Positions 1 to 64,000 of a stretch of 64,000 nucleotides of DNA are shown piece after piece. The first letter of the stretch is position 1. Every line of letters starts with the position of its first letter. The stretch is taken from the NCBI RefSeq assembly GCF_021298855.1, contig NZ_JAJTHI010000026.1, forward strand, positions 1 to 64,000, written 5' to 3'. The notes beneath the pieces are model-generated. The model had not been told where the DNA came from. It did not search any database and saw only the letters and a program-made list of their open reading frames with translations. Position numbers and translations under genes: made by a program. Source of the stretch: Gemmatimonas sp. (GTDB lineage Bacteria; Gemmatimonadota; Gemmatimonadetes; Gemmatimonadales; Gemmatimonadaceae).

Positions 1-130
1 GGGGTTGGGGGTGGCGTCGGGGGCTGGGTAGGGGTCGGCGTCGGGGTCGGCGGCGGGGTCTGGGTCGGGGTCTGCGTCGGGGTCTGGGTCTGGGTCGGGG
101 TCTGCGTCGGGGTCTGCGGCGCGGTCGAGG
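1..130. repeat. G-rich low-complexity repeat, possible Pro/Thr linker code
   Basis: This is an irregular tandem array of 6-bp units of the type GGGGTC / GGGTCT / TGCGTC that runs into the left edge. Read on the minus strand in one frame it gives a Thr-Pro-Thr-Gln-Thr-Pro run, the composition of an extracellular Pro/Thr linker. That frame stays open leftwards off the window, and an in-frame stop lies near position 240. It could therefore be the N-terminal part of a minus-strand gene whose bulk is outside the window, but no convincing start codon, ribosome site or signal peptide is visible. It may equally be non-coding. Confidence 0.5.
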
Positions 131-307
131 TTCGGGTCGCGACCAGCGTGCACACCGAGCGCACGGAGGGCCGTGAGGGCACGGAGAACAGCACATGCGG
201 TCCGTGTCCGATGCGCGCCAGCGCTCGGTGCCTTCGACCGCCTCAGTGTGCTCCGTGGGGGCGTGTTGCCGCCCCCCACACCGACGTTGACATCGACCCT
301 GACCGCT
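131..307. other. Intergenic stretch with CACGGAG-type reiterations
   Basis: No gene is supported here. The stretch carries imperfect copies of CACGGAG (about 163-193) and the opposite orientation CTCCGTG near 250-257. It is the 3' flank of the small minus-strand gene that ends at 308. Confidence 0.4.
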
Positions 308-748
308 TCAGTCCGCGGATGTGAGGCTGACGGACATCTCGAGTTGCGCCATGGGCCCGAGCAACGAGCGGAGTCCGTCACGATCGATGTGCACCACCGA
401 GAGCGGCACGGTGGGCGCGGCGAGTTCGAGGGAGTGCCACCCTCCTGTGGATCCAGCGTGCACACGCAACTGCATGCCGGGGACGCTGAGCGTGACCAGC
501 CGCAGGAGATGTTCACGCCACGCCGGCAGATCCGCCGTTGCCGGTAGCGTGAGTGCACCGCTCCGTGGGTCGCGGAGCGGCCTTGCCTCCTGCGGCAGTT
601 CGAGATGCCAGACCCCGGGCACCGTGACCGTGCCGAGGTCGCCGGTAATGCGCACCTGCCCCGCCCAGGCGCGCGCGTGCGCCGTGGCCCGTTGCTGCTC
701 GATATGGTGCGACTCGGGAGTGATGCGCGTGCGGGCGTTCTCGGCCAT
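308..748 (-). CDS. Hypothetical protein, 146 aa
   Basis: I do not recognise the family. The product is a soluble protein of 146 residues without a signal peptide or membrane segment. It starts polar (MAENARTRITPESHHIEQQ) and continues as alternating short beta-type segments such as VRITGDLGTVTVPGVWHLEL, which suggests a small beta-rich fold. The ATG at 748 is supported by a TATCTT hexamer ending exactly 6 nt upstream and by the absence of a Shine-Dalgarno sequence, so the mRNA is probably leaderless. It is divergent from the amidase gene, with only 68 nt between the two start codons. Two other long frames overlap it on the plus strand, but this one has the promoter and typical codon use. Confidence 0.6.
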   Translation of the reverse strand: MAENARTRITPESHHIEQQRATAHARAWAGQVRITGDLGTVTVPGVWHLELPQEARPLRDPRSGALTLPATADLPAWREHLLRLVTLSVPGMQLRVHAGSTGGWHSLELAAPTVPLSVVHIDRDGLRSLLGPMAQLEMSVSLTSAD

Positions 749-754
749 GCCGGG

Positions 755-760
755 AAGATA
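755..760 (-). promoter_or_regulatory. -10-like hexamer TATCTT, leaderless start
   Basis: TATCTT on the minus strand is followed by 6 nt and then the ATG at 748. The same hexamer-6 nt-ATG geometry recurs at several genes in the window. Confidence 0.5.
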
Positions 761-804
761 GCCACGCCTTCGCGAAAGACTGGCCCGGTGACAGGCTCGT
801 GGCG

Positions 805-810
805 CATACT
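805..810 (+). promoter_or_regulatory. -10-like hexamer CATACT, leaderless start
   Basis: CATACT is followed by TGCGCC and then the ATG at 817. The spacing matches other putative leaderless genes here and is the reason for choosing 817 over the in-frame GTG at 799. Confidence 0.45.
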
Positions 811-816
811 TGCGCC

Positions 817-2016
817 ATGTCCATCCTCGACCGCGACTCGCTCAACGCCTTCTGTCGTCACACGCACGTCGAACTGCCACCCACGGCGTCGGGTCCACTG
901 GACGGGCTCACCTTCGGCCTGAAGGACCTCTTCGACGTGGCCGGTCATCGCACCGGCTTCGGCAGCCCGGACTGGCTGCGCACCCACCCGGCGGCTGACG
1001 CACACGCGCCGGTGCTGTCGGCGCTGCTCGCCGCCGGCGCGCGCCTGGTGGGCAAGACGCACACCGAGGAGATGGCTTTCAGCCTCACGGGCGAGAATGC
1101 CCATTACGGCACGCCGGTCAATCCGGCGGCCCCCGATCGGGTGCCGGGGGGATCGTCGAGCGGCTCCGCGTCGGCGGTGGCAGGCGGCCTGGTGGACTTC
1201 GCCATTGGGAGCGATACCGGCGGGTCGGTGCGCGCGCCGGCGAGCTTCTGCGGTATTTATGGCATCCGGCCAACGCATGGCCGCATCACCCTGCAGGGGG
1301 CCTGTCCACTGGCGCCCATCTTCGACACGTGCGGCTGGTTCGCGCGCGATGCCGATGTACTGGCGCGCGTGGGGCACGTCCTGCTCGGCACCTCGGTGCC
1401 CGGGCCGTTGCCTGGTGTGCGCCTGCTCGTGGCCACTGATGCCTTTGCGCAGGCCACCCCCGCGGCGGCGGCGGCGCTGGCGCCGGCCGTGGCGCACGTG
1501 GAGGCGCTCTTTGGCACCGCCCAGCCGGTGGTCCTGGCACCGGAAGGGTTGGCGGCGTGGTTCGAGGTGTTTCGTGTGCTGCAGTACGCCGACATCTGGC
1601 AGACGCATGCCGCATGGGTGCAGGCGACGCGCCCGGCCTTCGGTCCGCAAGTCGCGTCGCGCTTCGAGGCGGTATCGCACGTCGACCGGCGCGAAGCGGC
1701 GGCGATGGCCGCGAAGCGCCTCGCCATTCGCGAGCATCTGGCGTCGCTGCTCACCGGCGACACCGTATTGCTCATGCCCACCGCCCCCGACGTGGCGCCC
1801 CAGCGTGGCCTGCCGCCCAAGGAAACGGTGGCGGTGCGCGAGCGCATGCTGGCCCTGCTCTGCCCGGCTGGACTCGGTGGACTGCCGCAGCTGTCGCTGC
1901 CGCTCGCGCAGGTGGACGGATTGCCGGTGGGGCTGTCGCTGTTGGCAGCGCCCGGGAAGGACGAGGCGTTACTCGCGTGTGCGCGCCTCATCCACGGCGC
2001 GCACCACACGCCGTAG
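817..2016 (+). CDS. Amidase-signature family hydrolase
   Basis: The product is a 399-residue cytosolic amidase of the amidase-signature superfamily, which hydrolyses carboxamides through a Ser-cisSer-Lys triad. Numbering from the ATG at 817, Lys36 lies in GLKDLFDVAG, the cis-Ser is about Ser113 in GGSSSGSA, and the nucleophile is about Ser137 in GSDTGGSVRAP. All three motifs are intact and correctly spaced. The length is at the short end for the family (often 430-500), similar to AtzF-like or plant AMI1-like enzymes. The substrate cannot be told from sequence. Start 817 is preferred because the leaderless-type hexamer CATACT precedes it by 6 nt; an in-frame GTG at 799 is the alternative. No GatB/GatC neighbour is present, so it is not a GatA transamidase subunit by context. 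Confidence 0.9.
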   Translation: MSILDRDSLNAFCRHTHVELPPTASGPLDGLTFGLKDLFDVAGHRTGFGSPDWLRTHPAADAHAPVLSALLAAGARLVGKTHTEEMAFSLTGENAHYGTPVNPAAPDRVPGGSSSGSASAVAGGLVDFAIGSDTGGSVRAPASFCGIYGIRPTHGRITLQGACPLAPIFDTCGWFARDADVLARVGHVLLGTSVPGPLPGVRLLVATDAFAQATPAAAAALAPAVAHVEALFGTAQPVVLAPEGLAAWFEVFRVLQYADIWQTHAAWVQATRPAFGPQVASRFEAVSHVDRREAAAMAAKRLAIREHLASLLTGDTVLLMPTAPDVAPQRGLPPKETVAVRERMLALLCPAGLGGLPQLSLPLAQVDGLPVGLSLLAAPGKDEALLACARLIHGAHHTP

Positions 2017-2213
2017 CCTCTCGCTGCCACGCAATACGATCGCACACATTCAATCCCAACAATCGGACCGGTGACAGGCCCGGTTCGCGTCCGCCGGCAG
2101 GGGCTTCATCGCCGCACTGCCAGTGGCCGCCGATACGCACAGCAAGTCTAGGGGATGCCGCGCGTTTGCGCATGGCGCCCAGGTTGCAAACTCGTAACCG
2201 CCAAGTTGCCCCC
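2017..2213. other. Intergenic region, nothing recognised
   Basis: This region lies between the amidase stop and the minisatellite. I see no gene, no clear terminator and no RNA structure that I would defend. Confidence 0.4.
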
Positions 2214-2407
2214 ATGACGCCGTATCCCCATGACGCCGTCCCCCATGACGCCGTCACCCATGACGCCGTCCCCATGACGCCGTCCCCATGACGCCGTCCC
2301 CCATAACGCCGTTACCCATGACGCCGTCCCCCATGACGCCGTCCCCCATGACGCCGTCCCCCATGACGCCGTCCCCCATGACGCTGTTACCCATGACGCC
2401 GTCCCTC
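2214..2407. repeat. 15-bp minisatellite, 13 copies
   Basis: Thirteen tandem copies of ATGACGCCGTCCCCC are present. Most are 15 bp, two are 14 bp and the first is 16 bp; variant copies carry GTTACCC, GTCACCC or ATAACG. The array abuts and just overlaps the stop codon of the permease gene (2406-2408), so it lies in that gene's 3' untranslated region and faces the 3' end of the amidase gene. Because the unit is five codons long it creates spurious open frames on both strands (repeating MTPSP or MGDGV), which I do not regard as genes. Confidence 0.95.
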
Positions 2408-3707
2408 ATCCCGTCCGTCGGCTCCCCGCCATCCATATCCCCACCCCGACCACGACCGTCCCCAGCCCCGCCAGCGACGCCGCCGGTCGCTGCACGAGCA
2501 GCGTCCCCAGCGTCCACAGGCTCAGCGCCACGTACACCAGCGGCGTGATCGGGTACCCCCAGGCGTGGTAGGGGCGCGGCTGTCCCGCCGCCGTGCGCCG
2601 CAGGCGCATCATCCCCAGCACCGTGAGCAGCGACATGAGATTGAGGGTGAAGCCCGCGTACAGCATGACCGCCTCGAAGGAGTTGGTCAGCAGCAGCAGC
2701 AGAATGAGCCCTCCCTGCGCCAGAATGGCGTTGCGCGGCACGCCGTCGGCGCCGCGCGCGCCCAGCACCCGCCACTGTGGGAGCGATTCCGCCACCGCCT
2801 GCGTGACGCGCGAACTGCCAATGACCATTGAACTGATCGACGCCAGCAGCACCGCTGCAATGATCCCGCTCATCGCCTGACCGCCCCACGTGCCGAACAT
2901 GGCCCGCGCCGACAGCGCCCCCACTTCCACCTTGCCCGCCACCTCCGCCAGCGGCACCGTGCGCAGAAAGGCGAAGTTGAGCAGCAGGTACAGCACCGTG
3001 ACCAGCAGCGTGCTCGCCACCACCGCGCGCGGAATGGTACGCTCCGGGTCCACGATTTCGCCGGCAATGTACCCGGCCGCGTTCCAGCCGGTGAAGGCGA
3101 ACGACACGTACACGAGGCTCACCGCATACGGGGCCGACAGCACCTCACGCACGGCGGCGCCGCCCGTCAGCCCCATGTCGAGCGGCACCGGACGGGCGAA
3201 GGTGAGCCCCGCCACCACGAACGCCGCCACCAGGCACAGCTGCGTGGCGGTAATGCCGATCTGGAAGCGCTTGGCCGTGTGCAGCCCCGCCAGGTGGACC
3301 GCCACCACGACCGCGAGCATGCCCAGCGACGCGAGGCGCGGGTCGACCGGCATGATCGCCGACAGGTAGCGGCCAAAGGCCAGGCTCGAGAGGGCAATGG
3401 GCGCCGCGAAACCCACCGTCATGCTGACCCACCCGCCCAGGAATCCCGCCAGCGGGTGCCACGCCTGACCGAGATACACGTACTCGCCACCCGAGCGGGG
3501 AAACAGCGCCCCCAGCTCCGCGTAGGCAATGGCGCCGCACAGCGCCACCACCCCGCCCACGATCCACAGGCTGAGCAGCGCGCCCCCGGTGTGCAGGTCG
3601 AGCGCCTGAAAACCGAGGGAGGTGAAGACGCCGGTCCCCACCATGTTGGCCACCAGCACCGAGGTGGCACCGGCGAACCCGAAATGACGAGGGTGTGAAT
3701 CGCTCAC
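2406..3707 (-). CDS. APC-family amino acid permease
   Basis: The product is a 433-residue inner-membrane transporter of the amino acid-polyamine-organocation superfamily with about 12 hydrophobic segments. Helix 1 carries the unwound substrate-binding motif region VANMVGTGVFTSLG near residues 18-31. Next come AYAELGALFPRSGGEYVYL, the conserved APC helix 3 region, and a later FAFTGWNAAGYIAGEI segment typical of helix 6. Length is normal. The start is a GTG without a clear ribosome site, 38 nt downstream of the YfhO-like gene on the same strand, so the two may be co-transcribed. The substrate is not predictable. The stop codon sits directly against the 15-bp repeat array. Confidence 0.9.
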   Translation of the reverse strand: MSDSHPRHFGFAGATSVLVANMVGTGVFTSLGFQALDLHTGGALLSLWIVGGVVALCGAIAYAELGALFPRSGGEYVYLGQAWHPLAGFLGGWVSMTVGFAAPIALSSLAFGRYLSAIMPVDPRLASLGMLAVVVAVHLAGLHTAKRFQIGITATQLCLVAAFVVAGLTFARPVPLDMGLTGGAAVREVLSAPYAVSLVYVSFAFTGWNAAGYIAGEIVDPERTIPRAVVASTLLVTVLYLLLNFAFLRTVPLAEVAGKVEVGALSARAMFGTWGGQAMSGIIAAVLLASISSMVIGSSRVTQAVAESLPQWRVLGARGADGVPRNAILAQGGLILLLLLTNSFEAVMLYAGFTLNLMSLLTVLGMMRLRRTAAGQPRPYHAWGYPITPLVYVALSLWTLGTLLVQRPAASLAGLGTVVVGVGIWMAGSRRTG

Positions 3708-3745
3708 GCCGCGCCGCTCAGGCCAACGTGGTCACGCGACGGCAA

Positions 3746-6124
3746 TTACGCCGCGCCCTCGGGAGCCGCACGACGGCGCCCCATGGCCAGCGGCACCAGC
3801 GACAACGCCACCGCCAGCGCGAGCGACGCCAGACTCACGAGCTTGCCGGTGGCGTATTCCGGCGAGGCAAAGGTAAGGCGTACCGATTTTGCCCCAGGCG
3901 GCAGATCGACCGACAGCAGCGAGAGATCGGCCCGGCGCACCACACCCGGCTTGCCATCCACTTCGGCCGTCCAGTCCTTGTACCAGTTCTCGCTCACCAC
4001 CAGGTGCGACGGTGCGCCTTCCGCTCCGGTCACCTGGATCTCCATGGCGCCGGGCTGCCAACTCGTCACCGTGGCTGTGGCCTTGGGTTCGGCAAATGGC
4101 TGCGCAGCGGCCGGTGACTGCACGGTGGCGCTGTCGTCGAAGATGGCCACGCGATTCACGGGGAAGCGCGCATCCACAATGGTGGCCGCCGCCTGTTCCT
4201 TGGCCAGCTTGGCCGACGCGGGGATGACCCGCGCGTACGCCGGCAGCGAATCACGCTCGTAGAGCACCGCCGGCGTGCCGAAGGTCGTGGTCATCTTCGG
4301 CACGACCTGCCGGAAGCCGGGCACGGGCTGGCTATCGGGCAGAATGAGATAGCGAATGGCCAGCAGGTCGAGCAGGTTGGGCGAGAAGAGATTCTGCCAC
4401 CCGTTGTCCTTGCCACCGAGCTCCCGGTAGCGCTGGAGCTCGAAGCCGTGATAGCCAAGCGCCGTGGGTACCTTGTACGCCATGAGCAACGACCACCCGT
4501 ACGCATTGGCCGCGTCGAGCACGCGATACGGCGGCTTGACCTCCTTCAACCGCGTCGTGATGGCGTCATCGGCAAACAGCGCCGTGGCACGCGGCGAGAA
4601 GGTGTAGAACTCGCGATTCACGCTCCACAGGTCGAAGGCCACCACGGCCGCCAGCAACCCGGTGGCCACAGGGCGCGCCAGCTTGCCACTCACCGTGAGC
4701 ACCAGCACGGCGAGGCCGGCCGCAGCAAAGAGCAGCAGCCGTACGGCACCACTCTGCAGATACGGCGCATTGCCCACGACCGCCTCGTAGCGCTCGTTGA
4801 TGGCCATGGACTCGGCGAGCCCCTGCAGCGCCCCCACCGCGCCCAGCAGCGCGAAGAGCACGACCGCGCCACCCACCCCGAGCACCGTCTTCATGGGCAC
4901 CGTGCGCGCAAACACGCGCTCGGCGCCGATGCCCGCCAGCACACAGAGGAAGAACGCGGGCAGGTAGAACACCATGCCCATGGCGCGAATCTTCTTGAGC
5001 AGCGGCATGAACTCGTAGAACGGGCGATAGAACGGCGTGTGCCCGGCGAACGAGAGCAGCAGGAAGAAGAGCGCAAACCCGGCGAGCGTGAACGCCATGG
5101 TGCGGCGCGACTTGTCACCGAAGGCGAACGCCGCGAGCACCAGCGGCAACGCCCCCATGTACTCGGTGTGGAACTTGATCGGATTGGTGCCCCAGTAGTG
5201 GTCGAGCACGCCGTTGAACTGCGGCAGCAGCAGCGTAAACACCTCGCCGGGCGGGAGCGCGTAGCTGGTGGCAAACTCCCAGCCGAGATCGGTGGCGCCG
5301 TCGGCGCGCGGCGAGAACGGGATGTAGGCGAAGAAGGGCATGACCTGCAATGCCGTGATCCCCAATCCGAGGGCCACCGCGCCGGCGGCGAGCGCCAGCG
5401 TGGGGAGCGGCTTCACCTCCGCCGGGCGCTGCGGATCCCAGAACACGAGGTACAGGGCCCACAACCCGAGCGCCAGCAACAGGAAGTAGGCCATGTGATA
5501 ATGGCCGAGAATGATGAGTGCCACGGTGATCGCGAAGACACCGAACGCCCATGGCTTCTGGTGGCGAATGGCCGCCAGCAGCACCCAGAAGCTGAGTGGC
5601 GTGAGCGCCGAGACGAACAGCTTGCCGTCGTGCCCGGGGCTCATCTGCGACGCCACGATTCCGGTAAGCTCGTAGGCCACGCCGGCCACGACCGCGGCGC
5701 CCCACCCGAGGCCGAGCGAGCGCCCCAGGCGATACATGAACCACCCCGCCAGCACGAAGTGCAGGGCCATGGCGTAGGTGATGGCCAGGTCCACCGGCAT
5801 GATCCAGCGCAGCCACGCCGACGGGTAGAAGATGTCGCCGTGCATGGCACCGATGTACGGCAGGCCACCGAACAGATACGGGTTCCACTGGGGAATGCTG
5901 CCCGTCTCCTTGAACCACTCGGCGCCGAACAGCCGGAACGAGTAGCCGGCAATGAACATGTCGGAGCGGCCGCCGCCGAACATGATCTGGCCGGTCAGCA
6001 GGGGCCACAGCAGGAGCAGCGCGGCGGCAAGGCACACGGCCAGGGCGCCCAGATGCGCCGTGGTGGTGGCCGGGGCGCTGGTGGCGTGGCTCGCGGAGGA
6101 AGCGGACGTGGGAGGGACAGGCAT
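3746..6124 (-). CDS. YfhO-like multi-spanning membrane protein
   Basis: This 792-residue polytopic inner-membrane protein resembles the YfhO family, whose members are GT-C-fold-like proteins implicated in cell-surface glycosylation. A short Ser/Thr/Ala-rich N-terminus is followed by a first membrane helix at about 26-45 and a loop with FGGGRSDMFIAGYSFRLFGA and GSIPQWNPYLFGGLPYIG. The acidic residue in that first extracytoplasmic loop and the W-N-P-Y motif are typical of these proteins. More than ten further helices follow, then a soluble beta-rich C-terminal region and a final helix near 765-785. The ATG is preceded by TAGATT with 6-nt spacing and no Shine-Dalgarno sequence. The 38-nt gap to the downstream permease suggests one transcript. 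The actual glycan acceptor is unknown. Confidence 0.8.
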   Translation of the reverse strand: MPVPPTSASSASHATSAPATTTAHLGALAVCLAAALLLLWPLLTGQIMFGGGRSDMFIAGYSFRLFGAEWFKETGSIPQWNPYLFGGLPYIGAMHGDIFYPSAWLRWIMPVDLAITYAMALHFVLAGWFMYRLGRSLGLGWGAAVVAGVAYELTGIVASQMSPGHDGKLFVSALTPLSFWVLLAAIRHQKPWAFGVFAITVALIILGHYHMAYFLLLALGLWALYLVFWDPQRPAEVKPLPTLALAAGAVALGLGITALQVMPFFAYIPFSPRADGATDLGWEFATSYALPPGEVFTLLLPQFNGVLDHYWGTNPIKFHTEYMGALPLVLAAFAFGDKSRRTMAFTLAGFALFFLLLSFAGHTPFYRPFYEFMPLLKKIRAMGMVFYLPAFFLCVLAGIGAERVFARTVPMKTVLGVGGAVVLFALLGAVGALQGLAESMAINERYEAVVGNAPYLQSGAVRLLLFAAAGLAVLVLTVSGKLARPVATGLLAAVVAFDLWSVNREFYTFSPRATALFADDAITTRLKEVKPPYRVLDAANAYGWSLLMAYKVPTALGYHGFELQRYRELGGKDNGWQNLFSPNLLDLLAIRYLILPDSQPVPGFRQVVPKMTTTFGTPAVLYERDSLPAYARVIPASAKLAKEQAAATIVDARFPVNRVAIFDDSATVQSPAAAQPFAEPKATATVTSWQPGAMEIQVTGAEGAPSHLVVSENWYKDWTAEVDGKPGVVRRADLSLLSVDLPPGAKSVRLTFASPEYATGKLVSLASLALAVALSLVPLAMGRRRAAPEGAA

Positions 6125-6130
6125 GGGGGC

Positions 6131-6136
6131 AATCTA
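6131..6136 (-). promoter_or_regulatory. -10-like hexamer TAGATT, leaderless start
   Basis: TAGATT on the minus strand is followed by GCCCCC and the ATG at 6124. Confidence 0.5.
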
Positions 6137-6195
6137 CCGGGCTGGCGGGGAGGCGGGGATGGGGCACCGAGCCGCTTCCCCCCGGTTCCCCGCGG

Positions 6196-9100
6196 TTACT
6201 TGCCCGTACCGGCCCTGGTGCTCGGCGCGATCGGTCGGTTTGGCACCTCCGGCCCGTTGCGCTTGGTCGGATGCAGCTCGGACAGGGTGTTTCCGTCGTA
6301 GACCCGGCCGTTCTTTACCACGTAGCGAATGCTGTTGGTGTTGCGCAGGTCGGCGAGCGGATCGCGGTCGAGCACGATGAGGTCGGCGAGTTTGCCCGTC
6401 TCGATGGAGCCAAGGTCGGTCTGCAGCCCGAGTGCCGTGGCGCCCACGAGGGTGGCCACACGCAGCGCCTCGAGATTGGTCATGCCCCCGCTGGCCATGG
6501 CCCACAGCTCCCAATGGTAGCCAAGGCCCTGCAGCTGGCCGTGACTGCCAATGCCCACACGTCCACCGGCGCGCAGAATCTTCGTGGCGTCGGTGGCGAG
6601 TTCGGGGAAGATGTACTCCTCGTCGCGGAACCAGCCCCCTGCGGTGCCGCCGTTGGGCATGCTCGCCATGCGCCGCCGTGTTTTCAGCGCCAGCTCCTCA
6701 TAGGCGGTGAATCGCTGCAGCTTGGGATCGGCCCACGGATTCTCCTTGGTGTAGAACCAGTTCTCTGCCCACGGCCCTCCGTAGTTCACCAGCAGCGTGG
6801 GGGTGTAGGCGCGCTTCGCCCAGGCCATGAAGCTGGTCACGTCACCGCCCAACGGCGTGATTCCCATGGAATGCTCGAGGCCGGGATACCCGTCGAGCGT
6901 TTCGCTGAGATTGAGCTTCACGTCGAGCGACCCTTCGGTCGTGGGCGTGAGCTGCTGCTCGCGCGCGGCGGTGATGATCCACTGCCGCACCTGCCGCACG
7001 CCCGCCACGTACATCTTGATGGTCTTCGTGTCGTAGTACTGGCTGTAGCGCTTCATCATGCTGCGCGCATGCTCCTGGTCACGGATGTTGTCCGTGCTGA
7101 AGACGCCGGGGCCCGTGCTGTAGATGCGCGGCCCGAGAATGCGGCCGGCGTCAACCATGTCCTGATAGGTGAGCACATCGGTGGTGGCCGTTTGCGGGTC
7201 GCGCGTGGTGGTCACCCCGTACGCGAGGTTGGCGAGATATGCCCACGGCTGCGTTTCGTGAATCGTGCCACGCTCGGCGCGCAGGTGCGCGTGCGTATCC
7301 ACGAAGCCCGGGATGACCGTGGCGCCGCTCAGGTCCATTTCGGTCGCGCCGGCCGGCACCGTCACGGCGCCTGACGCGCCCACGGCGGCGATGCGGTTGT
7401 TGCGCACCACCAGATCGCCGCGCGCAATCACCTCGTCACCACGCATCGTGACGATCTTCGCGTTGCGCAGCACCACCGTGCCCGATGGCAGGTCGCGCGT
7501 GGCGGCCACACGCACCCGTGTTTCCGCGGGCGTGTACGCCGTCGGACGCGCGCTTTCGGCCATCGTGCTGTCGCGGCGGGCGGCGGCGATCGCGGCGTCG
7601 CGCGCCACGGCCGCGTCGAGATCGTACACCACGTGCGCATTGCCAATGGACCAGTGTACGCGCTTGCCGTCGGCCGACCAGGCGGGAAACTGGCCGCCGA
7701 TATCGGTGAGCTTGCGCACCGGAAAGGTGGCGCTCGCCGGTTCCGCCACATTCACCGTGGCCTGGGTGCCGCGCGGCGGGACGACCACCGTGTAGAAGTC
7801 ACCACCGATCTGCGCGAGCGCGAGATCTCCCGATGGCGCCGCGAGCACGAGCTGCGCCGGTGGCCCCTGCAGCCCCGGCTCCTCACCGCGCAGCAGTTCC
7901 AGTTCGGACAGGGTGAGCTCGGTGTGGCCGTGGTCATCGTCGGCCGCGCCGGTGCCGCCGGCTCCCACCACGCGCAGGTGGCGCTGCTCGTCGGTGCCAT
8001 CCCAGCGCAGCGACACCAGGCCATTGCTCGAGGAGAGATAGATGCGCGTGCTGTCGGTGGTGAAGTGCGGCTTGCTGCGGCCGGCGGCGCGGGCAATGAC
8101 CGTGGGCGCTGCGCCGTCGGTCGCGGCCGGCGAGGCGGCATACCAGACGAGTTCCGAAGTACCGGTCACACCCGTCTGGTCGCGGCGCCCCTGCGCCGGG
8201 GTGCGCAGCGCCACGACACGTGATCCGCCCGGAGCAAACACCGGCTGGCGCAGCGTGGCCAGGCCGGCGCTCAAGGGTACGAGCCGCGTGGTGCGGCCGG
8301 GCGCGAGCGTCGCCTTGTAGAGGCGTCCCCCCTGCTCCGTCCAGGTCACGAAGGCGAGCGACTTGCCGTCGGGAGACCAGGCCGGTTCGGCCTCGATCAC
8401 CTCGAGCGTGCTCACGCGGCGCGGTGTGCCTCCCGGCCAGTCCATGACGTACAGGCGATCCATGGCCACGAAGGCGAACTGCGTCCCATCGGGGCTGGGC
8501 ACCCCGTCGCGAATCTGCCGCGCCGTGAACGTGGCGCTGTCGGCGATGGGATACGTGAACGCCAGTTCAGGACCCACTTCCACCTGCGCCTGCGCGCGGA
8601 ACGGAATCTCGCGCTGCCCACTGCCGTCCACCGCCACCCGCCAGAGGCGATTGCCGTAGCTGGCCACCAGTTCCTTCGAGTCCGGCGTGAAGCTCATGCC
8701 GGGGAGCGCGTCCATGGGCGCCCGCGATTCCATCTCGTCGCGCTGCGTGGGGTACGCCAGCCACCGTTCGTCGCCAGTGGCCAGGTCGCGGAGGCGCAGC
8801 CCGGTCTTGTTCTCGTAGCGCGAGCCGTACACGAGCCACTTGCCATCGGGGCTCAGCGTGGGGCGTACCGCCGACCCGTAGCGCGATGACAGCGGCTCGC
8901 GCTCGCCGCTCTCGCGGTCGTACGACCAGATCTGGTACTGCGGGAACTGCGCGTTGTAGTTCCAGGCACCGGTGCGCTGCGTGTAGTACACGAAGCGCCC
9001 GTCGGCGGTGAAGGCCGCCCCTGCCTGCTGGACTGCGGCGCCGGGCGCCGCGTTCGCCGGCGGGGTGTAAAGCGCCACACCGTTCCCGCCTTGTACGTGA

Positions 9101-9597
9101 TACATCCACAGGGTGGGGAGGCCGCCACGGAATCCGCCCTTGCTCGCCACGATGTACTTGCCGTCGGGGGAGTACTCGGGTGAGAGGTACACATTGCTCC
9201 GCCCGCGCGTGACCTCCTTCACCTCGCGCGTGGCCAGGTCGAGCGTGTGCACGTTGTCCGCGCCCTGCCGGTCGGAGATGAACACGACCGTCTTGCCATC
9301 GGGACTGAACCGCGGCTGCGCGTCGAAGGCGAGCCCGCTGGTGAGGCGCACGGCATCGCCGCCGGCCATGGGCAGCAGGTACAGGTCGCCCAGCATGTCG
9401 AAGACGAGCGATTGCCCGTCGGGACTCACGTCGATCGACAGCCAGGTGCCGTCGCGCGTGTCCAGCGGGAAGCGTCGCGTGGCCTCCAGCGGCAGGGGAC
9501 GCGCCGCGGCGCCGCGAGGGGAGTCAGCGGGCGCCTGGGCGCCAAGGGGCAGCGCGGCCAGCAGGGCGACGCACAGCGGAAGGGGGCGCAGGCGCAC
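6196..9597 (-). CDS. Secreted PD40 beta-propeller amidohydrolase
   Basis: This is a large exported enzyme of about 1133 residues. From the GTG at 9597 it begins with a signal peptide (RLRPLPLCVALLAALPLGAQ). A long N-terminal region then carries TolB/PD40-type propeller blades with repeated SPDGK motifs (SPDGQSLVF, SPDGKTVVFISD, SPDGKYIVAS, SPDGTQFAFVAMD, SPDGKSLAFVTW). The last roughly 430 residues are a metal-dependent amidohydrolase domain with the HxH metal motif in GFVDTHAHLRAERG, followed by GVTTTRDP and the late KLADLIVLDRDPL segment. Such enzymes hydrolyse cyclic amides or peptides outside the cytoplasm; the substrate is unknown. GTG 9597 is chosen over upstream in-frame ATGs because it gives the signal peptide at once and has GGAG 5 nt upstream. 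It is divergent from the SusC-like gene. Confidence 0.85.
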   Translation of the reverse strand: MRLRPLPLCVALLAALPLGAQAPADSPRGAAARPLPLEATRRFPLDTRDGTWLSIDVSPDGQSLVFDMLGDLYLLPMAGGDAVRLTSGLAFDAQPRFSPDGKTVVFISDRQGADNVHTLDLATREVKEVTRGRSNVYLSPEYSPDGKYIVASKGGFRGGLPTLWMYHVQGGNGVALYTPPANAAPGAAVQQAGAAFTADGRFVYYTQRTGAWNYNAQFPQYQIWSYDRESGEREPLSSRYGSAVRPTLSPDGKWLVYGSRYENKTGLRLRDLATGDERWLAYPTQRDEMESRAPMDALPGMSFTPDSKELVASYGNRLWRVAVDGSGQREIPFRAQAQVEVGPELAFTYPIADSATFTARQIRDGVPSPDGTQFAFVAMDRLYVMDWPGGTPRRVSTLEVIEAEPAWSPDGKSLAFVTWTEQGGRLYKATLAPGRTTRLVPLSAGLATLRQPVFAPGGSRVVALRTPAQGRRDQTGVTGTSELVWYAASPAATDGAAPTVIARAAGRSKPHFTTDSTRIYLSSSNGLVSLRWDGTDEQRHLRVVGAGGTGAADDDHGHTELTLSELELLRGEEPGLQGPPAQLVLAAPSGDLALAQIGGDFYTVVVPPRGTQATVNVAEPASATFPVRKLTDIGGQFPAWSADGKRVHWSIGNAHVVYDLDAAVARDAAIAAARRDSTMAESARPTAYTPAETRVRVAATRDLPSGTVVLRNAKIVTMRGDEVIARGDLVVRNNRIAAVGASGAVTVPAGATEMDLSGATVIPGFVDTHAHLRAERGTIHETQPWAYLANLAYGVTTTRDPQTATTDVLTYQDMVDAGRILGPRIYSTGPGVFSTDNIRDQEHARSMMKRYSQYYDTKTIKMYVAGVRQVRQWIITAAREQQLTPTTEGSLDVKLNLSETLDGYPGLEHSMGITPLGGDVTSFMAWAKRAYTPTLLVNYGGPWAENWFYTKENPWADPKLQRFTAYEELALKTRRRMASMPNGGTAGGWFRDEEYIFPELATDATKILRAGGRVGIGSHGQLQGLGYHWELWAMASGGMTNLEALRVATLVGATALGLQTDLGSIETGKLADLIVLDRDPLADLRNTNSIRYVVKNGRVYDGNTLSELHPTKRNGPEVPNRPIAPSTRAGTGK

Positions 9598-9923
9598 GAA
9601 GACTCCGGGATCGAGTGAGGGCCGGTCGGTCGCGAACCGACTGCCGCAGATTCTGCCCCCCGGTGCCGGGGGCGGCAAGGCACGGTCCGGCATTTGGTAC
9701 GAACGCTTGCCCATGTGCGCCACTTGGGTGCACTATCGGGACTATCGTCCCTCATGTATTCGTCCTGTCCCTCGCAAGGGATGAAGGCGCCTTCTTGGAA
9801 CGGACGAACCGTTCGGCCCGATCGACCACGGCGACGTTGCCGCGACCCGGTCACCCCCGAGTTCCCCCCCGCCCGGTTCGGGCGGGTTCGTGCAGCAGTA
9901 CGAAGACTTCAGGAGAGGTGCGG
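9598..9923. other. Divergent promoter region before SusC-like gene
   Basis: This 326-bp intergenic region separates the amidohydrolase (minus) and SusC-like (plus) genes. It holds the GGAG site of the former and AGGAGAGG of the latter (9911-9918). GC-rich inverted repeats are visible, for example CCCCCGGTGCCGGGGG near 9657-9672, GGGACTATCGTCCC near 9738-9751 and CCGCCCGGTTCGGGCGG near 9869-9885. Their roles are unknown; no gene is supported. Confidence 0.5.
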
Positions 9924-12788
9924 ATGCTCTGTTCACGTGTGTGGAGTCGGGCCCTGACGACGTGCGCCGTCGTTGCCGGCCTGCTCGGTACCCCCTGGGG
10001 TACCGGGGCGGTGGTAGAGGCCCAGGGGGCCACCGGGACCGTTCGCGGCCGGGTCACCAATGCTGCCGGCAGCGCGGTCCCGAACGCGCAGGTGTTCATC
10101 GCCGGCACGCAGAACGGCGGACAGACCGGCGCCGACGGCAGCTACACCATTACGCGCGTCACCACCGGCACGGTGACGGTGCGCGTCCGCATGATCGGCT
10201 ACGAGCCGACGGAGAAGGCCGTCGCGGTGGCGGCGGGGCAGACGGCCACCGCCGACTTCGTCCTCAAGACCTCGCCGGTCTCGCTCGACCAGGTCGTCGT
10301 GACCGGCACCGCCGGCTCGGCGCGCAAGCGTGAAGTGGGCAACTCCATTGGTCAGGTGTCCACCAAGGATCTCCCCGAAGTCCCCACCAACGTGTCCAAC
10401 CTGCTCGCCGGGCGCGTGGCCGGCGTGCAGATCTCCGGTGGCACGGGCAACGCGGGCAGTGGCAGCGCCATCCGCCTGCGTGGCGCCACGTCGCTGGCGC
10501 TCAGCAACCAGCCGCTCATCTACGTGGACGGCGTGCGTACCCGCTCCGACGAGTACCCGCGCAACGGCATCTTCCAGGGCGCCACGCAGCGCGGCGCGAA
10601 CGCCTACGGCAGCCCGCTCAACGACATCAATCCCGACGACATCGAGCGCATCGAAGTCGTGAAGGGGGCGGCAGCCACGACGCTCTTCGGCACCGACGCC
10701 GCGGCCGGCGTGATCCAGATCTTCACCAAGCGCGGGTCGCAGGGCGCGCCCAAGTGGAACGCCCAGATCAACTCGGGTTTCCAGCGGCTGCAGCAGTTCG
10801 GTACCGACTCGGTGCCGCTGCTCAACATGGACGCCTTCGTGCGCGACGGCGGCCGGTTGGGGATGCAGGCCCAGGTGGCCGGCGGCACCCAGAACAACGT
10901 GAAGTACCTGTTCTCCTTCGGCGCCGACAACAGCGACGGCGTGCTGCAGCTCGACAACGAGCGCAAGTATCAGGTGCGCGCCAACGTCGACTTCAGCCCG
11001 TTCAAGAACATGCAGTTCAGCTGGAACACGGCGTACAACAACTCGCTCATCACGCAGACGCCGGCCGGCAACAACGCGCAGGGCATCACGCTCAACGCCT
11101 TCCGGCAGGAGCGCAACTACTTCGGCAACGCCAATCCCGACACGATCAAGCTCGTGTACGGGCAGCAGCTGAACAGCAACATCGATCGCCTGCTGTTGGG
11201 CACCACGGCCACCTGGACGCCCATCGAGCGCTTCTCCAGCCGCCTCGTGGTGGGCTTCGACCGCTCCGCACTCGAAAATCGCAACGTGCGCCCCTACGGC
11301 TTTCCCGGCGCGGCGCTCGGCATCATCCAGAACCAGGTGTGGCAGAACAAGATCATCAGCCTCGACTGGGCCAACAACTACGAGATGCAGTTCGGCGACG
11401 GCATGAAGGCCACCTTCTCCGCCGGGACCCAGTACATCAACTCGCTCGTGAGCGACGTGGTGGCGTATTCGGAAAACTACCCGGCACCCACCAACCCCAC
11501 GGTGGCCTCGGGGTCGCTGCGCAACGCCGATGAAAACCGCCTCAAGAACATCACCGGCGGCGCGTTCACCCAGGCGCTCTTCGGCATCAAGGACAAGTAC
11601 TTCGTCACGGTGGGCGCGCGCGTGGACGGCAACAGCGCCTTCGGTGAAGACTTCGGCTTCCAGACGTACCCCAAGGCCAGCGCCTCGTGGGTCGTTTCCG
11701 ACGAAGGGTTCTGGTCGGACAAGTTCGGCACGCTCAAGTTGCGCGCGGCGTATGGCCAGGCGGGCCGCGCCCCCACCGCCTTCGCGGCCGTGCAGACCTG
11801 GAACCCCGTGGGCTGGGGCACCGCTCCTGCCGTGCGGCCGCTCAACCTCGGTGACCCCAACCTCGGCCCCGAGCGCACCACCGAAACCGAAATCGGGTTC
11901 GACAACCAGATCTTCGGCGGCCGCCTGAGTGTGGACTTCACCTGGTTCCGCGCCGTGACCGACGACGCGCTCTTCTTCGTGCGCAACGTGCCCTCGAACG
12001 GCTTCCTGGCCAGTTCGCTCGGCAACGCCGGCAAGATCGAGAAGAGCGGCATCGAAGCGGCCATCAACGCCACGCTCCTCGAGAAGACCAACCTGGACAT
12101 CAAGGCCGGCCTCAACGTCAGCACCAACCAGAGCAAGGTGCTGAGCCTCGGGGGCGCACCGTCGTTCAGCGTGGGCAACTTCGGCTGGGTCATTGAAGGA
12201 CAGCCGGCGCCGGTGCTGCGCGGCCGGCTCATCAAGAATGAGGACGTGATCGGCGCCCCCATCGACACGGTGTTCAACCACACCTTCGGCCCGGCGCAGC
12301 CGACGCTCATTCTTTCGCCATCGCTCAACATCACCACCTGGAAGGGCATCAACATCTCGACCCGCGGCGAGTATCAGGGCGGCGCGTTCATCAACGAAGA
12401 CGCCTCGTTCCAGGCGCTGTCGCGGTCGGTGCTGTGGCCGACGTGCACGCGGGCCTACGCGGCCATCGCGGCAAGTCAGCCGCTCACGCCGCGTGAGACG
12501 CTCACCTGCATTCCGCGCAATGCGCGCCAGGACATGTTCATCTTCCCGGCGGACTTCTTCAAGATTCGCGACATCACCGTCACGGTGCCCCTGGGCAAGC
12601 TGATTCCGCACACGGCCAGCAGCTCGCTCGTCTTCTCCGCGCAGAACGTGTTCCGCACCAATTTCGGCATGCCGCTGTTCGACCCCGAAATGTCGGGCAA
12701 CGACGGATTCAACGTGGGCGTGCGCTACATCTCCGAGCACATTCCGGCGCCCGCGCTGTTCCTGACCTCCCTGCGCATCTCGTTCTGA
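9924..12788 (+). CDS. SusC/RagA-type TonB-linked outer membrane protein
   Basis: The product is a 954-residue outer-membrane receptor. A signal peptide of about 34 residues ends near VVEAQ. A carboxypeptidase-regulatory-like beta-sandwich follows at about 37-115 (GTVRGRVTNAAGSAVPNAQV), then a TonB plug at about 120-235 with DQVVVTGTAG, VSNLLAGRVAGVQI, NQPLIYVDGVRTR and the TTLFGTDAAAGVIQIFTKRG signature, and then a 22-strand-type barrel ending in ..LRISF with a terminal Phe. SusC proteins import oligomeric nutrients across the outer membrane using TonB energy, with SusD as the surface lid. The ATG at 9924 has a strong AGGAGAGG site 5 nt upstream; the upstream in-frame extension is not needed. 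The SusD partner starts 11 nt downstream. The substrate is not identifiable from this window. Confidence 0.95.
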   Translation: MLCSRVWSRALTTCAVVAGLLGTPWGTGAVVEAQGATGTVRGRVTNAAGSAVPNAQVFIAGTQNGGQTGADGSYTITRVTTGTVTVRVRMIGYEPTEKAVAVAAGQTATADFVLKTSPVSLDQVVVTGTAGSARKREVGNSIGQVSTKDLPEVPTNVSNLLAGRVAGVQISGGTGNAGSGSAIRLRGATSLALSNQPLIYVDGVRTRSDEYPRNGIFQGATQRGANAYGSPLNDINPDDIERIEVVKGAAATTLFGTDAAAGVIQIFTKRGSQGAPKWNAQINSGFQRLQQFGTDSVPLLNMDAFVRDGGRLGMQAQVAGGTQNNVKYLFSFGADNSDGVLQLDNERKYQVRANVDFSPFKNMQFSWNTAYNNSLITQTPAGNNAQGITLNAFRQERNYFGNANPDTIKLVYGQQLNSNIDRLLLGTTATWTPIERFSSRLVVGFDRSALENRNVRPYGFPGAALGIIQNQVWQNKIISLDWANNYEMQFGDGMKATFSAGTQYINSLVSDVVAYSENYPAPTNPTVASGSLRNADENRLKNITGGAFTQALFGIKDKYFVTVGARVDGNSAFGEDFGFQTYPKASASWVVSDEGFWSDKFGTLKLRAAYGQAGRAPTAFAAVQTWNPVGWGTAPAVRPLNLGDPNLGPERTTETEIGFDNQIFGGRLSVDFTWFRAVTDDALFFVRNVPSNGFLASSLGNAGKIEKSGIEAAINATLLEKTNLDIKAGLNVSTNQSKVLSLGGAPSFSVGNFGWVIEGQPAPVLRGRLIKNEDVIGAPIDTVFNHTFGPAQPTLILSPSLNITTWKGINISTRGEYQGGAFINEDASFQALSRSVLWPTCTRAYAAIAASQPLTPRETLTCIPRNARQDMFIFPADFFKIRDITVTVPLGKLIPHTASSSLVFSAQNVFRTNFGMPLFDPEMSGNDGFNVGVRYISEHIPAPALFLTSLRISF

Positions 12789-12799
12789 GGCCCCTGACC

Positions 12800-14047
12800 A
12801 TGACGATGACACTTCGCGCCTTCGTGCGCATGGCTCCCGTCGCGGCGCTGGCGCTTGCGGCCGGATGCGACTTGCAGGTCACCAATCCCGGGCCCGTGCA
12901 GGCCGCCTTCCTCAACGATCCGGCCGCCCTCACGGCCATCGTGAACGGCGCCGGACGCGACCTGGGCGAAGGACTCAATTGGACGGCGTACACGGGGGCC
13001 GCCGTGACGCGGGAAGTCCTCCCCGCCGGATCCACCGGCGCCTTCGGCATCACCGTGCGCCAGCAGCTCGGCGTGCTGTCGCCGGATGACGGCGGCGACT
13101 GGTGGAATCAGGCGCAGCGCGCCCGCTGGACGGCGGAGTCGGGAGTGCGGCGCATCAAGGAGGTGCTCGGTGCCGCAGCGAACAACAACGCCACGTTGGC
13201 CCAGGCCCTGATCTGGGCTGGCTATTCCAACCGCCACCTCGGCGAGAACTTCTGCGACTGCGTCATCGACGGCGGACCGCGCCAGAGCTACACGGTATAC
13301 CTCGAGCGGGCCGAAGCCGCCTTCACCGAGGCCATCGCCGTGGCAACGGCGGCCAACAATGCCACACTGCGCGACGTGGCCACGGCCGGTCGGGCATCAG
13401 TGCGACTGCTGCGTGGCAACCTCAGCGGTGCCTCGGCCGATGCGGGCCTCATCACGAACAACGCGTTCGTGTACCGCATGCCGTACTTCGTGAATACTGT
13501 GGACCAGTACAATCGCATCAACTGGGCATCGGCCAACCAGCCGTACCGCGCCCACACGGTCTGGGGCACGTTCTACGACAACTACCGCCGCACCACGCGT
13601 GACCCGCGCGTTCCGTTCGACTCGAGCCTCACCATCCGCTTCGGCGACGCGGCCGTGACCAGTCTTGGCGGACAGGTGCGCTGGTTCTTCCAGACCAAGT
13701 ACCCGGTGCGCGAATCGCCCATGAACCTGTCGAGCGGCTGGGAAATGCGCCTCATTGAGGCCGAGGCGCTGCTCGTGGCGAACGACATCCCGGGCGCCAT
13801 GGCCCGGCTCAACCTGCGTCGTACGGCACTCAACCTCGCCCCGTGGACGGCGGCCAACGCGACCGAAGCGTGGACGGCGCTCAAGCGCGAGCGCGGTATC
13901 GAACTGTGGCTCGAAGGGCGTCGCCTTGGCGATTTCCGCCGCTGGGCAGCGCTCAACCGGCCGGGCGACCAGGAGAACATGACGGGACGCAACCTCTGCT
14001 TCCCCATTCCGCTCTCCGAACTCGAGACCAATCCCAACCTGCGGTAA
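12800..14047 (+). CDS. SusD/RagB-type nutrient-binding lipoprotein
   Basis: The product is a 415-residue surface lipoprotein. Its N-terminus has a lipobox LALAAGC with the acylated Cys at residue 23. The body is alpha-helical, with TPR-like segments (LIWAGYSNRHLGENFCDC, RAEAAFTEAIAVATAA), and the C-terminal SusD signature RERGIELWLEGRRLGDFRRW near 350-370 is followed by LCFPIPLSELETNP. It would act as the lid and substrate binder of the SusC-like channel encoded 11 nt upstream, in one operon. It is shorter than Bacteroides SusD (about 550 residues), as is common for related lipoproteins outside that phylum. The operon ends at the hairpin at 14069-14104. Confidence 0.92.
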   Translation: MTMTLRAFVRMAPVAALALAAGCDLQVTNPGPVQAAFLNDPAALTAIVNGAGRDLGEGLNWTAYTGAAVTREVLPAGSTGAFGITVRQQLGVLSPDDGGDWWNQAQRARWTAESGVRRIKEVLGAAANNNATLAQALIWAGYSNRHLGENFCDCVIDGGPRQSYTVYLERAEAAFTEAIAVATAANNATLRDVATAGRASVRLLRGNLSGASADAGLITNNAFVYRMPYFVNTVDQYNRINWASANQPYRAHTVWGTFYDNYRRTTRDPRVPFDSSLTIRFGDAAVTSLGGQVRWFFQTKYPVRESPMNLSSGWEMRLIEAEALLVANDIPGAMARLNLRRTALNLAPWTAANATEAWTALKRERGIELWLEGRRLGDFRRWAALNRPGDQENMTGRNLCFPIPLSELETNPNLR

Positions 14048-14068
14048 CCTACCGCTTCAGGAAACGAG

Positions 14069-14104
14069 ACGGCCGCCGGCAGCTACCTGCCGGCGGCCGT
14101 TCTT
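14069..14104. terminator. Strong bidirectional hairpin terminator
   Basis: A perfect 14-bp GC-rich stem (14069-14082 paired with 14087-14100) with a CTAC loop is followed by TCTT. It lies between the converging ends of the SusD-like gene and the minus-strand TonB receptor. The T-run is short, so it may stabilise 3' ends as much as terminate. Confidence 0.75.
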
Positions 14105-14118
14105 GCATCCCGGCACCC

Positions 14119-16431
14119 TCAGAATTCGAAGTTCAGGCCAATGGATGGCAGCAACCCGATGCTTTCGTTGGGCTCGGCGCGACGCAGACGGGGGTTCCAC
14201 TGCGGCGCCGTGGTGTTGACCCGGTTGGTCACGTTCTGCAGGTCGAGGAAGGCAATGAACTGACGGTTGCCCACGAGGAAGCGCCGATCGACGCGCACGT
14301 CGGCCGCAAAGAAGAAGGGGACGCGCAACGCGTTGTACTGCGCGAAGTCGAGCGTGCCGGCCAGGCTGCCCTGCGCCACGAAGGGCGTGAAGGGCAAGCC
14401 ACTCGATCCACGCAGACGCGTGGCCACTTCCCATTTGGCGTTGGGGCGCCAGCCCAGCACGCCGTTGGCCAGCACCGGCGTATCGAAGGCGCCACGCGTG
14501 GCCGTGCCATCGAGGCCGGTGAAGCGTGTGCGGTTGAGGCTCGCGCTCAGCTGCCCGTAGAACGGCGACGCCCCCAGCTTCTTCTGCAGGAACAGCTCCG
14601 CGCCGTACGCCGTACCGGTACCGCTGCTGGCCAGCGGTTCGAGTCCGAAGGGGATATCCGTGGTGGCATCGTCGAAGCCACTGGGACTCAGCACCGCCTG
14701 CGGACGGAATCGACGCACCGGGTAGTCGCCGTACCGCTTGCCGTACACCTCGAACTGCACCTTGAGGTCACGGCCTACCAGTCGGGAAATGCCTGCAATG
14801 AGCTGGTCGGCGCGAAACGGGCGCAGGCGCGTGGCGTTTCCGGGATCCCCCACGAGCCAGATGTAGCTGGGCGCCTGCCAGTAACGCCCGCCGGAAAGCG
14901 ACAGCGTGGTCACCGCATTGGCCTGGTAGCTGAGGCTCAGTCTCGGCGCGAGGCGCACCGCGTTGTCGAGGAAGCCATACCAGTCGCCTCGCACGCCGGC
15001 CGACAGGCGCACCGTGGGCGTGCTCTGCCACGTGGCCTGCAGGTAGCTCCCGTTGCGCCACGCGGTGAACGACGTATCGACCGACAGTGGCTGCGGTGCA
15101 CCGGCCTGATCGCGACGCGTGAACCCGGCGAGCGTGGCGTCGTAGCGCAGCGTGCTGGCGTACTTGAAGATCGTGCCCGTTTCTATCTCCACGCCGCGCC
15201 CGGCCACCAGCGTCACGTCGGTACGCAGCGAGTTCTCCCCTTCGGTGGAGCGACTCTCGAAAATGGGCGCCAGCAGACTGTCGCGCTGGGCCGTGACGTA
15301 GCGCGTATACGTGCGCCCCAGTGTGGTGGTGGCCACCCCGCGACCCAGCAACCGTTTCCAGGTGAGGCCGCTGAAGTACTGATCCTGCGTTGGCGCGAGC
15401 ACCTGCGCGTTGTTCACCCGCGCCGAGTCCGTGCTGTTGTCGAAGGAAATCGTTCCGCGCGCCCCGATGGCCAGGACGCTGAAGGCATCGCGCCGATTGG
15501 GGCGCCACGTGGCCTTCATGGTGGCGTCGGTGTAGCTGGGAATGAAGCTGAGGCCGATCGCCTTGAAGAGCAGGTCGAGATAGCTCTGGCGGACGTTGGC
15601 CAGAAACGACCCATTGCGACCGAGTGGCCCCTCGAGCACGGCGCCCACCTGCGTTGCCGCCACGTTCACTTCGCCGGCCACGCGCTCGCGATTGCCTTCA
15701 CGCAATGTCAGCGTGGTGGCCGACGAGGTGCGATCGCCCAGGCGGGCCCCAAAGCCGCCGGCCGAGAGCGATGCGCTCTCCACGAACCGGATGTTGATGA
15801 GCGAAATGGGACCGCCTGTGGAGCCCTGCGAACCGAAGTGATTGATGTTGGGCACTTCGATGTTGTCCACCACGAACAGGTTCTCGAACGGCGCACCACC
15901 TCGCACCACGATGTCGTTGCGGGCGGCGCTGGTGACCCCCACACCGGGCGCGATGGATATGGCGCGCAGCACATCTTCCTGTGCGCCGGGCTGACGCCGG
16001 ACCTCCTCCGCATCATAGCGCTGCGTGGAGACCGGCGTGCTTGCGGGCATGCGCGCCGGAAAGGCCTCCGGACGCACGGTGACGACATCGAGCTGGACGT
16101 CCACCGGCTGCAGGACAATGGTCACCTCGGCCGGCTTGGCGGGAGAGACCGCAATGTCGCCGCGCCGTACCGGCGCGAAGCCAAGGCGCCGCACCTCGAG
16201 CGTAACGATTCCCACGCGCACGCCGCGCACGGTGAACCGTCCATCGGCCTCACTTTGCGCGCCTGCCTCCTGCCCCACCACACGGATGGTGGCCCCGGCG
16301 ATGGGTGCCTCCGTCGTGGCGGTCACGATGCGCCCGGTGACGACGCCGGTTGACCCGGCGGTAGCCGGGGCGACCTGCGCCGAAAGCAGGGCCGGACGCA
16401 GGAGCAAACACAGCAGCAGTGCACGCTTCAT
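14119..16431 (-). CDS. TonB-dependent receptor with carboxypeptidase-like N-domain
   Basis: The product is a 770-residue outer-membrane receptor. The start is taken at ATG 16431 because MKRALLLCLLLRPALLSAQ is a clean signal peptide; the frame is open upstream without reason. A carboxypeptidase-regulatory-like domain at about 28-110 (GVVTGRIVTATTEAPIAGAT) precedes the plug at about 125-240, with VVRGGAPFENLFVVDNIEVP and GSTGGPISLINIRFVE, and then the barrel ending ..IGLNFEF with a terminal Phe. The plug resembles the TonB receptors with NHFGSQG-type segments rather than siderophore FecA. It is the last gene of a minus-strand run headed by sigma and FecR-like genes, 79 nt after the STN receptor, so it may share their transcript. 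Confidence 0.88.
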   Translation of the reverse strand: MKRALLLCLLLRPALLSAQVAPATAGSTGVVTGRIVTATTEAPIAGATIRVVGQEAGAQSEADGRFTVRGVRVGIVTLEVRRLGFAPVRRGDIAVSPAKPAEVTIVLQPVDVQLDVVTVRPEAFPARMPASTPVSTQRYDAEEVRRQPGAQEDVLRAISIAPGVGVTSAARNDIVVRGGAPFENLFVVDNIEVPNINHFGSQGSTGGPISLINIRFVESASLSAGGFGARLGDRTSSATTLTLREGNRERVAGEVNVAATQVGAVLEGPLGRNGSFLANVRQSYLDLLFKAIGLSFIPSYTDATMKATWRPNRRDAFSVLAIGARGTISFDNSTDSARVNNAQVLAPTQDQYFSGLTWKRLLGRGVATTTLGRTYTRYVTAQRDSLLAPIFESRSTEGENSLRTDVTLVAGRGVEIETGTIFKYASTLRYDATLAGFTRRDQAGAPQPLSVDTSFTAWRNGSYLQATWQSTPTVRLSAGVRGDWYGFLDNAVRLAPRLSLSYQANAVTTLSLSGGRYWQAPSYIWLVGDPGNATRLRPFRADQLIAGISRLVGRDLKVQFEVYGKRYGDYPVRRFRPQAVLSPSGFDDATTDIPFGLEPLASSGTGTAYGAELFLQKKLGASPFYGQLSASLNRTRFTGLDGTATRGAFDTPVLANGVLGWRPNAKWEVATRLRGSSGLPFTPFVAQGSLAGTLDFAQYNALRVPFFFAADVRVDRRFLVGNRQFIAFLDLQNVTNRVNTTAPQWNPRLRRAEPNESIGLLPSIGLNFEF

Positions 16432-16510
16432 TGGAGCGGGATGGAATCGAAGACAGGACCAGCGGTGTCGGACCAACCCGCCGCGCCCCGGCATCGTTTC
16501 CACCAGCAGG

Positions 16511-19306
16511 TCAATACAACAACCGCACCGTCAGCGCCGGCTGGCGCATGGGAAGGAAGCGGGGCACCATGGTGTACGTGCCGTCGGCACCGCGCCGCAG
16601 TCCGTAGTCGAGCACGTTGCTGCGGCCGATCACGTTCAGCATGCTGGCGCCGAGCTCCATGCGCGTGGTTCCCACGTCACGCTGCCAGGTGAGCCCCAGG
16701 TCCACGTCAATCAAGGCCGGGCGGCGCATGACCCCCGGCATGGACACGGGAAGCTGCGACGTCATGGGTGCCGCCCCGAACAGGTCGTAGTACACCTGAC
16801 GCAACGCCCATGGCCGGCCCCATACGCCGCGCGTACGGACCGCCATGACGAGCCCGCGCGCGGGGCGCACTTCACTGGCCAGCAGCACACGATGCGGCTC
16901 CAGCCACGGGGTGGGCTGCAGGCGGTCGTCGAAGCGGGACGGATAACGCCGGACACTCGAGCCCCCATCATACGCCAGTTCGGTGCGCATGGCCTTGCCG
17001 CGCCACGAGGCCTCACGCAGCAGGCGCACCCCACCACCGAACGCCTGCCCGCTCATGGGCCGGATGAACTGCGCCGCATCAGTCAGCACGTTGGGCGTGA
17101 GCCCGGGGCCGTACATCACCCCGTAGTCGAACATGGGAAGCGTGGGATGCCACCGCGCGTACAACTCACCGCGCAGCTCCCAACCGGGAGCCGGCGAGTA
17201 GGCGCCCTCGCCGGCCAGATGCCACGCCTGCGCCACGGGGGCGTTGCCATCGCTGGGCAGCCAGAAGCGCACACTCGGCACGAAGGCCACCGGCATGGTG
17301 CTCGCCACATCGAACTGATTGACGAATTGATGATAGCCGCCACCCGCGACGCGCCAGGTGAAGGTGCGCGCATCCCACCGTTGTTCACCGCGCAACGCCA
17401 GTCGCGGTTCCGCGTACGTCCGCCCCGTCTGCAGCTGCGTGATGCGCATCCCCGCGTCCAGGAAGTGCGTGGCGGAGAGCTGACGGGTCACATCGGCCAC
17501 GAGGGTACCACGGGTGACCACCGTCTTGTAGGCGAGCGGCCGCAGCACACGATTGGACAGGTCGAGATGCGCGCGATCGTGCACGACCTCCGCCCCGAAC
17601 GTGAGATCGGTACGCGCCCCGCCACGCACGCGCCACTCTCCCGAGGCCGCAAGCTCGGTGAGCGCATTGCTCTCGGTGGCGGTGGTCCCCGCGAGTGGCG
17701 CGGCATTCATGCCCATGCTGCCCCCGTGCCCCAGCTCGTACTGCGATGCCCGCAGCTGCAGCGACTGCCGTACCCGTGTCCCCAGCAACCACTGATGCGA
17801 GAGCTGTCCTCCCATGGTGCGCTTGTCGTAGCGATCGGCCGTGCGCAACGTGCGCCCCGCCCCATCGTCGGCGGCTCCCAGATACGAGACGCCATGCTCA
17901 TTGAGGAAGGCCGAGGCCGAGAGCGTGTGCGCCACACCGAACTGCAGGCGCCCGGCGGTGTGCACATCGTGCAGCCGGACGCGTTCGTCACCAACGCTGC
18001 TGCTGAACGCGGCCCCGTCGAGCCCCGCCATGCCGGGTTGCGCCCCGAAGTCACTGAGGCGCGCCAGCAGCACGGGATCGGGCACGCTCCAATGGCGCAG
18101 CGCGCGCGTCAGCGCCGGCGGAGCGGTCCATTGCCAGAGTCCCGTGCGCCCCGCCACCATCACGGTGCCACGCGCGCCCCCCACGGTCACCGGCAGTGAC
18201 CAGCGTCCCGATGCAGCAATGGGGTCCACGTGCACGTCTGCACCGCCCGCCGACTCGCCACCCACGGCGTGTTTGAGGTCGATGACCCCGGTGGCGAAGC
18301 TTCCCTCACTGGCGCGATATCCGCTGCGCCGAACGGCGAGTTCGTCGATGGCGACGGGCGGAACGAGGCCGAGCAGCCCGGAGAGGGCGGTGAGATCGTA
18401 GAGGGGAATGCCATCGAGCCGCCACGGATGCTCGCCGATGTCCCCCCCCTGCAGGTGCAGATCCGCCGTGCCATCGCGACGCGAAAGCCCCAGGGGAACC
18501 GGCGCCCCAGGAAGGAACAGCGACGGCCCCATGAGCGTCCGACGCGCCACACTGTCGGCAACCACGGTCGACCCCAGCGTGGCGCTGAGGGCGCCGGCGC
18601 GCAGCCCGTTCACGATGATGGGACGCGCAACGGTTTCGGTACGCACGAGCGGCAACCGCACGAGTCGCGACCCGTTGGGCGGCAGTTCGAACGTTTCACG
18701 ATGCGGGCGATAGCCCACGGCACGAACCTGCAGTTCGTACGTGCCGGGGCGCAGCCGCGCGAAACTGAAGCCACCATCGTCGGCGGACAGCACGGCATCA
18801 GGGACCTCGGCCAGCTGCACGCGGGCCTGCGGCAGAGGCTCACCCGACGCGGCATCCAACACACGACCGGCAAAGGCACCCCACGACGCCGGTTGCTCGG
18901 CGCCGGCAATCACGACGTAGGTGCCCGACGACAACCGCACAAAGTCGAGACCGGCGGCTCGCGTCACGCAGACGAGGGCGTCTTCGGGAAGCACGCCCTC
19001 CAGGCGACAGGAAATGCGCCTCATCCCCCGTGGACCCAGCGTACCCGCCTGCCACACGAGGTTCAGCTGCGCCTGACGCGACAGTGTTTCGAGCGCCTCG
19101 ACGAGCGGGACGTCGATGAGGGCCAGAGAGATGCGGGACGGTGGGCGCGGGGCGGAGGCGCCGGGGCGTGTGTCCTGTGCCTGCAGTGCCGGCGCTTGCC
19201 CGCCCCACAGGAGGGCACCGGCCACGGCCGCAACGGCACACGCGGACGCGCTCCGGCGCGTCCGCACACGTCCGGTGACCTCGAGCGCCGACCGCGTTCC
19301 GTTCAC
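16511..19306 (-). CDS. STN-domain TonB-dependent transducer
   Basis: The product is a 931-residue outer-membrane receptor of the signalling (transducer) type. From the GTG at 19306 it has a signal segment at about 18-44 and a secretin/TonB short N-terminal (STN) domain at about 58-135 (RISLALIDVPLVEALETLS, ISCRLEGVLPEDALVCV). This domain touches the FecR anti-sigma protein in the periplasm. A carboxypeptidase-like domain follows at about 143-225, then a plug with LHLQGGDIGEHPWRLDGIPL and the barrel. GTG 19306 overlaps the FecR stop codon as GTGA, so the two are probably translationally coupled. The ligand is unknown. The plug is somewhat divergent from classical siderophore receptors. Confidence 0.88.
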   Translation of the reverse strand: MNGTRSALEVTGRVRTRRSASACAVAAVAGALLWGGQAPALQAQDTRPGASAPRPPSRISLALIDVPLVEALETLSRQAQLNLVWQAGTLGPRGMRRISCRLEGVLPEDALVCVTRAAGLDFVRLSSGTYVVIAGAEQPASWGAFAGRVLDAASGEPLPQARVQLAEVPDAVLSADDGGFSFARLRPGTYELQVRAVGYRPHRETFELPPNGSRLVRLPLVRTETVARPIIVNGLRAGALSATLGSTVVADSVARRTLMGPSLFLPGAPVPLGLSRRDGTADLHLQGGDIGEHPWRLDGIPLYDLTALSGLLGLVPPVAIDELAVRRSGYRASEGSFATGVIDLKHAVGGESAGGADVHVDPIAASGRWSLPVTVGGARGTVMVAGRTGLWQWTAPPALTRALRHWSVPDPVLLARLSDFGAQPGMAGLDGAAFSSSVGDERVRLHDVHTAGRLQFGVAHTLSASAFLNEHGVSYLGAADDGAGRTLRTADRYDKRTMGGQLSHQWLLGTRVRQSLQLRASQYELGHGGSMGMNAAPLAGTTATESNALTELAASGEWRVRGGARTDLTFGAEVVHDRAHLDLSNRVLRPLAYKTVVTRGTLVADVTRQLSATHFLDAGMRITQLQTGRTYAEPRLALRGEQRWDARTFTWRVAGGGYHQFVNQFDVASTMPVAFVPSVRFWLPSDGNAPVAQAWHLAGEGAYSPAPGWELRGELYARWHPTLPMFDYGVMYGPGLTPNVLTDAAQFIRPMSGQAFGGGVRLLREASWRGKAMRTELAYDGGSSVRRYPSRFDDRLQPTPWLEPHRVLLASEVRPARGLVMAVRTRGVWGRPWALRQVYYDLFGAAPMTSQLPVSMPGVMRRPALIDVDLGLTWQRDVGTTRMELGASMLNVIGRSNVLDYGLRRGADGTYTMVPRFLPMRQPALTVRLLY

Positions 19307-20325
19307 GGGCGGGTAATGCGGTACCCGCGACTCGTGCGCTCGAACACGAGGCCCTCGGCAGTGCACAGATCACCGAGCACCACATCCACCGACGGCGCAC
19401 TGGCGTAGACCAGCGAAACCGTCGTCGCCACGTCGACGTTGGCGTCATGCTCGATGCGCACACCATATCGGCGGCCCAGCTCGACCAGCACGTCGCCGAG
19501 CGGCTCGTCGAACGCGGCCAGCCCGCCGGTCCGCCACGTGGCCACGCGCGTGGGAGTCACGCTGCGGCGAAGCCACGTGCGCGCACCCACAGTGACGCCT
19601 TCCCCGGCACCGAGTTCCGCGCGCTGCGCGCCAGCGACCACCGCCACCCGCCCCTCGCTCACGTCGACGCGCGTGACGCCCCCCGCCGCCTCACGACGAA
19701 CCGCGAACTGCGTCCCCAGCACCTGCACCTGCGCGTCGGCCGTGTGCACGGTGAAGCGGCGTCCGTCACGTTGCACGATGAAGAACGCCTCGCCGGTCAG
19801 CCGCACGTCACGCGTCGAGGTGGCCAGCACGGCGGGCCATCCCAGCCGACGGGGAACGGACAGTTCACTCCCCGCCGCCATCCACACCGTGCTTCCTTCC
19901 GCCAGCGTCACGGCGCGCGGCGCCCCCCCGGCGGGCACCTGATGGGTGACGCTCCCGGTGGCCCACCCCCCACCGCCGACCAGCATTCCCACGACGGCCG
20001 CCGCAGCAGCCCAGCGCCCCCACCGGCCTCGAGGTGAGGCGGTGGGGCGCACACCGGTCGGTGGCACCGACGTGGCCTCCGGATGCCGCGCCTCCGGCAC
20101 GCGACCGTCGGCCCGGTCGTCGCGCACCAATTCGAGCGGTGCGCGCGCGTCGTCGACGTACGGTGCCCGCGCCGGGTCCTGCAGGCGATTCTGCAGGCGC
20201 TTCCATGCCGCCTCGTGCTGCGCCGCCGACAGCGGGGCCCGCGTGACCGGCACCGCGCGGTACACGGCGTGCAGCTCGCGCGCATCGGGGCGCGCCTCCA
20301 GCATGCTCGAGAGCTCGGGGTTCAT
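19303..20325 (-). CDS. FecR-like anti-sigma regulator
   Basis: The product is a 340-residue inner-membrane anti-sigma regulator. The cytoplasmic N-terminal part (MNPELSSMLEARPDARELHA) is followed by a Pro/Arg-rich linker and one membrane helix, WAAAAAVVGMLVGGGGWATG. The periplasmic FecR domain is marked by VTLAEGSTVWMAAGSELSVP, LTGEAFFIVQRDGRRFTVHT and VQVLGTQFAVR. A C-terminal STN-like segment follows (FDEPLGDVLVELGRRYGVRI). It should relay ligand occupancy of the STN receptor to the sigma factor upstream. ATG 20325 has GGAGG 5 nt upstream; the longer open frame is not needed. The stop overlaps the receptor GTG. Confidence 0.9.
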   Translation of the reverse strand: MNPELSSMLEARPDARELHAVYRAVPVTRAPLSAAQHEAAWKRLQNRLQDPARAPYVDDARAPLELVRDDRADGRVPEARHPEATSVPPTGVRPTASPRGRWGRWAAAAAVVGMLVGGGGWATGSVTHQVPAGGAPRAVTLAEGSTVWMAAGSELSVPRRLGWPAVLATSTRDVRLTGEAFFIVQRDGRRFTVHTADAQVQVLGTQFAVRREAAGGVTRVDVSEGRVAVVAGAQRAELGAGEGVTVGARTWLRRSVTPTRVATWRTGGLAAFDEPLGDVLVELGRRYGVRIEHDANVDVATTVSLVYASAPSVDVVLGDLCTAEGLVFERTSRGYRITRP

Positions 20326-20357
20326 GGGCGCCTCCGCGCCCGCATCATGGGGCCGGC

Positions 20358-20996
20358 TCACGGCAGCCACACCGAGAGCGAGGCGACCAACGTACCCACT
20401 TCGGCGAGACGCCGCCGCAGGGTGGAGAGCGCGGCCACCAGGTGATTGTTCACCGTTCGCGGGGCACACCCCATCGCCGCCGCCACCTCGGCATGTGAGA
20501 GCCCTTCCACGCGCGAGAGCAGCAACGCCTCGCGCTGTCGGTTGGGGAGTTCGGTTACCAACACCGCGACGCGGTCCTGCAACTCCGCGCCCTCGGTGGC
20601 GGCATCGGGGAGCGTCGCGGCGCGGGGAGCGGCGGCACTGTCAGCCGCAGCGGGGTCGTCGAGCAACCGCGCACGGGTGGTGTCGTCGCGACGGATGTTG
20701 AGCGCGAGGTTTCGCACGGTACGGAAGAGCCAGGCCCGAAGGGGAATCTCCTCGTCGAGACGCTGCCGGCGATCCCAGAGGCGAACGAACGCCTCCTGAA
20801 CCACATCCTGCGCGACCGCATCGTCCTTGATGAACGAGGACGCGAAGCCGAGGAGCGGCCCGTGCAGCGCATCGAAGAGCTGGCGGAACGCGTCCTCATC
20901 GCCGGCGCGAATGGCGGCGGCCTGAGCAGGCAGTACGTCTGGGGGAAAGGAAGACATGGACGAAGAGGAAACCCGCGACATCGATTGAATGACCAT
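20358..20996 (-). CDS. ECF sigma factor (FecI-like)
   Basis: The product is a 212-residue extracytoplasmic-function sigma factor. The region 2 segment FRQLFDALHGPLLGFASSF..DVVQEAFVRLWDRR lies at about 38-76 and RAWLFRTVRNLALNIRRD at about 88-105. After an Ala/Asp-rich linker, region 4 LPNRQREALLLSRVEGLSHA and MGCAPRTVNNHLVAALSTLR provides the -35-binding helix-turn-helix. It lies 32 nt before the FecR-like gene, so they form one operon. It should direct transcription of the adjacent receptor genes when released. The start codon is uncertain: ATGs at 20996, 20981 and 20957 all lack a clear ribosome site. Confidence 0.92.
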   Translation of the reverse strand: MVIQSMSRVSSSSMSSFPPDVLPAQAAAIRAGDEDAFRQLFDALHGPLLGFASSFIKDDAVAQDVVQEAFVRLWDRRQRLDEEIPLRAWLFRTVRNLALNIRRDDTTRARLLDDPAAADSAAAPRAATLPDAATEGAELQDRVAVLVTELPNRQREALLLSRVEGLSHAEVAAAMGCAPRTVNNHLVAALSTLRRRLAEVGTLVASLSVWLP

Positions 20997-21050
20997 ACAA
21001 CCGGGGCGGTTCCCCTCTTCGGTCTTTCTACGGCCCCTTCCGCAGCCGCG

Positions 21051-21539
21051 TCAGCGACCGCCCAGTGCGGTCTCGATGTCCTTGGCGATCGACTCCGGTG
21101 TGGTCGTGGGCGCATACCGGGCAATCACCTGCCCGTCTCGACCGATCAGGAACTTGGTGAAGTTCCATTTCACCGCGGTGGTCCCCAGCACCCCAGGCTC
21201 CGCTTCGCGCATCCATCGCCAGAGCGGGTCGGCCCCGTCGCCATTCACCTCGAGCTTGGCCGACATGGGGAACGTCACGTCGTAGCGGCTGCTGCAGAAG
21301 GCGCCAATCTCCGCCTCGGTGCCCGGTTCCTGATGCCCGAACTGGTCGCACGGGCACCCAATGACCGTGAGGCCGCGCGCCTTGTAGCTGCGCCAGAGCT
21401 GCTCCAGTCCGGCATACTGCGGCGTGAAGCCGCACATGCTGGCCACATTCACCACCAACACCACGCGATCCTGGTAGGCGCTGAGGGGCAGTGGGGCGCC
21501 GTCGAGCGACACGAGCGAGAAGTCGGAGAGCTGGGGCAT
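21051..21539 (-). CDS. Glutathione peroxidase-family thiol peroxidase
   Basis: The product is a 162-residue cytosolic peroxidase of the thioredoxin fold that reduces hydroperoxides. The peroxidatic Cys36 lies in NVASMCGFTPQY, and the other tetrad members are Gln70 in FGHQEPG and Trp125-Asn126 in VKWNFTKFLI. Cys82 in EIGAFCSSRY is at the position used as resolving cysteine by thioredoxin-dependent members. The enzyme is therefore probably a 2-Cys, thioredoxin-reduced peroxidase rather than a true glutathione enzyme. The usual PCNQFG motif reads PCDQFG here. It is 54 nt upstream of the sigma gene on the same strand and 92 nt downstream of the AlkC-like gene. Confidence 0.9.
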   Translation of the reverse strand: MPQLSDFSLVSLDGAPLPLSAYQDRVVLVVNVASMCGFTPQYAGLEQLWRSYKARGLTVIGCPCDQFGHQEPGTEAEIGAFCSSRYDVTFPMSAKLEVNGDGADPLWRWMREAEPGVLGTTAVKWNFTKFLIGRDGQVIARYAPTTTPESIAKDIETALGGR

Positions 21540-21631
21540 GGCGAACCGGAACGGGCAGACGGGTCAGGGAGCGAACACAGGACGAGCGGGAATCTGGCGA
21601 CCCTCGGCGTGCGGCGGCACTGGCGTGCGGC

Positions 21632-22762
21632 TCACCCCGGGGCGGCCGGCGACCCGACCGTCAGGTGAAACGCGCTCTCGGCCACGGCCTTGCCATTGAC
21701 CTGCACGACCACACGGTGCTCCCCCGCGTGGTACCGACGCGTCGTGATCGGCCGCACCGGGTGGCGTTTGCGCAGCGTGAGTGACTGCCCCGCGTCCAGC
21801 CGGGTCTCCCATCCCTTGAACACCTTGGCCGACGTCTGTCCGTTGGCCTTTACATGGTGCACAACGTAGTCCACGGTCAGCGCCTGCGGCTCCCCGGCCT
21901 GCGACCGCAACGTGATCGTGAGCGCCACGTCGTCGCCGAGCGCGATATGGGACGGCGCAAGCGCGAGCGTGGCGGTTCCGTGCAGAGGCTCGGCTCGTCC
22001 CCACAGCGTGAGCACCGGCGGATACCCCTGCTTCACCAGCGTCCGACTCGCGTGGCGCAACAGGGCACGCCGGTGGGGGGACGCGTCGGGGAGATGTCGT
22101 TCGAGCCACGCGGCCACCACCACCGGATGATCCTTCGCGATGTCATTGAGATGATTCGCGACGCTGCGACGCACGTACGCGCTGGTGTCGTCCTGCAGCG
22201 CCGCAAGCAGCGGCAACGAGGGAGACGGGTCGGCGATCAGCCCGCGCAGCTGCAGCCCCCACGGCAGCCGTGGCCGCGTTCCTTCGCTGACCAGCCGGCG
22301 CACGTGCTCACTGTCGTCGTGCACCCACTGCCGCAGGGTGTCGAAGACGAGGGCGGGGTGCTGTGCGATCAGGGGGCGAATGGCGAATTCGGCCGTGAAC
22401 CGCTGCGTCATTTCCCGCAGGCAGGAGAGCGCTCGCACCGGCTGGGCCATGCCCCGCCGGGCCACGAACTCCCCGGCGCCCCACAGGAACCACCCATCCA
22501 GCCCCCCGGTCCCGGGAGGCGCGTTGAGCGGCCGCAACGCCCGTTCGAGATGCGCCGCCGCGTCCTCGAAGTCGGCGGCGAGATGCCGCTCGAGCGCGTC
22601 CGCCACGCACATGGCGCGGGCCTTGAGCTCGAGCGCCGCCAGGTGCGGCACCACGGCCGCGCAGAACGCGTCGCCGTCGAAGCCAGGGTCATGCCGTGCC
22701 AGGTGACCGGCGGCACGGGTCACGACCTCCGGATTGATGAAGGTCTTGAACGGTTCAGCCAT
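21632..22762 (-). CDS. AlkC-type DNA glycosylase with Ig-like C-domain
   Basis: The product is a 376-residue DNA alkylation repair protein. The first roughly 270 residues are HEAT-like helical repeats (for example LVFDTLRQWVHDDSEHVRRL and TSAYVRRSVANHLNDIAKDH). The last roughly 110 residues form a beta-sandwich of Ig type (HIALGDDVALTITLRSQAGE, HAGEHRVVVQVNGKAVAESA). This architecture matches AlkC, which excises 3-methyladenine-type lesions without base flipping; AlkD lacks the Ig domain. Trp and Asp residues expected near the lesion are present in DGWFLWGAGEF and HDDSEHVRR, but exact catalytic assignment needs an alignment. A TAAACT hexamer lies 9 nt before the ATG. The gene is divergent from the secreted protein at 22820. 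Confidence 0.82.
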   Translation of the reverse strand: MAEPFKTFINPEVVTRAAGHLARHDPGFDGDAFCAAVVPHLAALELKARAMCVADALERHLAADFEDAAAHLERALRPLNAPPGTGGLDGWFLWGAGEFVARRGMAQPVRALSCLREMTQRFTAEFAIRPLIAQHPALVFDTLRQWVHDDSEHVRRLVSEGTRPRLPWGLQLRGLIADPSPSLPLLAALQDDTSAYVRRSVANHLNDIAKDHPVVVAAWLERHLPDASPHRRALLRHASRTLVKQGYPPVLTLWGRAEPLHGTATLALAPSHIALGDDVALTITLRSQAGEPQALTVDYVVHHVKANGQTSAKVFKGWETRLDAGQSLTLRKRHPVRPITTRRYHAGEHRVVVQVNGKAVAESAFHLTVGSPAAPG

Positions 22763-22819
22763 GGGTGGTGTAGTTTATCGCGCTCGGTTCCACCTCGTTG
22801 CCTCGCACCCACCCCGCGC

Positions 22820-23371
22820 ATGCGCCACTCGTTCCCCGTCCTCGCAGCGGCCGCCCTGCTCGCGGCCGCTCCCGGCAGCGCCCTGCCACTGGTCCACCTG
22901 CAGGCACAAGGGGCACGGGCAGCGGCCCCCGCCGGTGCGCGAACCGGCACCGGTGGCAGCGGCGCCAGGGGGTCCGCCACCAAGCCGGCGGAGGGCGTGA
23001 GCGGCAGCTATGCGGGGACCGCCACGGTCCAACTCGGCGACAGCACGATTGTCGTTCCCGTGACCTACCAGTTCACCGGCACCGCCCCCGCCATTACCGG
23101 CACGGCCATGGTGCCTGGCCAAGGCACCGGCGCGATCAGCAACGTGGTGCGCCAGGGAGCCACGCTGCGCTTCCGGGTCACGGCGGGTGAGGGGAAGCTG
23201 CTCGAGCACAGCGGCACCATTGCCGCCAACGGGTCCATCGAGGGGTTCGTCAACCTCGATGGGCAGCCAGTGGCGAAGTTCCGCATCGCGCCGGGCGCGC
23301 TTCCGGCGAAACCCGCCGCCACCCCGCCAGCCTCAGGCAAGTCCAAGGGTCGCCTCGAGCCGCAGCCATAG
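22820..23371 (+). CDS. Secreted hypothetical protein, 183 aa
   Basis: I do not recognise the family. The start at ATG 22820 gives a signal peptide (MRHSFPVLAAAALLAAAPGS). An Ala/Gly/Thr-rich linker follows at about 30-60, then a beta-rich region of about 100 residues (VSGSYAGTATVQLGDSTIVV, ITGTAMVPGQGTGAISNVVR) that looks like a small periplasmic beta-sandwich, and a Pro/Lys-rich tail. The much longer open frame upstream of 22820 runs antisense to AlkC and is rejected. The gene converges on the PqiA-like gene. Confidence 0.65.
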   Translation: MRHSFPVLAAAALLAAAPGSALPLVHLQAQGARAAAPAGARTGTGGSGARGSATKPAEGVSGSYAGTATVQLGDSTIVVPVTYQFTGTAPAITGTAMVPGQGTGAISNVVRQGATLRFRVTAGEGKLLEHSGTIAANGSIEGFVNLDGQPVAKFRIAPGALPAKPAATPPASGKSKGRLEPQP

Positions 23372-23401
23372 GGCACAGGCCACCAGCCCCGGGGGCCCTC
23401 G

Positions 23402-23902
23402 TCAGCGGGTGCTGACCGGCTCGTCGATCTTGAGCGCCTGAAAGGCCGCGTTGGAGACCAGGCAGTACGCCGTGAAGAAGTAGAACCCGGGCCCCGCGAC
23501 CGCCGACAGATTGGCGGTCCCCTTGGCCACCAGCAGGGCGATGAGCATGCCCACGGCGAACACGTCGGCCATGGACCACTTGCTGATCGCCTGCACCACG
23601 CGGGAAAGGCGGTACGCGGACGGGGTGGACCGCCACGCGAAGATGGGTACCAGCAGGGCGGCCTTCGTGAGCGGGACGAGGACGCTGAAGAGCAGAATGA
23701 GTCCCGCGACGAAGTCGTTGCCCGATTCGTGCAGGCTGCGAATGGCGCCGAGCACGCTGCGCGTTTCGTTGGTGAGCTCCCGCTCCGTGCCGAACAGCTC
23801 GATGGTGGCGCGAATCGTGAGCACCGGTTCCACCAGTCCGGGCCACAGCAGGGCCAGCGACAGCAGCGACAGCGCCACGGCAAGCAGGTTCCGTTTGGAC
23901 AT
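23402..23902 (-). CDS. PqiA-like inner membrane protein
   Basis: The product is a 166-residue membrane protein of the paraquat-inducible protein A type, with four predicted helices: about 7-28, 66-90, 108-128 and 135-155. The diagnostic segment SKWSMADVFAVGMLIALLV matches the PqiA helix-loop, and GPGFYFFTAYCLVSNAAF follows. It is a single-module form, about half the length of E. coli PqiA, and lacks the zinc-ribbon cysteines and the MCE partner PqiB. A TAGCCT hexamer precedes the ATG by exactly 6 nt, so the gene is probably leaderless. Its role in envelope lipid handling is inference from the family only. Confidence 0.8.
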   Translation of the reverse strand: MSKRNLLAVALSLLSLALLWPGLVEPVLTIRATIELFGTERELTNETRSVLGAIRSLHESGNDFVAGLILLFSVLVPLTKAALLVPIFAWRSTPSAYRLSRVVQAISKWSMADVFAVGMLIALLVAKGTANLSAVAGPGFYFFTAYCLVSNAAFQALKIDEPVSTR

Positions 23903-23908
23903 GGCACA

Positions 23909-23914
23909 AGGCTA
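23909..23914 (-). promoter_or_regulatory. -10-like hexamer TAGCCT, leaderless start
   Basis: TAGCCT on the minus strand is followed by TGTGCC and the ATG at 23902. It faces a second such element at 23968 for the divergent gene. Confidence 0.5.
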
Positions 23915-23967
23915 GCGCACCGGCCGCGGCTTGAACACCCGCGCGTGACGAACGCCCCGGACGGCCG

Positions 23968-23973
23968 TACCTT
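23968..23973 (+). promoter_or_regulatory. -10-like hexamer TACCTT, leaderless start
   Basis: TACCTT is followed by GCGGGG and the ATG at 23980. Confidence 0.5.
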
Positions 23974-23979
23974 GCGGGG

Positions 23980-26235
23980 ATGTGTCGCGTCCCGTTCAGC
24001 ACTCGCTCGCTGTTGCTTGCCCTTGTGGTGGGCAGCCTGTCCCTGACGCATGCCGCGCGTGCGCAGACCCCGACCGTTCCCGAGCCCACGGAAGAGGGGC
24101 GCAAGCGACTCGTGGCGCGGCGCACCACGGGGCGGCTCACCATCGACGGGCGACTCGACGAGGCAGACTGGCGGCGCGCCCCTGTGGGGGGCGATTTCGT
24201 CCAGGCACGTCCCGACTTTCTCCCCACCACGCGCTATCCCAGCGAAGTGCGGGTGCTGTACGACGACGAGAATCTCTACGTGGGCGCGTTCAACCGCGAC
24301 AGTGCGGGACTCTCGTCGCTGCGCATGCCCGACCTGCGACGCGACTTCGAACCCCCCGAAAACGACGTCTTCGGCATCACCATCGGCCCGCTGGGCGATC
24401 GCCGCACCGTGCTGCAGTTCTCCACCACGCCGCTCGGTTCACAGGCCGATGTCCAGGCCTTCGACGGCGGCGACGCGTTCAACTTCAATTGGGACGCACT
24501 GTGGCGCGTGCGCACCACGCGCAGCGACAGCGGCTGGGTGGCCGAGTTCTCCATTCCGTGGCGCTCGCTGCGGTACGCCCCCGGCCTCACGACCTGGGAC
24601 ATCAACTTCGTCCGCAACACGCGCCGCGTGGCGCAGTGGAGTGCCTGGATGCCGTACCCGCGGCAGCTGTCGTCGTGGCGCATCACGTACGGCGGCGCCC
24701 TCGACTCCATTCAGCCACCGCCCCCGCGCACCAACGTGCGCGTGCGGCCATATGTGCTGGGCACGCGCGTCACCGATCGCACGGCGCGGGCCTTCAACGG
24801 CCAGACCGGCGATGTGGGTGGCGAGATCATCTGGGCCCCCACGGCCAACAGCCTGCTGGAAGCCACCGTCAACACCGACTTCGCGCAGGCCGATGTGGAC
24901 CGCCAGGTGGTGAATCTCACCCGCTTCAATGTCTTTCTCCCCGAACGCCGGCAGTTCTTCCTCGAGAACGCCGATCTGCTGAACGCGGGAGGCCTGGGCG
25001 CCGGCACCATCGGTGGCATCGGTGGCGTGTCCGGTCGCTACTTCGTGCAACCCTTCTTCACGCGACGCATCGGCCTGGGGGAGGACGGCACCCCGCAGCC
25101 CATTGATGCCGGGGTGCGCTACGCCTACCGCACCGGGAAGACGACGGCCGGCGCCCTGGCCATGCGGCAGGCGGCCCTGGGCTCACAGGGCGCGGCCACC
25201 TTCGGGGTGATGCGTGGCAGCCGCTTCTTCGGCCGCGCCACGCGCATCGGGGCCACGGCAGCGCTGCGCGATGGGGACGCCCTCGAGGCGGATCTCGACG
25301 TGGTATCGCGACGCAACGTGGTCGTGGCCATGGATGCGCTCACGCGCATCGGGGAACTCGTGCAGTTCACGGGCATGGTGTCGGCGTCGAACGAAAATGG
25401 GCGCACGGGGTTTGCGGGAACGTACGGCATCACCCGCAACACCAACACCAGTCTTGCCGGCATTCTTGGTGCCGTGGTCACCCGCGACTACAACCCGCAG
25501 ATGGGTTTCGTCTCGCGCCCCGACGTGGTCATGACCAATCCGTTTGCCACCTGGACGATGCAGCCGGCGTGGCTCCCCTCGCGGGTGGTGTGGCTGCGGC
25601 ATGGCCCCAATGGCATCGCCTTCAACGACCCGCAATCGGGCGCGCTGCAGGAGTCCAATCTCACCTACTCGGGTGAAGTGCTCTTTCGCAACGGCGCCAC
25701 GATCACGCCATCCATCGAGCACAACATGCAGCGCCCCACGGTGGCGGTGCCGCTCTTTCCCAACGTGCAGATCGCTCCCGGATCGTACGGCTACCTGCGC
25801 GCGGGGCTCAGCGCGCGCAGCGACCAGAGCGCCCCCTTGGCCGCCACGCTCACGGCATCAACGGGCGCCTTCTTCGATGGCGCGCTCAACCGCGTTGAAG
25901 TGGTGGGCCGCTGGTCTCCCAACCCGTACGTCTCGCTGCGCGGCAGTTACGAGATCAACCGGTTGCGCAGCCTCGGCACGCGGGACTCGTCGTTCACCAC
26001 GCACCTCGCAGGACCGGAGCTGCGCGTGTTCCTCAATCCGCGCGTGCAGTGGAGTGCGTTCTACCAGTACAACACGGCCGCCGAGCGCGCGTCGCTCAAC
26101 GCCCGCTTCAGCTGGGAGTTTCTCCCGCTCTCGTTCCTGTACGTGGTCTACAACGACCGGCAGGCCGTGCAGGGTGGCAATACCCCCCTGGCGCGCTCCC
26201 TCATCGTGAAGCTGTCGTGGCTGGGACAGCTCTGA
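23980..26235 (+). CDS. DUF5916-type outer membrane protein with CBM9-like domain
   Basis: The product is a 751-residue exported protein. The signal peptide ends near HAARAQ at about 29. A CBM9-like beta-sandwich at about 45-235 starts with RLTIDGRLDEADWRRAPV and contains SEVRVLYDDENLYVGAFNRD and WVAEFSIPWRSLRYA. From there to the end is the DUF5916 barrel-like region, beginning with LLEATVNTDFAQADVDRQVV and FLPERRQFFLENADLL, both hallmarks of the family. The function is unknown; family members are found near proteases and TonB receptors. The gene is divergent from the PqiA-like gene and 53 nt upstream of the BNR-propeller gene, probably co-transcribed. Confidence 0.85.
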   Translation: MCRVPFSTRSLLLALVVGSLSLTHAARAQTPTVPEPTEEGRKRLVARRTTGRLTIDGRLDEADWRRAPVGGDFVQARPDFLPTTRYPSEVRVLYDDENLYVGAFNRDSAGLSSLRMPDLRRDFEPPENDVFGITIGPLGDRRTVLQFSTTPLGSQADVQAFDGGDAFNFNWDALWRVRTTRSDSGWVAEFSIPWRSLRYAPGLTTWDINFVRNTRRVAQWSAWMPYPRQLSSWRITYGGALDSIQPPPPRTNVRVRPYVLGTRVTDRTARAFNGQTGDVGGEIIWAPTANSLLEATVNTDFAQADVDRQVVNLTRFNVFLPERRQFFLENADLLNAGGLGAGTIGGIGGVSGRYFVQPFFTRRIGLGEDGTPQPIDAGVRYAYRTGKTTAGALAMRQAALGSQGAATFGVMRGSRFFGRATRIGATAALRDGDALEADLDVVSRRNVVVAMDALTRIGELVQFTGMVSASNENGRTGFAGTYGITRNTNTSLAGILGAVVTRDYNPQMGFVSRPDVVMTNPFATWTMQPAWLPSRVVWLRHGPNGIAFNDPQSGALQESNLTYSGEVLFRNGATITPSIEHNMQRPTVAVPLFPNVQIAPGSYGYLRAGLSARSDQSAPLAATLTASTGAFFDGALNRVEVVGRWSPNPYVSLRGSYEINRLRSLGTRDSSFTTHLAGPELRVFLNPRVQWSAFYQYNTAAERASLNARFSWEFLPLSFLYVVYNDRQAVQGGNTPLARSLIVKLSWLGQL

Positions 26236-26288
26236 CCTGCGCGGTGGCGCTGCCCATCGCTCCCCTTTCCCCGTCTCCGTTCGCCCTC

Positions 26289-29200
26289 ATGCCCCGCTCC
26301 CTGTCGCGTTTCCTGTTCGTCGCCACGCTGGTGGCGTGGCCGCACGCCGCCCGCGCGCAGCGGAATGCGCGTGCGACACCCGCCTCGACACCGTCCGCCG
26401 CCGTCTCCGCCGCGCTTGACACCACCGCCCTCAAGGGACTCAAGGTGCGCATGCTCGGGCCGTTCCGCGGTGGCCGTTCGACCGCCGTGTCGGGTGTGCC
26501 CGGCCAGCCGCATGCCTTCTTCATGGGCAGCACGGGCGGCGGGCGCTGGTACACCGACGACGCGGGCGCCACCTGGCGCAACGTCTCCGACGGATTCTTC
26601 GGCGGCGCCATTGGTAGCGTGGCGGTCGCGCCGGGTGATCCGAACGTGGTGTACGTGGGCGAGGGGTCGGTGGACGTGCGCGGCAACACTTCCATGGGCC
26701 GAGGGGCATGGCGCTCCACCGACGGCGGCCGCAATTGGCAGCCCATTGGTCTGCGGAACGCCGGCCAGATCGGCCGCCTCCAGGTGCACCCGCAGAATGC
26801 CGATGTGGCGTATGCCGCCGTCCTCGGCCGACCGTTCGGCCGCAATGCCGAGCGCGGGATCTTCCGCACGAAGGATGGGGGCCGCTCGTGGGAGAAGGTG
26901 CTGTACCTCAACGACTCCACCGGCGCCGTCGACCTCGCAATGAACCCGCGCAACCCCCGCATTCTCTATGCGGCCATGTGGCGCGCCGAGCGCAAGCCGT
27001 GGACGATGATCTCCGGCTCGAACGAGGGCGGGATCTGGCGTTCCACGGATGGTGGCGACAGCTGGAAGAAGCTCAGCGGGGGACTCCCCACGGGACTCAC
27101 CGGCAAGATCGGTCTCACGGTGTCGCCGGCAAACCCGCAACGGCTGTGGGCCATCATCGAGGCCGAACCGCAGGGCGGCGTGTATCGCAGCGATGACGGC
27201 GGCGACAGCTGGACGCGCACGAACAGCGAGAACAAGCTGCGCCAGCGCGCCTGGTACTACACGCACGTGCGCGCGGACCCGATGGAGGAGAACGTCGTGT
27301 ACGCGCTCAACACGTCACTCTATCGCAGCATCGATGCCGGCGTGACCTTCACCCCCATCGATGTGCCGCACGGCGACGTGCACGACCTGTGGATCAATCC
27401 GGGCGACAAGCGCATCATGATCGTCGCCGACGACGGGGGCGCGCAGGTCTCGCTCAACCGGGGCCGCACCTGGAGCAGCTACTGGAATCAGCCGACGGCC
27501 GAGTTCTACGACGTCATCACCGACAATCGCTTCCCCTATCGGGTGTACACGGCGCAGCAGGACAACAACGCGATCAGCGTGCCCAGCTGGTCGTCGTCCA
27601 ACTCGGTGCATCCGTTCGCCGACTATCGGTACGCCGCCGGATGTGAAACCGGCCCCGTGGCGCTGCACCCCGATGCACCCGACGTGATCTGGGGTGGCTG
27701 CTACGGTGGCGCCATCAACCGCTGGGACACGCGCACCGACGAGCGCCGCAACGTCATCGTGTACCCGCAGCTGCAGCTCGGGCAGGCGGCCAGGGATCTC
27801 ACCTATCGCTTCCAGTGGGTGGCGCCCATTCTCGTGTCGCGTCACGACCCACAGGTGGTGTACCACGGCGCGCAGTACGTGTTGCGCACGCGGGACGCGG
27901 GCATGACGTGGGACCGGATCTCCCCCGATCTCACCACCAACACGCCGCAGCATCAGCAGGCCGCCGGCGGGCCGATCAACAACGACGTGACCGGCGTGGA
28001 GATCTTCAACACCGTGTTTGCGCTGGCCGAGGACCGGGCCGATGCGCGTACGCTGTGGGCCGGTACCGACGACGGCCGCGTGCACATCACGCGCGACGGC
28101 GGCTCGTCGTGGAACGACATCACGCCGCCCGGCATGCCGCAGTACGGGACGGTGGAGGAGATCGCCCTGTCGGCGCACCGGCCGGGGCGCGCGTACGTTG
28201 CCGTGCAGGCCTATCGCCTCGACGACTTCCGGCCGTATCTGTGGCGCACGGACGACTACGGGAGAAGCTGGACCCGCCTCACGACGGGCACGAACGGCAT
28301 CCCGGCGGACTACCCGCTGCGTTCGGTGGCGGAAGACCCGAAGGTGGCCTCGCTGCTGTATGCCGGCACGGAGTACGGCCTGTTCGTTTCGTTCGATGGC
28401 GGCGGGGCATGGCAGCCCATGCCGGGGCGGCTGCCCATTACCCCCATCGCCGATCTCGAGGCGCGGCACGACGATCTCGTGATCTCCACGCAGGGACGCG
28501 CGCTGTGGATCATCGACGACCTGGCCCCGCTGCGTGAACTCTCGGCCTCCATCGTGGCGTCGGCAGCCCACCTCTTCACGCCCAGCGATTTCGTGCGCGC
28601 CCAGCGCGGTGGCGACAGTTTCGATCCGGTGCCGGAAGTGCCTGATGCCGCCGATCGCGGGGCCGCCATTCACCTCTGGCTGGGTCGCGAGGCCACGGCG
28701 CCGGTCACGCTCGACATCGTCGACGCGACACAGCGCGTCGTGCAGCGCTTTTCGTCGGATTCGGCGGCCGCGCGTGCGGCCCAGACGGCGCGGCTTCCTG
28801 TTCGCCGCGGGCTGCACCGGGTGGTGTGGGACATCACCTACCCCGGCCCGCAGCGCGTGGAAGGCGTGGTCACGTGGGGGTATCTCGGTGGCGTCAAGGC
28901 GCCACCGGGACGCTACGAAGCCGTGCTTACCGCCAATGGCGTGACGATGCGCAAGGCCTTTCAGGTGCTCCCCGACCCGCGGCTGCCGCATATCACGGCA
29001 GCCGACTACGCCGAGCAGTATCGACTCGCCAGCCAGGTGCGCGATTCCATGAACACGCTCAACACCACGCTTAGCGACCTGCGCGACGTGCAGCGGCAGC
29101 GGGAGGCGCTCATGGCTGCCGCCACGCGCGCGGGGAGCGAAGCGGCGCTCGCGGCACTCGCCGACTCACTCGCGCGCAAGCTGACCCGGCTCGAAGTGCA

Positions 29201-29501
29201 GCTCACGCAGGTACGGAGCAAGAGCGGCCAGGATCCGATTCGCTTTGCCGGCATGCTGGACAACCAGTGGGCGGAGCTGTACGGCAACCTCACCGGCACC
29301 AACGGCTATATCAATGGCGGCGTGGACGGGAAGCCCACACGTGGCGCCGGAGAACGGCTGCAGGAGCTCAACGCCCGCTGGGCGGTGCTGCGCGCGCAGT
29401 GGACCGAGATCCTCAACACGGACATTCCGGCACTCAACGCCGCCGCGAGTCAACTCAAGCTGGGCGCCATTGCGCTGCCCGCACGTACGATCATCCCGTA
29501 A
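26289..29501 (+). CDS. Secreted VPS10/BNR-repeat propeller protein
   Basis: The product is a 1070-residue exported protein. ATG 26289 gives a signal peptide ending at HAARAQ; the longer frame overlapping the previous gene is rejected. The main body is a large beta-propeller pair with many Asp-box/BNR motifs of the S-x-D-G-G-x-x-W type (STDGGRNWQ, TKDGGRSWEK, STDGGDSWKK, SDDGGDSWTR, TRDGGSSWND, RTDDYGRSWTR). A C-terminal region of about 220 residues has GLHRVVWDITYPGPQRVEG and then helical coiled-coil-like sequence (QYRLASQVRDSMNTLNTTLS). Proteins of this form are often labelled glycosyl hydrolases, but no sialidase active-site set is evident, so I call it only a propeller protein. It probably acts in the periplasm or outside. 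Confidence 0.82.
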   Translation: MPRSLSRFLFVATLVAWPHAARAQRNARATPASTPSAAVSAALDTTALKGLKVRMLGPFRGGRSTAVSGVPGQPHAFFMGSTGGGRWYTDDAGATWRNVSDGFFGGAIGSVAVAPGDPNVVYVGEGSVDVRGNTSMGRGAWRSTDGGRNWQPIGLRNAGQIGRLQVHPQNADVAYAAVLGRPFGRNAERGIFRTKDGGRSWEKVLYLNDSTGAVDLAMNPRNPRILYAAMWRAERKPWTMISGSNEGGIWRSTDGGDSWKKLSGGLPTGLTGKIGLTVSPANPQRLWAIIEAEPQGGVYRSDDGGDSWTRTNSENKLRQRAWYYTHVRADPMEENVVYALNTSLYRSIDAGVTFTPIDVPHGDVHDLWINPGDKRIMIVADDGGAQVSLNRGRTWSSYWNQPTAEFYDVITDNRFPYRVYTAQQDNNAISVPSWSSSNSVHPFADYRYAAGCETGPVALHPDAPDVIWGGCYGGAINRWDTRTDERRNVIVYPQLQLGQAARDLTYRFQWVAPILVSRHDPQVVYHGAQYVLRTRDAGMTWDRISPDLTTNTPQHQQAAGGPINNDVTGVEIFNTVFALAEDRADARTLWAGTDDGRVHITRDGGSSWNDITPPGMPQYGTVEEIALSAHRPGRAYVAVQAYRLDDFRPYLWRTDDYGRSWTRLTTGTNGIPADYPLRSVAEDPKVASLLYAGTEYGLFVSFDGGGAWQPMPGRLPITPIADLEARHDDLVISTQGRALWIIDDLAPLRELSASIVASAAHLFTPSDFVRAQRGGDSFDPVPEVPDAADRGAAIHLWLGREATAPVTLDIVDATQRVVQRFSSDSAAARAAQTARLPVRRGLHRVVWDITYPGPQRVEGVVTWGYLGGVKAPPGRYEAVLTANGVTMRKAFQVLPDPRLPHITAADYAEQYRLASQVRDSMNTLNTTLSDLRDVQRQREALMAAATRAGSEAALAALADSLARKLTRLEVQLTQVRSKSGQDPIRFAGMLDNQWAELYGNLTGTNGYINGGVDGKPTRGAGERLQELNARWAVLRAQWTEILNTDIPALNAAASQLKLGAIALPARTIIP

Positions 29502-29516
29502 CCGGGATCACGTCAC

Positions 29517-29558
29517 CCGCGCCGGAGATCGCGTGACAGCGAGCGGTCCCCGGCGCGG
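29517..29558. terminator. Possible weak hairpin between converging genes
   Basis: A 9-bp inverted repeat (CCGCGCCGG at 29517-29525 and CCGGCGCGG at 29550-29558) spans most of the gap between the propeller gene and yccF. The loop is long and there is no T-run, so the call is tentative. Confidence 0.3.
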
Positions 29559-29559
29559 T

Positions 29560-29943
29560 TCATCGGTGGACGATGCGCTTGCCCAGCGGCGCCCAACTCA
29601 CCTCGGCCAGCTTGAAGTGCGCGAGGCCGAAGGGAATGCCGATGATCGTGAGGCACAGGGAAACGCCGGCCACGATGTGCGCGAGCGTCAGCCAGAAGCC
29701 GGCGAAGATGATCCAGAGCACGTTGGCGAGGCCGGTACCCACGATACGCCCCTCGCCCACGACGCGCGCGTCCACGAGCGTCCGGCCGAACGGCCAGGCG
29801 GCGAATGGCGCAATGCGGAAGGCCGCGAATGCCCACGGCAGCCCCACCACGGTGATGGCGAGGGCGGCGCCCGCGAGCATCCAGCCCAGCCACGCGAGAA
29901 AGCCGCCGCAGATGAACCAGAGCAGGTTGACGAGGAAGATCAT
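29560..29943 (-). CDS. yccF: YccF-family inner membrane protein
   Basis: The product is a 127-residue membrane protein with two copies of a hydrophobic YccF module. The first copy is LLWFICGGFLAWLGWMLAGA followed by AITVVGLPWAFAAFRIA. The second is NVLWIIFAGFWLTLAHIVAG followed by LCLTIIGIPFGLAHFKLA. The internal repeat, the GIPFG/GLPWA motifs and the length are typical of the family. Its function is unknown. It lies 54 nt downstream of the type II NADH dehydrogenase on the same strand. Confidence 0.88.
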   Translation of the reverse strand: MIFLVNLLWFICGGFLAWLGWMLAGAALAITVVGLPWAFAAFRIAPFAAWPFGRTLVDARVVGEGRIVGTGLANVLWIIFAGFWLTLAHIVAGVSLCLTIIGIPFGLAHFKLAEVSWAPLGKRIVHR

Positions 29944-29997
29944 GTCACCTGTACGACGGCGCGGGCGCGACGGTTTCGCCGGTGAGGACGTGCCGGC

Positions 29998-31407
29998 TCA
30001 GGCCACGCGGCGTTTCTCGTGCGCGGCGCGGCTGGCCTTGAGCAGCCGGTGCACCGTGGTGCCGGTAATGAGCCGGACCCCACGCTGGAACGTGAAGTAC
30101 TGGTACGCCCACTGGACCACCACACTGACGCGGTTGCGCACGCCCACCAGATACAGCACGTGCACGAACAGCCAGGTGAGCCAGGCGAAGGTGCCGCGCA
30201 GCCGGAGTCCGCCAATCACGGCAACCGCCTTGTGTCGGCCAATGGTGGCCAGGTCACCCTTGTTCAGATACCGGAACGGTTCCGCCGTCTCGCCGGCCAG
30301 GTGGCGCGCAATGTTGCGGCCAGCCAGGCTGCCCATCTGGTTGGCAGCAGGAGCGACAGCCGGCACGGGCGCGCCGTTGGCGGTGGTGGTCGCCGCCATG
30401 TCTCCCACGCAGAAGATGTGCGGGTGCCCCGGCACGCTGAGATCGGGATTGACCACCACACGGCCCGCCCGGTCCAGCGCCACACCCAGCTGACGCGCCA
30501 GCGGTGACGCCTGATTGCCGGCCCCCCAGAACACCGTGTGCGCATCGATGCGCTCGCCCCCGGCCACCACGCCATCGCTGTCGACGTGCGTGACCACGCA
30601 GCGCGTCCGTACTTCGACGCCCAGCGACTCGAGATCACGCTGCGCCTGGGCAGAGAGCTCCTCCGGGAACGCCGGCAGGATGCGTGGTCCGCCCTCCAGC
30701 AGCAGCACGCGTGCCTGACGCGGGTCGATGCGCCGGAACTCGCCCGTGAGCGCATGGTGCGTGATTTCGGGGATCATGCCGGCCAGTTCCACGCCGGTTG
30801 GCCCGCCACCCACGATGACGAAGGTGAGCAGCGCGTCGCGCTCACCCGCCGCACTCGCGCGCTCCGCAGCCTCGAAGGACAGCAGGAAACGCCGGCGCAT
30901 TTCGAGGGCATCCTCGATGCTCTTGAGCCCCGGGGCATGCTGCTCCCACTCGGGGTGTCCGAAGTAGGCGTGCCGGGCCCCGGCCGCGACCACGAGGTAA
31001 TCGAACGACAGCAGCACCGTACCACTGTCGAGTGACACCGTCTTGCCCTCCGGGTCAATGCGGTCGACCTCCGCCATCACCACCGTGGCGTTCTGCTGCT
31101 TGCGCAGGAGCCAGCGGATGGGCACGCTGATGTCAGCCGGATTGAGCACCGCCGTGGCCACCTGATACAACAGCGGCTGAAACAGGTGATGGTTGGTGCG
31201 GTCGAGCAGGGTGATGCGAACCGGCGCCTTGGCGAGCGCGCGCGCGGCCGAGAGGCCGGCAAAGCCGCCTCCGATGATGACGACATGGGGCCGCGGGTCG
31301 GCGCGATGCGTGCCGGTTGCCGTCAGCGAATGATGAATGCCGCGCGCGGCGCTCCCGTTGTCAGCGGCGCGGGGATCGGCGGGGCGGTTGGTGGCACGGT
31401 ATGGCAT
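29998..31407 (-). CDS. ndh: Type II NADH:quinone oxidoreductase
   Basis: The product is a 469-residue flavoprotein that would oxidise NADH and reduce membrane quinone without proton pumping. The FAD-binding Rossmann motif is VVIIGGGFAGLSAARAL near residue 42, followed by the NDH-2 segment HHLFQPLLYQVATAVL. The NADH-binding motif is FVIVGGGPTGVELAGMI near 195. HIFCVGDMAA binds FAD, and a C-terminal membrane-associated region (FAWLTWLFVHVLYLVGVRNR) follows near 415-445. The first roughly 40 residues are an unusual polar extension (Arg/His/Ala-rich), so the real start may lie further downstream, though no internal ATG is available there. The gap to the upstream small gene is 60 nt. Confidence 0.9.
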   Translation of the reverse strand: MPYRATNRPADPRAADNGSAARGIHHSLTATGTHRADPRPHVVIIGGGFAGLSAARALAKAPVRITLLDRTNHHLFQPLLYQVATAVLNPADISVPIRWLLRKQQNATVVMAEVDRIDPEGKTVSLDSGTVLLSFDYLVVAAGARHAYFGHPEWEQHAPGLKSIEDALEMRRRFLLSFEAAERASAAGERDALLTFVIVGGGPTGVELAGMIPEITHHALTGEFRRIDPRQARVLLLEGGPRILPAFPEELSAQAQRDLESLGVEVRTRCVVTHVDSDGVVAGGERIDAHTVFWGAGNQASPLARQLGVALDRAGRVVVNPDLSVPGHPHIFCVGDMAATTTANGAPVPAVAPAANQMGSLAGRNIARHLAGETAEPFRYLNKGDLATIGRHKAVAVIGGLRLRGTFAWLTWLFVHVLYLVGVRNRVSVVVQWAYQYFTFQRGVRLITGTTVHRLLKASRAAHEKRRVA

Positions 31408-31467
31408 GACGGCTCCGGCATGGGTACACGCCGTGAACGATCGCCGCTTGTGAAAAGTTTCACAAGA

Positions 31468-31824
31468 TCAGCCGCCAAGAGCAGGTTTGTGATTCCCCCG
31501 CTCCGCAACCCGACGCCACAGGTACCACTCCCGCCCCGCGCTCCACCCCGACGCCGCCGCACGGTCCGCGCCCAGCACACAGTCGGCCGACTCGATCGTG
31601 GCCTCGCGAAAGTGCTCGTCCAGCTCGGCCAGCATCTCGCGCGTTTCCAGCGTCGTGGGCTTCGCCCGCAGCCGCTGCGCGATCTCGTGCCGCACCTGCA
31701 GGTCGGCCGCCAGATCGTGCGTGGCCACCTCATGGCGCGCCACATAGTCCACGATGCGCGCCCACTGCGCCACCAGGGCGGGCAAGGTGAGCCGCGTCAG
31801 ATTGGTCGGCACCGTATCGGTCAC
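31468..31824 (-). CDS. Hypothetical helical protein, 118 aa
   Basis: I do not recognise the family. The product is a small, soluble, probably all-helical protein (ALVAQWARIVDYVARHEVAT, MLAELDEHFREATIESADCV) without signal or membrane segments. Its GTG start overlaps the TGA stop of the upstream prolyl-peptidase-like gene as GTGA, so translational coupling is likely and supports it as a real gene. The C-terminus is Trp/Arg-rich (REWYLWRRVAER). Confidence 0.6.
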   Translation of the reverse strand: MTDTVPTNLTRLTLPALVAQWARIVDYVARHEVATHDLAADLQVRHEIAQRLRAKPTTLETREMLAELDEHFREATIESADCVLGADRAAASGWSAGREWYLWRRVAERGNHKPALGG

Positions 31825-32861
31825 GGGGCCGGCCGTCGCTCCACGCGCGTCAGGAACGCGTCGATGGCCGCCAGGTACTCGGCCGGACGTTCGCGCATGG
31901 CCGCGTGCGCGGCCCCGGGAATCACCACCAGCTGCGCATCGCGCATCGTGCGCCGGAACTCCTCCAGCGTCGACGGCCGGGCTTCATCGAACTCCCCCGC
32001 CACGAACAGCGTGGGCTGCGTAATGTCGTCGAGATCGGCGGCGCGGCTCCACTGCCGCAGGCTCCCCGTGCTCAGGAACTCGGTGGGGCCCCACATATGG
32101 CGATAGATGGTGTCGTTGCTCGCCACCCCGGCACACCGCGGCTCGTCGGCCACCGGCAGGCGGCGGACATGGCGCGCATAAAACGAGTCGGTGGCCGCCT
32201 GATAGGCCGGCGAGTCGAGCGTGCCCTTGCGCTCTTCCTCGTCGAGGACGGTACGGATCGACACCGGCAGCTGCGCCCGCAGGGAATCCGCGTCGGCAAT
32301 CCACCGCGGCGTGTCGATGAGCGGGCTGCTGAAGATCACGCTCTCCACCCCCGCCGGCTTGGCGGCCGCCATGTACTCGGCGGCGAGTGCTCCGCCCCAC
32401 GAATGACCCAGCAGGTGCACGCGCTCGAGCCGCAGGGCCTGTCGCACGGCATCCAATTCCGCCACGAAACGCGACACGTTCCAGAGCGACGTGTCGCTGG
32501 GATGATCGGAGCGTCCCGAGCCGAGCTGGTCGTAGAAGATCACCGGACGCTGACGAGCCAGCGGGGCGAGCACTTCGAAGCGGCAGGAGGTCCCTCCGGG
32601 CCCCCCATGCAGGGCAAGCAGCGGCGTCCCCGGTCCGCTCCCGATGCGCCGGTACCACACACGGCCACCCGGCACATCGATCATCCCCTCCGACCAGGCG
32701 AGGGTATCGGCCACGGCACCGGCGGCGGTGCTGTCGGCGAGCTGCTCGCGTCCGGTGGCACATGCCTGCAGGACGACGCAGGCGCCGGCAGCGACGGGGA
32801 GCAGGACGGCGCGCAATCGGGCGGACGTGGCGCGCGCAATGGGATGCGTGAAGAGCGACAT
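31821..32861 (-). CDS. Proline iminopeptidase-like lipoprotein
   Basis: The product is a 346-residue alpha/beta hydrolase of the proline-specific peptidase (S33) family, predicted to be a lipoprotein (lipobox VLQAC, Cys34). The oxyanion motif HGGPGG lies at 85-90, the nucleophile elbow is GHSWGG with Ser154, and the acid is probably Asp292 in AGEFDEARP with His319 in PGAAHA. The family cleaves N-terminal proline from peptides or acts as an amidase/esterase; export as a lipoprotein suggests periplasmic peptide trimming. A TAGCTT hexamer ends 6 nt before the ATG and overlaps the stop codon of the preceding gene, so it may have its own leaderless promoter inside the operon. Its stop overlaps the next gene. 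Confidence 0.88.
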   Translation of the reverse strand: MSLFTHPIARATSARLRAVLLPVAAGACVVLQACATGREQLADSTAAGAVADTLAWSEGMIDVPGGRVWYRRIGSGPGTPLLALHGGPGGTSCRFEVLAPLARQRPVIFYDQLGSGRSDHPSDTSLWNVSRFVAELDAVRQALRLERVHLLGHSWGGALAAEYMAAAKPAGVESVIFSSPLIDTPRWIADADSLRAQLPVSIRTVLDEEERKGTLDSPAYQAATDSFYARHVRRLPVADEPRCAGVASNDTIYRHMWGPTEFLSTGSLRQWSRAADLDDITQPTLFVAGEFDEARPSTLEEFRRTMRDAQLVVIPGAAHAAMRERPAEYLAAIDAFLTRVERRPAP

Positions 32862-32867
32862 GCCGCG

Positions 32868-32873
32868 AAGCTA
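32868..32873 (-). promoter_or_regulatory. -10-like hexamer TAGCTT, internal leaderless start
   Basis: TAGCTT on the minus strand is followed by CGCGGC and the ATG at 32861. Its TAG is also the stop codon of the upstream esterase gene. Confidence 0.45.
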
Positions 32874-33602
32874 TCCTGCGGGCGGCCCTTCCGGCGAGTC
32901 CCTTGGCCCCTCGCGCTCAGGCAGTGCCAACAGGCTCGACAGTAGAGGGCCATCGAGGTGATGGCCGCCGGCGAACGGCGCCATTGCCGCGTGCGGTTGT
33001 ATCCGCTGCAGCGTGGCGACGACATCCTGTTGCTGCTCGGCGTTCAGGAACTCGTCGGCGTCACCACAGGCAAACGTGACCGTCGCGTTCGCCAACGCGG
33101 TGGCGAGTTGCGCATCGGGCACATCGTGCGCCGGGCGGCCGGCCCACGCCACGAAGGCTTCGGGGCACACCGAACCGCTGACGATCCAGCGGGTGGCCGT
33201 AGCCACCCCCTGCGAAAAGCCCAGCACACCCACGCGAGCCGCCGGCAAGGCCTGCGACATGACGTCCCGGTATACCAGGTCGAGCCACGCCAGGGTATCC
33301 GCGATATCATCCTCACGCGCTTCCCGCGTCATCCAGGTGGCCCCCACACGCTGCAGGTGCCGCCCGTCCACGCGTGGCATTTCGACATAGAAGCGCGACA
33401 GCGCTTCGGGTGCCACCACGCACGTGTTCGCCGGGATGGCCCCGGCGAACTTGCGGATGAACCGGGTGGCCAGTTGGCCATACCCGTGCAACACGAACCA
33501 GATACACTGCGCCGACTCGACAGGTGCGCCCAGCACGGTGTAGCGCGCCGTGCGTTGGGTGCGACGCGTGACGAGGCGCGGCCCGTCCGGCAGATCGTTC
33601 AT
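32871..33602 (-). CDS. Phospholipase/carboxylesterase-like alpha/beta hydrolase
   Basis: The product is a 243-residue cytosolic serine hydrolase of the phospholipase/carboxylesterase type. The substrate-side motif FVLHGYGQLATRF lies near 37-49, the nucleophile elbow is GFSQG with Ser130, and the acid is Asp181 or Asp183 in ACGDADEF, with His214 or His215 in AGGHHLDG. It is close in size to bacterial carboxylesterases (about 220 residues). ATG 33602 is chosen because GAGG lies 8 nt upstream; the frame is open further but without support. It lies 22 nt after the LVIVD lipoprotein gene and 9 nt before the peptidase-like gene. Confidence 0.82.
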   Translation of the reverse strand: MNDLPDGPRLVTRRTQRTARYTVLGAPVESAQCIWFVLHGYGQLATRFIRKFAGAIPANTCVVAPEALSRFYVEMPRVDGRHLQRVGATWMTREAREDDIADTLAWLDLVYRDVMSQALPAARVGVLGFSQGVATATRWIVSGSVCPEAFVAWAGRPAHDVPDAQLATALANATVTFACGDADEFLNAEQQQDVVATLQRIQPHAAMAPFAGGHHLDGPLLSSLLALPEREGPRDSPEGPPAG

Positions 33603-33624
33603 CGGGCCGCCCTCGTCCCGTACC

Positions 33625-35607
33625 TCACATGGCCGGCGAGCGGAGATCCTGCAGCGCCTTCTTGAGGAGGTCGGTCTTCTTGCCATCGCAGCCGCGTGCC
33701 CCTTCCGCCGCCGACACTGCCGCGTCGAGTGCGCTGTTGCGCGCCGCGCCGGTGGCCTTCTCGGCCGCGGCGATCTGCGTACGCAGGGCGCTCACCGCAC
33801 CCGCCGCACACCCCTTGCGCTCCAGCTGGTCGGTGAACGCCTTGGCCAGCGGGAAGCTGGGCGGCCAGGAAATCTTCGGCTGCCCCTGCGCGTTCAGCTC
33901 GCTCCACTTGACCGTGTTGGCCGCGTCGATCTCGTTCTGCGTGAGGAACTGGCTGGGCACCAGTTCGGCCACGTCGAGGCCGCGCGCAATCTCCGAGCTC
34001 ACGATGTGACCGTTGTACCAGTACACCGACCACGAGCCGCCCATCTCCATGCGCGTCCCGTCCACCGGGCCGCGGTCGAAGCTGGCGATCTCGAACGGCT
34101 TCGCCGGATCACTCCAGTCGAACACCGAGATGCCACCCTGATACCAGCTCTGCACCATGATGTCGCGCCCCGGCACCGGGATGAGCGACCCATTGTGCGC
34201 CACGCAGTTTTCGTTCGACGTCTGGTACGTGGGAATCTTGTAGTAGCTGCGGAACTTGAGCGACTTGCGACCCGACGCGGGATCGGTGACGATGTCGAAG
34301 ATCGCGTTGGCGCCCCACTCCTGCTTGTCACCCGCGCGGCACTTCGGGCCGCCGCCGCCGCCCCACTCATCGCTGAAGAGCATCGCGGTGCCATCGTTGT
34401 TGAACGTGGCCGAGTGCCAGTAGGCAAAGTTCGAGTCGGCCACGGCGTCGAGGCGGACCGGATTCACCGGGTTGCTGATGTCGAGCAGCAGGCCATGCCC
34501 TTCGCACGCACCACCGGCCAGGCCAAGCGACGGGTACACCGTGATGTCGTGGCACTGCGACGTTTCGCTGAGCTTGCCGGTCGTGTTTTCGCCCATCCCC
34601 TGCATCGCGAGCATGCGCTTCACCAGGCCGTCCACCACCGGACGCGCAGCGGCCGAGTCGGCAGCCGATGGCGTGGTGGCACCACGCGCCTTCATGATGC
34701 TGTCGATGGTCGGCTTGACCATCTGCGGCGGCAGTTCGAACTCCACGCCAATGCTGGGGATGAAGGCCACGAAGGCCCCGCGGCGCTTGGCCGCTTCCAT
34801 TGCCTCACGGTCGGCATCGGACGGCCCATGGTTCGTGGGCGCGGTCAGCCCCGAGAAGATGTTCGCCCGATTCACGACCGCCGCCTTGGCGGGATCGGCG
34901 AGCGGCACCTTGATGATCTCGATGCGCAGACGCGACGAGTTGGGGTCGTCGGCCGCGATGTTGCTGCACGCCTCGAGTTCGCCCTTGGGGCGGATGGCCG
35001 AGGAGCCCGACACGTAGATGTAGATGTTCTCCTTGTCCTTCGGATCCTCGAGCACCGTGTGCGTGTGTGAACCACGGCAGGTCTGCACGTTGGCGACCAG
35101 CTTGGGCTCACGGATGTTGCTGATGTCGAAGATGCGCACGCCGCGCACGCGGTCCTTGCTCACCGCCTCGCGCACGCCGCCCGGCTTGCAGTCCACGCGG
35201 CCGTTCATCGCCTCGGCCGACATGAACATGAGGTTCTTGTACACCGACACGTCGTTCTGCGACGCGGGGCACTCGTAGGCCACCACCAGTTCCGGTTTGG
35301 CGGGGTTGCTGATGTCCCACACCACCGGGCCGTTGTAGTTGCCCTGGATGACGTAATTGCCGGTGAAGGCCAGATCGGAGTTGGTCTCGCCCAGGAAGCC
35401 CTTGGGGCTCGGGACCTTGGCCAGCACACGCATGTTGGACGAGAACTCGCCGGCATCGAAGAGGCCGGCCTTGAGCGTGTTGCGCGGATCAGTGGCGGGC
35501 GAGGGGGCCGTACTGGGCTTGGGCGCACGGCCGCAGGCGGCAAGTGCCAGTGCGGCCAGAGCCACGCCGACACGGCCACGGGACAGGAGCGTCAGGGAGT
35601 TGGTCAT
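33625..35607 (-). CDS. LVIVD-repeat lipoprotein
   Basis: The product is a 660-residue lipoprotein with signal peptide and lipobox ALAAC (Cys25). The body contains LVIVD-type propeller repeats, recognised by VWDISNPAKPELV, VRIFDISNIREPKLVANVQ, LLDISNPVNPVRLDAVADS and VFDWSDPAKPFEIASF. An insertion of about 120 residues separates early and late blades. The C-terminal roughly 80 residues are helical with a Cys pair (GCAAGAVSALRTQIAAAEKA, ARGCDGKK). Such proteins are thought to be extracellular beta-propellers of unknown function. It heads a tight run of minus-strand genes with two hydrolases. CATCTT lies 7 nt before the ATG. Confidence 0.82.
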   Translation of the reverse strand: MTNSLTLLSRGRVGVALAALALAACGRAPKPSTAPSPATDPRNTLKAGLFDAGEFSSNMRVLAKVPSPKGFLGETNSDLAFTGNYVIQGNYNGPVVWDISNPAKPELVVAYECPASQNDVSVYKNLMFMSAEAMNGRVDCKPGGVREAVSKDRVRGVRIFDISNIREPKLVANVQTCRGSHTHTVLEDPKDKENIYIYVSGSSAIRPKGELEACSNIAADDPNSSRLRIEIIKVPLADPAKAAVVNRANIFSGLTAPTNHGPSDADREAMEAAKRRGAFVAFIPSIGVEFELPPQMVKPTIDSIMKARGATTPSAADSAAARPVVDGLVKRMLAMQGMGENTTGKLSETSQCHDITVYPSLGLAGGACEGHGLLLDISNPVNPVRLDAVADSNFAYWHSATFNNDGTAMLFSDEWGGGGGPKCRAGDKQEWGANAIFDIVTDPASGRKSLKFRSYYKIPTYQTSNENCVAHNGSLIPVPGRDIMVQSWYQGGISVFDWSDPAKPFEIASFDRGPVDGTRMEMGGSWSVYWYNGHIVSSEIARGLDVAELVPSQFLTQNEIDAANTVKWSELNAQGQPKISWPPSFPLAKAFTDQLERKGCAAGAVSALRTQIAAAEKATGAARNSALDAAVSAAEGARGCDGKKTDLLKKALQDLRSPAM

Positions 35608-35967
35608 GGCGTTGAAGATGGGGGAATTGCGAAGCGATACTCAAGATACGTCAGCGGAGGATTGGGCGTTTCACGGCGGCGCGCCGCCCCCGACCACGCC
35701 CGGCGCCCCAGGCGCCGGTCGGCCCCGCAGGGTGCCGGACGGGCGGGCGCGGCACCTTTCCGCCCACGGCCATGCGATTGAGCGCGGGGACCGTACGGAT
35801 CCTCGCTCGGCCGGCCGGCGCGGCCGAGCGCAGCACGCCGGCGCTCACGCTTGGCGACGGGGACCACGTCGCAGTCCTCGTGATGTACCTCCCCCTGGTG
35901 ACACGTGCTGCGCGTCGCGGTGGTGGCGCCGCTTGTGCGAATCACGGGTCGGGTTCAGCGTTGCCCC
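35608..35967. other. Divergent intergenic region, no gene seen
   Basis: These 360 bp separate the LVIVD lipoprotein gene and the MBL-fold gene. They are very GC-rich with several short inverted repeats (for example GGCGCCCCAGGCGCC near 35700). Open frames here lack signals and are shadows. A CAGCGT hexamer lies 6 nt before the ATG at 35968. Confidence 0.45.
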
Positions 35968-37092
35968 ATGGTGAAACCGTGGGCAACACGAATCCGGCCC
36001 GTTCGCGCATCCGTCGCGGTCCTGACCGTGCTCGCACTCTCCGCCTGCCGCTGGGTGACCACTGGCTCGCCCACCGCGTTGCGTCCGGCGCCTGCCAATG
36101 CGGTGCAGGTCGTGGATGCGTGTGCGAGCGCGTGCGCCGATTCGCTCGATCTCGTGGCCATGGGCGTGGCCGGTTACCTGCTCGTGCCGTGGCAGGACAC
36201 CACCCGCCTCGTGCTCACCCCGCCCATGTTCACCAACCCCACCGTGCCGTGGCTGGTGTTGGGCGACCTGCTGTTGGGGACACGTCCCGACACGGCACAG
36301 ATCACGAGACGCCTGGCGGCCATGCCGGCGGCCGGCACCGAGCGCCTCGGCCGGGTCCGGGCGGTGCTGGTGGGGCATGGCCATTACGATCACCTGCTCG
36401 ATCTGCCGCCGCTGCTGCCACGCATGCCTCACGCGCGCGTCTACGGCAGCGAAACCGTACGCAACCTGCTGGCCCCTGTCACGTCACTTGCCGACTCGAT
36501 GCGGGTGGCGGTGGACACGCTGGCCGCGCGGCATGGGGCGCAGGCCGGGCAGTCGATTGCCGTGAGTCCGCTCATCCAGCTGCGCGCCATCACGTGGGCG
36601 CATGCCCCCAACATCGGTTCCCTCACCATCGCCCCCGGCCACCAACGCACCCCGCGCCGCACGCTTCCGCGCACCGTACACGGCTGGAAGATGGGCACCC
36701 CCTACGCGTGGGTGGTGGACGTACGGCAACGGCCGGATCCCTCCGCCGCGGTGGCCGTGCGCCTGGTGTATCACGACGCGGCAGCCGATGCCGACGTGCA
36801 ACGCCGCGCCGCCGAGGTGATGGCAACGATGCCCCCAGCCCACGTGACCGTGGTGATCATGACGGCGGCCAACTTCGATCAGGCCAACGCGTACCCCGAC
36901 GTGCTGCTGGCGCACCTCACGCCGCAGCATGTGCTGGTGGGGCATTGGGAGGACTTCTTCCGCTCCTCGAGCCGCCCCGAGCGGGTGGTGCGGGGCACCA
37001 ATGCGGAAGCCCTCGTGCGTCGCCTCACGCCGTTCGTGGACACCCGCTGGTCGGCCCCGCGGGCTGGCGCCGTGACGCGTGTGCGCTGGTAG
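35968..37092 (+). CDS. MBL-fold metallo-hydrolase lipoprotein
   Basis: The product is a 374-residue lipoprotein (lipobox LALSAC, Cys27) with a metallo-beta-lactamase fold. The metal motif HGHYDH at 137-142 is intact, and a second His is likely in VGHWEDFF near the end. Between them are ITWAHAPNIGSLTIAPGHQR and WVVDVRQRPDPSAAVAVRLV. Related lipoproteins are annotated only as MBL-fold hydrolases; the substrate is unknown. ATG 35968 is chosen because it starts the signal peptide; the open frame begins earlier. It converges on the minus-strand gene that ends at 37108. Confidence 0.8.
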   Translation: MVKPWATRIRPVRASVAVLTVLALSACRWVTTGSPTALRPAPANAVQVVDACASACADSLDLVAMGVAGYLLVPWQDTTRLVLTPPMFTNPTVPWLVLGDLLLGTRPDTAQITRRLAAMPAAGTERLGRVRAVLVGHGHYDHLLDLPPLLPRMPHARVYGSETVRNLLAPVTSLADSMRVAVDTLAARHGAQAGQSIAVSPLIQLRAITWAHAPNIGSLTIAPGHQRTPRRTLPRTVHGWKMGTPYAWVVDVRQRPDPSAAVAVRLVYHDAAADADVQRRAAEVMATMPPAHVTVVIMTAANFDQANAYPDVLLAHLTPQHVLVGHWEDFFRSSSRPERVVRGTNAEALVRRLTPFVDTRWSAPRAGAVTRVRW

Positions 37093-37107
37093 CGGGTGCC
37101 CGGCGGC

Positions 37108-38073
37108 CTAGGCGCGCGCCGCGGCCATGTACGCGCGCAGCGCCGCGCACACCGCCGGCGCGAGGCGCTGCAGCGCGTAGGCCGTCATGAATGCCCGCGC
37201 GGCAAGTTCACGGCGAAAGCGCGGTGACACGAAGGGATCGGCCTTGAGCCGGTCGGTGCGCTCCTTCCCCACGAACAGGTACGCCAGCGCCGCCGCATCC
37301 GTTTCGGCCACGTGAGCCCGTACCCGATCGGGGGGCTGCGCCGCGAGGAAGTAGGCATCCATTGCTACACGCTGCCACTCGTGACACAACGGGTCGCGAT
37401 GGCGGAGTGCCCGCAACTCGACCGACAGCGGCCGCTGTGGTTGATCTGCGTGCTGCACACCGGTCTCGATCGCCAACAGCAGTTCGCTGATCAGGTCGAG
37501 TGGAGCCTCCTCGTCACGCGCGAGGGCCGGCGTCGCAACCGATGCCTCGCCCAGCACGGCCGTCGCCATGGCCGCCACGACGTTCACGACACGTGCCGTC
37601 TGCTCCTCGCCGCCCTCGTCGGGCTCGCTGTGACTGCTCCACGCGAGCCAGGCCCGTCCATCCAGCGTCGCCAACGACGTGGCCACGGCGTTGAGCGCCT
37701 CGATCGCCTGCGCCTGCTGCAACGCCAGCGCCGCCGCGCGGGGGCGCACGTCGGCGGTGGTCACCCGCACGGCAGCGTGGAGCTGCCCATCGGCATGCCG
37801 CACCCAGCAGCGATCGGCGTCGGCAATCGTCACGTCCACCTGCAGCACGCTCCCGATCATGGTCTCGAGCAGCGTGCGGGCGGTCAGCGAACCGTCGCGC
37901 GCCGTGAGGGCATCCACGGCGGCATGCTCGTGCCGTACCCACTCGTGATCGGCGAGGGGCGCCGCGGTGTTGCCAGACTTCGACGCCGCCTGAAAATCGA
38001 GAAACCGCGTGCGGTCGTGCAACGGCGGCCCCAGCACGAGGGTCAGGTCGGTAAGCACGGACAATGGCGGCAT
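37108..38073 (-). CDS. Hypothetical protein, 321 aa
   Basis: I do not recognise the family. The product is soluble, without signal peptide, and predominantly helical in its second half (RDEEAPLDLISELLLAIETG, LCHEWQRVAMDAYFLAAQPP, FRRELAARAFMTAYALQRLA). The first 100 residues mix strands and helices. Start ATG 38073 has GGAGCC immediately upstream and a CAATAT hexamer 6 nt before it, so either a Shine-Dalgarno or a leaderless start is possible. The upstream extension of the frame is rejected for that reason. It is divergent from the amidohydrolase at 38189. Confidence 0.6.
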   Translation of the reverse strand: MPPLSVLTDLTLVLGPPLHDRTRFLDFQAASKSGNTAAPLADHEWVRHEHAAVDALTARDGSLTARTLLETMIGSVLQVDVTIADADRCWVRHADGQLHAAVRVTTADVRPRAAALALQQAQAIEALNAVATSLATLDGRAWLAWSSHSEPDEGGEEQTARVVNVVAAMATAVLGEASVATPALARDEEAPLDLISELLLAIETGVQHADQPQRPLSVELRALRHRDPLCHEWQRVAMDAYFLAAQPPDRVRAHVAETDAAALAYLFVGKERTDRLKADPFVSPRFRRELAARAFMTAYALQRLAPAVCAALRAYMAAARA

Positions 38074-38188
38074 GGCTCCATATTGCCGAGGCCCGACGTT
38101 CGGCGGCAGTGGGCCGTTCCGCTCGCTGCGTGGCAGACGGCGGCATGGCTGGCTATCGCGCGTTCCGCCGGCGCGGCATGTTCTCCCC

Positions 38189-39478
38189 ATGCTGCATCGT
38201 CTCCCATCGCCCGCCGCTTCCCAGCGTGGCCGCCGCCTCCTGATGCGGGTCATCACCGCGGCTGGCGTGGCGCTCGCGCACGCGCTGCCCGCGCAGCCGG
38301 CGCCCAACGTAACGGCGTTCACCGGCGCCACCCTCATTGACGGCACCGGACGCGCCCCGGTACCCAACGCCACCCTGCTGGTGCGCGAGGGGAAGGTGCT
38401 GGCCGCCGGTGCGGGCGGGAGCATCACCGTGCCCGCCGGCGCCACCCGGGTCCCGCTCGATGGCACGGTCATCATTCCGGGACTCATCAATGGGCACGGG
38501 CATGCCTCCACCGTGGCCAATCTGGCCACCTACGCCGCGTACGGGGTGACCACGGTGTACTCCCTCGGCGACGAGGGCCCCGAGGTGTTCGGCGCGCGCG
38601 ACGCGCAGCGGCGTGCCCCACCGGCACATGCCCGGGTGTACCTGGCGGGCCCGGTGCTTGCACCGGCGACTCCCGACGAGGCGCGCGCGCAGGTGAGGGC
38701 GGCGGTGGCCCGCGGCGTGGACATCATCAAGATTCGCGTGGACGACAACCTGGGCACCGCGCCGAAGATGCCCCCCGAGGTGTACCGCGCGGTGATCGCG
38801 GAAGCGCACGCGCGTGGGCAGCGGGTGGCGGTGCACCTCTACTATCTCGACGACGCCCGCGCCCTGCTGGCGGCCGGAGCGGATTACCTCGCGCACAGCG
38901 TGCGGGACCAGCCGGTGGATGCCGCCTTCGTGGAATCGCTGCGGCGAAGTGGCGTGTGCTATTCCCCGACGCTCATGCGCGAGGTCTCCACCTTCGTGTA
39001 CGACACGGTGCCGGCGTTCTTCGCCGATTCGCAGTTCCGCGCGCACGCCAATCGCGCCTGGATGGCCACGGTCACCGACTCGGCCCGCATGGCCGCCACG
39101 CGGCGCAGCGTGAGCGCACAGCGCTACAAGGCGCAATTGCCGGTGGCCATGCGGAATCTGGCCACGCTGGTGGCGGCCGGCGTGCCCATTGCGATGGGCA
39201 CGGATACGGGGCCGGTCGGACGCTTCCAGGGATTCTTCGAGTGGATGGAGATGGAGATGATGGTGGACGCGGGACTCACGCCGGCAGCCGTGCTCACCAG
39301 CGCCACGCGCGACGCGGCGCGCTGCCTGCGCATCGACCACGAAGTGGGCACCCTCGAGGCGGGAAAGCAGGCCGATTTCGTGGTGCTGCACGCGTCACCG
39401 ATCGAGGACATCCGCAACATCCGTCGCCAGCATTCGGTGTGGATTGGCGGCGCGCGCGTGAATACGGCGCCGCGCTGA
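38189..39478 (+). CDS. Imidazolonepropionase-like amidohydrolase, exported
   Basis: The product is a 429-residue amidohydrolase-superfamily enzyme with a probable signal peptide (RRLLMRVITAAGVALAHALP). The metal motif HGH lies in GLINGHGHASTVANL, and VDIIKIRVDD, GQRVAVHLYYLDDAR and ADYLAHSVRD carry the later metal ligands. The final acidic ligand is in GVPIAMGTDTGPVGR. LEAGKQADFVVLHASPIEDI closes the small beta-sandwich domain. The substrate is unknown; relatives hydrolyse dipeptides or cyclic amides in the periplasm. CATGTT lies 6 nt before the ATG at 38189; the in-frame upstream extension is not supported. Confidence 0.83.
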   Translation: MLHRLPSPAASQRGRRLLMRVITAAGVALAHALPAQPAPNVTAFTGATLIDGTGRAPVPNATLLVREGKVLAAGAGGSITVPAGATRVPLDGTVIIPGLINGHGHASTVANLATYAAYGVTTVYSLGDEGPEVFGARDAQRRAPPAHARVYLAGPVLAPATPDEARAQVRAAVARGVDIIKIRVDDNLGTAPKMPPEVYRAVIAEAHARGQRVAVHLYYLDDARALLAAGADYLAHSVRDQPVDAAFVESLRRSGVCYSPTLMREVSTFVYDTVPAFFADSQFRAHANRAWMATVTDSARMAATRRSVSAQRYKAQLPVAMRNLATLVAAGVPIAMGTDTGPVGRFQGFFEWMEMEMMVDAGLTPAAVLTSATRDAARCLRIDHEVGTLEAGKQADFVVLHASPIEDIRNIRRQHSVWIGGARVNTAPR

Positions 39479-39601
39479 CGGCGCGCAACCGGGCGGGCCA
39501 TGGCGCGCCGTGCATCTGGCGCGACACCGGCAGGTGATTTTGGGGACGCGTTCCCTTAACCTGCAGGACGCCCGGCCCGCTCTTCGCCTCGCCATCTGCC
39601 C

Positions 39602-41170
39602 GTGACCGCCATACCGCCCGCGACCCGCACGCCAGACGACATTCTCCGCGAGGTGTTCGGCTACACCGCATTCCGGCCCGGCCAGCGCGAAGTGATCGAC
39701 GCGGTGCTCGCGCGGCGCGACTGCATCGCCCTCATGCCCACCGGGGCCGGCAAGTCGCTCACGTACCAGATCCCGGCGCGCCTGCTGGGCGGCACGGTGC
39801 TGGTGATTTCGCCGCTCATCTCGCTCATGAAGGATCAGGTGGACGCCGTGGCCGGGCTCGGCTACGCCGTCACCGCCATCAACTCCACGCTCGATCCCGA
39901 CGAACGTCGGGTGCGCCTGGACGGATTCCGCGCGGGCCGGTACGAACTGGTGTACCTCGCCCCCGAAGCGCTCGACGGCTACCTCGGCGACTTCGTGCAG
40001 GGGTGCCCCGTGTCGCTGCTGGTGGTGGACGAGGCGCATTGCATCAGCCAGTGGGGGCACGACTTCCGCCCCAGCTATCGGCGCCTGCAGGGCCTCAAGC
40101 AGCAGCTCGACGTGCCCGTGCTGGCGCTCACGGCCACCGCCACCCGCGACGTGGCGCGCGACATCCTGCGGCAGCTGGGCATGAGGAAGCCCGCCGGCTT
40201 CAAGGGCTCGTTCTTTCGCCCCAACCTGCGGATTGGCCTGCGCAAGAAGGGCCAGGGCGGCAACACCCGACGCGAAATCCTCACGCTCGTTGGCGCGCAT
40301 CGCGGGGAAAGCGGCATCGTGTATTGCCAGAGCCGCAAGAGCGTCGAGCAGACGTGCGAGTATCTGGTGTCGGAGGGCGTGAAGGCGCTGCCGTATCACG
40401 CGGGCCTCGCCCCCGAGGAGCGCGCGCGCAACCAGGACGCCTTTCAGCGCGACGACGTGGATGTGATGGTGGCGACCGTGGCGTTCGGCATGGGGATCGA
40501 CAAGTCGAACGTGCGGTTCGTGATCCATCGCGACATGCCCAAGGACATCGAGTCGTGGTATCAGGAGATCGGCCGCGCCGGACGCGATGGCCTGCCGAGT
40601 GACTGCGTGATGTTCTACTCGTGGGCCGATGTCATGGCGCACGAGCGCTTCACCGATCGGCTGGAGGATGAACAGTTGCGTGAGCGCACCCGGGCCGCCA
40701 CGAAGGCGCTCTTCAACCTCATCGAGCGGCCCGGGTGTCGGCATCAGGCGCTCGTCCGGCACTTCGACGAACAGATCGCTCCGTGCGGGGAGTCCTGCGA
40801 TGCGTGCACCGGACAGACGGTCGAAGCGCGCCTGACCGAGGCGCTCGAGCTGGAGCGTGTCGCGCGGGCCGGATGGCGCACCGGTCCGTCGTCGCTTGCT
40901 CGCGGCGTGCGTCGCGCCACGCTTGGGGCCGACGACCTTGATGGCGACGATCGCGTGCTCTTCGACGCGCTGCGCACCCTGCGGCGCGAGTTGGCCGAGG
41001 AGGCGCGCGTGCCGCCCTATATCGTGTTCGGCGACCGGGTGCTGCTGGAGATGGTGGCCCGGCGACCGCTCACGCACGCGGCCCTGCTGCAGGTCCCCGG
41101 GGTCGGCCAGGCGAAGCTCGAGCGCTACGGCGATTACTTCCTCGAAGTGATCGTCAACCACGAGCCGTAG
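39602..41170 (+). CDS. recQ: RecQ-family ATP-dependent DNA helicase
   Basis: The product is a 522-residue 3'-5' DNA helicase of recombination and repair. Motif 0 is [13 protein letters not shown], Walker A MPTGAGKS lies at 45-52, the DEAH box at 143-146 in [17 protein letters not shown], and motif [11 protein letters not shown] near 175. Domain 2 has [37 protein letters not shown] and the arginine-finger [10 protein letters not shown]. Zinc-binding cysteines are Cys379, Cys395, Cys399 and Cys402. An HRDC-like domain ends the protein ([36 protein letters not shown]). The winged-helix region between zinc site and HRDC is short, so the protein is about 90 residues shorter than E. coli RecQ. The start is a GTG without a good ribosome site. 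Confidence 0.95.
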
Positions 41171-41227
41171 ACGCACCGGAGTCGCGAGGGTTGGCCGTCC
41201 TTGACGAGGCAATCCCGATTGTTTTAG

Positions 41228-41256
41228 TTGCAATGACATTTGTTGAAACTTATTCT
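41228..41256 (+). promoter_or_regulatory. Sigma70-type promoter of FecA-like gene
   Basis: TTGCAA (41228-41233) and TATTCT (41251-41256) are separated by 17 bp in an unusually AT-rich stretch. The predicted start site is 41263-41265, at or within 2 nt of the ATG, so the transcript is likely leaderless. Confidence 0.65.
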
Positions 41257-41258
41257 CA
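41244..41258 (+). promoter_or_regulatory. Fur-box-like operator
   Basis: TGAAACTTATTCTCA matches the 7-1-7 Fur consensus TGATAATnATTATCA at 11 or 12 of 14 informative positions. It overlaps the -10 element of the promoter of the receptor gene, where bound Fur would block transcription under iron sufficiency. Confidence 0.6.
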
Positions 41259-41264
41259 TCTAAG

Positions 41265-43538
41265 ATGGACCTCGTTCGTTTCTCCACGCTTCGTGTCGGC
41301 ACCGGCCTCGCGCTGATCGGTTTGCTCCTGACGCTCCCGCAGGCCCTGCGTGCCCAGGCGCAAGGCACCACGCCCCGCATTGGCCGCGACACCGTCCAGC
41401 TCCCGGGCGTTTCGGTGGTGGGCGCTCCCGACCGGCTCTCCCGCATCCCCGGCTCGGTGGACCGGGTGGACGCGCGGCAGCTCAAGGCCAGCCGCGTGTT
41501 CACCACCAACGAGGCGCTGCGCAAGGTTGCCGGCCTGGTGGTGCGCGACGAAGAAGGGTTCGGGCTCCGCCCCAACATCGGCGTGCGCGGACTCAACCCC
41601 ACCCGCTCCACCAAGGTCCTGCTTCTCGAAGACGGTATTCCGTTCACCGTCGCTCCCTACGGCGACAACGCCGCCTATTACCACCCACCGATCGAGCGCA
41701 TGGAGTCGATCGAGGTGTTGAAGGGCGCCGGGCAGATTCTGTACGGCCCGCAGACCGTGGGGGGCGTCATCAACTATCTCACGCCGTCCATTCCGCGCAC
41801 GCCGGGCGCCGGGCTCTCCATTGCCGGTGGCTCGCGCGCCTTCACGAACGTGCACGCCAGGGCGGGGGGCACCTTCGGCGAGGCCGGCGGAACCGGTGTC
41901 TTTGCCGACTACATCCGCCGCAGCGGCGACGGGGCGCGCGAAAACACCTCCTCCGCGGTGGACGACGCATCGTTCAAGCTGCTCGTGCCGCTCAGCCGCA
42001 CCCAGCAGCTCACCGTGCGCGGCAATGCCTATCGGGAGCAGTCCACCGTCACGTACTCGGGACTCACCGAAGCGGAGTACGCAGCGGATGCGCGCCAGAA
42101 TCCCTTCGTGAACGACGGGTTCGACATTGCGCGGGTGGGTGGCGCCATCTCGCACCGCGTGGGGCGCTCGGAGCGGCGCAACCTCACCACGACGTTGTAC
42201 GGGTATCGCATCAACCGGGACTGGTGGCGACAGAGCTCCAACTCCGCGCAGCGTCCCAACGATCGCAACGATCCCACCTGCGGCGGGATGACGAACCTCG
42301 TCACCACCTGCGGCAACGAAGGGCGCCTGCGCGAGTATGTGGTGGTGGGGATCGAGCCACGCGCCACCTGGCAGTGGGTGCGTGCGGCGGCGATCATCGA
42401 GCTCGATGCCGGCGCGCGCGCCCACCATGAGACGCAGGAACGGCAGCAGGTCAACGCCTCCACGCCACGCGGGCGCACGGTGGGGCTCAGCGGCAACGTG
42501 AATGCCGGCCTGGTGGAGGACAACCGACGCACCACCGACGCCTTCGCCTCGTATGTGCAGGCCCGCGTGGCCACGGGCCGCTTCACCCTGAGCGGCGGGC
42601 TGCGCGGTGAAGCGCTGCGGCTGACGCGCATCAACCGGCGTCCCACGACCGCGACCCCCGATGGCGTGCAGGGCGCGACCACCATGCAGACGCTCATTCC
42701 GGGCGCCGGGGCCACCCTGCAGCTGCGTGAAGGACTCACGGCCTTTGCCGGCATTCACCGCGGCTTCGCACCGCCGCGTCCGGAAGACATCATCAGTAAC
42801 AGCACCGGTGGTGTCGTGGAGATCGACGCGGAACTCAGCTGGAACAGCGAAGTGGGGCTGCGCTGGCTTCCCGTCCGTCCGCTGCGCGTGGAAGCCACGG
42901 TGTTCAATCTCGACTTCAGCAACCAGATCGTGCCGGCGAGCGTGGCCGGTGGCACCGGCGCCACGCTCACCAGCGCCGGCCGCACGCTGCATCGCGGGGC
43001 CGAGCTGTCGTTGCGCGCCGAGCCGGCACGTACCGTGGCCGGCATAGGTCTGTTCACGGAAGTGGCCGCGGCATGGACGCCCGTGGCCCGTTTCGAAGGC
43101 CGCCGCTTCGCGTACCTCGGCGTCGGCGGCGGCGATGTGGCAGGCAAGGTGTACGCCGAACAGAACGCCGGCGGTTCGCGCACACGGGTTTCGGTGACGG
43201 GCAACCGCCTCCCCTACGCCCCGGAGTACACGCTCACCACCACGGTGGGCGCGCGCCATCACTCGGGAAGCGAACTGCGGGTCGAGGCGGTGGCGATCAG
43301 TGAACAGTTCGGCGATGCCGCCAACACCCGCGTGCTGGTGGCCGATGGGCAGCAGGGGCCGCTGGCGGGCAACGTGCTCTGGAACGTCACCGCCAATGTG
43401 CCGGTGCCGAACACGGCGCTGTCAGCGTGGGTGGCGGTGAAGAACCTCACCGATCGCACGGTGGTGGTGGACCGTACGCGCGGGTTGCTCCCCGGGCTGC
43501 CGCGCCTGGTGCAGCTGGGGATGGCGTACCGGCTGTAA
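41265..43538 (+). CDS. FecA-like TonB-dependent siderophore receptor
   Basis: The product is a 757-residue outer-membrane receptor. A signal peptide (to about residue 31, ALRAQA) is followed directly by the plug: GVSVVGAPDRLSRIPGSVDR, NEALRKVAGLVVRDEEGFGL, NIGVRGLNPTRSTKVLLLED, ERMESIEVLKGAGQILYGPQ and VGGVINYLTP. These segments resemble the Fe(III)-dicitrate receptor FecA, but there is no N-terminal STN signalling domain. The barrel ends with LVQLGMAYRL. An iron-chelate substrate is inferred from the plug similarity and from the Fur-box-like site in the promoter. There is no Shine-Dalgarno sequence and the promoter places transcription start at the ATG. No siderophore synthesis or ABC importer genes are in the window. 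Confidence 0.9.
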   Translation: MDLVRFSTLRVGTGLALIGLLLTLPQALRAQAQGTTPRIGRDTVQLPGVSVVGAPDRLSRIPGSVDRVDARQLKASRVFTTNEALRKVAGLVVRDEEGFGLRPNIGVRGLNPTRSTKVLLLEDGIPFTVAPYGDNAAYYHPPIERMESIEVLKGAGQILYGPQTVGGVINYLTPSIPRTPGAGLSIAGGSRAFTNVHARAGGTFGEAGGTGVFADYIRRSGDGARENTSSAVDDASFKLLVPLSRTQQLTVRGNAYREQSTVTYSGLTEAEYAADARQNPFVNDGFDIARVGGAISHRVGRSERRNLTTTLYGYRINRDWWRQSSNSAQRPNDRNDPTCGGMTNLVTTCGNEGRLREYVVVGIEPRATWQWVRAAAIIELDAGARAHHETQERQQVNASTPRGRTVGLSGNVNAGLVEDNRRTTDAFASYVQARVATGRFTLSGGLRGEALRLTRINRRPTTATPDGVQGATTMQTLIPGAGATLQLREGLTAFAGIHRGFAPPRPEDIISNSTGGVVEIDAELSWNSEVGLRWLPVRPLRVEATVFNLDFSNQIVPASVAGGTGATLTSAGRTLHRGAELSLRAEPARTVAGIGLFTEVAAAWTPVARFEGRRFAYLGVGGGDVAGKVYAEQNAGGSRTRVSVTGNRLPYAPEYTLTTTVGARHHSGSELRVEAVAISEQFGDAANTRVLVADGQQGPLAGNVLWNVTANVPVPNTALSAWVAVKNLTDRTVVVDRTRGLLPGLPRLVQLGMAYRL

Positions 43539-43682
43539 GTGCTGCCAACGCGGCTGCGAGCGCGGCTCGCGGCGCGTCCTTAGGTTGACACTGAGGAAGC
43601 AGGGAGAAGGCGGTCAGGGGGAAGAACGAAGGGCCGCGGCCCCGGCTTCCTGATCGACGCGCCCCTGCCCTTCCATAACCGC

Positions 43683-44123
43683 GTGCATGACCGGGCCGTG
43701 TCACTGCGGCCCCGTGACTTCCTCTTCGAGACCTTGCCTGTGCCGCACCACTTCTCCGGCCTCGACACCGTGATCATTCGCGTGCGCGACATCAGCGCGG
43801 CCACCGCGTGGTATGTGCAGCACCTTGGTGCCGAGGCGATCTACGAAGACGCCGAGCAACGCCTCGCGGTGATCGAAATCGGCGGGGACGACGATGGGAG
43901 CGGCGCCAGTACGCTCACCCTCTGGCAGCTCGACGACGGTGTGGCATGGGCGCCGTCGAACACGTATCCCATCCTTGCCACACCCGATGCGAAGGCGGCG
44001 CATGCGGCGCTCACGGCGCAGGGCGTGGAGGTGGGCGTGCTGATGGAGACGCCGGGGGTGTGGTTCTTCCGGTTCGCCGATCTCGACGGCAACGCGCTGG
44101 AGGCGTGCGAGGTGAAGGCGTAG
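43683..44123 (+). CDS. VOC-superfamily (glyoxalase-like) protein
   Basis: The product has up to 146 residues and a single vicinal-oxygen-chelate domain. The first beta-alpha-beta-beta-beta module is LDTVIIRVRDISAATAWYVQHLGAEAIYEDAE and the second ends VWFFRFADLDGNALEACEV. Potential metal ligands are present, such as the terminal Glu in DGNALEACE. Such proteins include glyoxalases, dioxygenases and drug-resistance binders; the reaction cannot be assigned. The GTG at 43683 is the outermost start, and GTG 43698 or GTG 43740 (just before PHHFSGLDTV) would give a more typical length of about 127 residues. It converges on the gamma-glutamyltransferase gene with a 6-nt gap. Confidence 0.8.
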   Translation: MHDRAVSLRPRDFLFETLPVPHHFSGLDTVIIRVRDISAATAWYVQHLGAEAIYEDAEQRLAVIEIGGDDDGSGASTLTLWQLDDGVAWAPSNTYPILATPDAKAAHAALTAQGVEVGVLMETPGVWFFRFADLDGNALEACEVKA

Positions 44124-44129
44124 CCTGCC

Positions 44130-45794
44130 TCAGTACCCCACCGCCATGCCGTCCTTGCGCGGATCACTCCCCGCGCCCCACCCCTTGGGGAGTCGCACGA
44201 TCGCCTGCGCGCCGCCGAAGGCTATGGGGGGCTGCTCGAACAGTACGTGTCCCATGCCCTGCAGCGCCGTACGCACGCCATCGGTGATGGGCGCTTCGAG
44301 CGCCACCCGATATCCGTCGTAGTGGCGGAAGCGCGGGGCATCGATGGCGGCCTGCAGGTCCATGCCGAAGACGAAGTGGTTGAGCAGGAACTGCACGTGC
44401 CCCTGTGCCTGCACGCCGCCGCCCATGAGGCCGAAGCTCATGTACGCCTCATCGCGCCCGTTCACCGTGCGCGTCACGAAGCCGGGGATGAGCGTGTGGA
44501 ACGGACGCTTGCCGGGCGCCACCGTGTTGGGGCGCCCTGGTGTGAGCGTGAACCCCGCGCCGCGATTGTGCAGCGCGAAGCCGGTGCCCGGTACCACCAG
44601 CCCCGAGCCGAAGTAGTCGTACACGGAGTTGATGAAGCTCACCATGTTGCCTTCGGCATCGGCCACCGAGAGGTACACCGTTTCGCTCTTCGTGCGCAGC
44701 GGCCCCGGATCCACCCGCTCCTTGGCGCGCGCCGGATCGAGCAGAGCCCGCCGCGCCGTGATGAACGCGTCGGTCAGCATCTCCTCGGCTGGCATGTCGA
44801 GATGATCCGCATCGCCAACGAAGCGATCGAGATCGGCGTACGCCAGCTTCTTCGCTTCGATGAGATGGTGCAGGTAGGCCGGCGAGTTGTGCCCCATGGC
44901 GGCGAGATCGTAGGGCTCGAGGATGCGCAGCATCTCGAGTGCCGCGATCCCCTGGTTGCTGGGGGGCAACTCCCACACGCGGTAGCCGCGGAAGGGCACC
45001 GACATGGGGGTCACCCACGTGGGGGTGTTGCGGCGCAGGTCGTCGAGGGTGAGGAACCCGCCGCGCGCCTGCAGATGCTGCACGAGCCGCCGTCCCACCG
45101 AACCGCCGTAGAACACGCCAATGCCGCTGTCGGCGATGGTCTGCATGGTGCGGGCGAGGTCACGATTGGTGAACCACTCGCCCGCCTTCGGCGCGCGTCC
45201 GCCAGGGAGATACGTGGCCGCGGCCGCGCTGTCGCGCCTGAGGAAGTCGGTTTCGTTGGCCCACTGGGCGGCAATGATGGGTGACACGGGAAAGCCGTCG
45301 CGCGCATAGGCAATGGCGGGCTGCAGCACCTGCTTGAGCGTGCGGCGGCCGTGCGTACGCAACAGCAGGTCCCAACCGGCCAGCGCCCCCGGCACCGTGA
45401 CCGACATGGCTCCCTGCTGCGACCCGCTGCGAAACCCGCGCGCCGCGAGGGTGTCGCGGAGCATGCGGCTGCCGGCGCGTCCGCTGGCGTTGATGGCCAC
45501 CAGCTTCTGTTGCTTCGCCAGCCACACGATGGCGAACATGTCGCCACCAATTCCGGTCATGTGCGGTTCGGTGACCCCCAGCACGGCGGCCGCCGCCACT
45601 GCGGCATCGACCGCGTTGCCTCCGGTGCGCAGCACTTCAAGGCCGGCCGCCGACGCCAGTGGCTGACTCGTGGCCACCATGCCGCGCGGGGCATACACCG
45701 TGGAGCGTCCGGCCAGCGTGGTGGGACGCTGCGCCTGAGCGGCGCCGGACACGAGCCATGACGCAACGGTCACGAGAGGAACGAGGTGGCGCAC
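44130..45794 (-). CDS. ggt: Gamma-glutamyltransferase
   Basis: The product is a 554-residue periplasmic enzyme that transfers or hydrolyses gamma-glutamyl groups of glutathione and related peptides. The GTG at 45794 gives a signal peptide (RHLVPLVTVASWLVSGAAQA) and has GGAG 6 nt upstream. The large-subunit part contains GGNAVDAAVAAAAVLGVTEP and GIGGDMFAIVW. The autocatalytic nucleophile is probably Thr372 in KSETVYLSVADAEGNMVS, where the precursor is cleaved to large and small subunits. AYMSFGLMGGGVQAQGHVQF supplies the late substrate-binding Gly-Gly motif. It lacks the longer lid loop of E. coli Ggt, which is common. The longer frame upstream of 45794 is rejected. Confidence 0.92.
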   Translation of the reverse strand: MRHLVPLVTVASWLVSGAAQAQRPTTLAGRSTVYAPRGMVATSQPLASAAGLEVLRTGGNAVDAAVAAAAVLGVTEPHMTGIGGDMFAIVWLAKQQKLVAINASGRAGSRMLRDTLAARGFRSGSQQGAMSVTVPGALAGWDLLLRTHGRRTLKQVLQPAIAYARDGFPVSPIIAAQWANETDFLRRDSAAAATYLPGGRAPKAGEWFTNRDLARTMQTIADSGIGVFYGGSVGRRLVQHLQARGGFLTLDDLRRNTPTWVTPMSVPFRGYRVWELPPSNQGIAALEMLRILEPYDLAAMGHNSPAYLHHLIEAKKLAYADLDRFVGDADHLDMPAEEMLTDAFITARRALLDPARAKERVDPGPLRTKSETVYLSVADAEGNMVSFINSVYDYFGSGLVVPGTGFALHNRGAGFTLTPGRPNTVAPGKRPFHTLIPGFVTRTVNGRDEAYMSFGLMGGGVQAQGHVQFLLNHFVFGMDLQAAIDAPRFRHYDGYRVALEAPITDGVRTALQGMGHVLFEQPPIAFGGAQAIVRLPKGWGAGSDPRKDGMAVGY

Positions 45795-45967
45795 CGGCAA
45801 CTCCGGAGAAAGAGGAGACCAACCGGGGACGAATATGCGGGCAGAACAGACGCCGGGGGAGCAGCATGTCGACATCCCGCATCGGTCCATGATCAGCGGC
45901 CTGTCGGACCATGTCGCCCTCCTGCGCCCGGTGCGCGGGAACCACGGGGCTACGCCTCCGGCGGGCC

Positions 45968-46765
45968 TCACGCCCCGCGCAGGCTCCGACTCCGCTCGGT
46001 GGCTGCCAGCACGCCCTTGATCAACGTCACGCGCAGCTTGCCGTCCTCGAGCGCCATGAGGCCGTCGATCGTGCATCCCGCCGGGGTGGTTACCTCATCC
46101 TTGAGCGCGGCGGGATGGACCCCACGTTCCAGCACCATGCGCGAAGCACCGGCCAGCGTCTGGGCGGCGAGCAACGTGGCGGTTTCACGCGGCAGGCCGA
46201 TCTTCACCCCCGCTTCGCTCAGCGCCTCGATGATGAGGTACACGTAGGCGGGACCGCAGCCACTGAGACCGGTGACGCCGTCCATGAGCGACTCCTCCAC
46301 CACCGCGGTGCGCCCCAGCGGCCCGAAGAGGCGTTCGGCGGCTTCCAGCTGATCGCGCCGTGCGCCCGCACCGGCGCTGAACACCGTCATGCCTTCACCA
46401 ATGAGGCACGGCGTATTGGGCATGGCGCGAATGATCGTGGGCACGCCGCCCGACCACTCCGCCAGTTGCGCGGTGGTGATGGACGCGCAAATGGAGAGCA
46501 GCACCTGGTCGCTGGTGAACGCCTCCGACAGACCGCGCACCACACGCTCGGCCTGATGCGGCTTGACCGCCAACAGCACGATATCGGCGCCGCGCGCCGC
46601 TTCGATGTTGTCGGTACCGCACGGAATCCCGAGGCGATCGCGCACGTCGGTCGCACTCTCGGTGGTACGCGTGGCGCCGCGCATGGTGGCGTCCACGCCG
46701 TTCCTCGCGAGCCCCTGGGCCACGGCTTCGCCCATCTTGCCCATGCCGATGATCCCGATCTTCAC
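45968..46765 (-). CDS. proC: Pyrroline-5-carboxylate reductase
   Basis: The product is a 265-residue cytosolic enzyme that makes L-proline from 1-pyrroline-5-carboxylate with NAD(P)H, the last step of proline synthesis. The N-terminal Rossmann motif is KIGIIGMGKMGEAVAQGL. LLAVKPHQAERVV and IIRAMPNTPCLIGEGMTV are conserved middle motifs, and the C-terminal dimerisation signature is DGVTGLSGCGPAYVYLIIEA with VTTPAGCTIDGLMALEDG. The start is GTG with AGGAG 8 nt upstream, which also fixes the frame. The gene is alone on its strand with 127 nt to the next gene. Confidence 0.96.
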   Translation of the reverse strand: MKIGIIGMGKMGEAVAQGLARNGVDATMRGATRTTESATDVRDRLGIPCGTDNIEAARGADIVLLAVKPHQAERVVRGLSEAFTSDQVLLSICASITTAQLAEWSGGVPTIIRAMPNTPCLIGEGMTVFSAGAGARRDQLEAAERLFGPLGRTAVVEESLMDGVTGLSGCGPAYVYLIIEALSEAGVKIGLPRETATLLAAQTLAGASRMVLERGVHPAALKDEVTTPAGCTIDGLMALEDGKLRVTLIKGVLAATERSRSLRGA

Positions 46766-46892
46766 ACCGACTCTCCTATGCTAGCCGTGAACGCCCGCTG
46801 CTCCTGCAAGGTAGTCAGGACCGTTGGCGTGGAGAATTCGTGGTCATGATCGCCATGGCGGCGTGGCGCCCCGCGGCGTGCGCCGGATCAGT

Positions 46893-47432
46893 TCACAGCC
46901 GCAGCACGCCGCGAAAGCCGCGGACGGCGTAGTATGACGGTGCGCCGTTGTGATAAATGAACACGCGATCGTAGCGCCGATCACCGAAGAGGGCGCCGCC
47001 GAGGGCGCGCAGCGGGGCCGGCGTGGCCAGCCAGCTCGAGGTCTTGCGGTCGAAGGCCCCGACCTGCTGCAGCGCGTGATACTCCTCTTCCGTCATGAGC
47101 GCGACGCCCATGTCGGCGGCCATCTCCGCGGCGCTCGAGGCCGGCGCCGCCTCCTTGCGCCCGGTGCGGGCCGCCTCGTCGTAACAGAGGCTGCGACGGC
47201 CGGCCGGACTCTCCGCGGAACAATCGACCATGGCGAGTGCGCCGTCCGGCAGCACGAGCACATCGGGCTCCCCGCCCGACGATTCCATGCGATGCACGGT
47301 CTCCAGCAGCGACGGCCGCCTCGTGAGCAACGTCTGCACGTCAGTCCATGCCACGCCTGGATGGCGCACCGCATGGGCGAGGAAGCGGGTCTCGAGTTGC
47401 TGCAGCAGCGCGCGACGTTCGGCGGCCGTCAC
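46893..47432 (-). CDS. DUF4256-family protein
   Basis: The product is a 179-residue cytosolic protein of unknown function. The family is recognised from LLTRRPSLLETVHRMESSGG, DCSAESPAGRRSLCYDEAA, the DRKTSSWLATPAPLRALGGA segment and YDRVFIYHNGAPSYYAVRGF at the C-terminus. Length is normal. The GTG at 47432 has no convincing ribosome site. It is upstream of proC on the same strand but 127 nt away, so an operon is uncertain. Confidence 0.85.
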   Translation of the reverse strand: MTAAERRALLQQLETRFLAHAVRHPGVAWTDVQTLLTRRPSLLETVHRMESSGGEPDVLVLPDGALAMVDCSAESPAGRRSLCYDEAARTGRKEAAPASSAAEMAADMGVALMTEEEYHALQQVGAFDRKTSSWLATPAPLRALGGALFGDRRYDRVFIYHNGAPSYYAVRGFRGVLRL

Positions 47433-47491
47433 GTCTTGTCCGGCACCAGGAACAGCATCAGGCTCGGCATCAGGCAGACGCCCGCAGGCTG

Positions 47492-47989
47492 CTACGGATT
47501 CTTGCGGTAGATGGTACGCAGCTGCTGCCCCTCGCTCACCAGGTCAAGCGCAATCTGCCGACCATCCCACGTGGCGTTGGTGGTGGCGCCGTCAGTCGAA
47601 CGCATGGCAATGGTGCCCACGTTTTGCGTCCACGTGCCCCGCACCGTATCGACGTAAGTGGACGCGAAGCCGGCCACCGTTTCCACGGTGGATTCGGCCA
47701 GCACGAACTGACCATCGGTTTGCAGCGCCAGCGTGCTTGCCGCGAAGACGAGACGGAAACCGGCTTCGTTGAACAGGGTGAACGGCAACGGTTGCGCATT
47801 CACCGTGGTGAGCGCGAATGTACCGGCGGCAGGATCGTTGGCGCTGGGCGGCTTGGGGCCGGTGGCGCTGTCGCCGCACGCCGCCAGCATCACCAGCGCG
47901 GCCAGCGCCGTCCATCGGGTGGCACGCGGCCGTAACGAGTCCCGAGTATTGCGCGTCCAACGGTTGTCTCTCACGCCCAATCCGATCAT
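47492..47989 (-). CDS. Small lipoprotein of unknown function
   Basis: The product is a 165-residue lipoprotein. The signal region ends with ALAALVMLAAC and the mature part begins GDSATGPKPP. A beta-rich region follows (GTFALTTVNAQPLPFTLFNE, LALQTDGQFVLAESTVETVA, TRGTWTQ-like strands), resembling a small lipocalin-like barrel. The ATG at 47989 has GAGGA 6 nt upstream, but the resulting n-region is long and arginine-rich; GTG 47974 is an alternative. Its start codon overlaps the start of the divergent cupredoxin gene. Confidence 0.65.
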   Translation of the reverse strand: MIGLGVRDNRWTRNTRDSLRPRATRWTALAALVMLAACGDSATGPKPPSANDPAAGTFALTTVNAQPLPFTLFNEAGFRLVFAASTLALQTDGQFVLAESTVETVAGFASTYVDTVRGTWTQNVGTIAMRSTDGATTNATWDGRQIALDLVSEGQQLRTIYRKNP

Positions 47990-47990
47990 G

Positions 47991-48383
47991 ATGCGTCCTC
48001 GTTCGGCAAATCCGATTCTGCGATCCGCTGCGCTGCTCCTGCTGTTCGCGGCCTGCTCGTCCGGCGATACCGGTGGGACCGACAACGCGGTCACCAACCC
48101 CGGCCCCGCGCGCCCCGACACGCTCGACGTGTTCACGCCCGGCAACATCTTCTCGCCCACCAGCGCGGAGATCCGCGTGGGTGGCACGATCCGCTGGCGC
48201 ATCTCCGAATCCCCCGATGGCCGCGGGCACAACGTGATCTTCTCGGGGAACGCGCCGGGGAAGCCGGCGGACATCCCCATCGTGAAGGGCGTGGTCGTGC
48301 CGCGCACCTTCACGCGTACCGGGACCTTCCCTTACACCTGCACCATCCATCCCGGCATGGATGGTGACGTGGTCGTGCGTTGA
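47991..48383 (+). CDS. Cupredoxin-like lipoprotein
   Basis: The product is a 130-residue copper-protein-like lipoprotein with lipobox LLFAAC. The fold begins with DTLDVFTPGNIFSPTSAEIR and IRWRISESPDGRGHNVIFSG, where the His is the first copper ligand. The C-terminal loop FPYTCTIHPGMDGDVVV supplies Cys, His and Met, giving a complete type-1 copper site like plastocyanin. It could carry electrons in the periplasm. ATG 47988 is a possible earlier start. No ribosome site is visible and the start codon overlaps that of the divergent lipoprotein gene. It converges on the DUF1501 gene. Confidence 0.82.
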   Translation: MRPRSANPILRSAALLLLFAACSSGDTGGTDNAVTNPGPARPDTLDVFTPGNIFSPTSAEIRVGGTIRWRISESPDGRGHNVIFSGNAPGKPADIPIVKGVVVPRTFTRTGTFPYTCTIHPGMDGDVVVR

Positions 48384-48392
48384 GCGACGCGC

Positions 48393-49691
48393 CTAACGGG
48401 TAACGCCGCGGAAGGTCGGTCGCCACCCGGGGAAGATGTACCCCAGGTTGTTGTTCTCGAGGCGGCGCTGGACGATTTCCGCCAGTACGTCACGGTAATC
48501 GAGCGTTACCCGGAGGTCGCGCCGGTCTTCGAGCTGCGCGGCCTCGAGCCCCGGCCAGCCGTTGGTGTACACACGGCCGCCCGCAATGCCCTTGCCCATG
48601 GCAAACATCACGGTACCACGGCCATGGTCGGTGCCCTGGCTGCCGTTCTCAATGGCGTTACGTCCGAATTCGGACACCGCCACCAGCGTGACCCGCTGCC
48701 CGGTGTTCATGACGTCGATCCAGAAGGCGGTCATGGCCTGCGCAAAGCCGGTCATGAGCGTGGCCATCTGCCCCGCGTTGGGATCCTGCGCGGCATGTGT
48801 ATCCCAGCCACCAATATCCACCGACGCCGCTTCAATGCCGATGTCGGCCTTGATGAGGGCCGCCACCGAACGCAGCCCACGACCGAACGACGTGTTGGGA
48901 TACACCGCGCCACCGGCCGGTGCATACGCATTGATGTTGAGCCGCGAGAGCAGGTCGATGGTGCCGATGGCATCGAGCGCCGCCGCGCGCAGCGGATTCG
49001 CGCTGCCTTCGAAGTTGGAACGCAACGTCGCCATGCGCGCCGTGCGCGTGGCGGCCGAGCCGCCGATACCGTAGTTGGCCGGGTCGGCAATGGGCAGCGT
49101 CTGCGGGGCGCCCACCAGCGTCTTGGCGAGCCCCGAGGAAATGCCGATTCCGCGCAGCACCGGCGAGGGGTGCATGGGCGGAACCGAGGCGAGGTGGCGT
49201 CCCAGCCACCCGGTCGTGAGATCCGGGTCGACCGGCCTGCCCACTTCCATGAACCGCTGCGCGTCGAAGTGCGAGCGGTTGTTGTTGTTGATGTGCCCCG
49301 TCGCGTGCGTGATGAGCAGGTCGCCGGCCTGATACGGCGCGAGCATGGCGCGCATGGCCGGCGGGAACGCGAACCGGTTGTCCAGCGCGATGGCGCGGTT
49401 GGCCGCCATGGAATCGGGCGCCGGCGTGCGAATGGTCGGGCGAATGGCGTAGTACCGCGCCTCGGTGTGCGGAATCACCATGGCGAGACCGTCCGTCGCC
49501 CCGCGCATGAATACCGACACCAGGATGTCACGCGTCGACGAGAAGTGATTCGACAACGTGACCTTCGGCAGCCACTCGGGAAAAACGATCGCGGCGGCGG
49601 AGAGAGCCGTGGAACTGGCGAGGAACTGGCGGCGCGAGAGGTCGCGATACTCGGAGCAGCCGGTGTGGTGCGAATGATCGTGGTCGCTCAT
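48393..49691 (-). CDS. DUF1501 protein with Tat signal
   Basis: The product is a 432-residue protein of the DUF1501 family, an alkaline-phosphatase-superfamily-like fold. A His-rich start (MSDHDHSHHTGCSEY) precedes the twin-arginine motif SRRQFLASS (Arg20-Arg21) and a hydrophobic stretch, so it is exported folded. Conserved features are FMRGATDGLAMVIPH, DIGGWDTHAAQDPNAGQM, VAVSEFGRNAIENGSQGTDH and the GTVMFAMGKGIAGG segment. ATG 49691 has GGAG 7 nt upstream. It lies 16 nt after the DUF1800 gene, the usual partner; the biochemical role of the pair is unknown. Confidence 0.88.
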   Translation of the reverse strand: MSDHDHSHHTGCSEYRDLSRRQFLASSTALSAAAIVFPEWLPKVTLSNHFSSTRDILVSVFMRGATDGLAMVIPHTEARYYAIRPTIRTPAPDSMAANRAIALDNRFAFPPAMRAMLAPYQAGDLLITHATGHINNNNRSHFDAQRFMEVGRPVDPDLTTGWLGRHLASVPPMHPSPVLRGIGISSGLAKTLVGAPQTLPIADPANYGIGGSAATRTARMATLRSNFEGSANPLRAAALDAIGTIDLLSRLNINAYAPAGGAVYPNTSFGRGLRSVAALIKADIGIEAASVDIGGWDTHAAQDPNAGQMATLMTGFAQAMTAFWIDVMNTGQRVTLVAVSEFGRNAIENGSQGTDHGRGTVMFAMGKGIAGGRVYTNGWPGLEAAQLEDRRDLRVTLDYRDVLAEIVQRRLENNNLGYIFPGWRPTFRGVTR

Positions 49692-49707
49692 CGGGAGGCT
49701 CCGGGGT

Positions 49708-51228
49708 TCAAAACCACTGGAAGTCGTGACTGCACATGGCGAGCGACAGCGCTTCGCGCATGCGCGTCTCGTTGAAAGTGCCGCCGGTGAGATACGCACG
49801 AAGCTGGTCGCGGGTGGCCGGGGCCATCTCGCCACCGAACATCTCGGCGTTCAGCCGATCGAGCGCCGCGTCGGGTGTACCGGTGAGATACGGGGCCACG
49901 TTCACGCGCACCGTCGTGGTGGAGTTGCTGCTCGCGAGCGAAGTGGCGAAGGCCCAGCGCGGGGTGATGTTGCCCACCCAGTATTCCATCAGATCGGGGA
50001 AGCCGTCGGGCGTGTCCCACAGGAACAGCGGCTGGCCGAGTGCCGTGACGTTGTTCACCGATCCCGAAATGTTGGCCACCACGGCCGACGTGCCACGCAG
50101 CGCCGACGCCACCAGGTGAAACGGGCGCTTGAGCTTGAGCGGCGCCTGCGCAAGCCACCCTTCGTTGAGCGTCGCGCGCACCATGCGCTTGATGTCGCCG
50201 CCGGTCGCCCGGTAGGCGCCGGCCACGGCGTCGATCTGCTCGGTCGTGGGCTCCGGCGTGACGAACCACTTGAGCAGCTTCGTGGCGAGGAAGCGGCCGG
50301 TGCTGGGGTGCTTGAGCAGCACGTCGAGCATCAGCTCGCCTTCCTTCACGCCCTCCGCACCGGTACTCGGCGACGCGGCCGGAATGGTCGTGCCCAGCAC
50401 CGTCTTCGCGCCAAAATCATGACGCGAGGCGTTGAAGGCGAAATCCCCGGCGCCGGCAATGGTCCAGCCGGTGAACACGCGCGCCAACTCGTCCACGTCC
50501 TGCTGGGTGTACCCACCGTCCACACCCAGCGTGTGCAGCTCCATGAGCTCACGCACGTAGTTCTGGTTGGGTGCGCCGGCGCGGCTGAGATTCTGGTCGA
50601 GGTAGGCCAGCATGGCCGGGCTCTTGGCACTCGCCTTGAGCAGGTCGCTGAACTTGCCCAGCGCATGCTTGCGAATGACCTCACGGTCATCGAGGACCTT
50701 GAGGTAACCGACCTTCTCGATGTCGATGCTGAAGTGGTCGGTCCAGAACTCCACCATACGCTCGTACAGCTGGCGGCGCGAGAAGGTGGCCCGGTACAAC
50801 GTGGCCGCCTGCAGCTCGGCGCGCAGTGTGCCGGCATTCACGTTCACCAGGTCGATGCCGTTTCGCGACAGGTTGGGCCAGCGCGCGGCCACCTCGGCGT
50901 CGACGGCGGCGTCATCGATGCGCAGCGAGACCTGGTCGTTGAGCCACCGCTGGTAACCCGCGGCGCGCACGTCGGCAATGTCGGCGGCGCGCGGTCCGTA
51001 GGTGGCACGCCGCACGAGGCGTATGCGTGCATCGGCCCATGGCGACGGCGGGGCCACTCGCGCCATGGCGGGGTCCCAGTGTGTGCTCGCCGACGACGAC
51101 GGCGATGACGCCGACGACGGCGGAGCGGACGGGGCCGACGGCGGCTCAGCCGGACGACGCTTCATCATGCGCAGGAAGTCGCGGCGCGACTCCGGCGTGG
51201 CCAGCTCCTGTGGTCCGACTTGCTGCAT
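49708..51228 (-). CDS. DUF1800 protein
   Basis: The product is a 506-residue DUF1800-family protein. The N-terminus has SRRDFL at 14-19, a Tat-like motif, but it is followed by a Pro/Ser-rich stretch (about 27-48) and not by a hydrophobic h-region. The family body shows RLVRRATYGPRAADIADV, MVEFWTDHFSIDIEKV, NQNYVRELMELHTLGVDGGY and YTQQDVDELARVFTGWTI, the last two being diagnostic. ATG 51228 has a good GGAGG 4 nt upstream. It forms an operon with the DUF1501 gene downstream. The family is common in bacteria with outer membranes, and its function is undetermined. Confidence 0.88.
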   Translation of the reverse strand: MQQVGPQELATPESRRDFLRMMKRRPAEPPSAPSAPPSSASSPSSSASTHWDPAMARVAPPSPWADARIRLVRRATYGPRAADIADVRAAGYQRWLNDQVSLRIDDAAVDAEVAARWPNLSRNGIDLVNVNAGTLRAELQAATLYRATFSRRQLYERMVEFWTDHFSIDIEKVGYLKVLDDREVIRKHALGKFSDLLKASAKSPAMLAYLDQNLSRAGAPNQNYVRELMELHTLGVDGGYTQQDVDELARVFTGWTIAGAGDFAFNASRHDFGAKTVLGTTIPAASPSTGAEGVKEGELMLDVLLKHPSTGRFLATKLLKWFVTPEPTTEQIDAVAGAYRATGGDIKRMVRATLNEGWLAQAPLKLKRPFHLVASALRGTSAVVANISGSVNNVTALGQPLFLWDTPDGFPDLMEYWVGNITPRWAFATSLASSNSTTTVRVNVAPYLTGTPDAALDRLNAEMFGGEMAPATRDQLRAYLTGGTFNETRMREALSLAMCSHDFQWF

Positions 51229-51301
51229 GTCGCCTCCGTGAACCGAGTCCTGCTGTCGACCTCGCTTCCGGCCGAAACGTTAATGCCAAATCAGCCGGGA
51301 G

Positions 51302-51309
51302 TCACGTGA
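51302..51309. promoter_or_regulatory. TCACGTGA palindrome, first copy
   Basis: An 8-bp perfect palindrome in the DUF1800-gspG intergenic region. The same core recurs at 51360-51367. CACCGCGGTG, another perfect palindrome, lies between them at 51317-51326. Confidence 0.35.
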
Positions 51310-51352
51310 TTGGTATCACCGCGGTGGATCGCGCCGTTACAAACGCCCTGGT

Positions 51353-51374
51353 TTCCACGTCACGTGAAGTGGAA
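51353..51374. promoter_or_regulatory. 22-bp near-perfect palindrome, operator candidate
   Basis: TTCCACGTCACGTGAAGTGGAA is symmetric except for one position pair and contains the TCACGTGA core. It is 155 bp upstream of the first type II secretion gene and about 125 bp from the DUF1800 start. Confidence 0.45.
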
Positions 51375-51516
51375 CGCTACATCGCGTGGAGTCTCCTCTG
51401 CCAGAAGGGCCGGGTCCGCCACCCGCGCGGAGGGGACGCGTCACGGCAGGATCGCGCAACGGCGCCTCACGGCGCGCAACTGTCTGCCACTGGTAGTGGG
51501 CGCTTTGCCCGGGAGA

Positions 51517-51522
51517 TAGACT
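51517..51522 (+). promoter_or_regulatory. -10-like hexamer TAGACT, leaderless gspG
   Basis: TAGACT is followed by TTCCGC and the ATG at 51529. This is the only promoter-like element I see immediately before the ten-gene secretion operon. The rest of the 300-bp gap 51229-51528 holds the palindromes and no gene. Confidence 0.5.
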
Positions 51523-51528
51523 TTCCGC

Positions 51529-51993
51529 ATGAGGCCGACTTTCCTGAACCACCCCCGCCCCCGTCCTGGCGCCGCTGGTCGGGCGGCCTTCACGCTCATC
51601 GAGATTCTCGTCGTGATTGCCGTCATCGCCATTCTGGCGTCGCTGGTGGCGCCGAGCGTCTTCCAGCACGTGGGAACGGCGCGCTCCACGACCGCGCGCT
51701 CCCAGCTCGAGATGCTCGCGACCGCGCTCGACGCCTATCGCCTCGACCTGGGCCGGTACCCAACCACCGAGCAGGGGCTCGCGGCACTCGTCAGCGCACC
51801 CGCGGGGGATCCGACGACCACGTGGCGGGGCCCCTACCTGCGGCGAGCCGTCCCCGTTGATCCGTGGGGCGCGCCGTACGTGTATCTCGCACCCGGGACC
51901 AGCAACCCCGACGGGTTCGACCTGCTGTCATACGGCGCCGACCGCCGCCCGGGTGGCGACGGCGAGAACGCCGACATCCTCGGCTGGCAGTAG
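51529..51993 (+). CDS. gspG: Type II secretion major pseudopilin GspG
   Basis: The product is a 154-residue major pseudopilin that forms the periplasmic pseudopilus. The prepilin motif is AFTLIEILVVIAVIAILASL, with the conserved Glu25 at mature position 5; residue -1 is Ala20 where Gly is usual. The C-terminal part has LGRYPTTEQGLAALV, WRGPYLRR, PVDPWGAPYVYLAPG and FDLLSYGADRRPGGDGENAD, where the last loop binds calcium in GspG proteins. It is the first gene of the operon and has a leaderless-type start. The peptidase GspO is not in the window. Confidence 0.95.
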   Translation: MRPTFLNHPRPRPGAAGRAAFTLIEILVVIAVIAILASLVAPSVFQHVGTARSTTARSQLEMLATALDAYRLDLGRYPTTEQGLAALVSAPAGDPTTTWRGPYLRRAVPVDPWGAPYVYLAPGTSNPDGFDLLSYGADRRPGGDGENADILGWQ

Positions 51994-52007
51994 CCAGACA
52001 CGCGCGC

Positions 52008-53207
52008 ATGCCCGAGTTCTCCTTCGAAGCGGTCGACGCCAGCGGAGCCCGCACGCGCGGCACCGAGAGTGCCGTCAATGCCGACGCGCTGGCGCGGACG
52101 CTCGAAGGGCGCGGACTGTATCTGCTCGATGCGACCGAGGGCGCCGTCGAGCGCCCATCGCTGTTCGCCACGCGGCAACGGCGCGACGTGCTGGAGTTCA
52201 CGCGGGCCATGGCCGCGCTCCTGCCGGCGGGTTTGCCGCTGGCGCGGGCCCTGGACAGTGCGACCGACCTGACCAGCGACACCACCCGCCGCTCCCTCGC
52301 CGAATGCCGCGCCGCCGTCATCCGCGGGGAATCGCTGGCGGAGGCGCTCGCCGCCTTCCCCACGCTCTTCTCTCCCCTCTACGTCGGCGTGGTGCGGGCC
52401 GGGGAGCGACGTGGGGAAGTGGCCGTGGCCTTCGCCCAGCTGGCCGCACAGCTGGAGCGCAACGAGCAGCTGCGTGGTCGTCTCGTTTCTGCCCTGCTCT
52501 ATCCGGCACTGCTCGCGGTCGCTGGTGCGTTCGCCATTGGGGTGCTGCTGGTCGTCGTGCTCCCGCAGTTCACCACGCTGCTCGCCGATGCCGGCGCGGC
52601 GCTACCGCGCAGCACGCAACTGCTGGTGGCCGTTTCGGCACTGGCCGTGCGCGGCTGGCCGGTGCTGGTGACGCTCGGCGTGGGTGGAGTCGTGACGCTG
52701 CTGTGGCTGCAGCGCAGCGAGGCGGGGCGAGGCACGCTGGCCCGATCGCTGCTGCGCCTGCCGGCGGTGGGCACGCTGCGGCGCCAGGTGCTGGCCGCGC
52801 GCTTCGCCCGACTGCTGAGCGGGTTGCTTGGTGGTGGTGCGCCGCTCTATGCGGCGCTGGGCGACGTCATCGAATCGCTTGACGACCCTGTGGCTCGTGA
52901 GGAGGCCGCGGCCGTCCGCGCGCGTATTCGCGAAGGGCTGTCGCTGCGGGCCGCTCTCGAGGCCGGCTCGCTCTTTCCGCCGGTCCTCTCGCAGTTGGTT
53001 GGCGTCGGGGAGGAATCCTCCCGCCTGCGGGAGTTTCTCCTCAAGGCGGCCGATCTGCTGGACGAACGCGCCGAGCGCGCCGCGCAACGCACTGCGGCAC
53101 TGATCGAGCCCGCCATGATCGTGCTCTTCGGTGGGGTCGTCGCGTTGATCGCGTTTTCCCTGCTGCAGGCCATCTACAGCATCAATGCCGGGACCTTTGC
53201 GCGATGA
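52008..53207 (+). CDS. gspF: Type II secretion inner membrane platform GspF
   Basis: The product is a 399-residue polytopic inner-membrane protein of the secretion platform that contacts the GspE ATPase. The N-terminus is FSFEAVDASGARTRGTESA. Two homologous T2SSF domains follow: the first with FTRAMAALLPAGLPLARALD and VVRAGERRGEVAVAF, the second with FARLLSGLLGGGAPLYAALG and LVGVGEESSRLREFL. Membrane helices lie near 170-195, 210-230 and 365-390. Its stop overlaps the gspH ATG as ATGA. Confidence 0.95.
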   Translation: MPEFSFEAVDASGARTRGTESAVNADALARTLEGRGLYLLDATEGAVERPSLFATRQRRDVLEFTRAMAALLPAGLPLARALDSATDLTSDTTRRSLAECRAAVIRGESLAEALAAFPTLFSPLYVGVVRAGERRGEVAVAFAQLAAQLERNEQLRGRLVSALLYPALLAVAGAFAIGVLLVVVLPQFTTLLADAGAALPRSTQLLVAVSALAVRGWPVLVTLGVGGVVTLLWLQRSEAGRGTLARSLLRLPAVGTLRRQVLAARFARLLSGLLGGGAPLYAALGDVIESLDDPVAREEAAAVRARIREGLSLRAALEAGSLFPPVLSQLVGVGEESSRLREFLLKAADLLDERAERAAQRTAALIEPAMIVLFGGVVALIAFSLLQAIYSINAGTFAR

Positions 53208-53683
53208 CCGGAACGCGCGCCCGCCCCGGATTCACGCTGCTCGAGGTGGCGGTGGTGCTGGCCATCACGGTCATTGGCGGGCTCCTCGTGCTGCCGCGAT
53301 GGAACCGCCCGCTGGCCACCGATGCCGCGGGCGCCGACGCGCTGTTCGACGGCGACGCCCCGGGCACCCTGCTCGCGCGCACCCTCCTGCTGGCGCGCGG
53401 GCATGCCATCGCCACGCGTCAGGTGGTCACGGTCCGGTTCGACGTGGCCAATCGTACCATGCGGGCCGATACCAGTGGCGCCGCCGGGAGCGGCGTTTGG
53501 CATGAAGGCCCGCTGCCACTGGCCGCCGGTGAATCGCTCGAGCCGGGTGATCTGCTCACCAGCGTCACCTTTCATCCCTCCGGCGCGGCGTTCGGCGAAT
53601 CGCTGCGTGTTCGTCACGGCGAGGGTTGGGTGGCCGTGCACATCGATGCCCTCAGCGGCGACGTGTCGCGCCATGCGTACTGA
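53204..53683 (+). CDS. gspH: Minor pseudopilin GspH-like
   Basis: The product is a 159-residue prepilin-like protein. The leader is short, ending PG|FTLLEVAVVLAITVIGG with Glu at mature position 5. The rest contains LLARTLLLARGHAIATRQVV and VTVRFDVANRTMRADTSGA, typical of the GspH/FimT region with a beta-rich C-terminus. GspH is a minor pseudopilin below the tip complex. Position, size and overlap with gspF (4 nt) and gspI (11 nt) support the call; sequence alone would fit FimT-like as well. Confidence 0.82.
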   Translation: MTGTRARPGFTLLEVAVVLAITVIGGLLVLPRWNRPLATDAAGADALFDGDAPGTLLARTLLLARGHAIATRQVVTVRFDVANRTMRADTSGAAGSGVWHEGPLPLAAGESLEPGDLLTSVTFHPSGAAFGESLRVRHGEGWVAVHIDALSGDVSRHAY

Positions 53684-54119
53684 CCGGCCACGCCCCGTGC
53701 CCGGTGCGGCACGACGTCTGGCTCGCCCGCGGCGCGGCCTGTCGCTGCTGGAAGCGGTGGCAGCCCTGGCCATTGTTGGCGCGACGAGTGCAGGGGTGCT
53801 GGCCGCAACAGGTGCGGGACTCCGCACCGCCACGCGCGCGCGCCATGTGGTCGAAGCCGAGGCGCTCGCGTTGGAGGTGTACGCCCGACTCGCCCTCGCC
53901 AGCGACGCCGCGCTGCGTGCGCTCCCGGACTCCCTGGCTGGCGGACAGTTTCCCGAACCGTTTGCCGAGTACGACTGGCGCGCGACGGTACGTCCGCACG
54001 CGGAGTGGGCCGGCCTCGTGACAGTCGAGATCGCGGTGACGTGGCCCGAGGGGGCGCATCGCCTCGCCAGCGCACTGTATCGTCGTGCGCCGGCCGCAGC
54101 GCTGGAGGAGGGATTGTGA
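53673..54119 (+). CDS. gspI: Minor pseudopilin GspI-like
   Basis: The product is a 148-residue prepilin-like protein with a basic, Pro-rich leader and the motif RG|LSLLEAVAALAIVGATSA, with Glu27 at mature position 5. EAEALALEVYARLALAS and EYDWRATVRPHAEWAGLVTV follow, as in GspI. GspI nucleates the tip complex with GspJ and GspK. It overlaps gspH by 11 nt and its TGA overlaps the gspJ GTG. The long open frame upstream of 53673 is a shadow of gspH. Confidence 0.83.
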   Translation: MRTDRPRPVPGAARRLARPRRGLSLLEAVAALAIVGATSAGVLAATGAGLRTATRARHVVEAEALALEVYARLALASDAALRALPDSLAGGQFPEPFAEYDWRATVRPHAEWAGLVTVEIAVTWPEGAHRLASALYRRAPAAALEEGL

Positions 54120-54688
54120 CCGTCCGCCGCGGCACGACCATGCTCGAACTGGTGGTGGCGTTGGTCATCACCGCCGCCGTGGCCGCCGTGGGGGCATTGG
54201 CGTTTCGCCAGGTGGTGGACCGCCGGATCACTGTGGTGGAGGCCACGCGCAGCACCGAGCGCGCGGCCGCGCTGCGGACCACGTTGCGGGAGTGGATCAG
54301 CACGGCGTCGCTCGACACGCTCATTGCCCCACCGGGCGAACTGCACATCATCACCAACGCGCGAACGCCCACCGGTACGCCCGGTGCGCGTGTGCGCCTG
54401 TACATCGACACGGATCCGGAAACTCCCACACGCGGCCTGTGCGCCACCTTTCGTGCCACCGGTGGCGCAGCGCAGCGAACGCAGGAACTCGACGGCACCA
54501 TGACGGCGCTGCGGGTCGAGTATCTCGATCGCGCCACGGGACAGTGGGTCGGCGAACCGGCACTCCTGGCCGGACGACCGCGCGCGGTGCGCCTCACCCT
54601 TCCGCCAGACGACACGCAGGCCCCGCTCTGGCAGCTGCCGCTCACCCTCGTGGTGGACTCCCCGCCGCTGACCGGGGGCGCCTCGTGA
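54116..54688 (+). CDS. gspJ: Minor pseudopilin GspJ-like
   Basis: The product is a 190-residue prepilin-like protein. The GTG at 54116 has GGAGGAGG about 6 nt upstream and overlaps the gspI stop as GTGA. The leader is very short (VTVRRG) and is followed by TTMLELVVALVITAAVAAVG with Glu11 at mature position 5. The C-terminal part is beta-rich (LRVEYLDRATGQWVGEPALL, PRAVRLTLPPDDTQAPLWQL), consistent with GspJ. The stop overlaps the next GTG. Confidence 0.83.
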   Translation: MTVRRGTTMLELVVALVITAAVAAVGALAFRQVVDRRITVVEATRSTERAAALRTTLREWISTASLDTLIAPPGELHIITNARTPTGTPGARVRLYIDTDPETPTRGLCATFRATGGAAQRTQELDGTMTALRVEYLDRATGQWVGEPALLAGRPRAVRLTLPPDDTQAPLWQLPLTLVVDSPPLTGGAS

Positions 54689-55728
54689 CCGGTTCCCGCA
54701 CCGTACGCGGTCACGCCCGCCCGGTTGGCCCCCGGCCGCGCCGCCCCCGGCGTGGCCTGGCGTTGCTGGCGGCACTCTGGCTGGTGGTCATGATCACCAC
54801 CGCCGGACTGCAGTTCGCCGCCGTCTCGCGCGACCGGCGTTTTCTGGCGCTGTCGGCGGTGGATCGCGGACGTGACCACGTTGCGCTGGAGGGGGCGCTG
54901 GCCATCGTGCAGGCCCGCCTGGAGAGTGAGTTGCGCGCACCGTCCCGCATGCCCTCTGGTCGAGCTGCCCGGCGCCGGTCGGCGGTCGGCAGCACGCGCG
55001 TCGATCCGTGGCGGGCGCTCGATGCCCAGCTTGGCGACGGGGTGCGTGTGGGGGAGGTGCTCGTGGCCGTGCGCAGCACCGACTTGGGGACCGTCTTGAA
55101 TGTGAATCTCGCCGGCGAGCGGGAGTTGGGGCTGCTGTTCGGAACACTGCTGCGGGACGACCTGCTGGCCGATCGACTCGCCCGGCGCATTGCGGACTGG
55201 CGCGATGCCGACACGCTGTCGCGTCCCAACGGGGCCGAAGCGGCCGAGTATCGCCGCGCGCTGCGCAGTGCCCTGCCAACGAACGGACCGTTCCGTGCCC
55301 TCGATGACCTGCGGGACGTCCTTGGCATGACGCCGGAGATCCTCGCCACCATTCGCCCGTTCCTCACCGTCGACGGGGCCAACGTGCGCGTCAACCTGAA
55401 CGCTGCACCGGAGCCGATCCTGCGTACATTGCCCGGTATGTCCCCGCCGGTCCTCGCCACCATACTCGCACTCCGCAGCGCCGGACGCCGGGTGGAGTCC
55501 ATTCCGGCGCTTGCTGGTGGAACACGCGGGCCACAGCGCGGGGACGACGCGGCCAACGGGGCGTATCAGGCCCTAGTGCGTGATCTGACCGAGCGCACGC
55601 TGCTCGAGACCCGAGAGGTCGCGCTGGAGTTCACGGTGGTGGGAGAACCCGGTCCGCCGACGACCGGCATGGTGGTGGTGCTGCGCCGCTTCGATGACGG
55701 CACGACCGATGTGCGGTGGCGGCGATGA
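54685..55728 (+). CDS. gspK: Minor pseudopilin GspK-like
   Basis: The product is a 347-residue pseudopilus-tip protein. The N-terminal hydrophobic helix is RRGLALLAALWLVVMITTAG. As in GspK proteins, the mature position 5 is not Glu (Ala29). The large alpha-helical inserted domain includes VLNVNLAGERELGLLFGTLL, RLARRIADWRDADTLSRPNG and FRALDDLRDVLGMTPEILAT. NVRVNLNAAPEPILRTLPGM is the conserved second half. It starts at a GTG overlapping the gspJ stop, and its end overlaps the next ATG. Confidence 0.88.
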   Translation: MTGSRTVRGHARPVGPRPRRPRRGLALLAALWLVVMITTAGLQFAAVSRDRRFLALSAVDRGRDHVALEGALAIVQARLESELRAPSRMPSGRAARRRSAVGSTRVDPWRALDAQLGDGVRVGEVLVAVRSTDLGTVLNVNLAGERELGLLFGTLLRDDLLADRLARRIADWRDADTLSRPNGAEAAEYRRALRSALPTNGPFRALDDLRDVLGMTPEILATIRPFLTVDGANVRVNLNAAPEPILRTLPGMSPPVLATILALRSAGRRVESIPALAGGTRGPQRGDDAANGAYQALVRDLTERTLLETREVALEFTVVGEPGPPTTGMVVVLRRFDDGTTDVRWRR

Positions 55729-56951
55729 TGACCTCCGGAGCCACGGCCACCGCCGGCATGGCGCTGTCCGCCACCGACGTCGTGATCACGGGTACCGGTG
55801 ACGCGGAGACGTTCCGCGCGACGCTGCAGCCCCCGTTGGGCGATCGCTGGCCCTCGTTGCAGGAGGCGCTGGTGGCATACCGTGCGCGTCGCGGTGGCGC
55901 AGCGCTCACCTTGCGCGTGGCGCTGCTGCCGCCGCTCGCCGAGGTGCGCATGGTGGCCCTGCCTCCGGTGGATGAGGCGGACGCGAAGCGGTTGCTCTCG
56001 CGTACGGCGGCCCGGCACTTTCTCGACGTGCGCGAGGCGCCGGTAGTCGGTGTGGCGCCGGCACGTGGTGGAGGGGCCGTCGCGCAGGCAGGGGCGCTGG
56101 TCGATCGGCTGGCGGCCGCCGTGGCCGCGCCCGTACTCACCCGGGTGCGGCAGGCCGCGCGCGACGCCGGATGCACGGTCGACGTAATCGTGCCTGCCGT
56201 GACGGCCTGGAGCCGCGGTGTCTCACCAGCCCAGCGCGGCCTGCTGGTGTCGTACGCGGGACAGCAGGAGCTCATCGAGGTGCAGGGTGGCACCCCGAGT
56301 GCACTGCGGCGCTTCCGCGAGGCGGGTGACGAGCTGGCCCTTGCCGAGGCGGTGCGTGCCTTCGGTCCGCTGGCGACCATCGGCGATGCATCACTGGCGG
56401 CGGCGGTGTCACTCACTGCAACGTCACCCCGAAGCTGGCCGCTGCGCTTCGACCACGCCGACCGTGCGGCCCACGATGCCGCCACGGTCATGCCGCGCTG
56501 GGTCGCACCCGTGATCGCGATGGCGGCGCTGGCAGCCGTTGCCGTGCTGGGGCTCGAATGGCGAGCACGTGCTGCGCTCGACGAGCTGCGCGCTGATCGG
56601 GCAGCCCTGGCACCGCAGCTCGAGCGCACGGCGCCGCAACGCCTGCAGGTGGAACGCGCCCGGCTGCTGCGCACCCTCGACGCCACGAACCGGCAGACCG
56701 TGTCCCGTCGTCTGGCGGCCGTCAGCACGGCCCTCCCGGATGCCGCGTATCTCACGCGCGTTCGCGTGCGCGGCGACAGCATGACGCTCGAAGGGCGCGC
56801 GGTGCGGGCCGGCGCGGTCTGGTCGGCGCTCACCGGCGCGCCGGCCATTGGCACGGTCACCGCGGCGTCGCCGGTGCGTCGCGAAACGGCGGTGGATGGC
56901 GTGCCGCTCGACCGCTTTGCCTTCACCCTCTCCGGGACGGGTACGCCATGA
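55725..56951 (+). CDS. gspL: GspL-like assembly platform protein
   Basis: The product is a 408-residue bitopic inner-membrane protein. The N-terminal cytoplasmic part of about 250 residues resembles the actin-like PilM/GspL fold (VALPPVDEADAKRLLSRTAA, GLLVSYAGQQELIEVQGGTP). One membrane helix follows near 265-283 (WVAPVIAMAALAAVAVLGLE), then a coiled-coil-like stretch rich in Arg/Ala/Leu, and then a ferredoxin-like periplasmic domain (LPDAAYLTRVRVRGDSMTLE). GspL recruits GspE and pairs with GspM. ATG 55725 overlaps the gspK stop; the GTG at 55716 is a possible earlier start. Confidence 0.78.
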   Translation: MMTSGATATAGMALSATDVVITGTGDAETFRATLQPPLGDRWPSLQEALVAYRARRGGAALTLRVALLPPLAEVRMVALPPVDEADAKRLLSRTAARHFLDVREAPVVGVAPARGGGAVAQAGALVDRLAAAVAAPVLTRVRQAARDAGCTVDVIVPAVTAWSRGVSPAQRGLLVSYAGQQELIEVQGGTPSALRRFREAGDELALAEAVRAFGPLATIGDASLAAAVSLTATSPRSWPLRFDHADRAAHDAATVMPRWVAPVIAMAALAAVAVLGLEWRARAALDELRADRAALAPQLERTAPQRLQVERARLLRTLDATNRQTVSRRLAAVSTALPDAAYLTRVRVRGDSMTLEGRAVRAGAVWSALTGAPAIGTVTAASPVRRETAVDGVPLDRFAFTLSGTGTP

Positions 56952-57940
56952 GCCGGTGGCGCGCCCTCTCGCCCCGTGACCGGCGCGCGCTGCTGCTGGG
57001 CGGCGCCGTGGCGATGCTGGCGGTACTCGTGTCGCTCGTGGTGCGGCCATCCCTCGCGCGGCGCACGCTGCTGGCCGACCAGATTGACGCCGAGCAATCG
57101 CTGCTCACGCGTGAGCAGGAGGCGCTGACGGCGTCCGGCGATTCCACTGGGGGCGCCACTGCGGACGCGGCAGCCGGGCGCGATCCAATCGCGCGCCTCT
57201 TTGTCGGCAGCGACGACGTCGCCACGGCCGCGGCGTTTGCCGAACATGTGGAGGCGCTGGCTACCGCGCACGGCGTCTGGTTGCAGCTCGTCTCCAACCG
57301 GACGGCCGTGCCGGGTGACGCGCAGCTGCGCACCCTGCGCGTGGATGTTCGCGCCGAAAGCGACATGGCCGGATTGCTTGGCTTCCTCGAGGCGCTCGAG
57401 CACGGGCCGCGCCTGGTGCGGGTGGAGCAGTTGGAGCTCGCCCCCAGCAGCGGTGCCGCCGATGACGGGACGGCGCCGTTGCTCATGACGGCAACCCTCG
57501 CGGCGTTCGCGGCAACAACCGCGGTGCCCGCCGCCGGGGGTGCCGCAACGGCCACCATGTCGCGTGTGCCGGTGGTGGATGCCGAAGCGGTGCTGGCGCG
57601 CGACCCGTTCTCGCCCGAACGCCGCGCTCCGGATGTCCGCTATCAGCCGCCGCGTGCCGACGCCGTGTACGTGGAGCGTGGAACCGATGATGACCTGCCG
57701 ACCGACGAGCCCCAATCGATGACGATGCCGGTGGTGCATGGCACCGCCACCGACGCCAGCGGGGCGGCCTTTGCCATGTGCGCGCTTGACGGTGGGCCCG
57801 TGGTGGTGCTGCGCGCGGGCGACACGCTGGGTCCGTTCACCGTGCTCTCCATTGAGCGGGCGCGCGTGCAGTTTCGTGATGCGTCAGGACGACGATACTT
57901 GATCGATGCCATGGCACCCCCCGAAGGAGCCGTACGATGA
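56948..57940 (+). CDS. GspM-like protein with GspC/PilP-type C-terminus
   Basis: The product is a 330-residue bitopic protein. It has a short cytoplasmic tail, a membrane helix near 15-33 (ALLLGGAVAMLAVLVSLVV), a coiled-coil-like stretch and a GspM/PilO-like ferredoxin-fold region at about 90-165 (HVEALATAHGVWLQLVSNRT, LRVDVRAESDMAGLLGFLEA). After a linker containing LARDPFSPERRAPDVRY comes a beta-domain at about 255-325, VHGTATDASGAAFAMCALDG and LRAGDTLGPFTVLSIERARV, which matches the homology-region pattern of GspC or PilP. GspC/PilP link the platform to the secretin. A fusion would account for the missing gspC gene. It overlaps both neighbours by 4 nt. Confidence 0.75.
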   Translation: MSRWRALSPRDRRALLLGGAVAMLAVLVSLVVRPSLARRTLLADQIDAEQSLLTREQEALTASGDSTGGATADAAAGRDPIARLFVGSDDVATAAAFAEHVEALATAHGVWLQLVSNRTAVPGDAQLRTLRVDVRAESDMAGLLGFLEALEHGPRLVRVEQLELAPSSGAADDGTAPLLMTATLAAFAATTAVPAAGGAATATMSRVPVVDAEAVLARDPFSPERRAPDVRYQPPRADAVYVERGTDDDLPTDEPQSMTMPVVHGTATDASGAAFAMCALDGGPVVVLRAGDTLGPFTVLSIERARVQFRDASGRRYLIDAMAPPEGAVR

Positions 57941-59628
57941 CTGCTGCGCCAATCGTTTCCCCTGCCCCACGGCATGGAGCCGCGCGCCGTGCGCGAATGG
58001 GCGTGGCCGCGTGTGCCGCCGTGTGCTGTCTCGCCCTGCCCGGCCTGGCGCAGGCGCAGCGCGGCACCGGGCGTGACACCGCCATCGTGCGCAAGACGCC
58101 CGATGGGGTGGTGCTGGACTTCGTGGAGCAGGAGGTGTCGGTGGTGCTGCGCGCCATTGCGGAAGCCGCCGGGCTGAGCGTGACGCTCAGCAACATGCCC
58201 GACGAGCGCGTCACGCTCCGCCTGCAGACCCCGCTGACCCGCGACGCCGCCCTCGATGCCATGCGCGCGGTGGCGGCGGGGCATGACATCACCATGCAGG
58301 AGGGGAGTGCCGTCGTGCGTCTGGTGGGGCCGCCGCGGGTGGTGCCCGGGGCGCGCACGGCCGAGCGCACGCTCAATCTGTACACGCTCCGTCTGCGCCA
58401 CACGACGGCGGCGGCCATCGCGCCGCTGCTCATGAACGTGCTCACGGGCAGCGGCAGCCCCGGCGCGAGTGGGCGCGGCACGTCGACGGCCATTGGACGC
58501 ATTCAGGGGGTGCAGCGTGGTCCGGGCGGCGTCGCCCCCGCAGCCCCCGCCGACAACACCGGCGCCATGGCGCGTCCGACGAGCGGCACCGAGGTGGGGG
58601 CGCCGGTGCTGCTGCGCGACGCCGGTGGTGCCATCTTCGGCCAACAGGTGGCCACCGGCACCGGGGGCGCGTCATTCTCCGACATCCGCATCGTGGCCGA
58701 CGACGCCACCAACTCGCTCGTGGTGCGGGCCACGCCTGAGGACTTCCAGGCCGTGCAGCAGCTCGTGCAGACGCTCGACTTGCGTCCGCTGCAGGTGCTC
58801 ATCGAGGTCACCATTGCCCAGGTCGAGCGCAGCGGTGACCTGTCACTCGGCGTGTCCGGCGTGGCCTCGAACACCCGCGGTGCCGCCACGGGCGATACCC
58901 TGGGCCGCCTCCCAGGCGCCGGATCACCGCGCGACTTCGTGGCCATGATCACCGGCGGTCGCGGTACCGTGAACTTCGATCTCGCCATCAACGCGCTGCA
59001 GACCCGCGGCAACGTGCGCCTGCTGGCCCTTCCGGTGCTCATTGCCCAGAACAATCGCGAGGCCGTGCTCAACGTGGGCTCGAGCGTCCCGTTCGTGCAG
59101 GTCTCGCAGCAGGGCGGCTTCGACCCGCGCGCCCTCGTGCAGACGGTGCAGTACCTGCCCGTGGGCAAGCAGCTCACCATCACCCCCACCATCAACGCCG
59201 ATGGGTACGTGAACATGGAGGTGGTGCAGACCAATGACGACGTGACCAGCAACCTGCTGTTCAATGCCCCCATCATCAATCAGCGTCAGGCGCAAACGGC
59301 GGTCTTCGTGCGCAGCGGGCAGACGACGGTCATTGGCGGACTCTCCGACAACACCGAGGACGTCTCCACCTCGGGCATTCCGTTCCTCAGTCGCCTCCCG
59401 TTCGTGGGGTCGCTCTTCGGCAACACGAAGCGGAGCACCCGCACCACCGAGCTGTTCCTCTTCCTCACGCCGCACATCGTGTCGAGCGACGAGGACGTCG
59501 ACCGGTTGCGCGAGCAGGTGCGCAACGGGTCGCCGCTGCTCAAGGACGTCCCCATTGAAGGGCGCCTCCGGCCGCGTCCCGATTCCTCGGCCGTGCGTCC
59601 TCCCGCCACGCCCGGCCCGTCGCGGTGA
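57937..59628 (+). CDS. gspD: Type II secretion secretin GspD
   Basis: The product is a 563-residue outer-membrane secretin. A signal peptide ends near residue 40 (LPGLAQA). An N0/STN-type domain lies at about 58-130 (VVLDFVEQEVSVVLRAIAEA). An N-domain at about 145-290 (LNLYTLRLRHTTAAAIAPLL, VADDATNSLVVRATPEDFQA) carries a Gly/Ala-rich insertion near 165-215. The secretin domain spans from QVLIEVTIAQVERSGDLSLG to GLFLF-type LFLFLTPHIVSSDEDV, with VPFVQVSQQGG and the gate-region GGLSDNTEDVSTSGIPFLSR. It has fewer N-domains than E. coli GspD and is shorter (about 650 usual). It overlaps its neighbours on both sides by 4 nt. Confidence 0.94.
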   Translation: MTAAPIVSPAPRHGAARRARMGVAACAAVCCLALPGLAQAQRGTGRDTAIVRKTPDGVVLDFVEQEVSVVLRAIAEAAGLSVTLSNMPDERVTLRLQTPLTRDAALDAMRAVAAGHDITMQEGSAVVRLVGPPRVVPGARTAERTLNLYTLRLRHTTAAAIAPLLMNVLTGSGSPGASGRGTSTAIGRIQGVQRGPGGVAPAAPADNTGAMARPTSGTEVGAPVLLRDAGGAIFGQQVATGTGGASFSDIRIVADDATNSLVVRATPEDFQAVQQLVQTLDLRPLQVLIEVTIAQVERSGDLSLGVSGVASNTRGAATGDTLGRLPGAGSPRDFVAMITGGRGTVNFDLAINALQTRGNVRLLALPVLIAQNNREAVLNVGSSVPFVQVSQQGGFDPRALVQTVQYLPVGKQLTITPTINADGYVNMEVVQTNDDVTSNLLFNAPIINQRQAQTAVFVRSGQTTVIGGLSDNTEDVSTSGIPFLSRLPFVGSLFGNTKRSTRTTELFLFLTPHIVSSDEDVDRLREQVRNGSPLLKDVPIEGRLRPRPDSSAVRPPATPGPSR

Positions 59629-61169
59629 TGCGGCCGGGTGCCGGTCCCCTGATCGCCCCACCCGAGGTGCGGCCCGCGGCAGAGCTCGACGCGGTGCGCC
59701 GCGTGGGCGGTCCGCTGCCGGCGGAGTGGCTGGAGGAGCATGCCGTGCTCCCGCTCCACCTGGAGGGGGATGCGCTCCAGGTGGGCACCTGGCTCGCGGC
59801 CCCCGCCCCACTCGTGCTCGATGAGCTCCGCCTGCGCTTCGGGGCCTCGGTCACGCTGCGCCGGTACGAGGAAGCGGCGCTGCGCAGCGCCATTCGTCGC
59901 GTGTACGCGCAGGAATCGAGTACCGCCGAGGGCGTCATTGCGGGGCTTGGCCCCGCGGCCACCACCGGACGCGGGGGTGAACTGCCGCTCGACGATCTCG
60001 TGCACCTGGCCAACGAAGCCCCCGTGGTGCGCCTCGTGAACCTGCTCATCCTGGAAGCGCTCGACGCGCGCGCCTCCGACGTGCACCTGGAAGCGTTCGC
60101 AGATGGACTGCGGGTGCGCTATCGCGTGGATGGCGTGCTGCAACCCGCCCCGTCGCCGCCAGCGCAGCTCACGGCGGCCGTGATCAGCCGCCTCAAGATC
60201 ATGGCGGAGCTGGACATCGCCGAACGGCGGCTGCCGCAGGACGGGCGCATCAGGCTGCGGCTGCAGGATCGCACGGTCGACGTGCGCGTGGCCACGGCCC
60301 CCACGCTGCACGGAGAGAGCGTCGTGCTGCGCCTGCTCGATCGCGAACGCGGCCGGCGCTCGCTGGCCGACATGGGCATGGGCGGCGAGACACTGGCCCG
60401 CTTCTCCACCATCATTGGGCGCACGCACGGCATCGTGCTCGTGACCGGGCCGACCGGATCGGGCAAGACCACCACGCTGTACGGCGCCATCGACGTGTTG
60501 CGCACGGGCCGCGAGAAGATCGTCACGGTCGAAGACCCCATCGAGTACGAGTTGCCCGGGGTGCCGCAGGTTCCCGTCAACGACAAGGTGGGGGTGACCT
60601 TCGCCTCCACGTTGCGCGCCCTGCTGCGGCAGGATCCGGACATCCTGCTCGTGGGCGAGATCCGTGATGCGGAGACAGCGCAGGTGGCCACGCAGGCGGC
60701 GCTCACGGGTCACCTGGTGCTCAGCACCCTGCACACGAACGATGCACCGAGTGCCATTACGCGCCTGCTCGACCTTGGCGTGGCGCCGTACCTGGTCGCC
60801 AGCACGGTGGAGGCCGTGCTGGCGCAACGGCTGGTCCGGGTGCTCTGTCCCCACTGTCGCCGCGAGGCCGACCCCGATCCTGCCCCGCTGCAGCGGCTGG
60901 GGCCACTCGCGTCGCCGCTCACGCGCGTCTGGCGCGCAGTCGGGTGTCCCCAGTGCCGTGACACCGGCTATCGCGGTCGGCAGGGCGTCTTCGAACTGCT
61001 CGTGATGAGTGAATCGCTGCGCGCACTCACGCAGGCGCGCGCCAGTGGTGAGCAAGTGCGCGCGGTGGCGCTGCAGGAGGGGATGCAGACGCTGCGCGAC
61101 GACGGCGTGCGCCTCGTGCGTGCCGGGGTCACCTCGCTCGAGGAAGTGCTGCGCGTCACGTCGGGCTGA
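59625..61169 (+). CDS. gspE: Type II secretion ATPase GspE
   Basis: The product is a 514-residue hexameric cytoplasmic ATPase that powers pseudopilus assembly. The N1-type domain spans about 1-110. The ATPase core has VHLEAFADGLRVRYRVDGVL, Walker A GPTGSGKT at 275-282, the Asp box VEDPIEYELPG, Walker B DILLVGEIRDAE near 339-350 and the His box LSTLHTNDAPSAITRL. A tetracysteine zinc site is formed by CPHC (408-411) and CPQC (about 442-445). The GTG at 59625 overlaps the gspD stop, and an ATG follows directly at 59628. It is the last gene of the operon, an unusual position. Confidence 0.95.
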   Translation: MMRPGAGPLIAPPEVRPAAELDAVRRVGGPLPAEWLEEHAVLPLHLEGDALQVGTWLAAPAPLVLDELRLRFGASVTLRRYEEAALRSAIRRVYAQESSTAEGVIAGLGPAATTGRGGELPLDDLVHLANEAPVVRLVNLLILEALDARASDVHLEAFADGLRVRYRVDGVLQPAPSPPAQLTAAVISRLKIMAELDIAERRLPQDGRIRLRLQDRTVDVRVATAPTLHGESVVLRLLDRERGRRSLADMGMGGETLARFSTIIGRTHGIVLVTGPTGSGKTTTLYGAIDVLRTGREKIVTVEDPIEYELPGVPQVPVNDKVGVTFASTLRALLRQDPDILLVGEIRDAETAQVATQAALTGHLVLSTLHTNDAPSAITRLLDLGVAPYLVASTVEAVLAQRLVRVLCPHCRREADPDPAPLQRLGPLASPLTRVWRAVGCPQCRDTGYRGRQGVFELLVMSESLRALTQARASGEQVRAVALQEGMQTLRDDGVRLVRAGVTSLEEVLRVTSG

Positions 61170-61222
61170 ACAGACGGAGAGACGTTCCCCGCGCGCGCCG
61201 GTGTGACGCCGCGCGCACCGAT

Positions 61223-61243
61223 TGTCACGATCATGGCGTGACA
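61223..61243. promoter_or_regulatory. 7-7-7 inverted repeat TGTCACG/CGTGACA
   Basis: A perfect 7-bp inverted repeat with a 7-nt spacer lies in the 178-bp gap between gspE and the barrel-protein gene. The form suggests a dimeric regulator site. Confidence 0.4.
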
Positions 61244-61253
61244 CCACACGCTG

Positions 61254-61269
61254 TGTGATCTGTCGCACA
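61254..61269. promoter_or_regulatory. CRP/FNR-like site
   Basis: TGTGA-TCTGTC-GCACA matches the CRP consensus TGTGA-N6-TCACA with one mismatch. It is 79 nt upstream of the ATG at 61348, a distance that would fit class I or II activation depending on the transcription start. Confidence 0.4.
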
Positions 61270-61347
61270 GGGCGCCGTTGCGGGCAGCCTGGGGAATCGT
61301 GAGCATGACGCGAGCCGTATGCCCGTGTCCGCTTCCTTCGATTTCAC

Positions 61348-62007
61348 ATGATCCCTTCACTGCCAACGGCATGGCGTGTGGGCGTGGCGCTGCTCGGCGT
61401 CGTGGCCGCCGCACCGACGCTTCACTCGCAGGCCGCGCCACGACCCACGGCGTCCGGATCCGCGCCGGCTGAACCCACCGTGCGCGGCGCCCTCGCGCAT
61501 CTGGCCACCAAGTACGGCGCCTGGCTGTCCATCGGTGCGAGTCGCGGTGGCGCGGATCTGTTCTGCGAGGTGTGCACGCAGGATCCCACCTACGGATGGG
61601 GGCTGCAGGCCAGTGCCGGACTGCGGCTGGCGCCGGCCTTGCTGCTGGGGGTGGAAACCGTCGGGTGGTTCGATGTGCTTGGCGACGCGGATCGCACGGT
61701 GCGCAGCACCACCGTGCTGCTGCGCAGCTACGCCTTCGGTCGCTCGCGACCCTTCCTGCAGGGAGGGGCGGGCGTGGCGCGCTATCGCGTGAGCGACGGC
61801 AACGCGGGCTTTCACACGCAGTCCCCGGCACTCACGCTGGGCGTGGGTCATGATTGGCGCGTCGGCTCGGCCACGGTGACGCCCCACATCGATGCGGTCG
61901 TATCGGTGGGCGGCAGGCTGCAGAGCGCACGCACGAGCAACGCCATCGATCCCAATGCGCGGCTGGCGCTGGTGCGCACCGGCTTCGCGCTGTCGTGGTT
62001 TCGCTGA
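61348..62007 (+). CDS. Outer membrane beta-barrel-like protein, 219 aa
   Basis: I do not recognise a named family. The product is a 219-residue exported protein with a signal peptide (LLGVVAAAPTLHSQA). The mature part alternates hydrophobic and polar residues in beta-strand fashion (GAWLSIGASRGGADLFCEVC, YGWGLQASAGLRLAPALLLG, FLQGGAGVARYRVSDGNAGF), ending ..TGFALSWFR. This suggests a small 8-strand barrel. The pair CEVC near residue 70 could form a disulfide in an outer loop. No Shine-Dalgarno sequence is visible. CRP-like and other palindromic sites lie upstream. Confidence 0.65.
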   Translation: MIPSLPTAWRVGVALLGVVAAAPTLHSQAAPRPTASGSAPAEPTVRGALAHLATKYGAWLSIGASRGGADLFCEVCTQDPTYGWGLQASAGLRLAPALLLGVETVGWFDVLGDADRTVRSTTVLLRSYAFGRSRPFLQGGAGVARYRVSDGNAGFHTQSPALTLGVGHDWRVGSATVTPHIDAVVSVGGRLQSARTSNAIDPNARLALVRTGFALSWFR

Positions 62008-62030
62008 CCACCTGCTGACCACCTGCTGAC
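62005..62030 (+). repeat. 11-bp tandem repeat over a stop codon
   Basis: TGACCACCTGC occurs twice in full (62005-62026) and then partly as TGACGACC. The first TGA is the stop codon of the barrel-protein gene, and the repeat places TGA in further frames. Confidence 0.7.
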
Positions 62031-62049
62031 GACCTTCGGAGAGCATATC

Positions 62050-63312
62050 ATGCGCCCTGTCCGTCCGTATCGTTCCGTCGCTGCGGGGCTGCTCGTCACG
62101 GCCACCCTGGCAGCGTGCAGCGGCACCGCCGACGCGCCCACGCAACCATCGGCCGATGCCATCGCGGCAGCCGCGCCCAGCCGGGCGTTCGGCATCTGGA
62201 CGCCCGGGCGCGGCGATACCTGCTCCGCCGACGTGCACGATCGCTACGCGACGCTGGGCCCCGACGGCAAGAAGTACCCCATCTGGCATCCGCCGACCGA
62301 TCCCGCCACGGGCTGTTCCTTCGGCCACGAGCACGGCCGGGATCCGCGCGGCTCGGCGCTGTATCGCGAGGTGGGCGATCTCCCCTTCGGCTACGCCAAC
62401 GAGCAGCTCGACCGTGCCGGACTTGGCATGCAACGGCACGAAGACCACGTGGGCCACAAGATCGAATGGGAGAACGATCTGCGTATCCGTCCCGGCGGCA
62501 GCGGCGGCGTGCTCGAAGTCACCTGCGACGTGATGGCCAAGCTGCATCAGGGCACGCACTCACGCGATGCGTTCGCCAACAACCTGCACGAACTCAATTA
62601 CCACATCCGGTGCAATGACCGCACCGAGATGCACATCACCATGCTCAGCGCCATCGGGCGCGCGGGGGAGTTTCAGAGCACGTGCGGCGGAACCATTGCC
62701 GCCGGCCCCGGCAATCCGGCCAACGCACCAGCCGGTGGCGGCCATCGCCGCATTCCCGATGCCGCGTGCATCCTGAATCGCATCCTGGTCGATCCGTCGC
62801 GCAGCTCCGATTTCGGCAGCCTGCACGAGAGCTGGGAAACGTCGAACGAAATCAAGGCGGCCAACGGCAAGCGACTGGCGTTCTTCAATCCGTACTTTCA
62901 GGTGTTCCGCCCGAGTCGCTTCTTCGACCCGCTCAATCCCACCGTGGTGGGGCGTCCGGTGGCGCTCTGCGCGACCGTCATGGGCGAGCGCCGGGCCCGC
63001 AGCCGCGAGTGTGATGGCCTCACGAGCACCGTGAATGGCACGCTGCTCAGCGTGGACTTCGATGACAGCCGGTCGCCCTTCAACGGCGCGCGCCGGCAGG
63101 TGGACATCAACGACAACGTCATCAGCAACGGCGGCGGGGCGACCGAGTGGTACACCGACCCCTTTGGCCGCAACGGTCGCACCACGCCGTTTCCCGGCAG
63201 CATCAAGCAGTTCATTGCCTCGATCGACAACAACTACGGTGTGGGCGTGAACGGTCCGGTGATCGGTGGCAACCGCGTGTACAGCGGCACGGGTACACGG
63301 GCGCCGAACTGA
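62050..63312 (+). CDS. Lipoprotein of unknown function, 420 aa
   Basis: I do not recognise the family. The product is a 420-residue lipoprotein with lipobox TLAAC (Cys23) and an Ala/Ser/Pro linker. The body has many His, Cys and Asp residues, including DTCSADVHDRYATLG, CSFGHEHGRDPRGS, QRHEDHVGHKIEW and LHELNYHIRCND. This cluster of His suggests metal binding, but no known motif is complete. C-terminal strands include VNGTLLSVDFDDSRSPFNGA and GGATEWYTDPFGRNGRTT. The ATG has GGAGAG 8 nt upstream. It lies 42 nt downstream of the barrel-protein gene, so the two may be co-transcribed. Confidence 0.7.
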   Translation: MRPVRPYRSVAAGLLVTATLAACSGTADAPTQPSADAIAAAAPSRAFGIWTPGRGDTCSADVHDRYATLGPDGKKYPIWHPPTDPATGCSFGHEHGRDPRGSALYREVGDLPFGYANEQLDRAGLGMQRHEDHVGHKIEWENDLRIRPGGSGGVLEVTCDVMAKLHQGTHSRDAFANNLHELNYHIRCNDRTEMHITMLSAIGRAGEFQSTCGGTIAAGPGNPANAPAGGGHRRIPDAACILNRILVDPSRSSDFGSLHESWETSNEIKAANGKRLAFFNPYFQVFRPSRFFDPLNPTVVGRPVALCATVMGERRARSRECDGLTSTVNGTLLSVDFDDSRSPFNGARRQVDINDNVISNGGGATEWYTDPFGRNGRTTPFPGSIKQFIASIDNNYGVGVNGPVIGGNRVYSGTGTRAPN

Positions 63313-63339
63313 TCAGTAGACGATCGGCTCACGCATTCC

Positions 63340-63554
63340 GGTAAGCGGCGATTCGACACGGCGGTCACGCGCCTGCAGGAGTGGGTGGGGCGGCGCGGTT
63401 CGTGCGCATTCATCGGTCGCACGTGGTCAATCTCGACTTCGTGAGCGCCATTCGCCCGCACGATGCCGGACGCTATCTGGTGGAGCTGCGCGACGGAGCC
63501 AAGATCGTGGCCAGTCGTTCGGGTACGCAGCTGCTGCGGCAGCTCACCGGATGA
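63340..63554 (+). pseudogene. Frameshifted LytTR DNA-binding domain remnant
   Basis: The frame ending at TGA 63552 encodes RFVRIHRSHVVNLDFV and GRYLVELRDGAKIVASRSGT, the C-terminal half of a LytTR response-regulator DNA-binding domain. The preceding part KRRFDTAVTRLQEWVG lies in a different frame (63343 onwards), and the two would join with a frameshift near 63390. There is no receiver domain and no credible start codon, so this looks like the decayed end of a LytTR regulator gene. A sequencing error would instead give only a truncated domain. Confidence 0.6.
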
Positions 63555-63741
63555 TCGTGAGGTACGCTCCATGTGGCGCTCGCCGCGACGCGTGATGCAA
63601 AGCGGATACGCAGATGCGCGACCGCGCACCAGGGCTGACAACTCGCCATTTGCATCGGCTGCACGTATGCTTTGGTGTACGTGGCCGATGTGCCAACCGT
63701 GTGCGGCCGCGCTGTGCGTCATCCTCTTGCTGGAGACAGCC

Positions 63742-64000
63742 ATGCTCACCCCTCGTCGGGTCTTGTCGCCGCTGCTCTCGCTCACGCTCGTCCTTTCGCT
63801 CGCAGGAACTCGGGCCGAGGCGCAGTATCCGGAACTGCAGCCGGGCACCACCATTCGCATGCGCGGATCGCAACTCGCGGGAACCGTGCGTGGCATCATC
63901 GTGGCCCGAAGTGGTGACTCGCTCACCGTTGCCCGCACGAATGCGGGGCCGCTCACCATCGCGATCTCGTCGTTGAACTCGGTCGATGTGTTCCGCGGGA
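63742..64000 (+). CDS. Secreted small protein, 3' end off window
   Basis: This is a partial gene with 86 residues visible. ATG 63742 has GGAGA 6 nt upstream. A signal peptide (RRVLSPLLSLTLVLSLAGTR) ends near EAQ, followed by a small beta-rich domain (PGTTIRMRGSQLAGTVRGII, ARSGDSLTVARTNAGPLTIA). I do not recognise a named family. The reading frame is still open at the right edge. Confidence 0.7.
   Translation, partial: MLTPRRVLSPLLSLTLVLSLAGTRAEAQYPELQPGTTIRMRGSQLAGTVRGIIVARSGDSLTVARTNAGPLTIAISSLNSVDVFRG

Follow-up and report, generated by a model that had tools for sequence, protein, structure and literature searches.

In Gemmatimonas sp., TANNNT hexamers lying 5-8 bases, most often 6, before start codons are very probably -10 elements of sigma-70-type promoters that give rise to leaderless mRNAs. 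The DNA analyzed, here called the window, is a 64-kb stretch (positions 1-64,000 of contig C30) of a source genome of 4.085 Mb in 91 contigs. A sequence-only reading had proposed nine sites in it, six TANNNT-N6-ATG and three CANNNT-N6-ATG, as a sign of widespread leaderless genes. All nine hexamers are exact at a gap of 6 (the gap being the number of bases between hexamer and start codon), and a Shine-Dalgarno sequence at the normal distance is found at none of them, as had been claimed. The four genes named for their strong Shine-Dalgarno sequences (9924, 20325, 49691, and 51228) do carry AGGAG, GGAGG, GGAG, and GGAGG, respectively, at -13 to -9, and the 3' tail of the host 16S rRNA has the canonical anti-Shine-Dalgarno sequence, CCTCCTTTC. 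Because the -10 box is only 5-8 bases from the ATG, the mRNA should begin at the start codon with no ribosome-binding leader. From this spacing we infer that RNA polymerase would start at the A of the ATG, or within one or two bases of it, and that the leaderless mRNAs would be read via the 5'-AUG pathway rather than through Shine-Dalgarno pairing. This would be a second initiation mode used by about one tenth of the genes, chiefly those that come first in their transcription units, beside the ordinary Shine-Dalgarno genes.

The sequence-only reading had predicted a genome-wide peak of TANNNT at this spacing in genes without a Shine-Dalgarno sequence. We scanned 862 kb of the source genome (40 stretches plus the window), in which a self-trained dicodon model blind to upstream sequence called 713 genes; the gene starts come from this home-made, composition-only caller, though it is motif-blind. 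The predicted peak is present: TANNNT counts before ATG starts were 12 at gap 5, 25 at gap 6, and 8 each at gaps 7 and 8, compared with a background mean of ∼1.6 for each gap farther upstream, and the excess at gap 6 has a P of ∼1e-21. At gaps 11-19 before ATG there was 1 match in total among 473 genes, as if very-short-leader promoters were avoided. TANNNT at gaps 5-8 precedes 53 of 473 ATG starts vs 2 of 236 GTG or TTG starts (P 5e-8), and the latter show no peak. A Shine-Dalgarno sequence accompanies 3 of 52 motif genes vs 129 of 421 others (P 5e-5) in the 862-kb sample. The window itself contains 1619 ATGs, counting both strands, and TANNNT stands at gap 6 before only six of them, each a plausible gene start. 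Pattern counts over the whole genome gave 272 at gap 6 vs 110 at the same-phase gap 12. When the start was allowed to shift by up to 45 bases, the motif stood at gaps 5-8 in 63 of 709 genes and at gaps 12-15 in none. The excess corresponds to 8% of genes overall and to 12% of first genes, which is a floor because exact TANNNT alone was counted. The signal does extend beyond the window, and "widespread" here stands for a minority of ∼8-12% of genes.

We aligned 91 promoters from three genomes. Position 5 of the -10 element is T in 65% of the source-genome promoters (34/52 vs 19/60 in the background) and is enriched also in the relatives G003 and G001; the consensus is TAnnTT rather than TANNNT. 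At a 17-bp spacer, the first -35 base is T in 35% vs 19% (p 1.3e-4, uncorrected, with ∼33 positions scanned), a weak signal, and full TTGACA -35 boxes did not rise above background. The -10 assignment of the earlier reading is supported for TANNNT by the peak, by conservation in congeners (see below), and by this weak -35 base. It is not supported for CANNNT as a general variant, whose 7 matches at gap 6 are no enrichment over a background of 5.3; CANNTT shows a weak excess there (3 vs 0.66).

The weak -35 signal would also fit a hexamer that serves as a translation-initiation element of leadered mRNAs (AT-rich and unstructured, or an S1-binding site) and is no promoter at all; AT-rich signals before non-Shine-Dalgarno starts have been discussed as possible S1 sites (PMC5397173). 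We consider this unlikely. The motif is specifically T-A-n-n-T-T rather than AT richness at large, and no peak comparable to that of TANNNT was found for the rearranged motifs AT...T and TT...A in the 862-kb sample. Moreover, the motif is concentrated in genes that come first or have a divergent neighbour, it is weak or rare in tight operons, and the -35 T stands at a promoter spacer.

The host encodes two sigma-70-family proteins of 286 and 295 aa with region 2.4 and 4.2 motifs, and we infer that one of the two is the primary sigma factor. Sigma-70-family matches lie at C58:69386-69853 and C31:2948-3412 of the source genome, with WWIRQAIL in region 2.4; we take the short sigma factors bearing this sequence to resemble Bacteroidota RpoD. 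Within the window, 20682-20879 (-) encodes a region-2 domain of a sigma factor; the genome has 25 such matches, this one included, and the protein is probably an ECF sigma factor.

Conservation was examined in relatives; 30 genomes belong to the host's genus. Over all orthologous pairs, the motif was found in orthologues of motif genes vs other genes in 5/6 vs 0/42 cases in G020, 5/8 vs 3/49 in G003, and 3/5 vs 1/53 in G001, and the control gaps 12-15 showed no such conservation in these three genomes. In congeners, the motif of genes 6124, 23902, 23980, and 748 is still found 6 bases ahead of the ATG, amid flanks that vary. TATCTT (755-760, minus strand) is exact at gap 6 before the predicted leaderless gene 748-308, an ORF of 146 aa on the minus strand (308-748) that has no Pfam match and is divergent from gene 817; TATCTT-6-ATG is unchanged in G020 and G019 despite differing flanks. 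TAGATT (6131-6136, minus strand, gap 6) precedes gene 6124-3746, a YfhO-like membrane protein by Pfam; the orthologues have TAGATT (G020, G005) or TAAATT (G003), and in G005 the start ATG is displaced and the motif is displaced along with it. Two further elements serve a divergent pair. TAGCCT (23909-23914, minus strand, gap 6) belongs to gene 23902-23402 (PqiA), whose orthologues show TAGCCT (G020), TACCCT (G005), TAACGT (G001), and CCCATT (G003) at gap 6. TACCTT (23968-23973, plus strand, gap 6) belongs to gene 23980-26235, a DUF5916 protein whose best named record is Gemmatimonas sp. UBA2094 (83%). Its orthologues have TAGCTT (G020) or TACCTT (G003, G005), and in G025 and G015 TAGTCT-6-ATG is found, the start Met having shifted together with the motif. 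As a contrast, AGGAG at 9911-9915 (+), at -13 of the TonB-receptor gene 9924, is retained as GGAG or AGGAG in G020, G003, and G005.

The displaced starts bear on the possibility that the hexamers are real -10 elements but direct transcription from a point a few bases into the ORF, the true start being a downstream ATG or GTG behind a short leader. Some ORFs do have more in-frame starts, and the caller preferred 24013 and 51613. We regard this as quite improbable, given that motif and ATG keep their spacing even where the N-terminus differs (gene 6124 in G005; gene 23980 in G025 and G015) and that ATG is much preferred to GTG at the motif spacing. The earlier suggestion that the motif fixes start codons proved right for 23980: the caller chose 24013, and motif and ATG are conserved in three relatives. 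Promoters of leaderless mRNAs, as preferred here, would supply a direct rule for start-codon correction in the Gemmatimonas lineage.

The other sites in the window are less informative. TAGACT (51517-51522, plus strand) is exact at gap 6 before gene 51529-51993 (T2SS protein G), whose upstream neighbour, 51228, is divergent; as a footprint it is weak because it is kept only in a near-identical region of G020. Among the weak CANNNT candidates, all at gap 6 on the plus strand, CATACT (805-810; gene 817-2016, amidase) is identical in G020, has gap 5 in G019, and is missing from most other orthologues; CATGTT (38177-38182; gene 38189-39478, amidohydrolase) is kept in G020, and CAGCGT (35956-35961; gene 35968-37092, beta-lactamase-fold) in G020 only. 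Being retained mainly in the nearest relative, the 51529 site and the CANNNT sites say little. A separate stretch, 41200-41265 (+), is AT-rich, which is unusual at 69% GC, and carries a TATTCT separated by 8 bases from the ATG at 41265; this hexamer is not conserved, since its TA is CA in G020. TAGCTT (32868-32873, minus strand, gap 6) is an ambiguous candidate for gene 32861-31821 (alpha/beta hydrolase), present in G020 and absent in G003, and it proves little because its TAG is at the same time the stop of the ORF upstream, which ends at 32871.

It is highly improbable that the peak as a whole was produced by stop codons (TAG, TAA) lying shortly upstream of starts, or by a caller that settles on whichever ATG comes first behind an in-frame stop. 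In favour of this explanation, TAG is the commonest form, gap 6 is in frame, and 32861 is a case of this kind. Against it, the non-stop forms TA[CT]NNT show a peak as well, with 11 matches at gap 6; TANNNT shows no peak at the in-frame gaps 3, 9, and 12 in the 862-kb sample; the same caller yields no peak in two control genomes; and 124 genes with a divergent neighbour, in which an upstream stop codon cannot be the cause, have 11 matches at gap 6 but none at gaps 11-15. Largely refuted for the whole set, this explanation may apply to single tight-operon sites. Counting against leaderless expression are that some tight-operon sites take their TAG from an upstream stop and that the peak is weaker in G001, next to the weak -35 signal and the home-made caller behind the gene starts.

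With the same pipeline, the gap-6 peak was 11 vs 0.96 in G003 and 8 vs 1.2 in G001. The negative controls, G058 (another family of the class; GC 0.70) and G030 (outside the class; GC 0.63), gave no gene-anchored TANNNT peak, which indicates that the trait is lineage-restricted and not phylum-wide. Whole-genome ratios of gap-6 to gap-12 counts in 61 genomes were considered for placing the trait on a tree and rejected as too noisy (G058 reached 1.42 with no gene-anchored peak). The Tex gene was likewise of little use as a phylum-wide marker, near-full-length matches being confined to 9 of 61 Gemmatimonadota genomes scattered across families. Tentatively, leaderless expression may have arisen or expanded in one Gemmatimonadota branch, independently of Actinobacteria and Deinococcota; it would then rely on a Bacteroidota-like sigma factor, TAnnTT as the -10, and nearly exclusive AUG starts, with sister families of the phylum at similar GC lacking it. 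Related families with and without the trait offer a way to study the genomic requirements for gaining or losing leaderless expression.

No publication on Gemmatimonas that dealt with leaderless genes or mapped start sites came up in our literature search, and the present results extend leaderless expression to a phylum for which we found no earlier report. Most likely, this is a known expression mode in such a lineage, with small differences (TAnnTT, ATG only, lineage restriction). Bacteroidota promoters have a -7 TAnnTTTG and a -33 TTTG. The host resembles them in the TAnnTT core and in a 286-aa sigma factor with WWIRQAILQ. It differs in lacking the TG extension (C follows TAnnTT in the aligned promoters) and a TTTG box, for which no peak was found, and in having a canonical anti-Shine-Dalgarno tail and clear Shine-Dalgarno genes. 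Zheng et al. (2011, PMC3160421) took TANNNT at about -12 as the hallmark of leaderless genes and reported heavy use of it in Actinobacteria and Deinococcus-Thermus; their "Other Bacteria" group (8/20 genomes) may include a Gemmatimonas. The element has been tested in Deinococcus (Zhong et al., 2025, PMC12340547). Like the TA-led genes of those two groups, the Gemmatimonas genes have TANNNT ∼12 bp before the start and no Shine-Dalgarno sequence, and they occur beside Shine-Dalgarno genes at high GC. The signature is shared as regards TANNNT and spacing, as the sequence-only reading had stated, but a full equation does not hold: position 5 is T in 65% of the Gemmatimonas -10 elements, whereas the middle bases in Actinobacteria and Deinococcus are reported to be little informative. 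The share of genes also differs, at ∼8-12% in Gemmatimonas vs ∼40% in Deinococcus-Thermus and 20% in Actinobacteria in Zheng et al. (2011), and, unlike in those groups, TA-led starts in Gemmatimonas are almost exclusively ATG.
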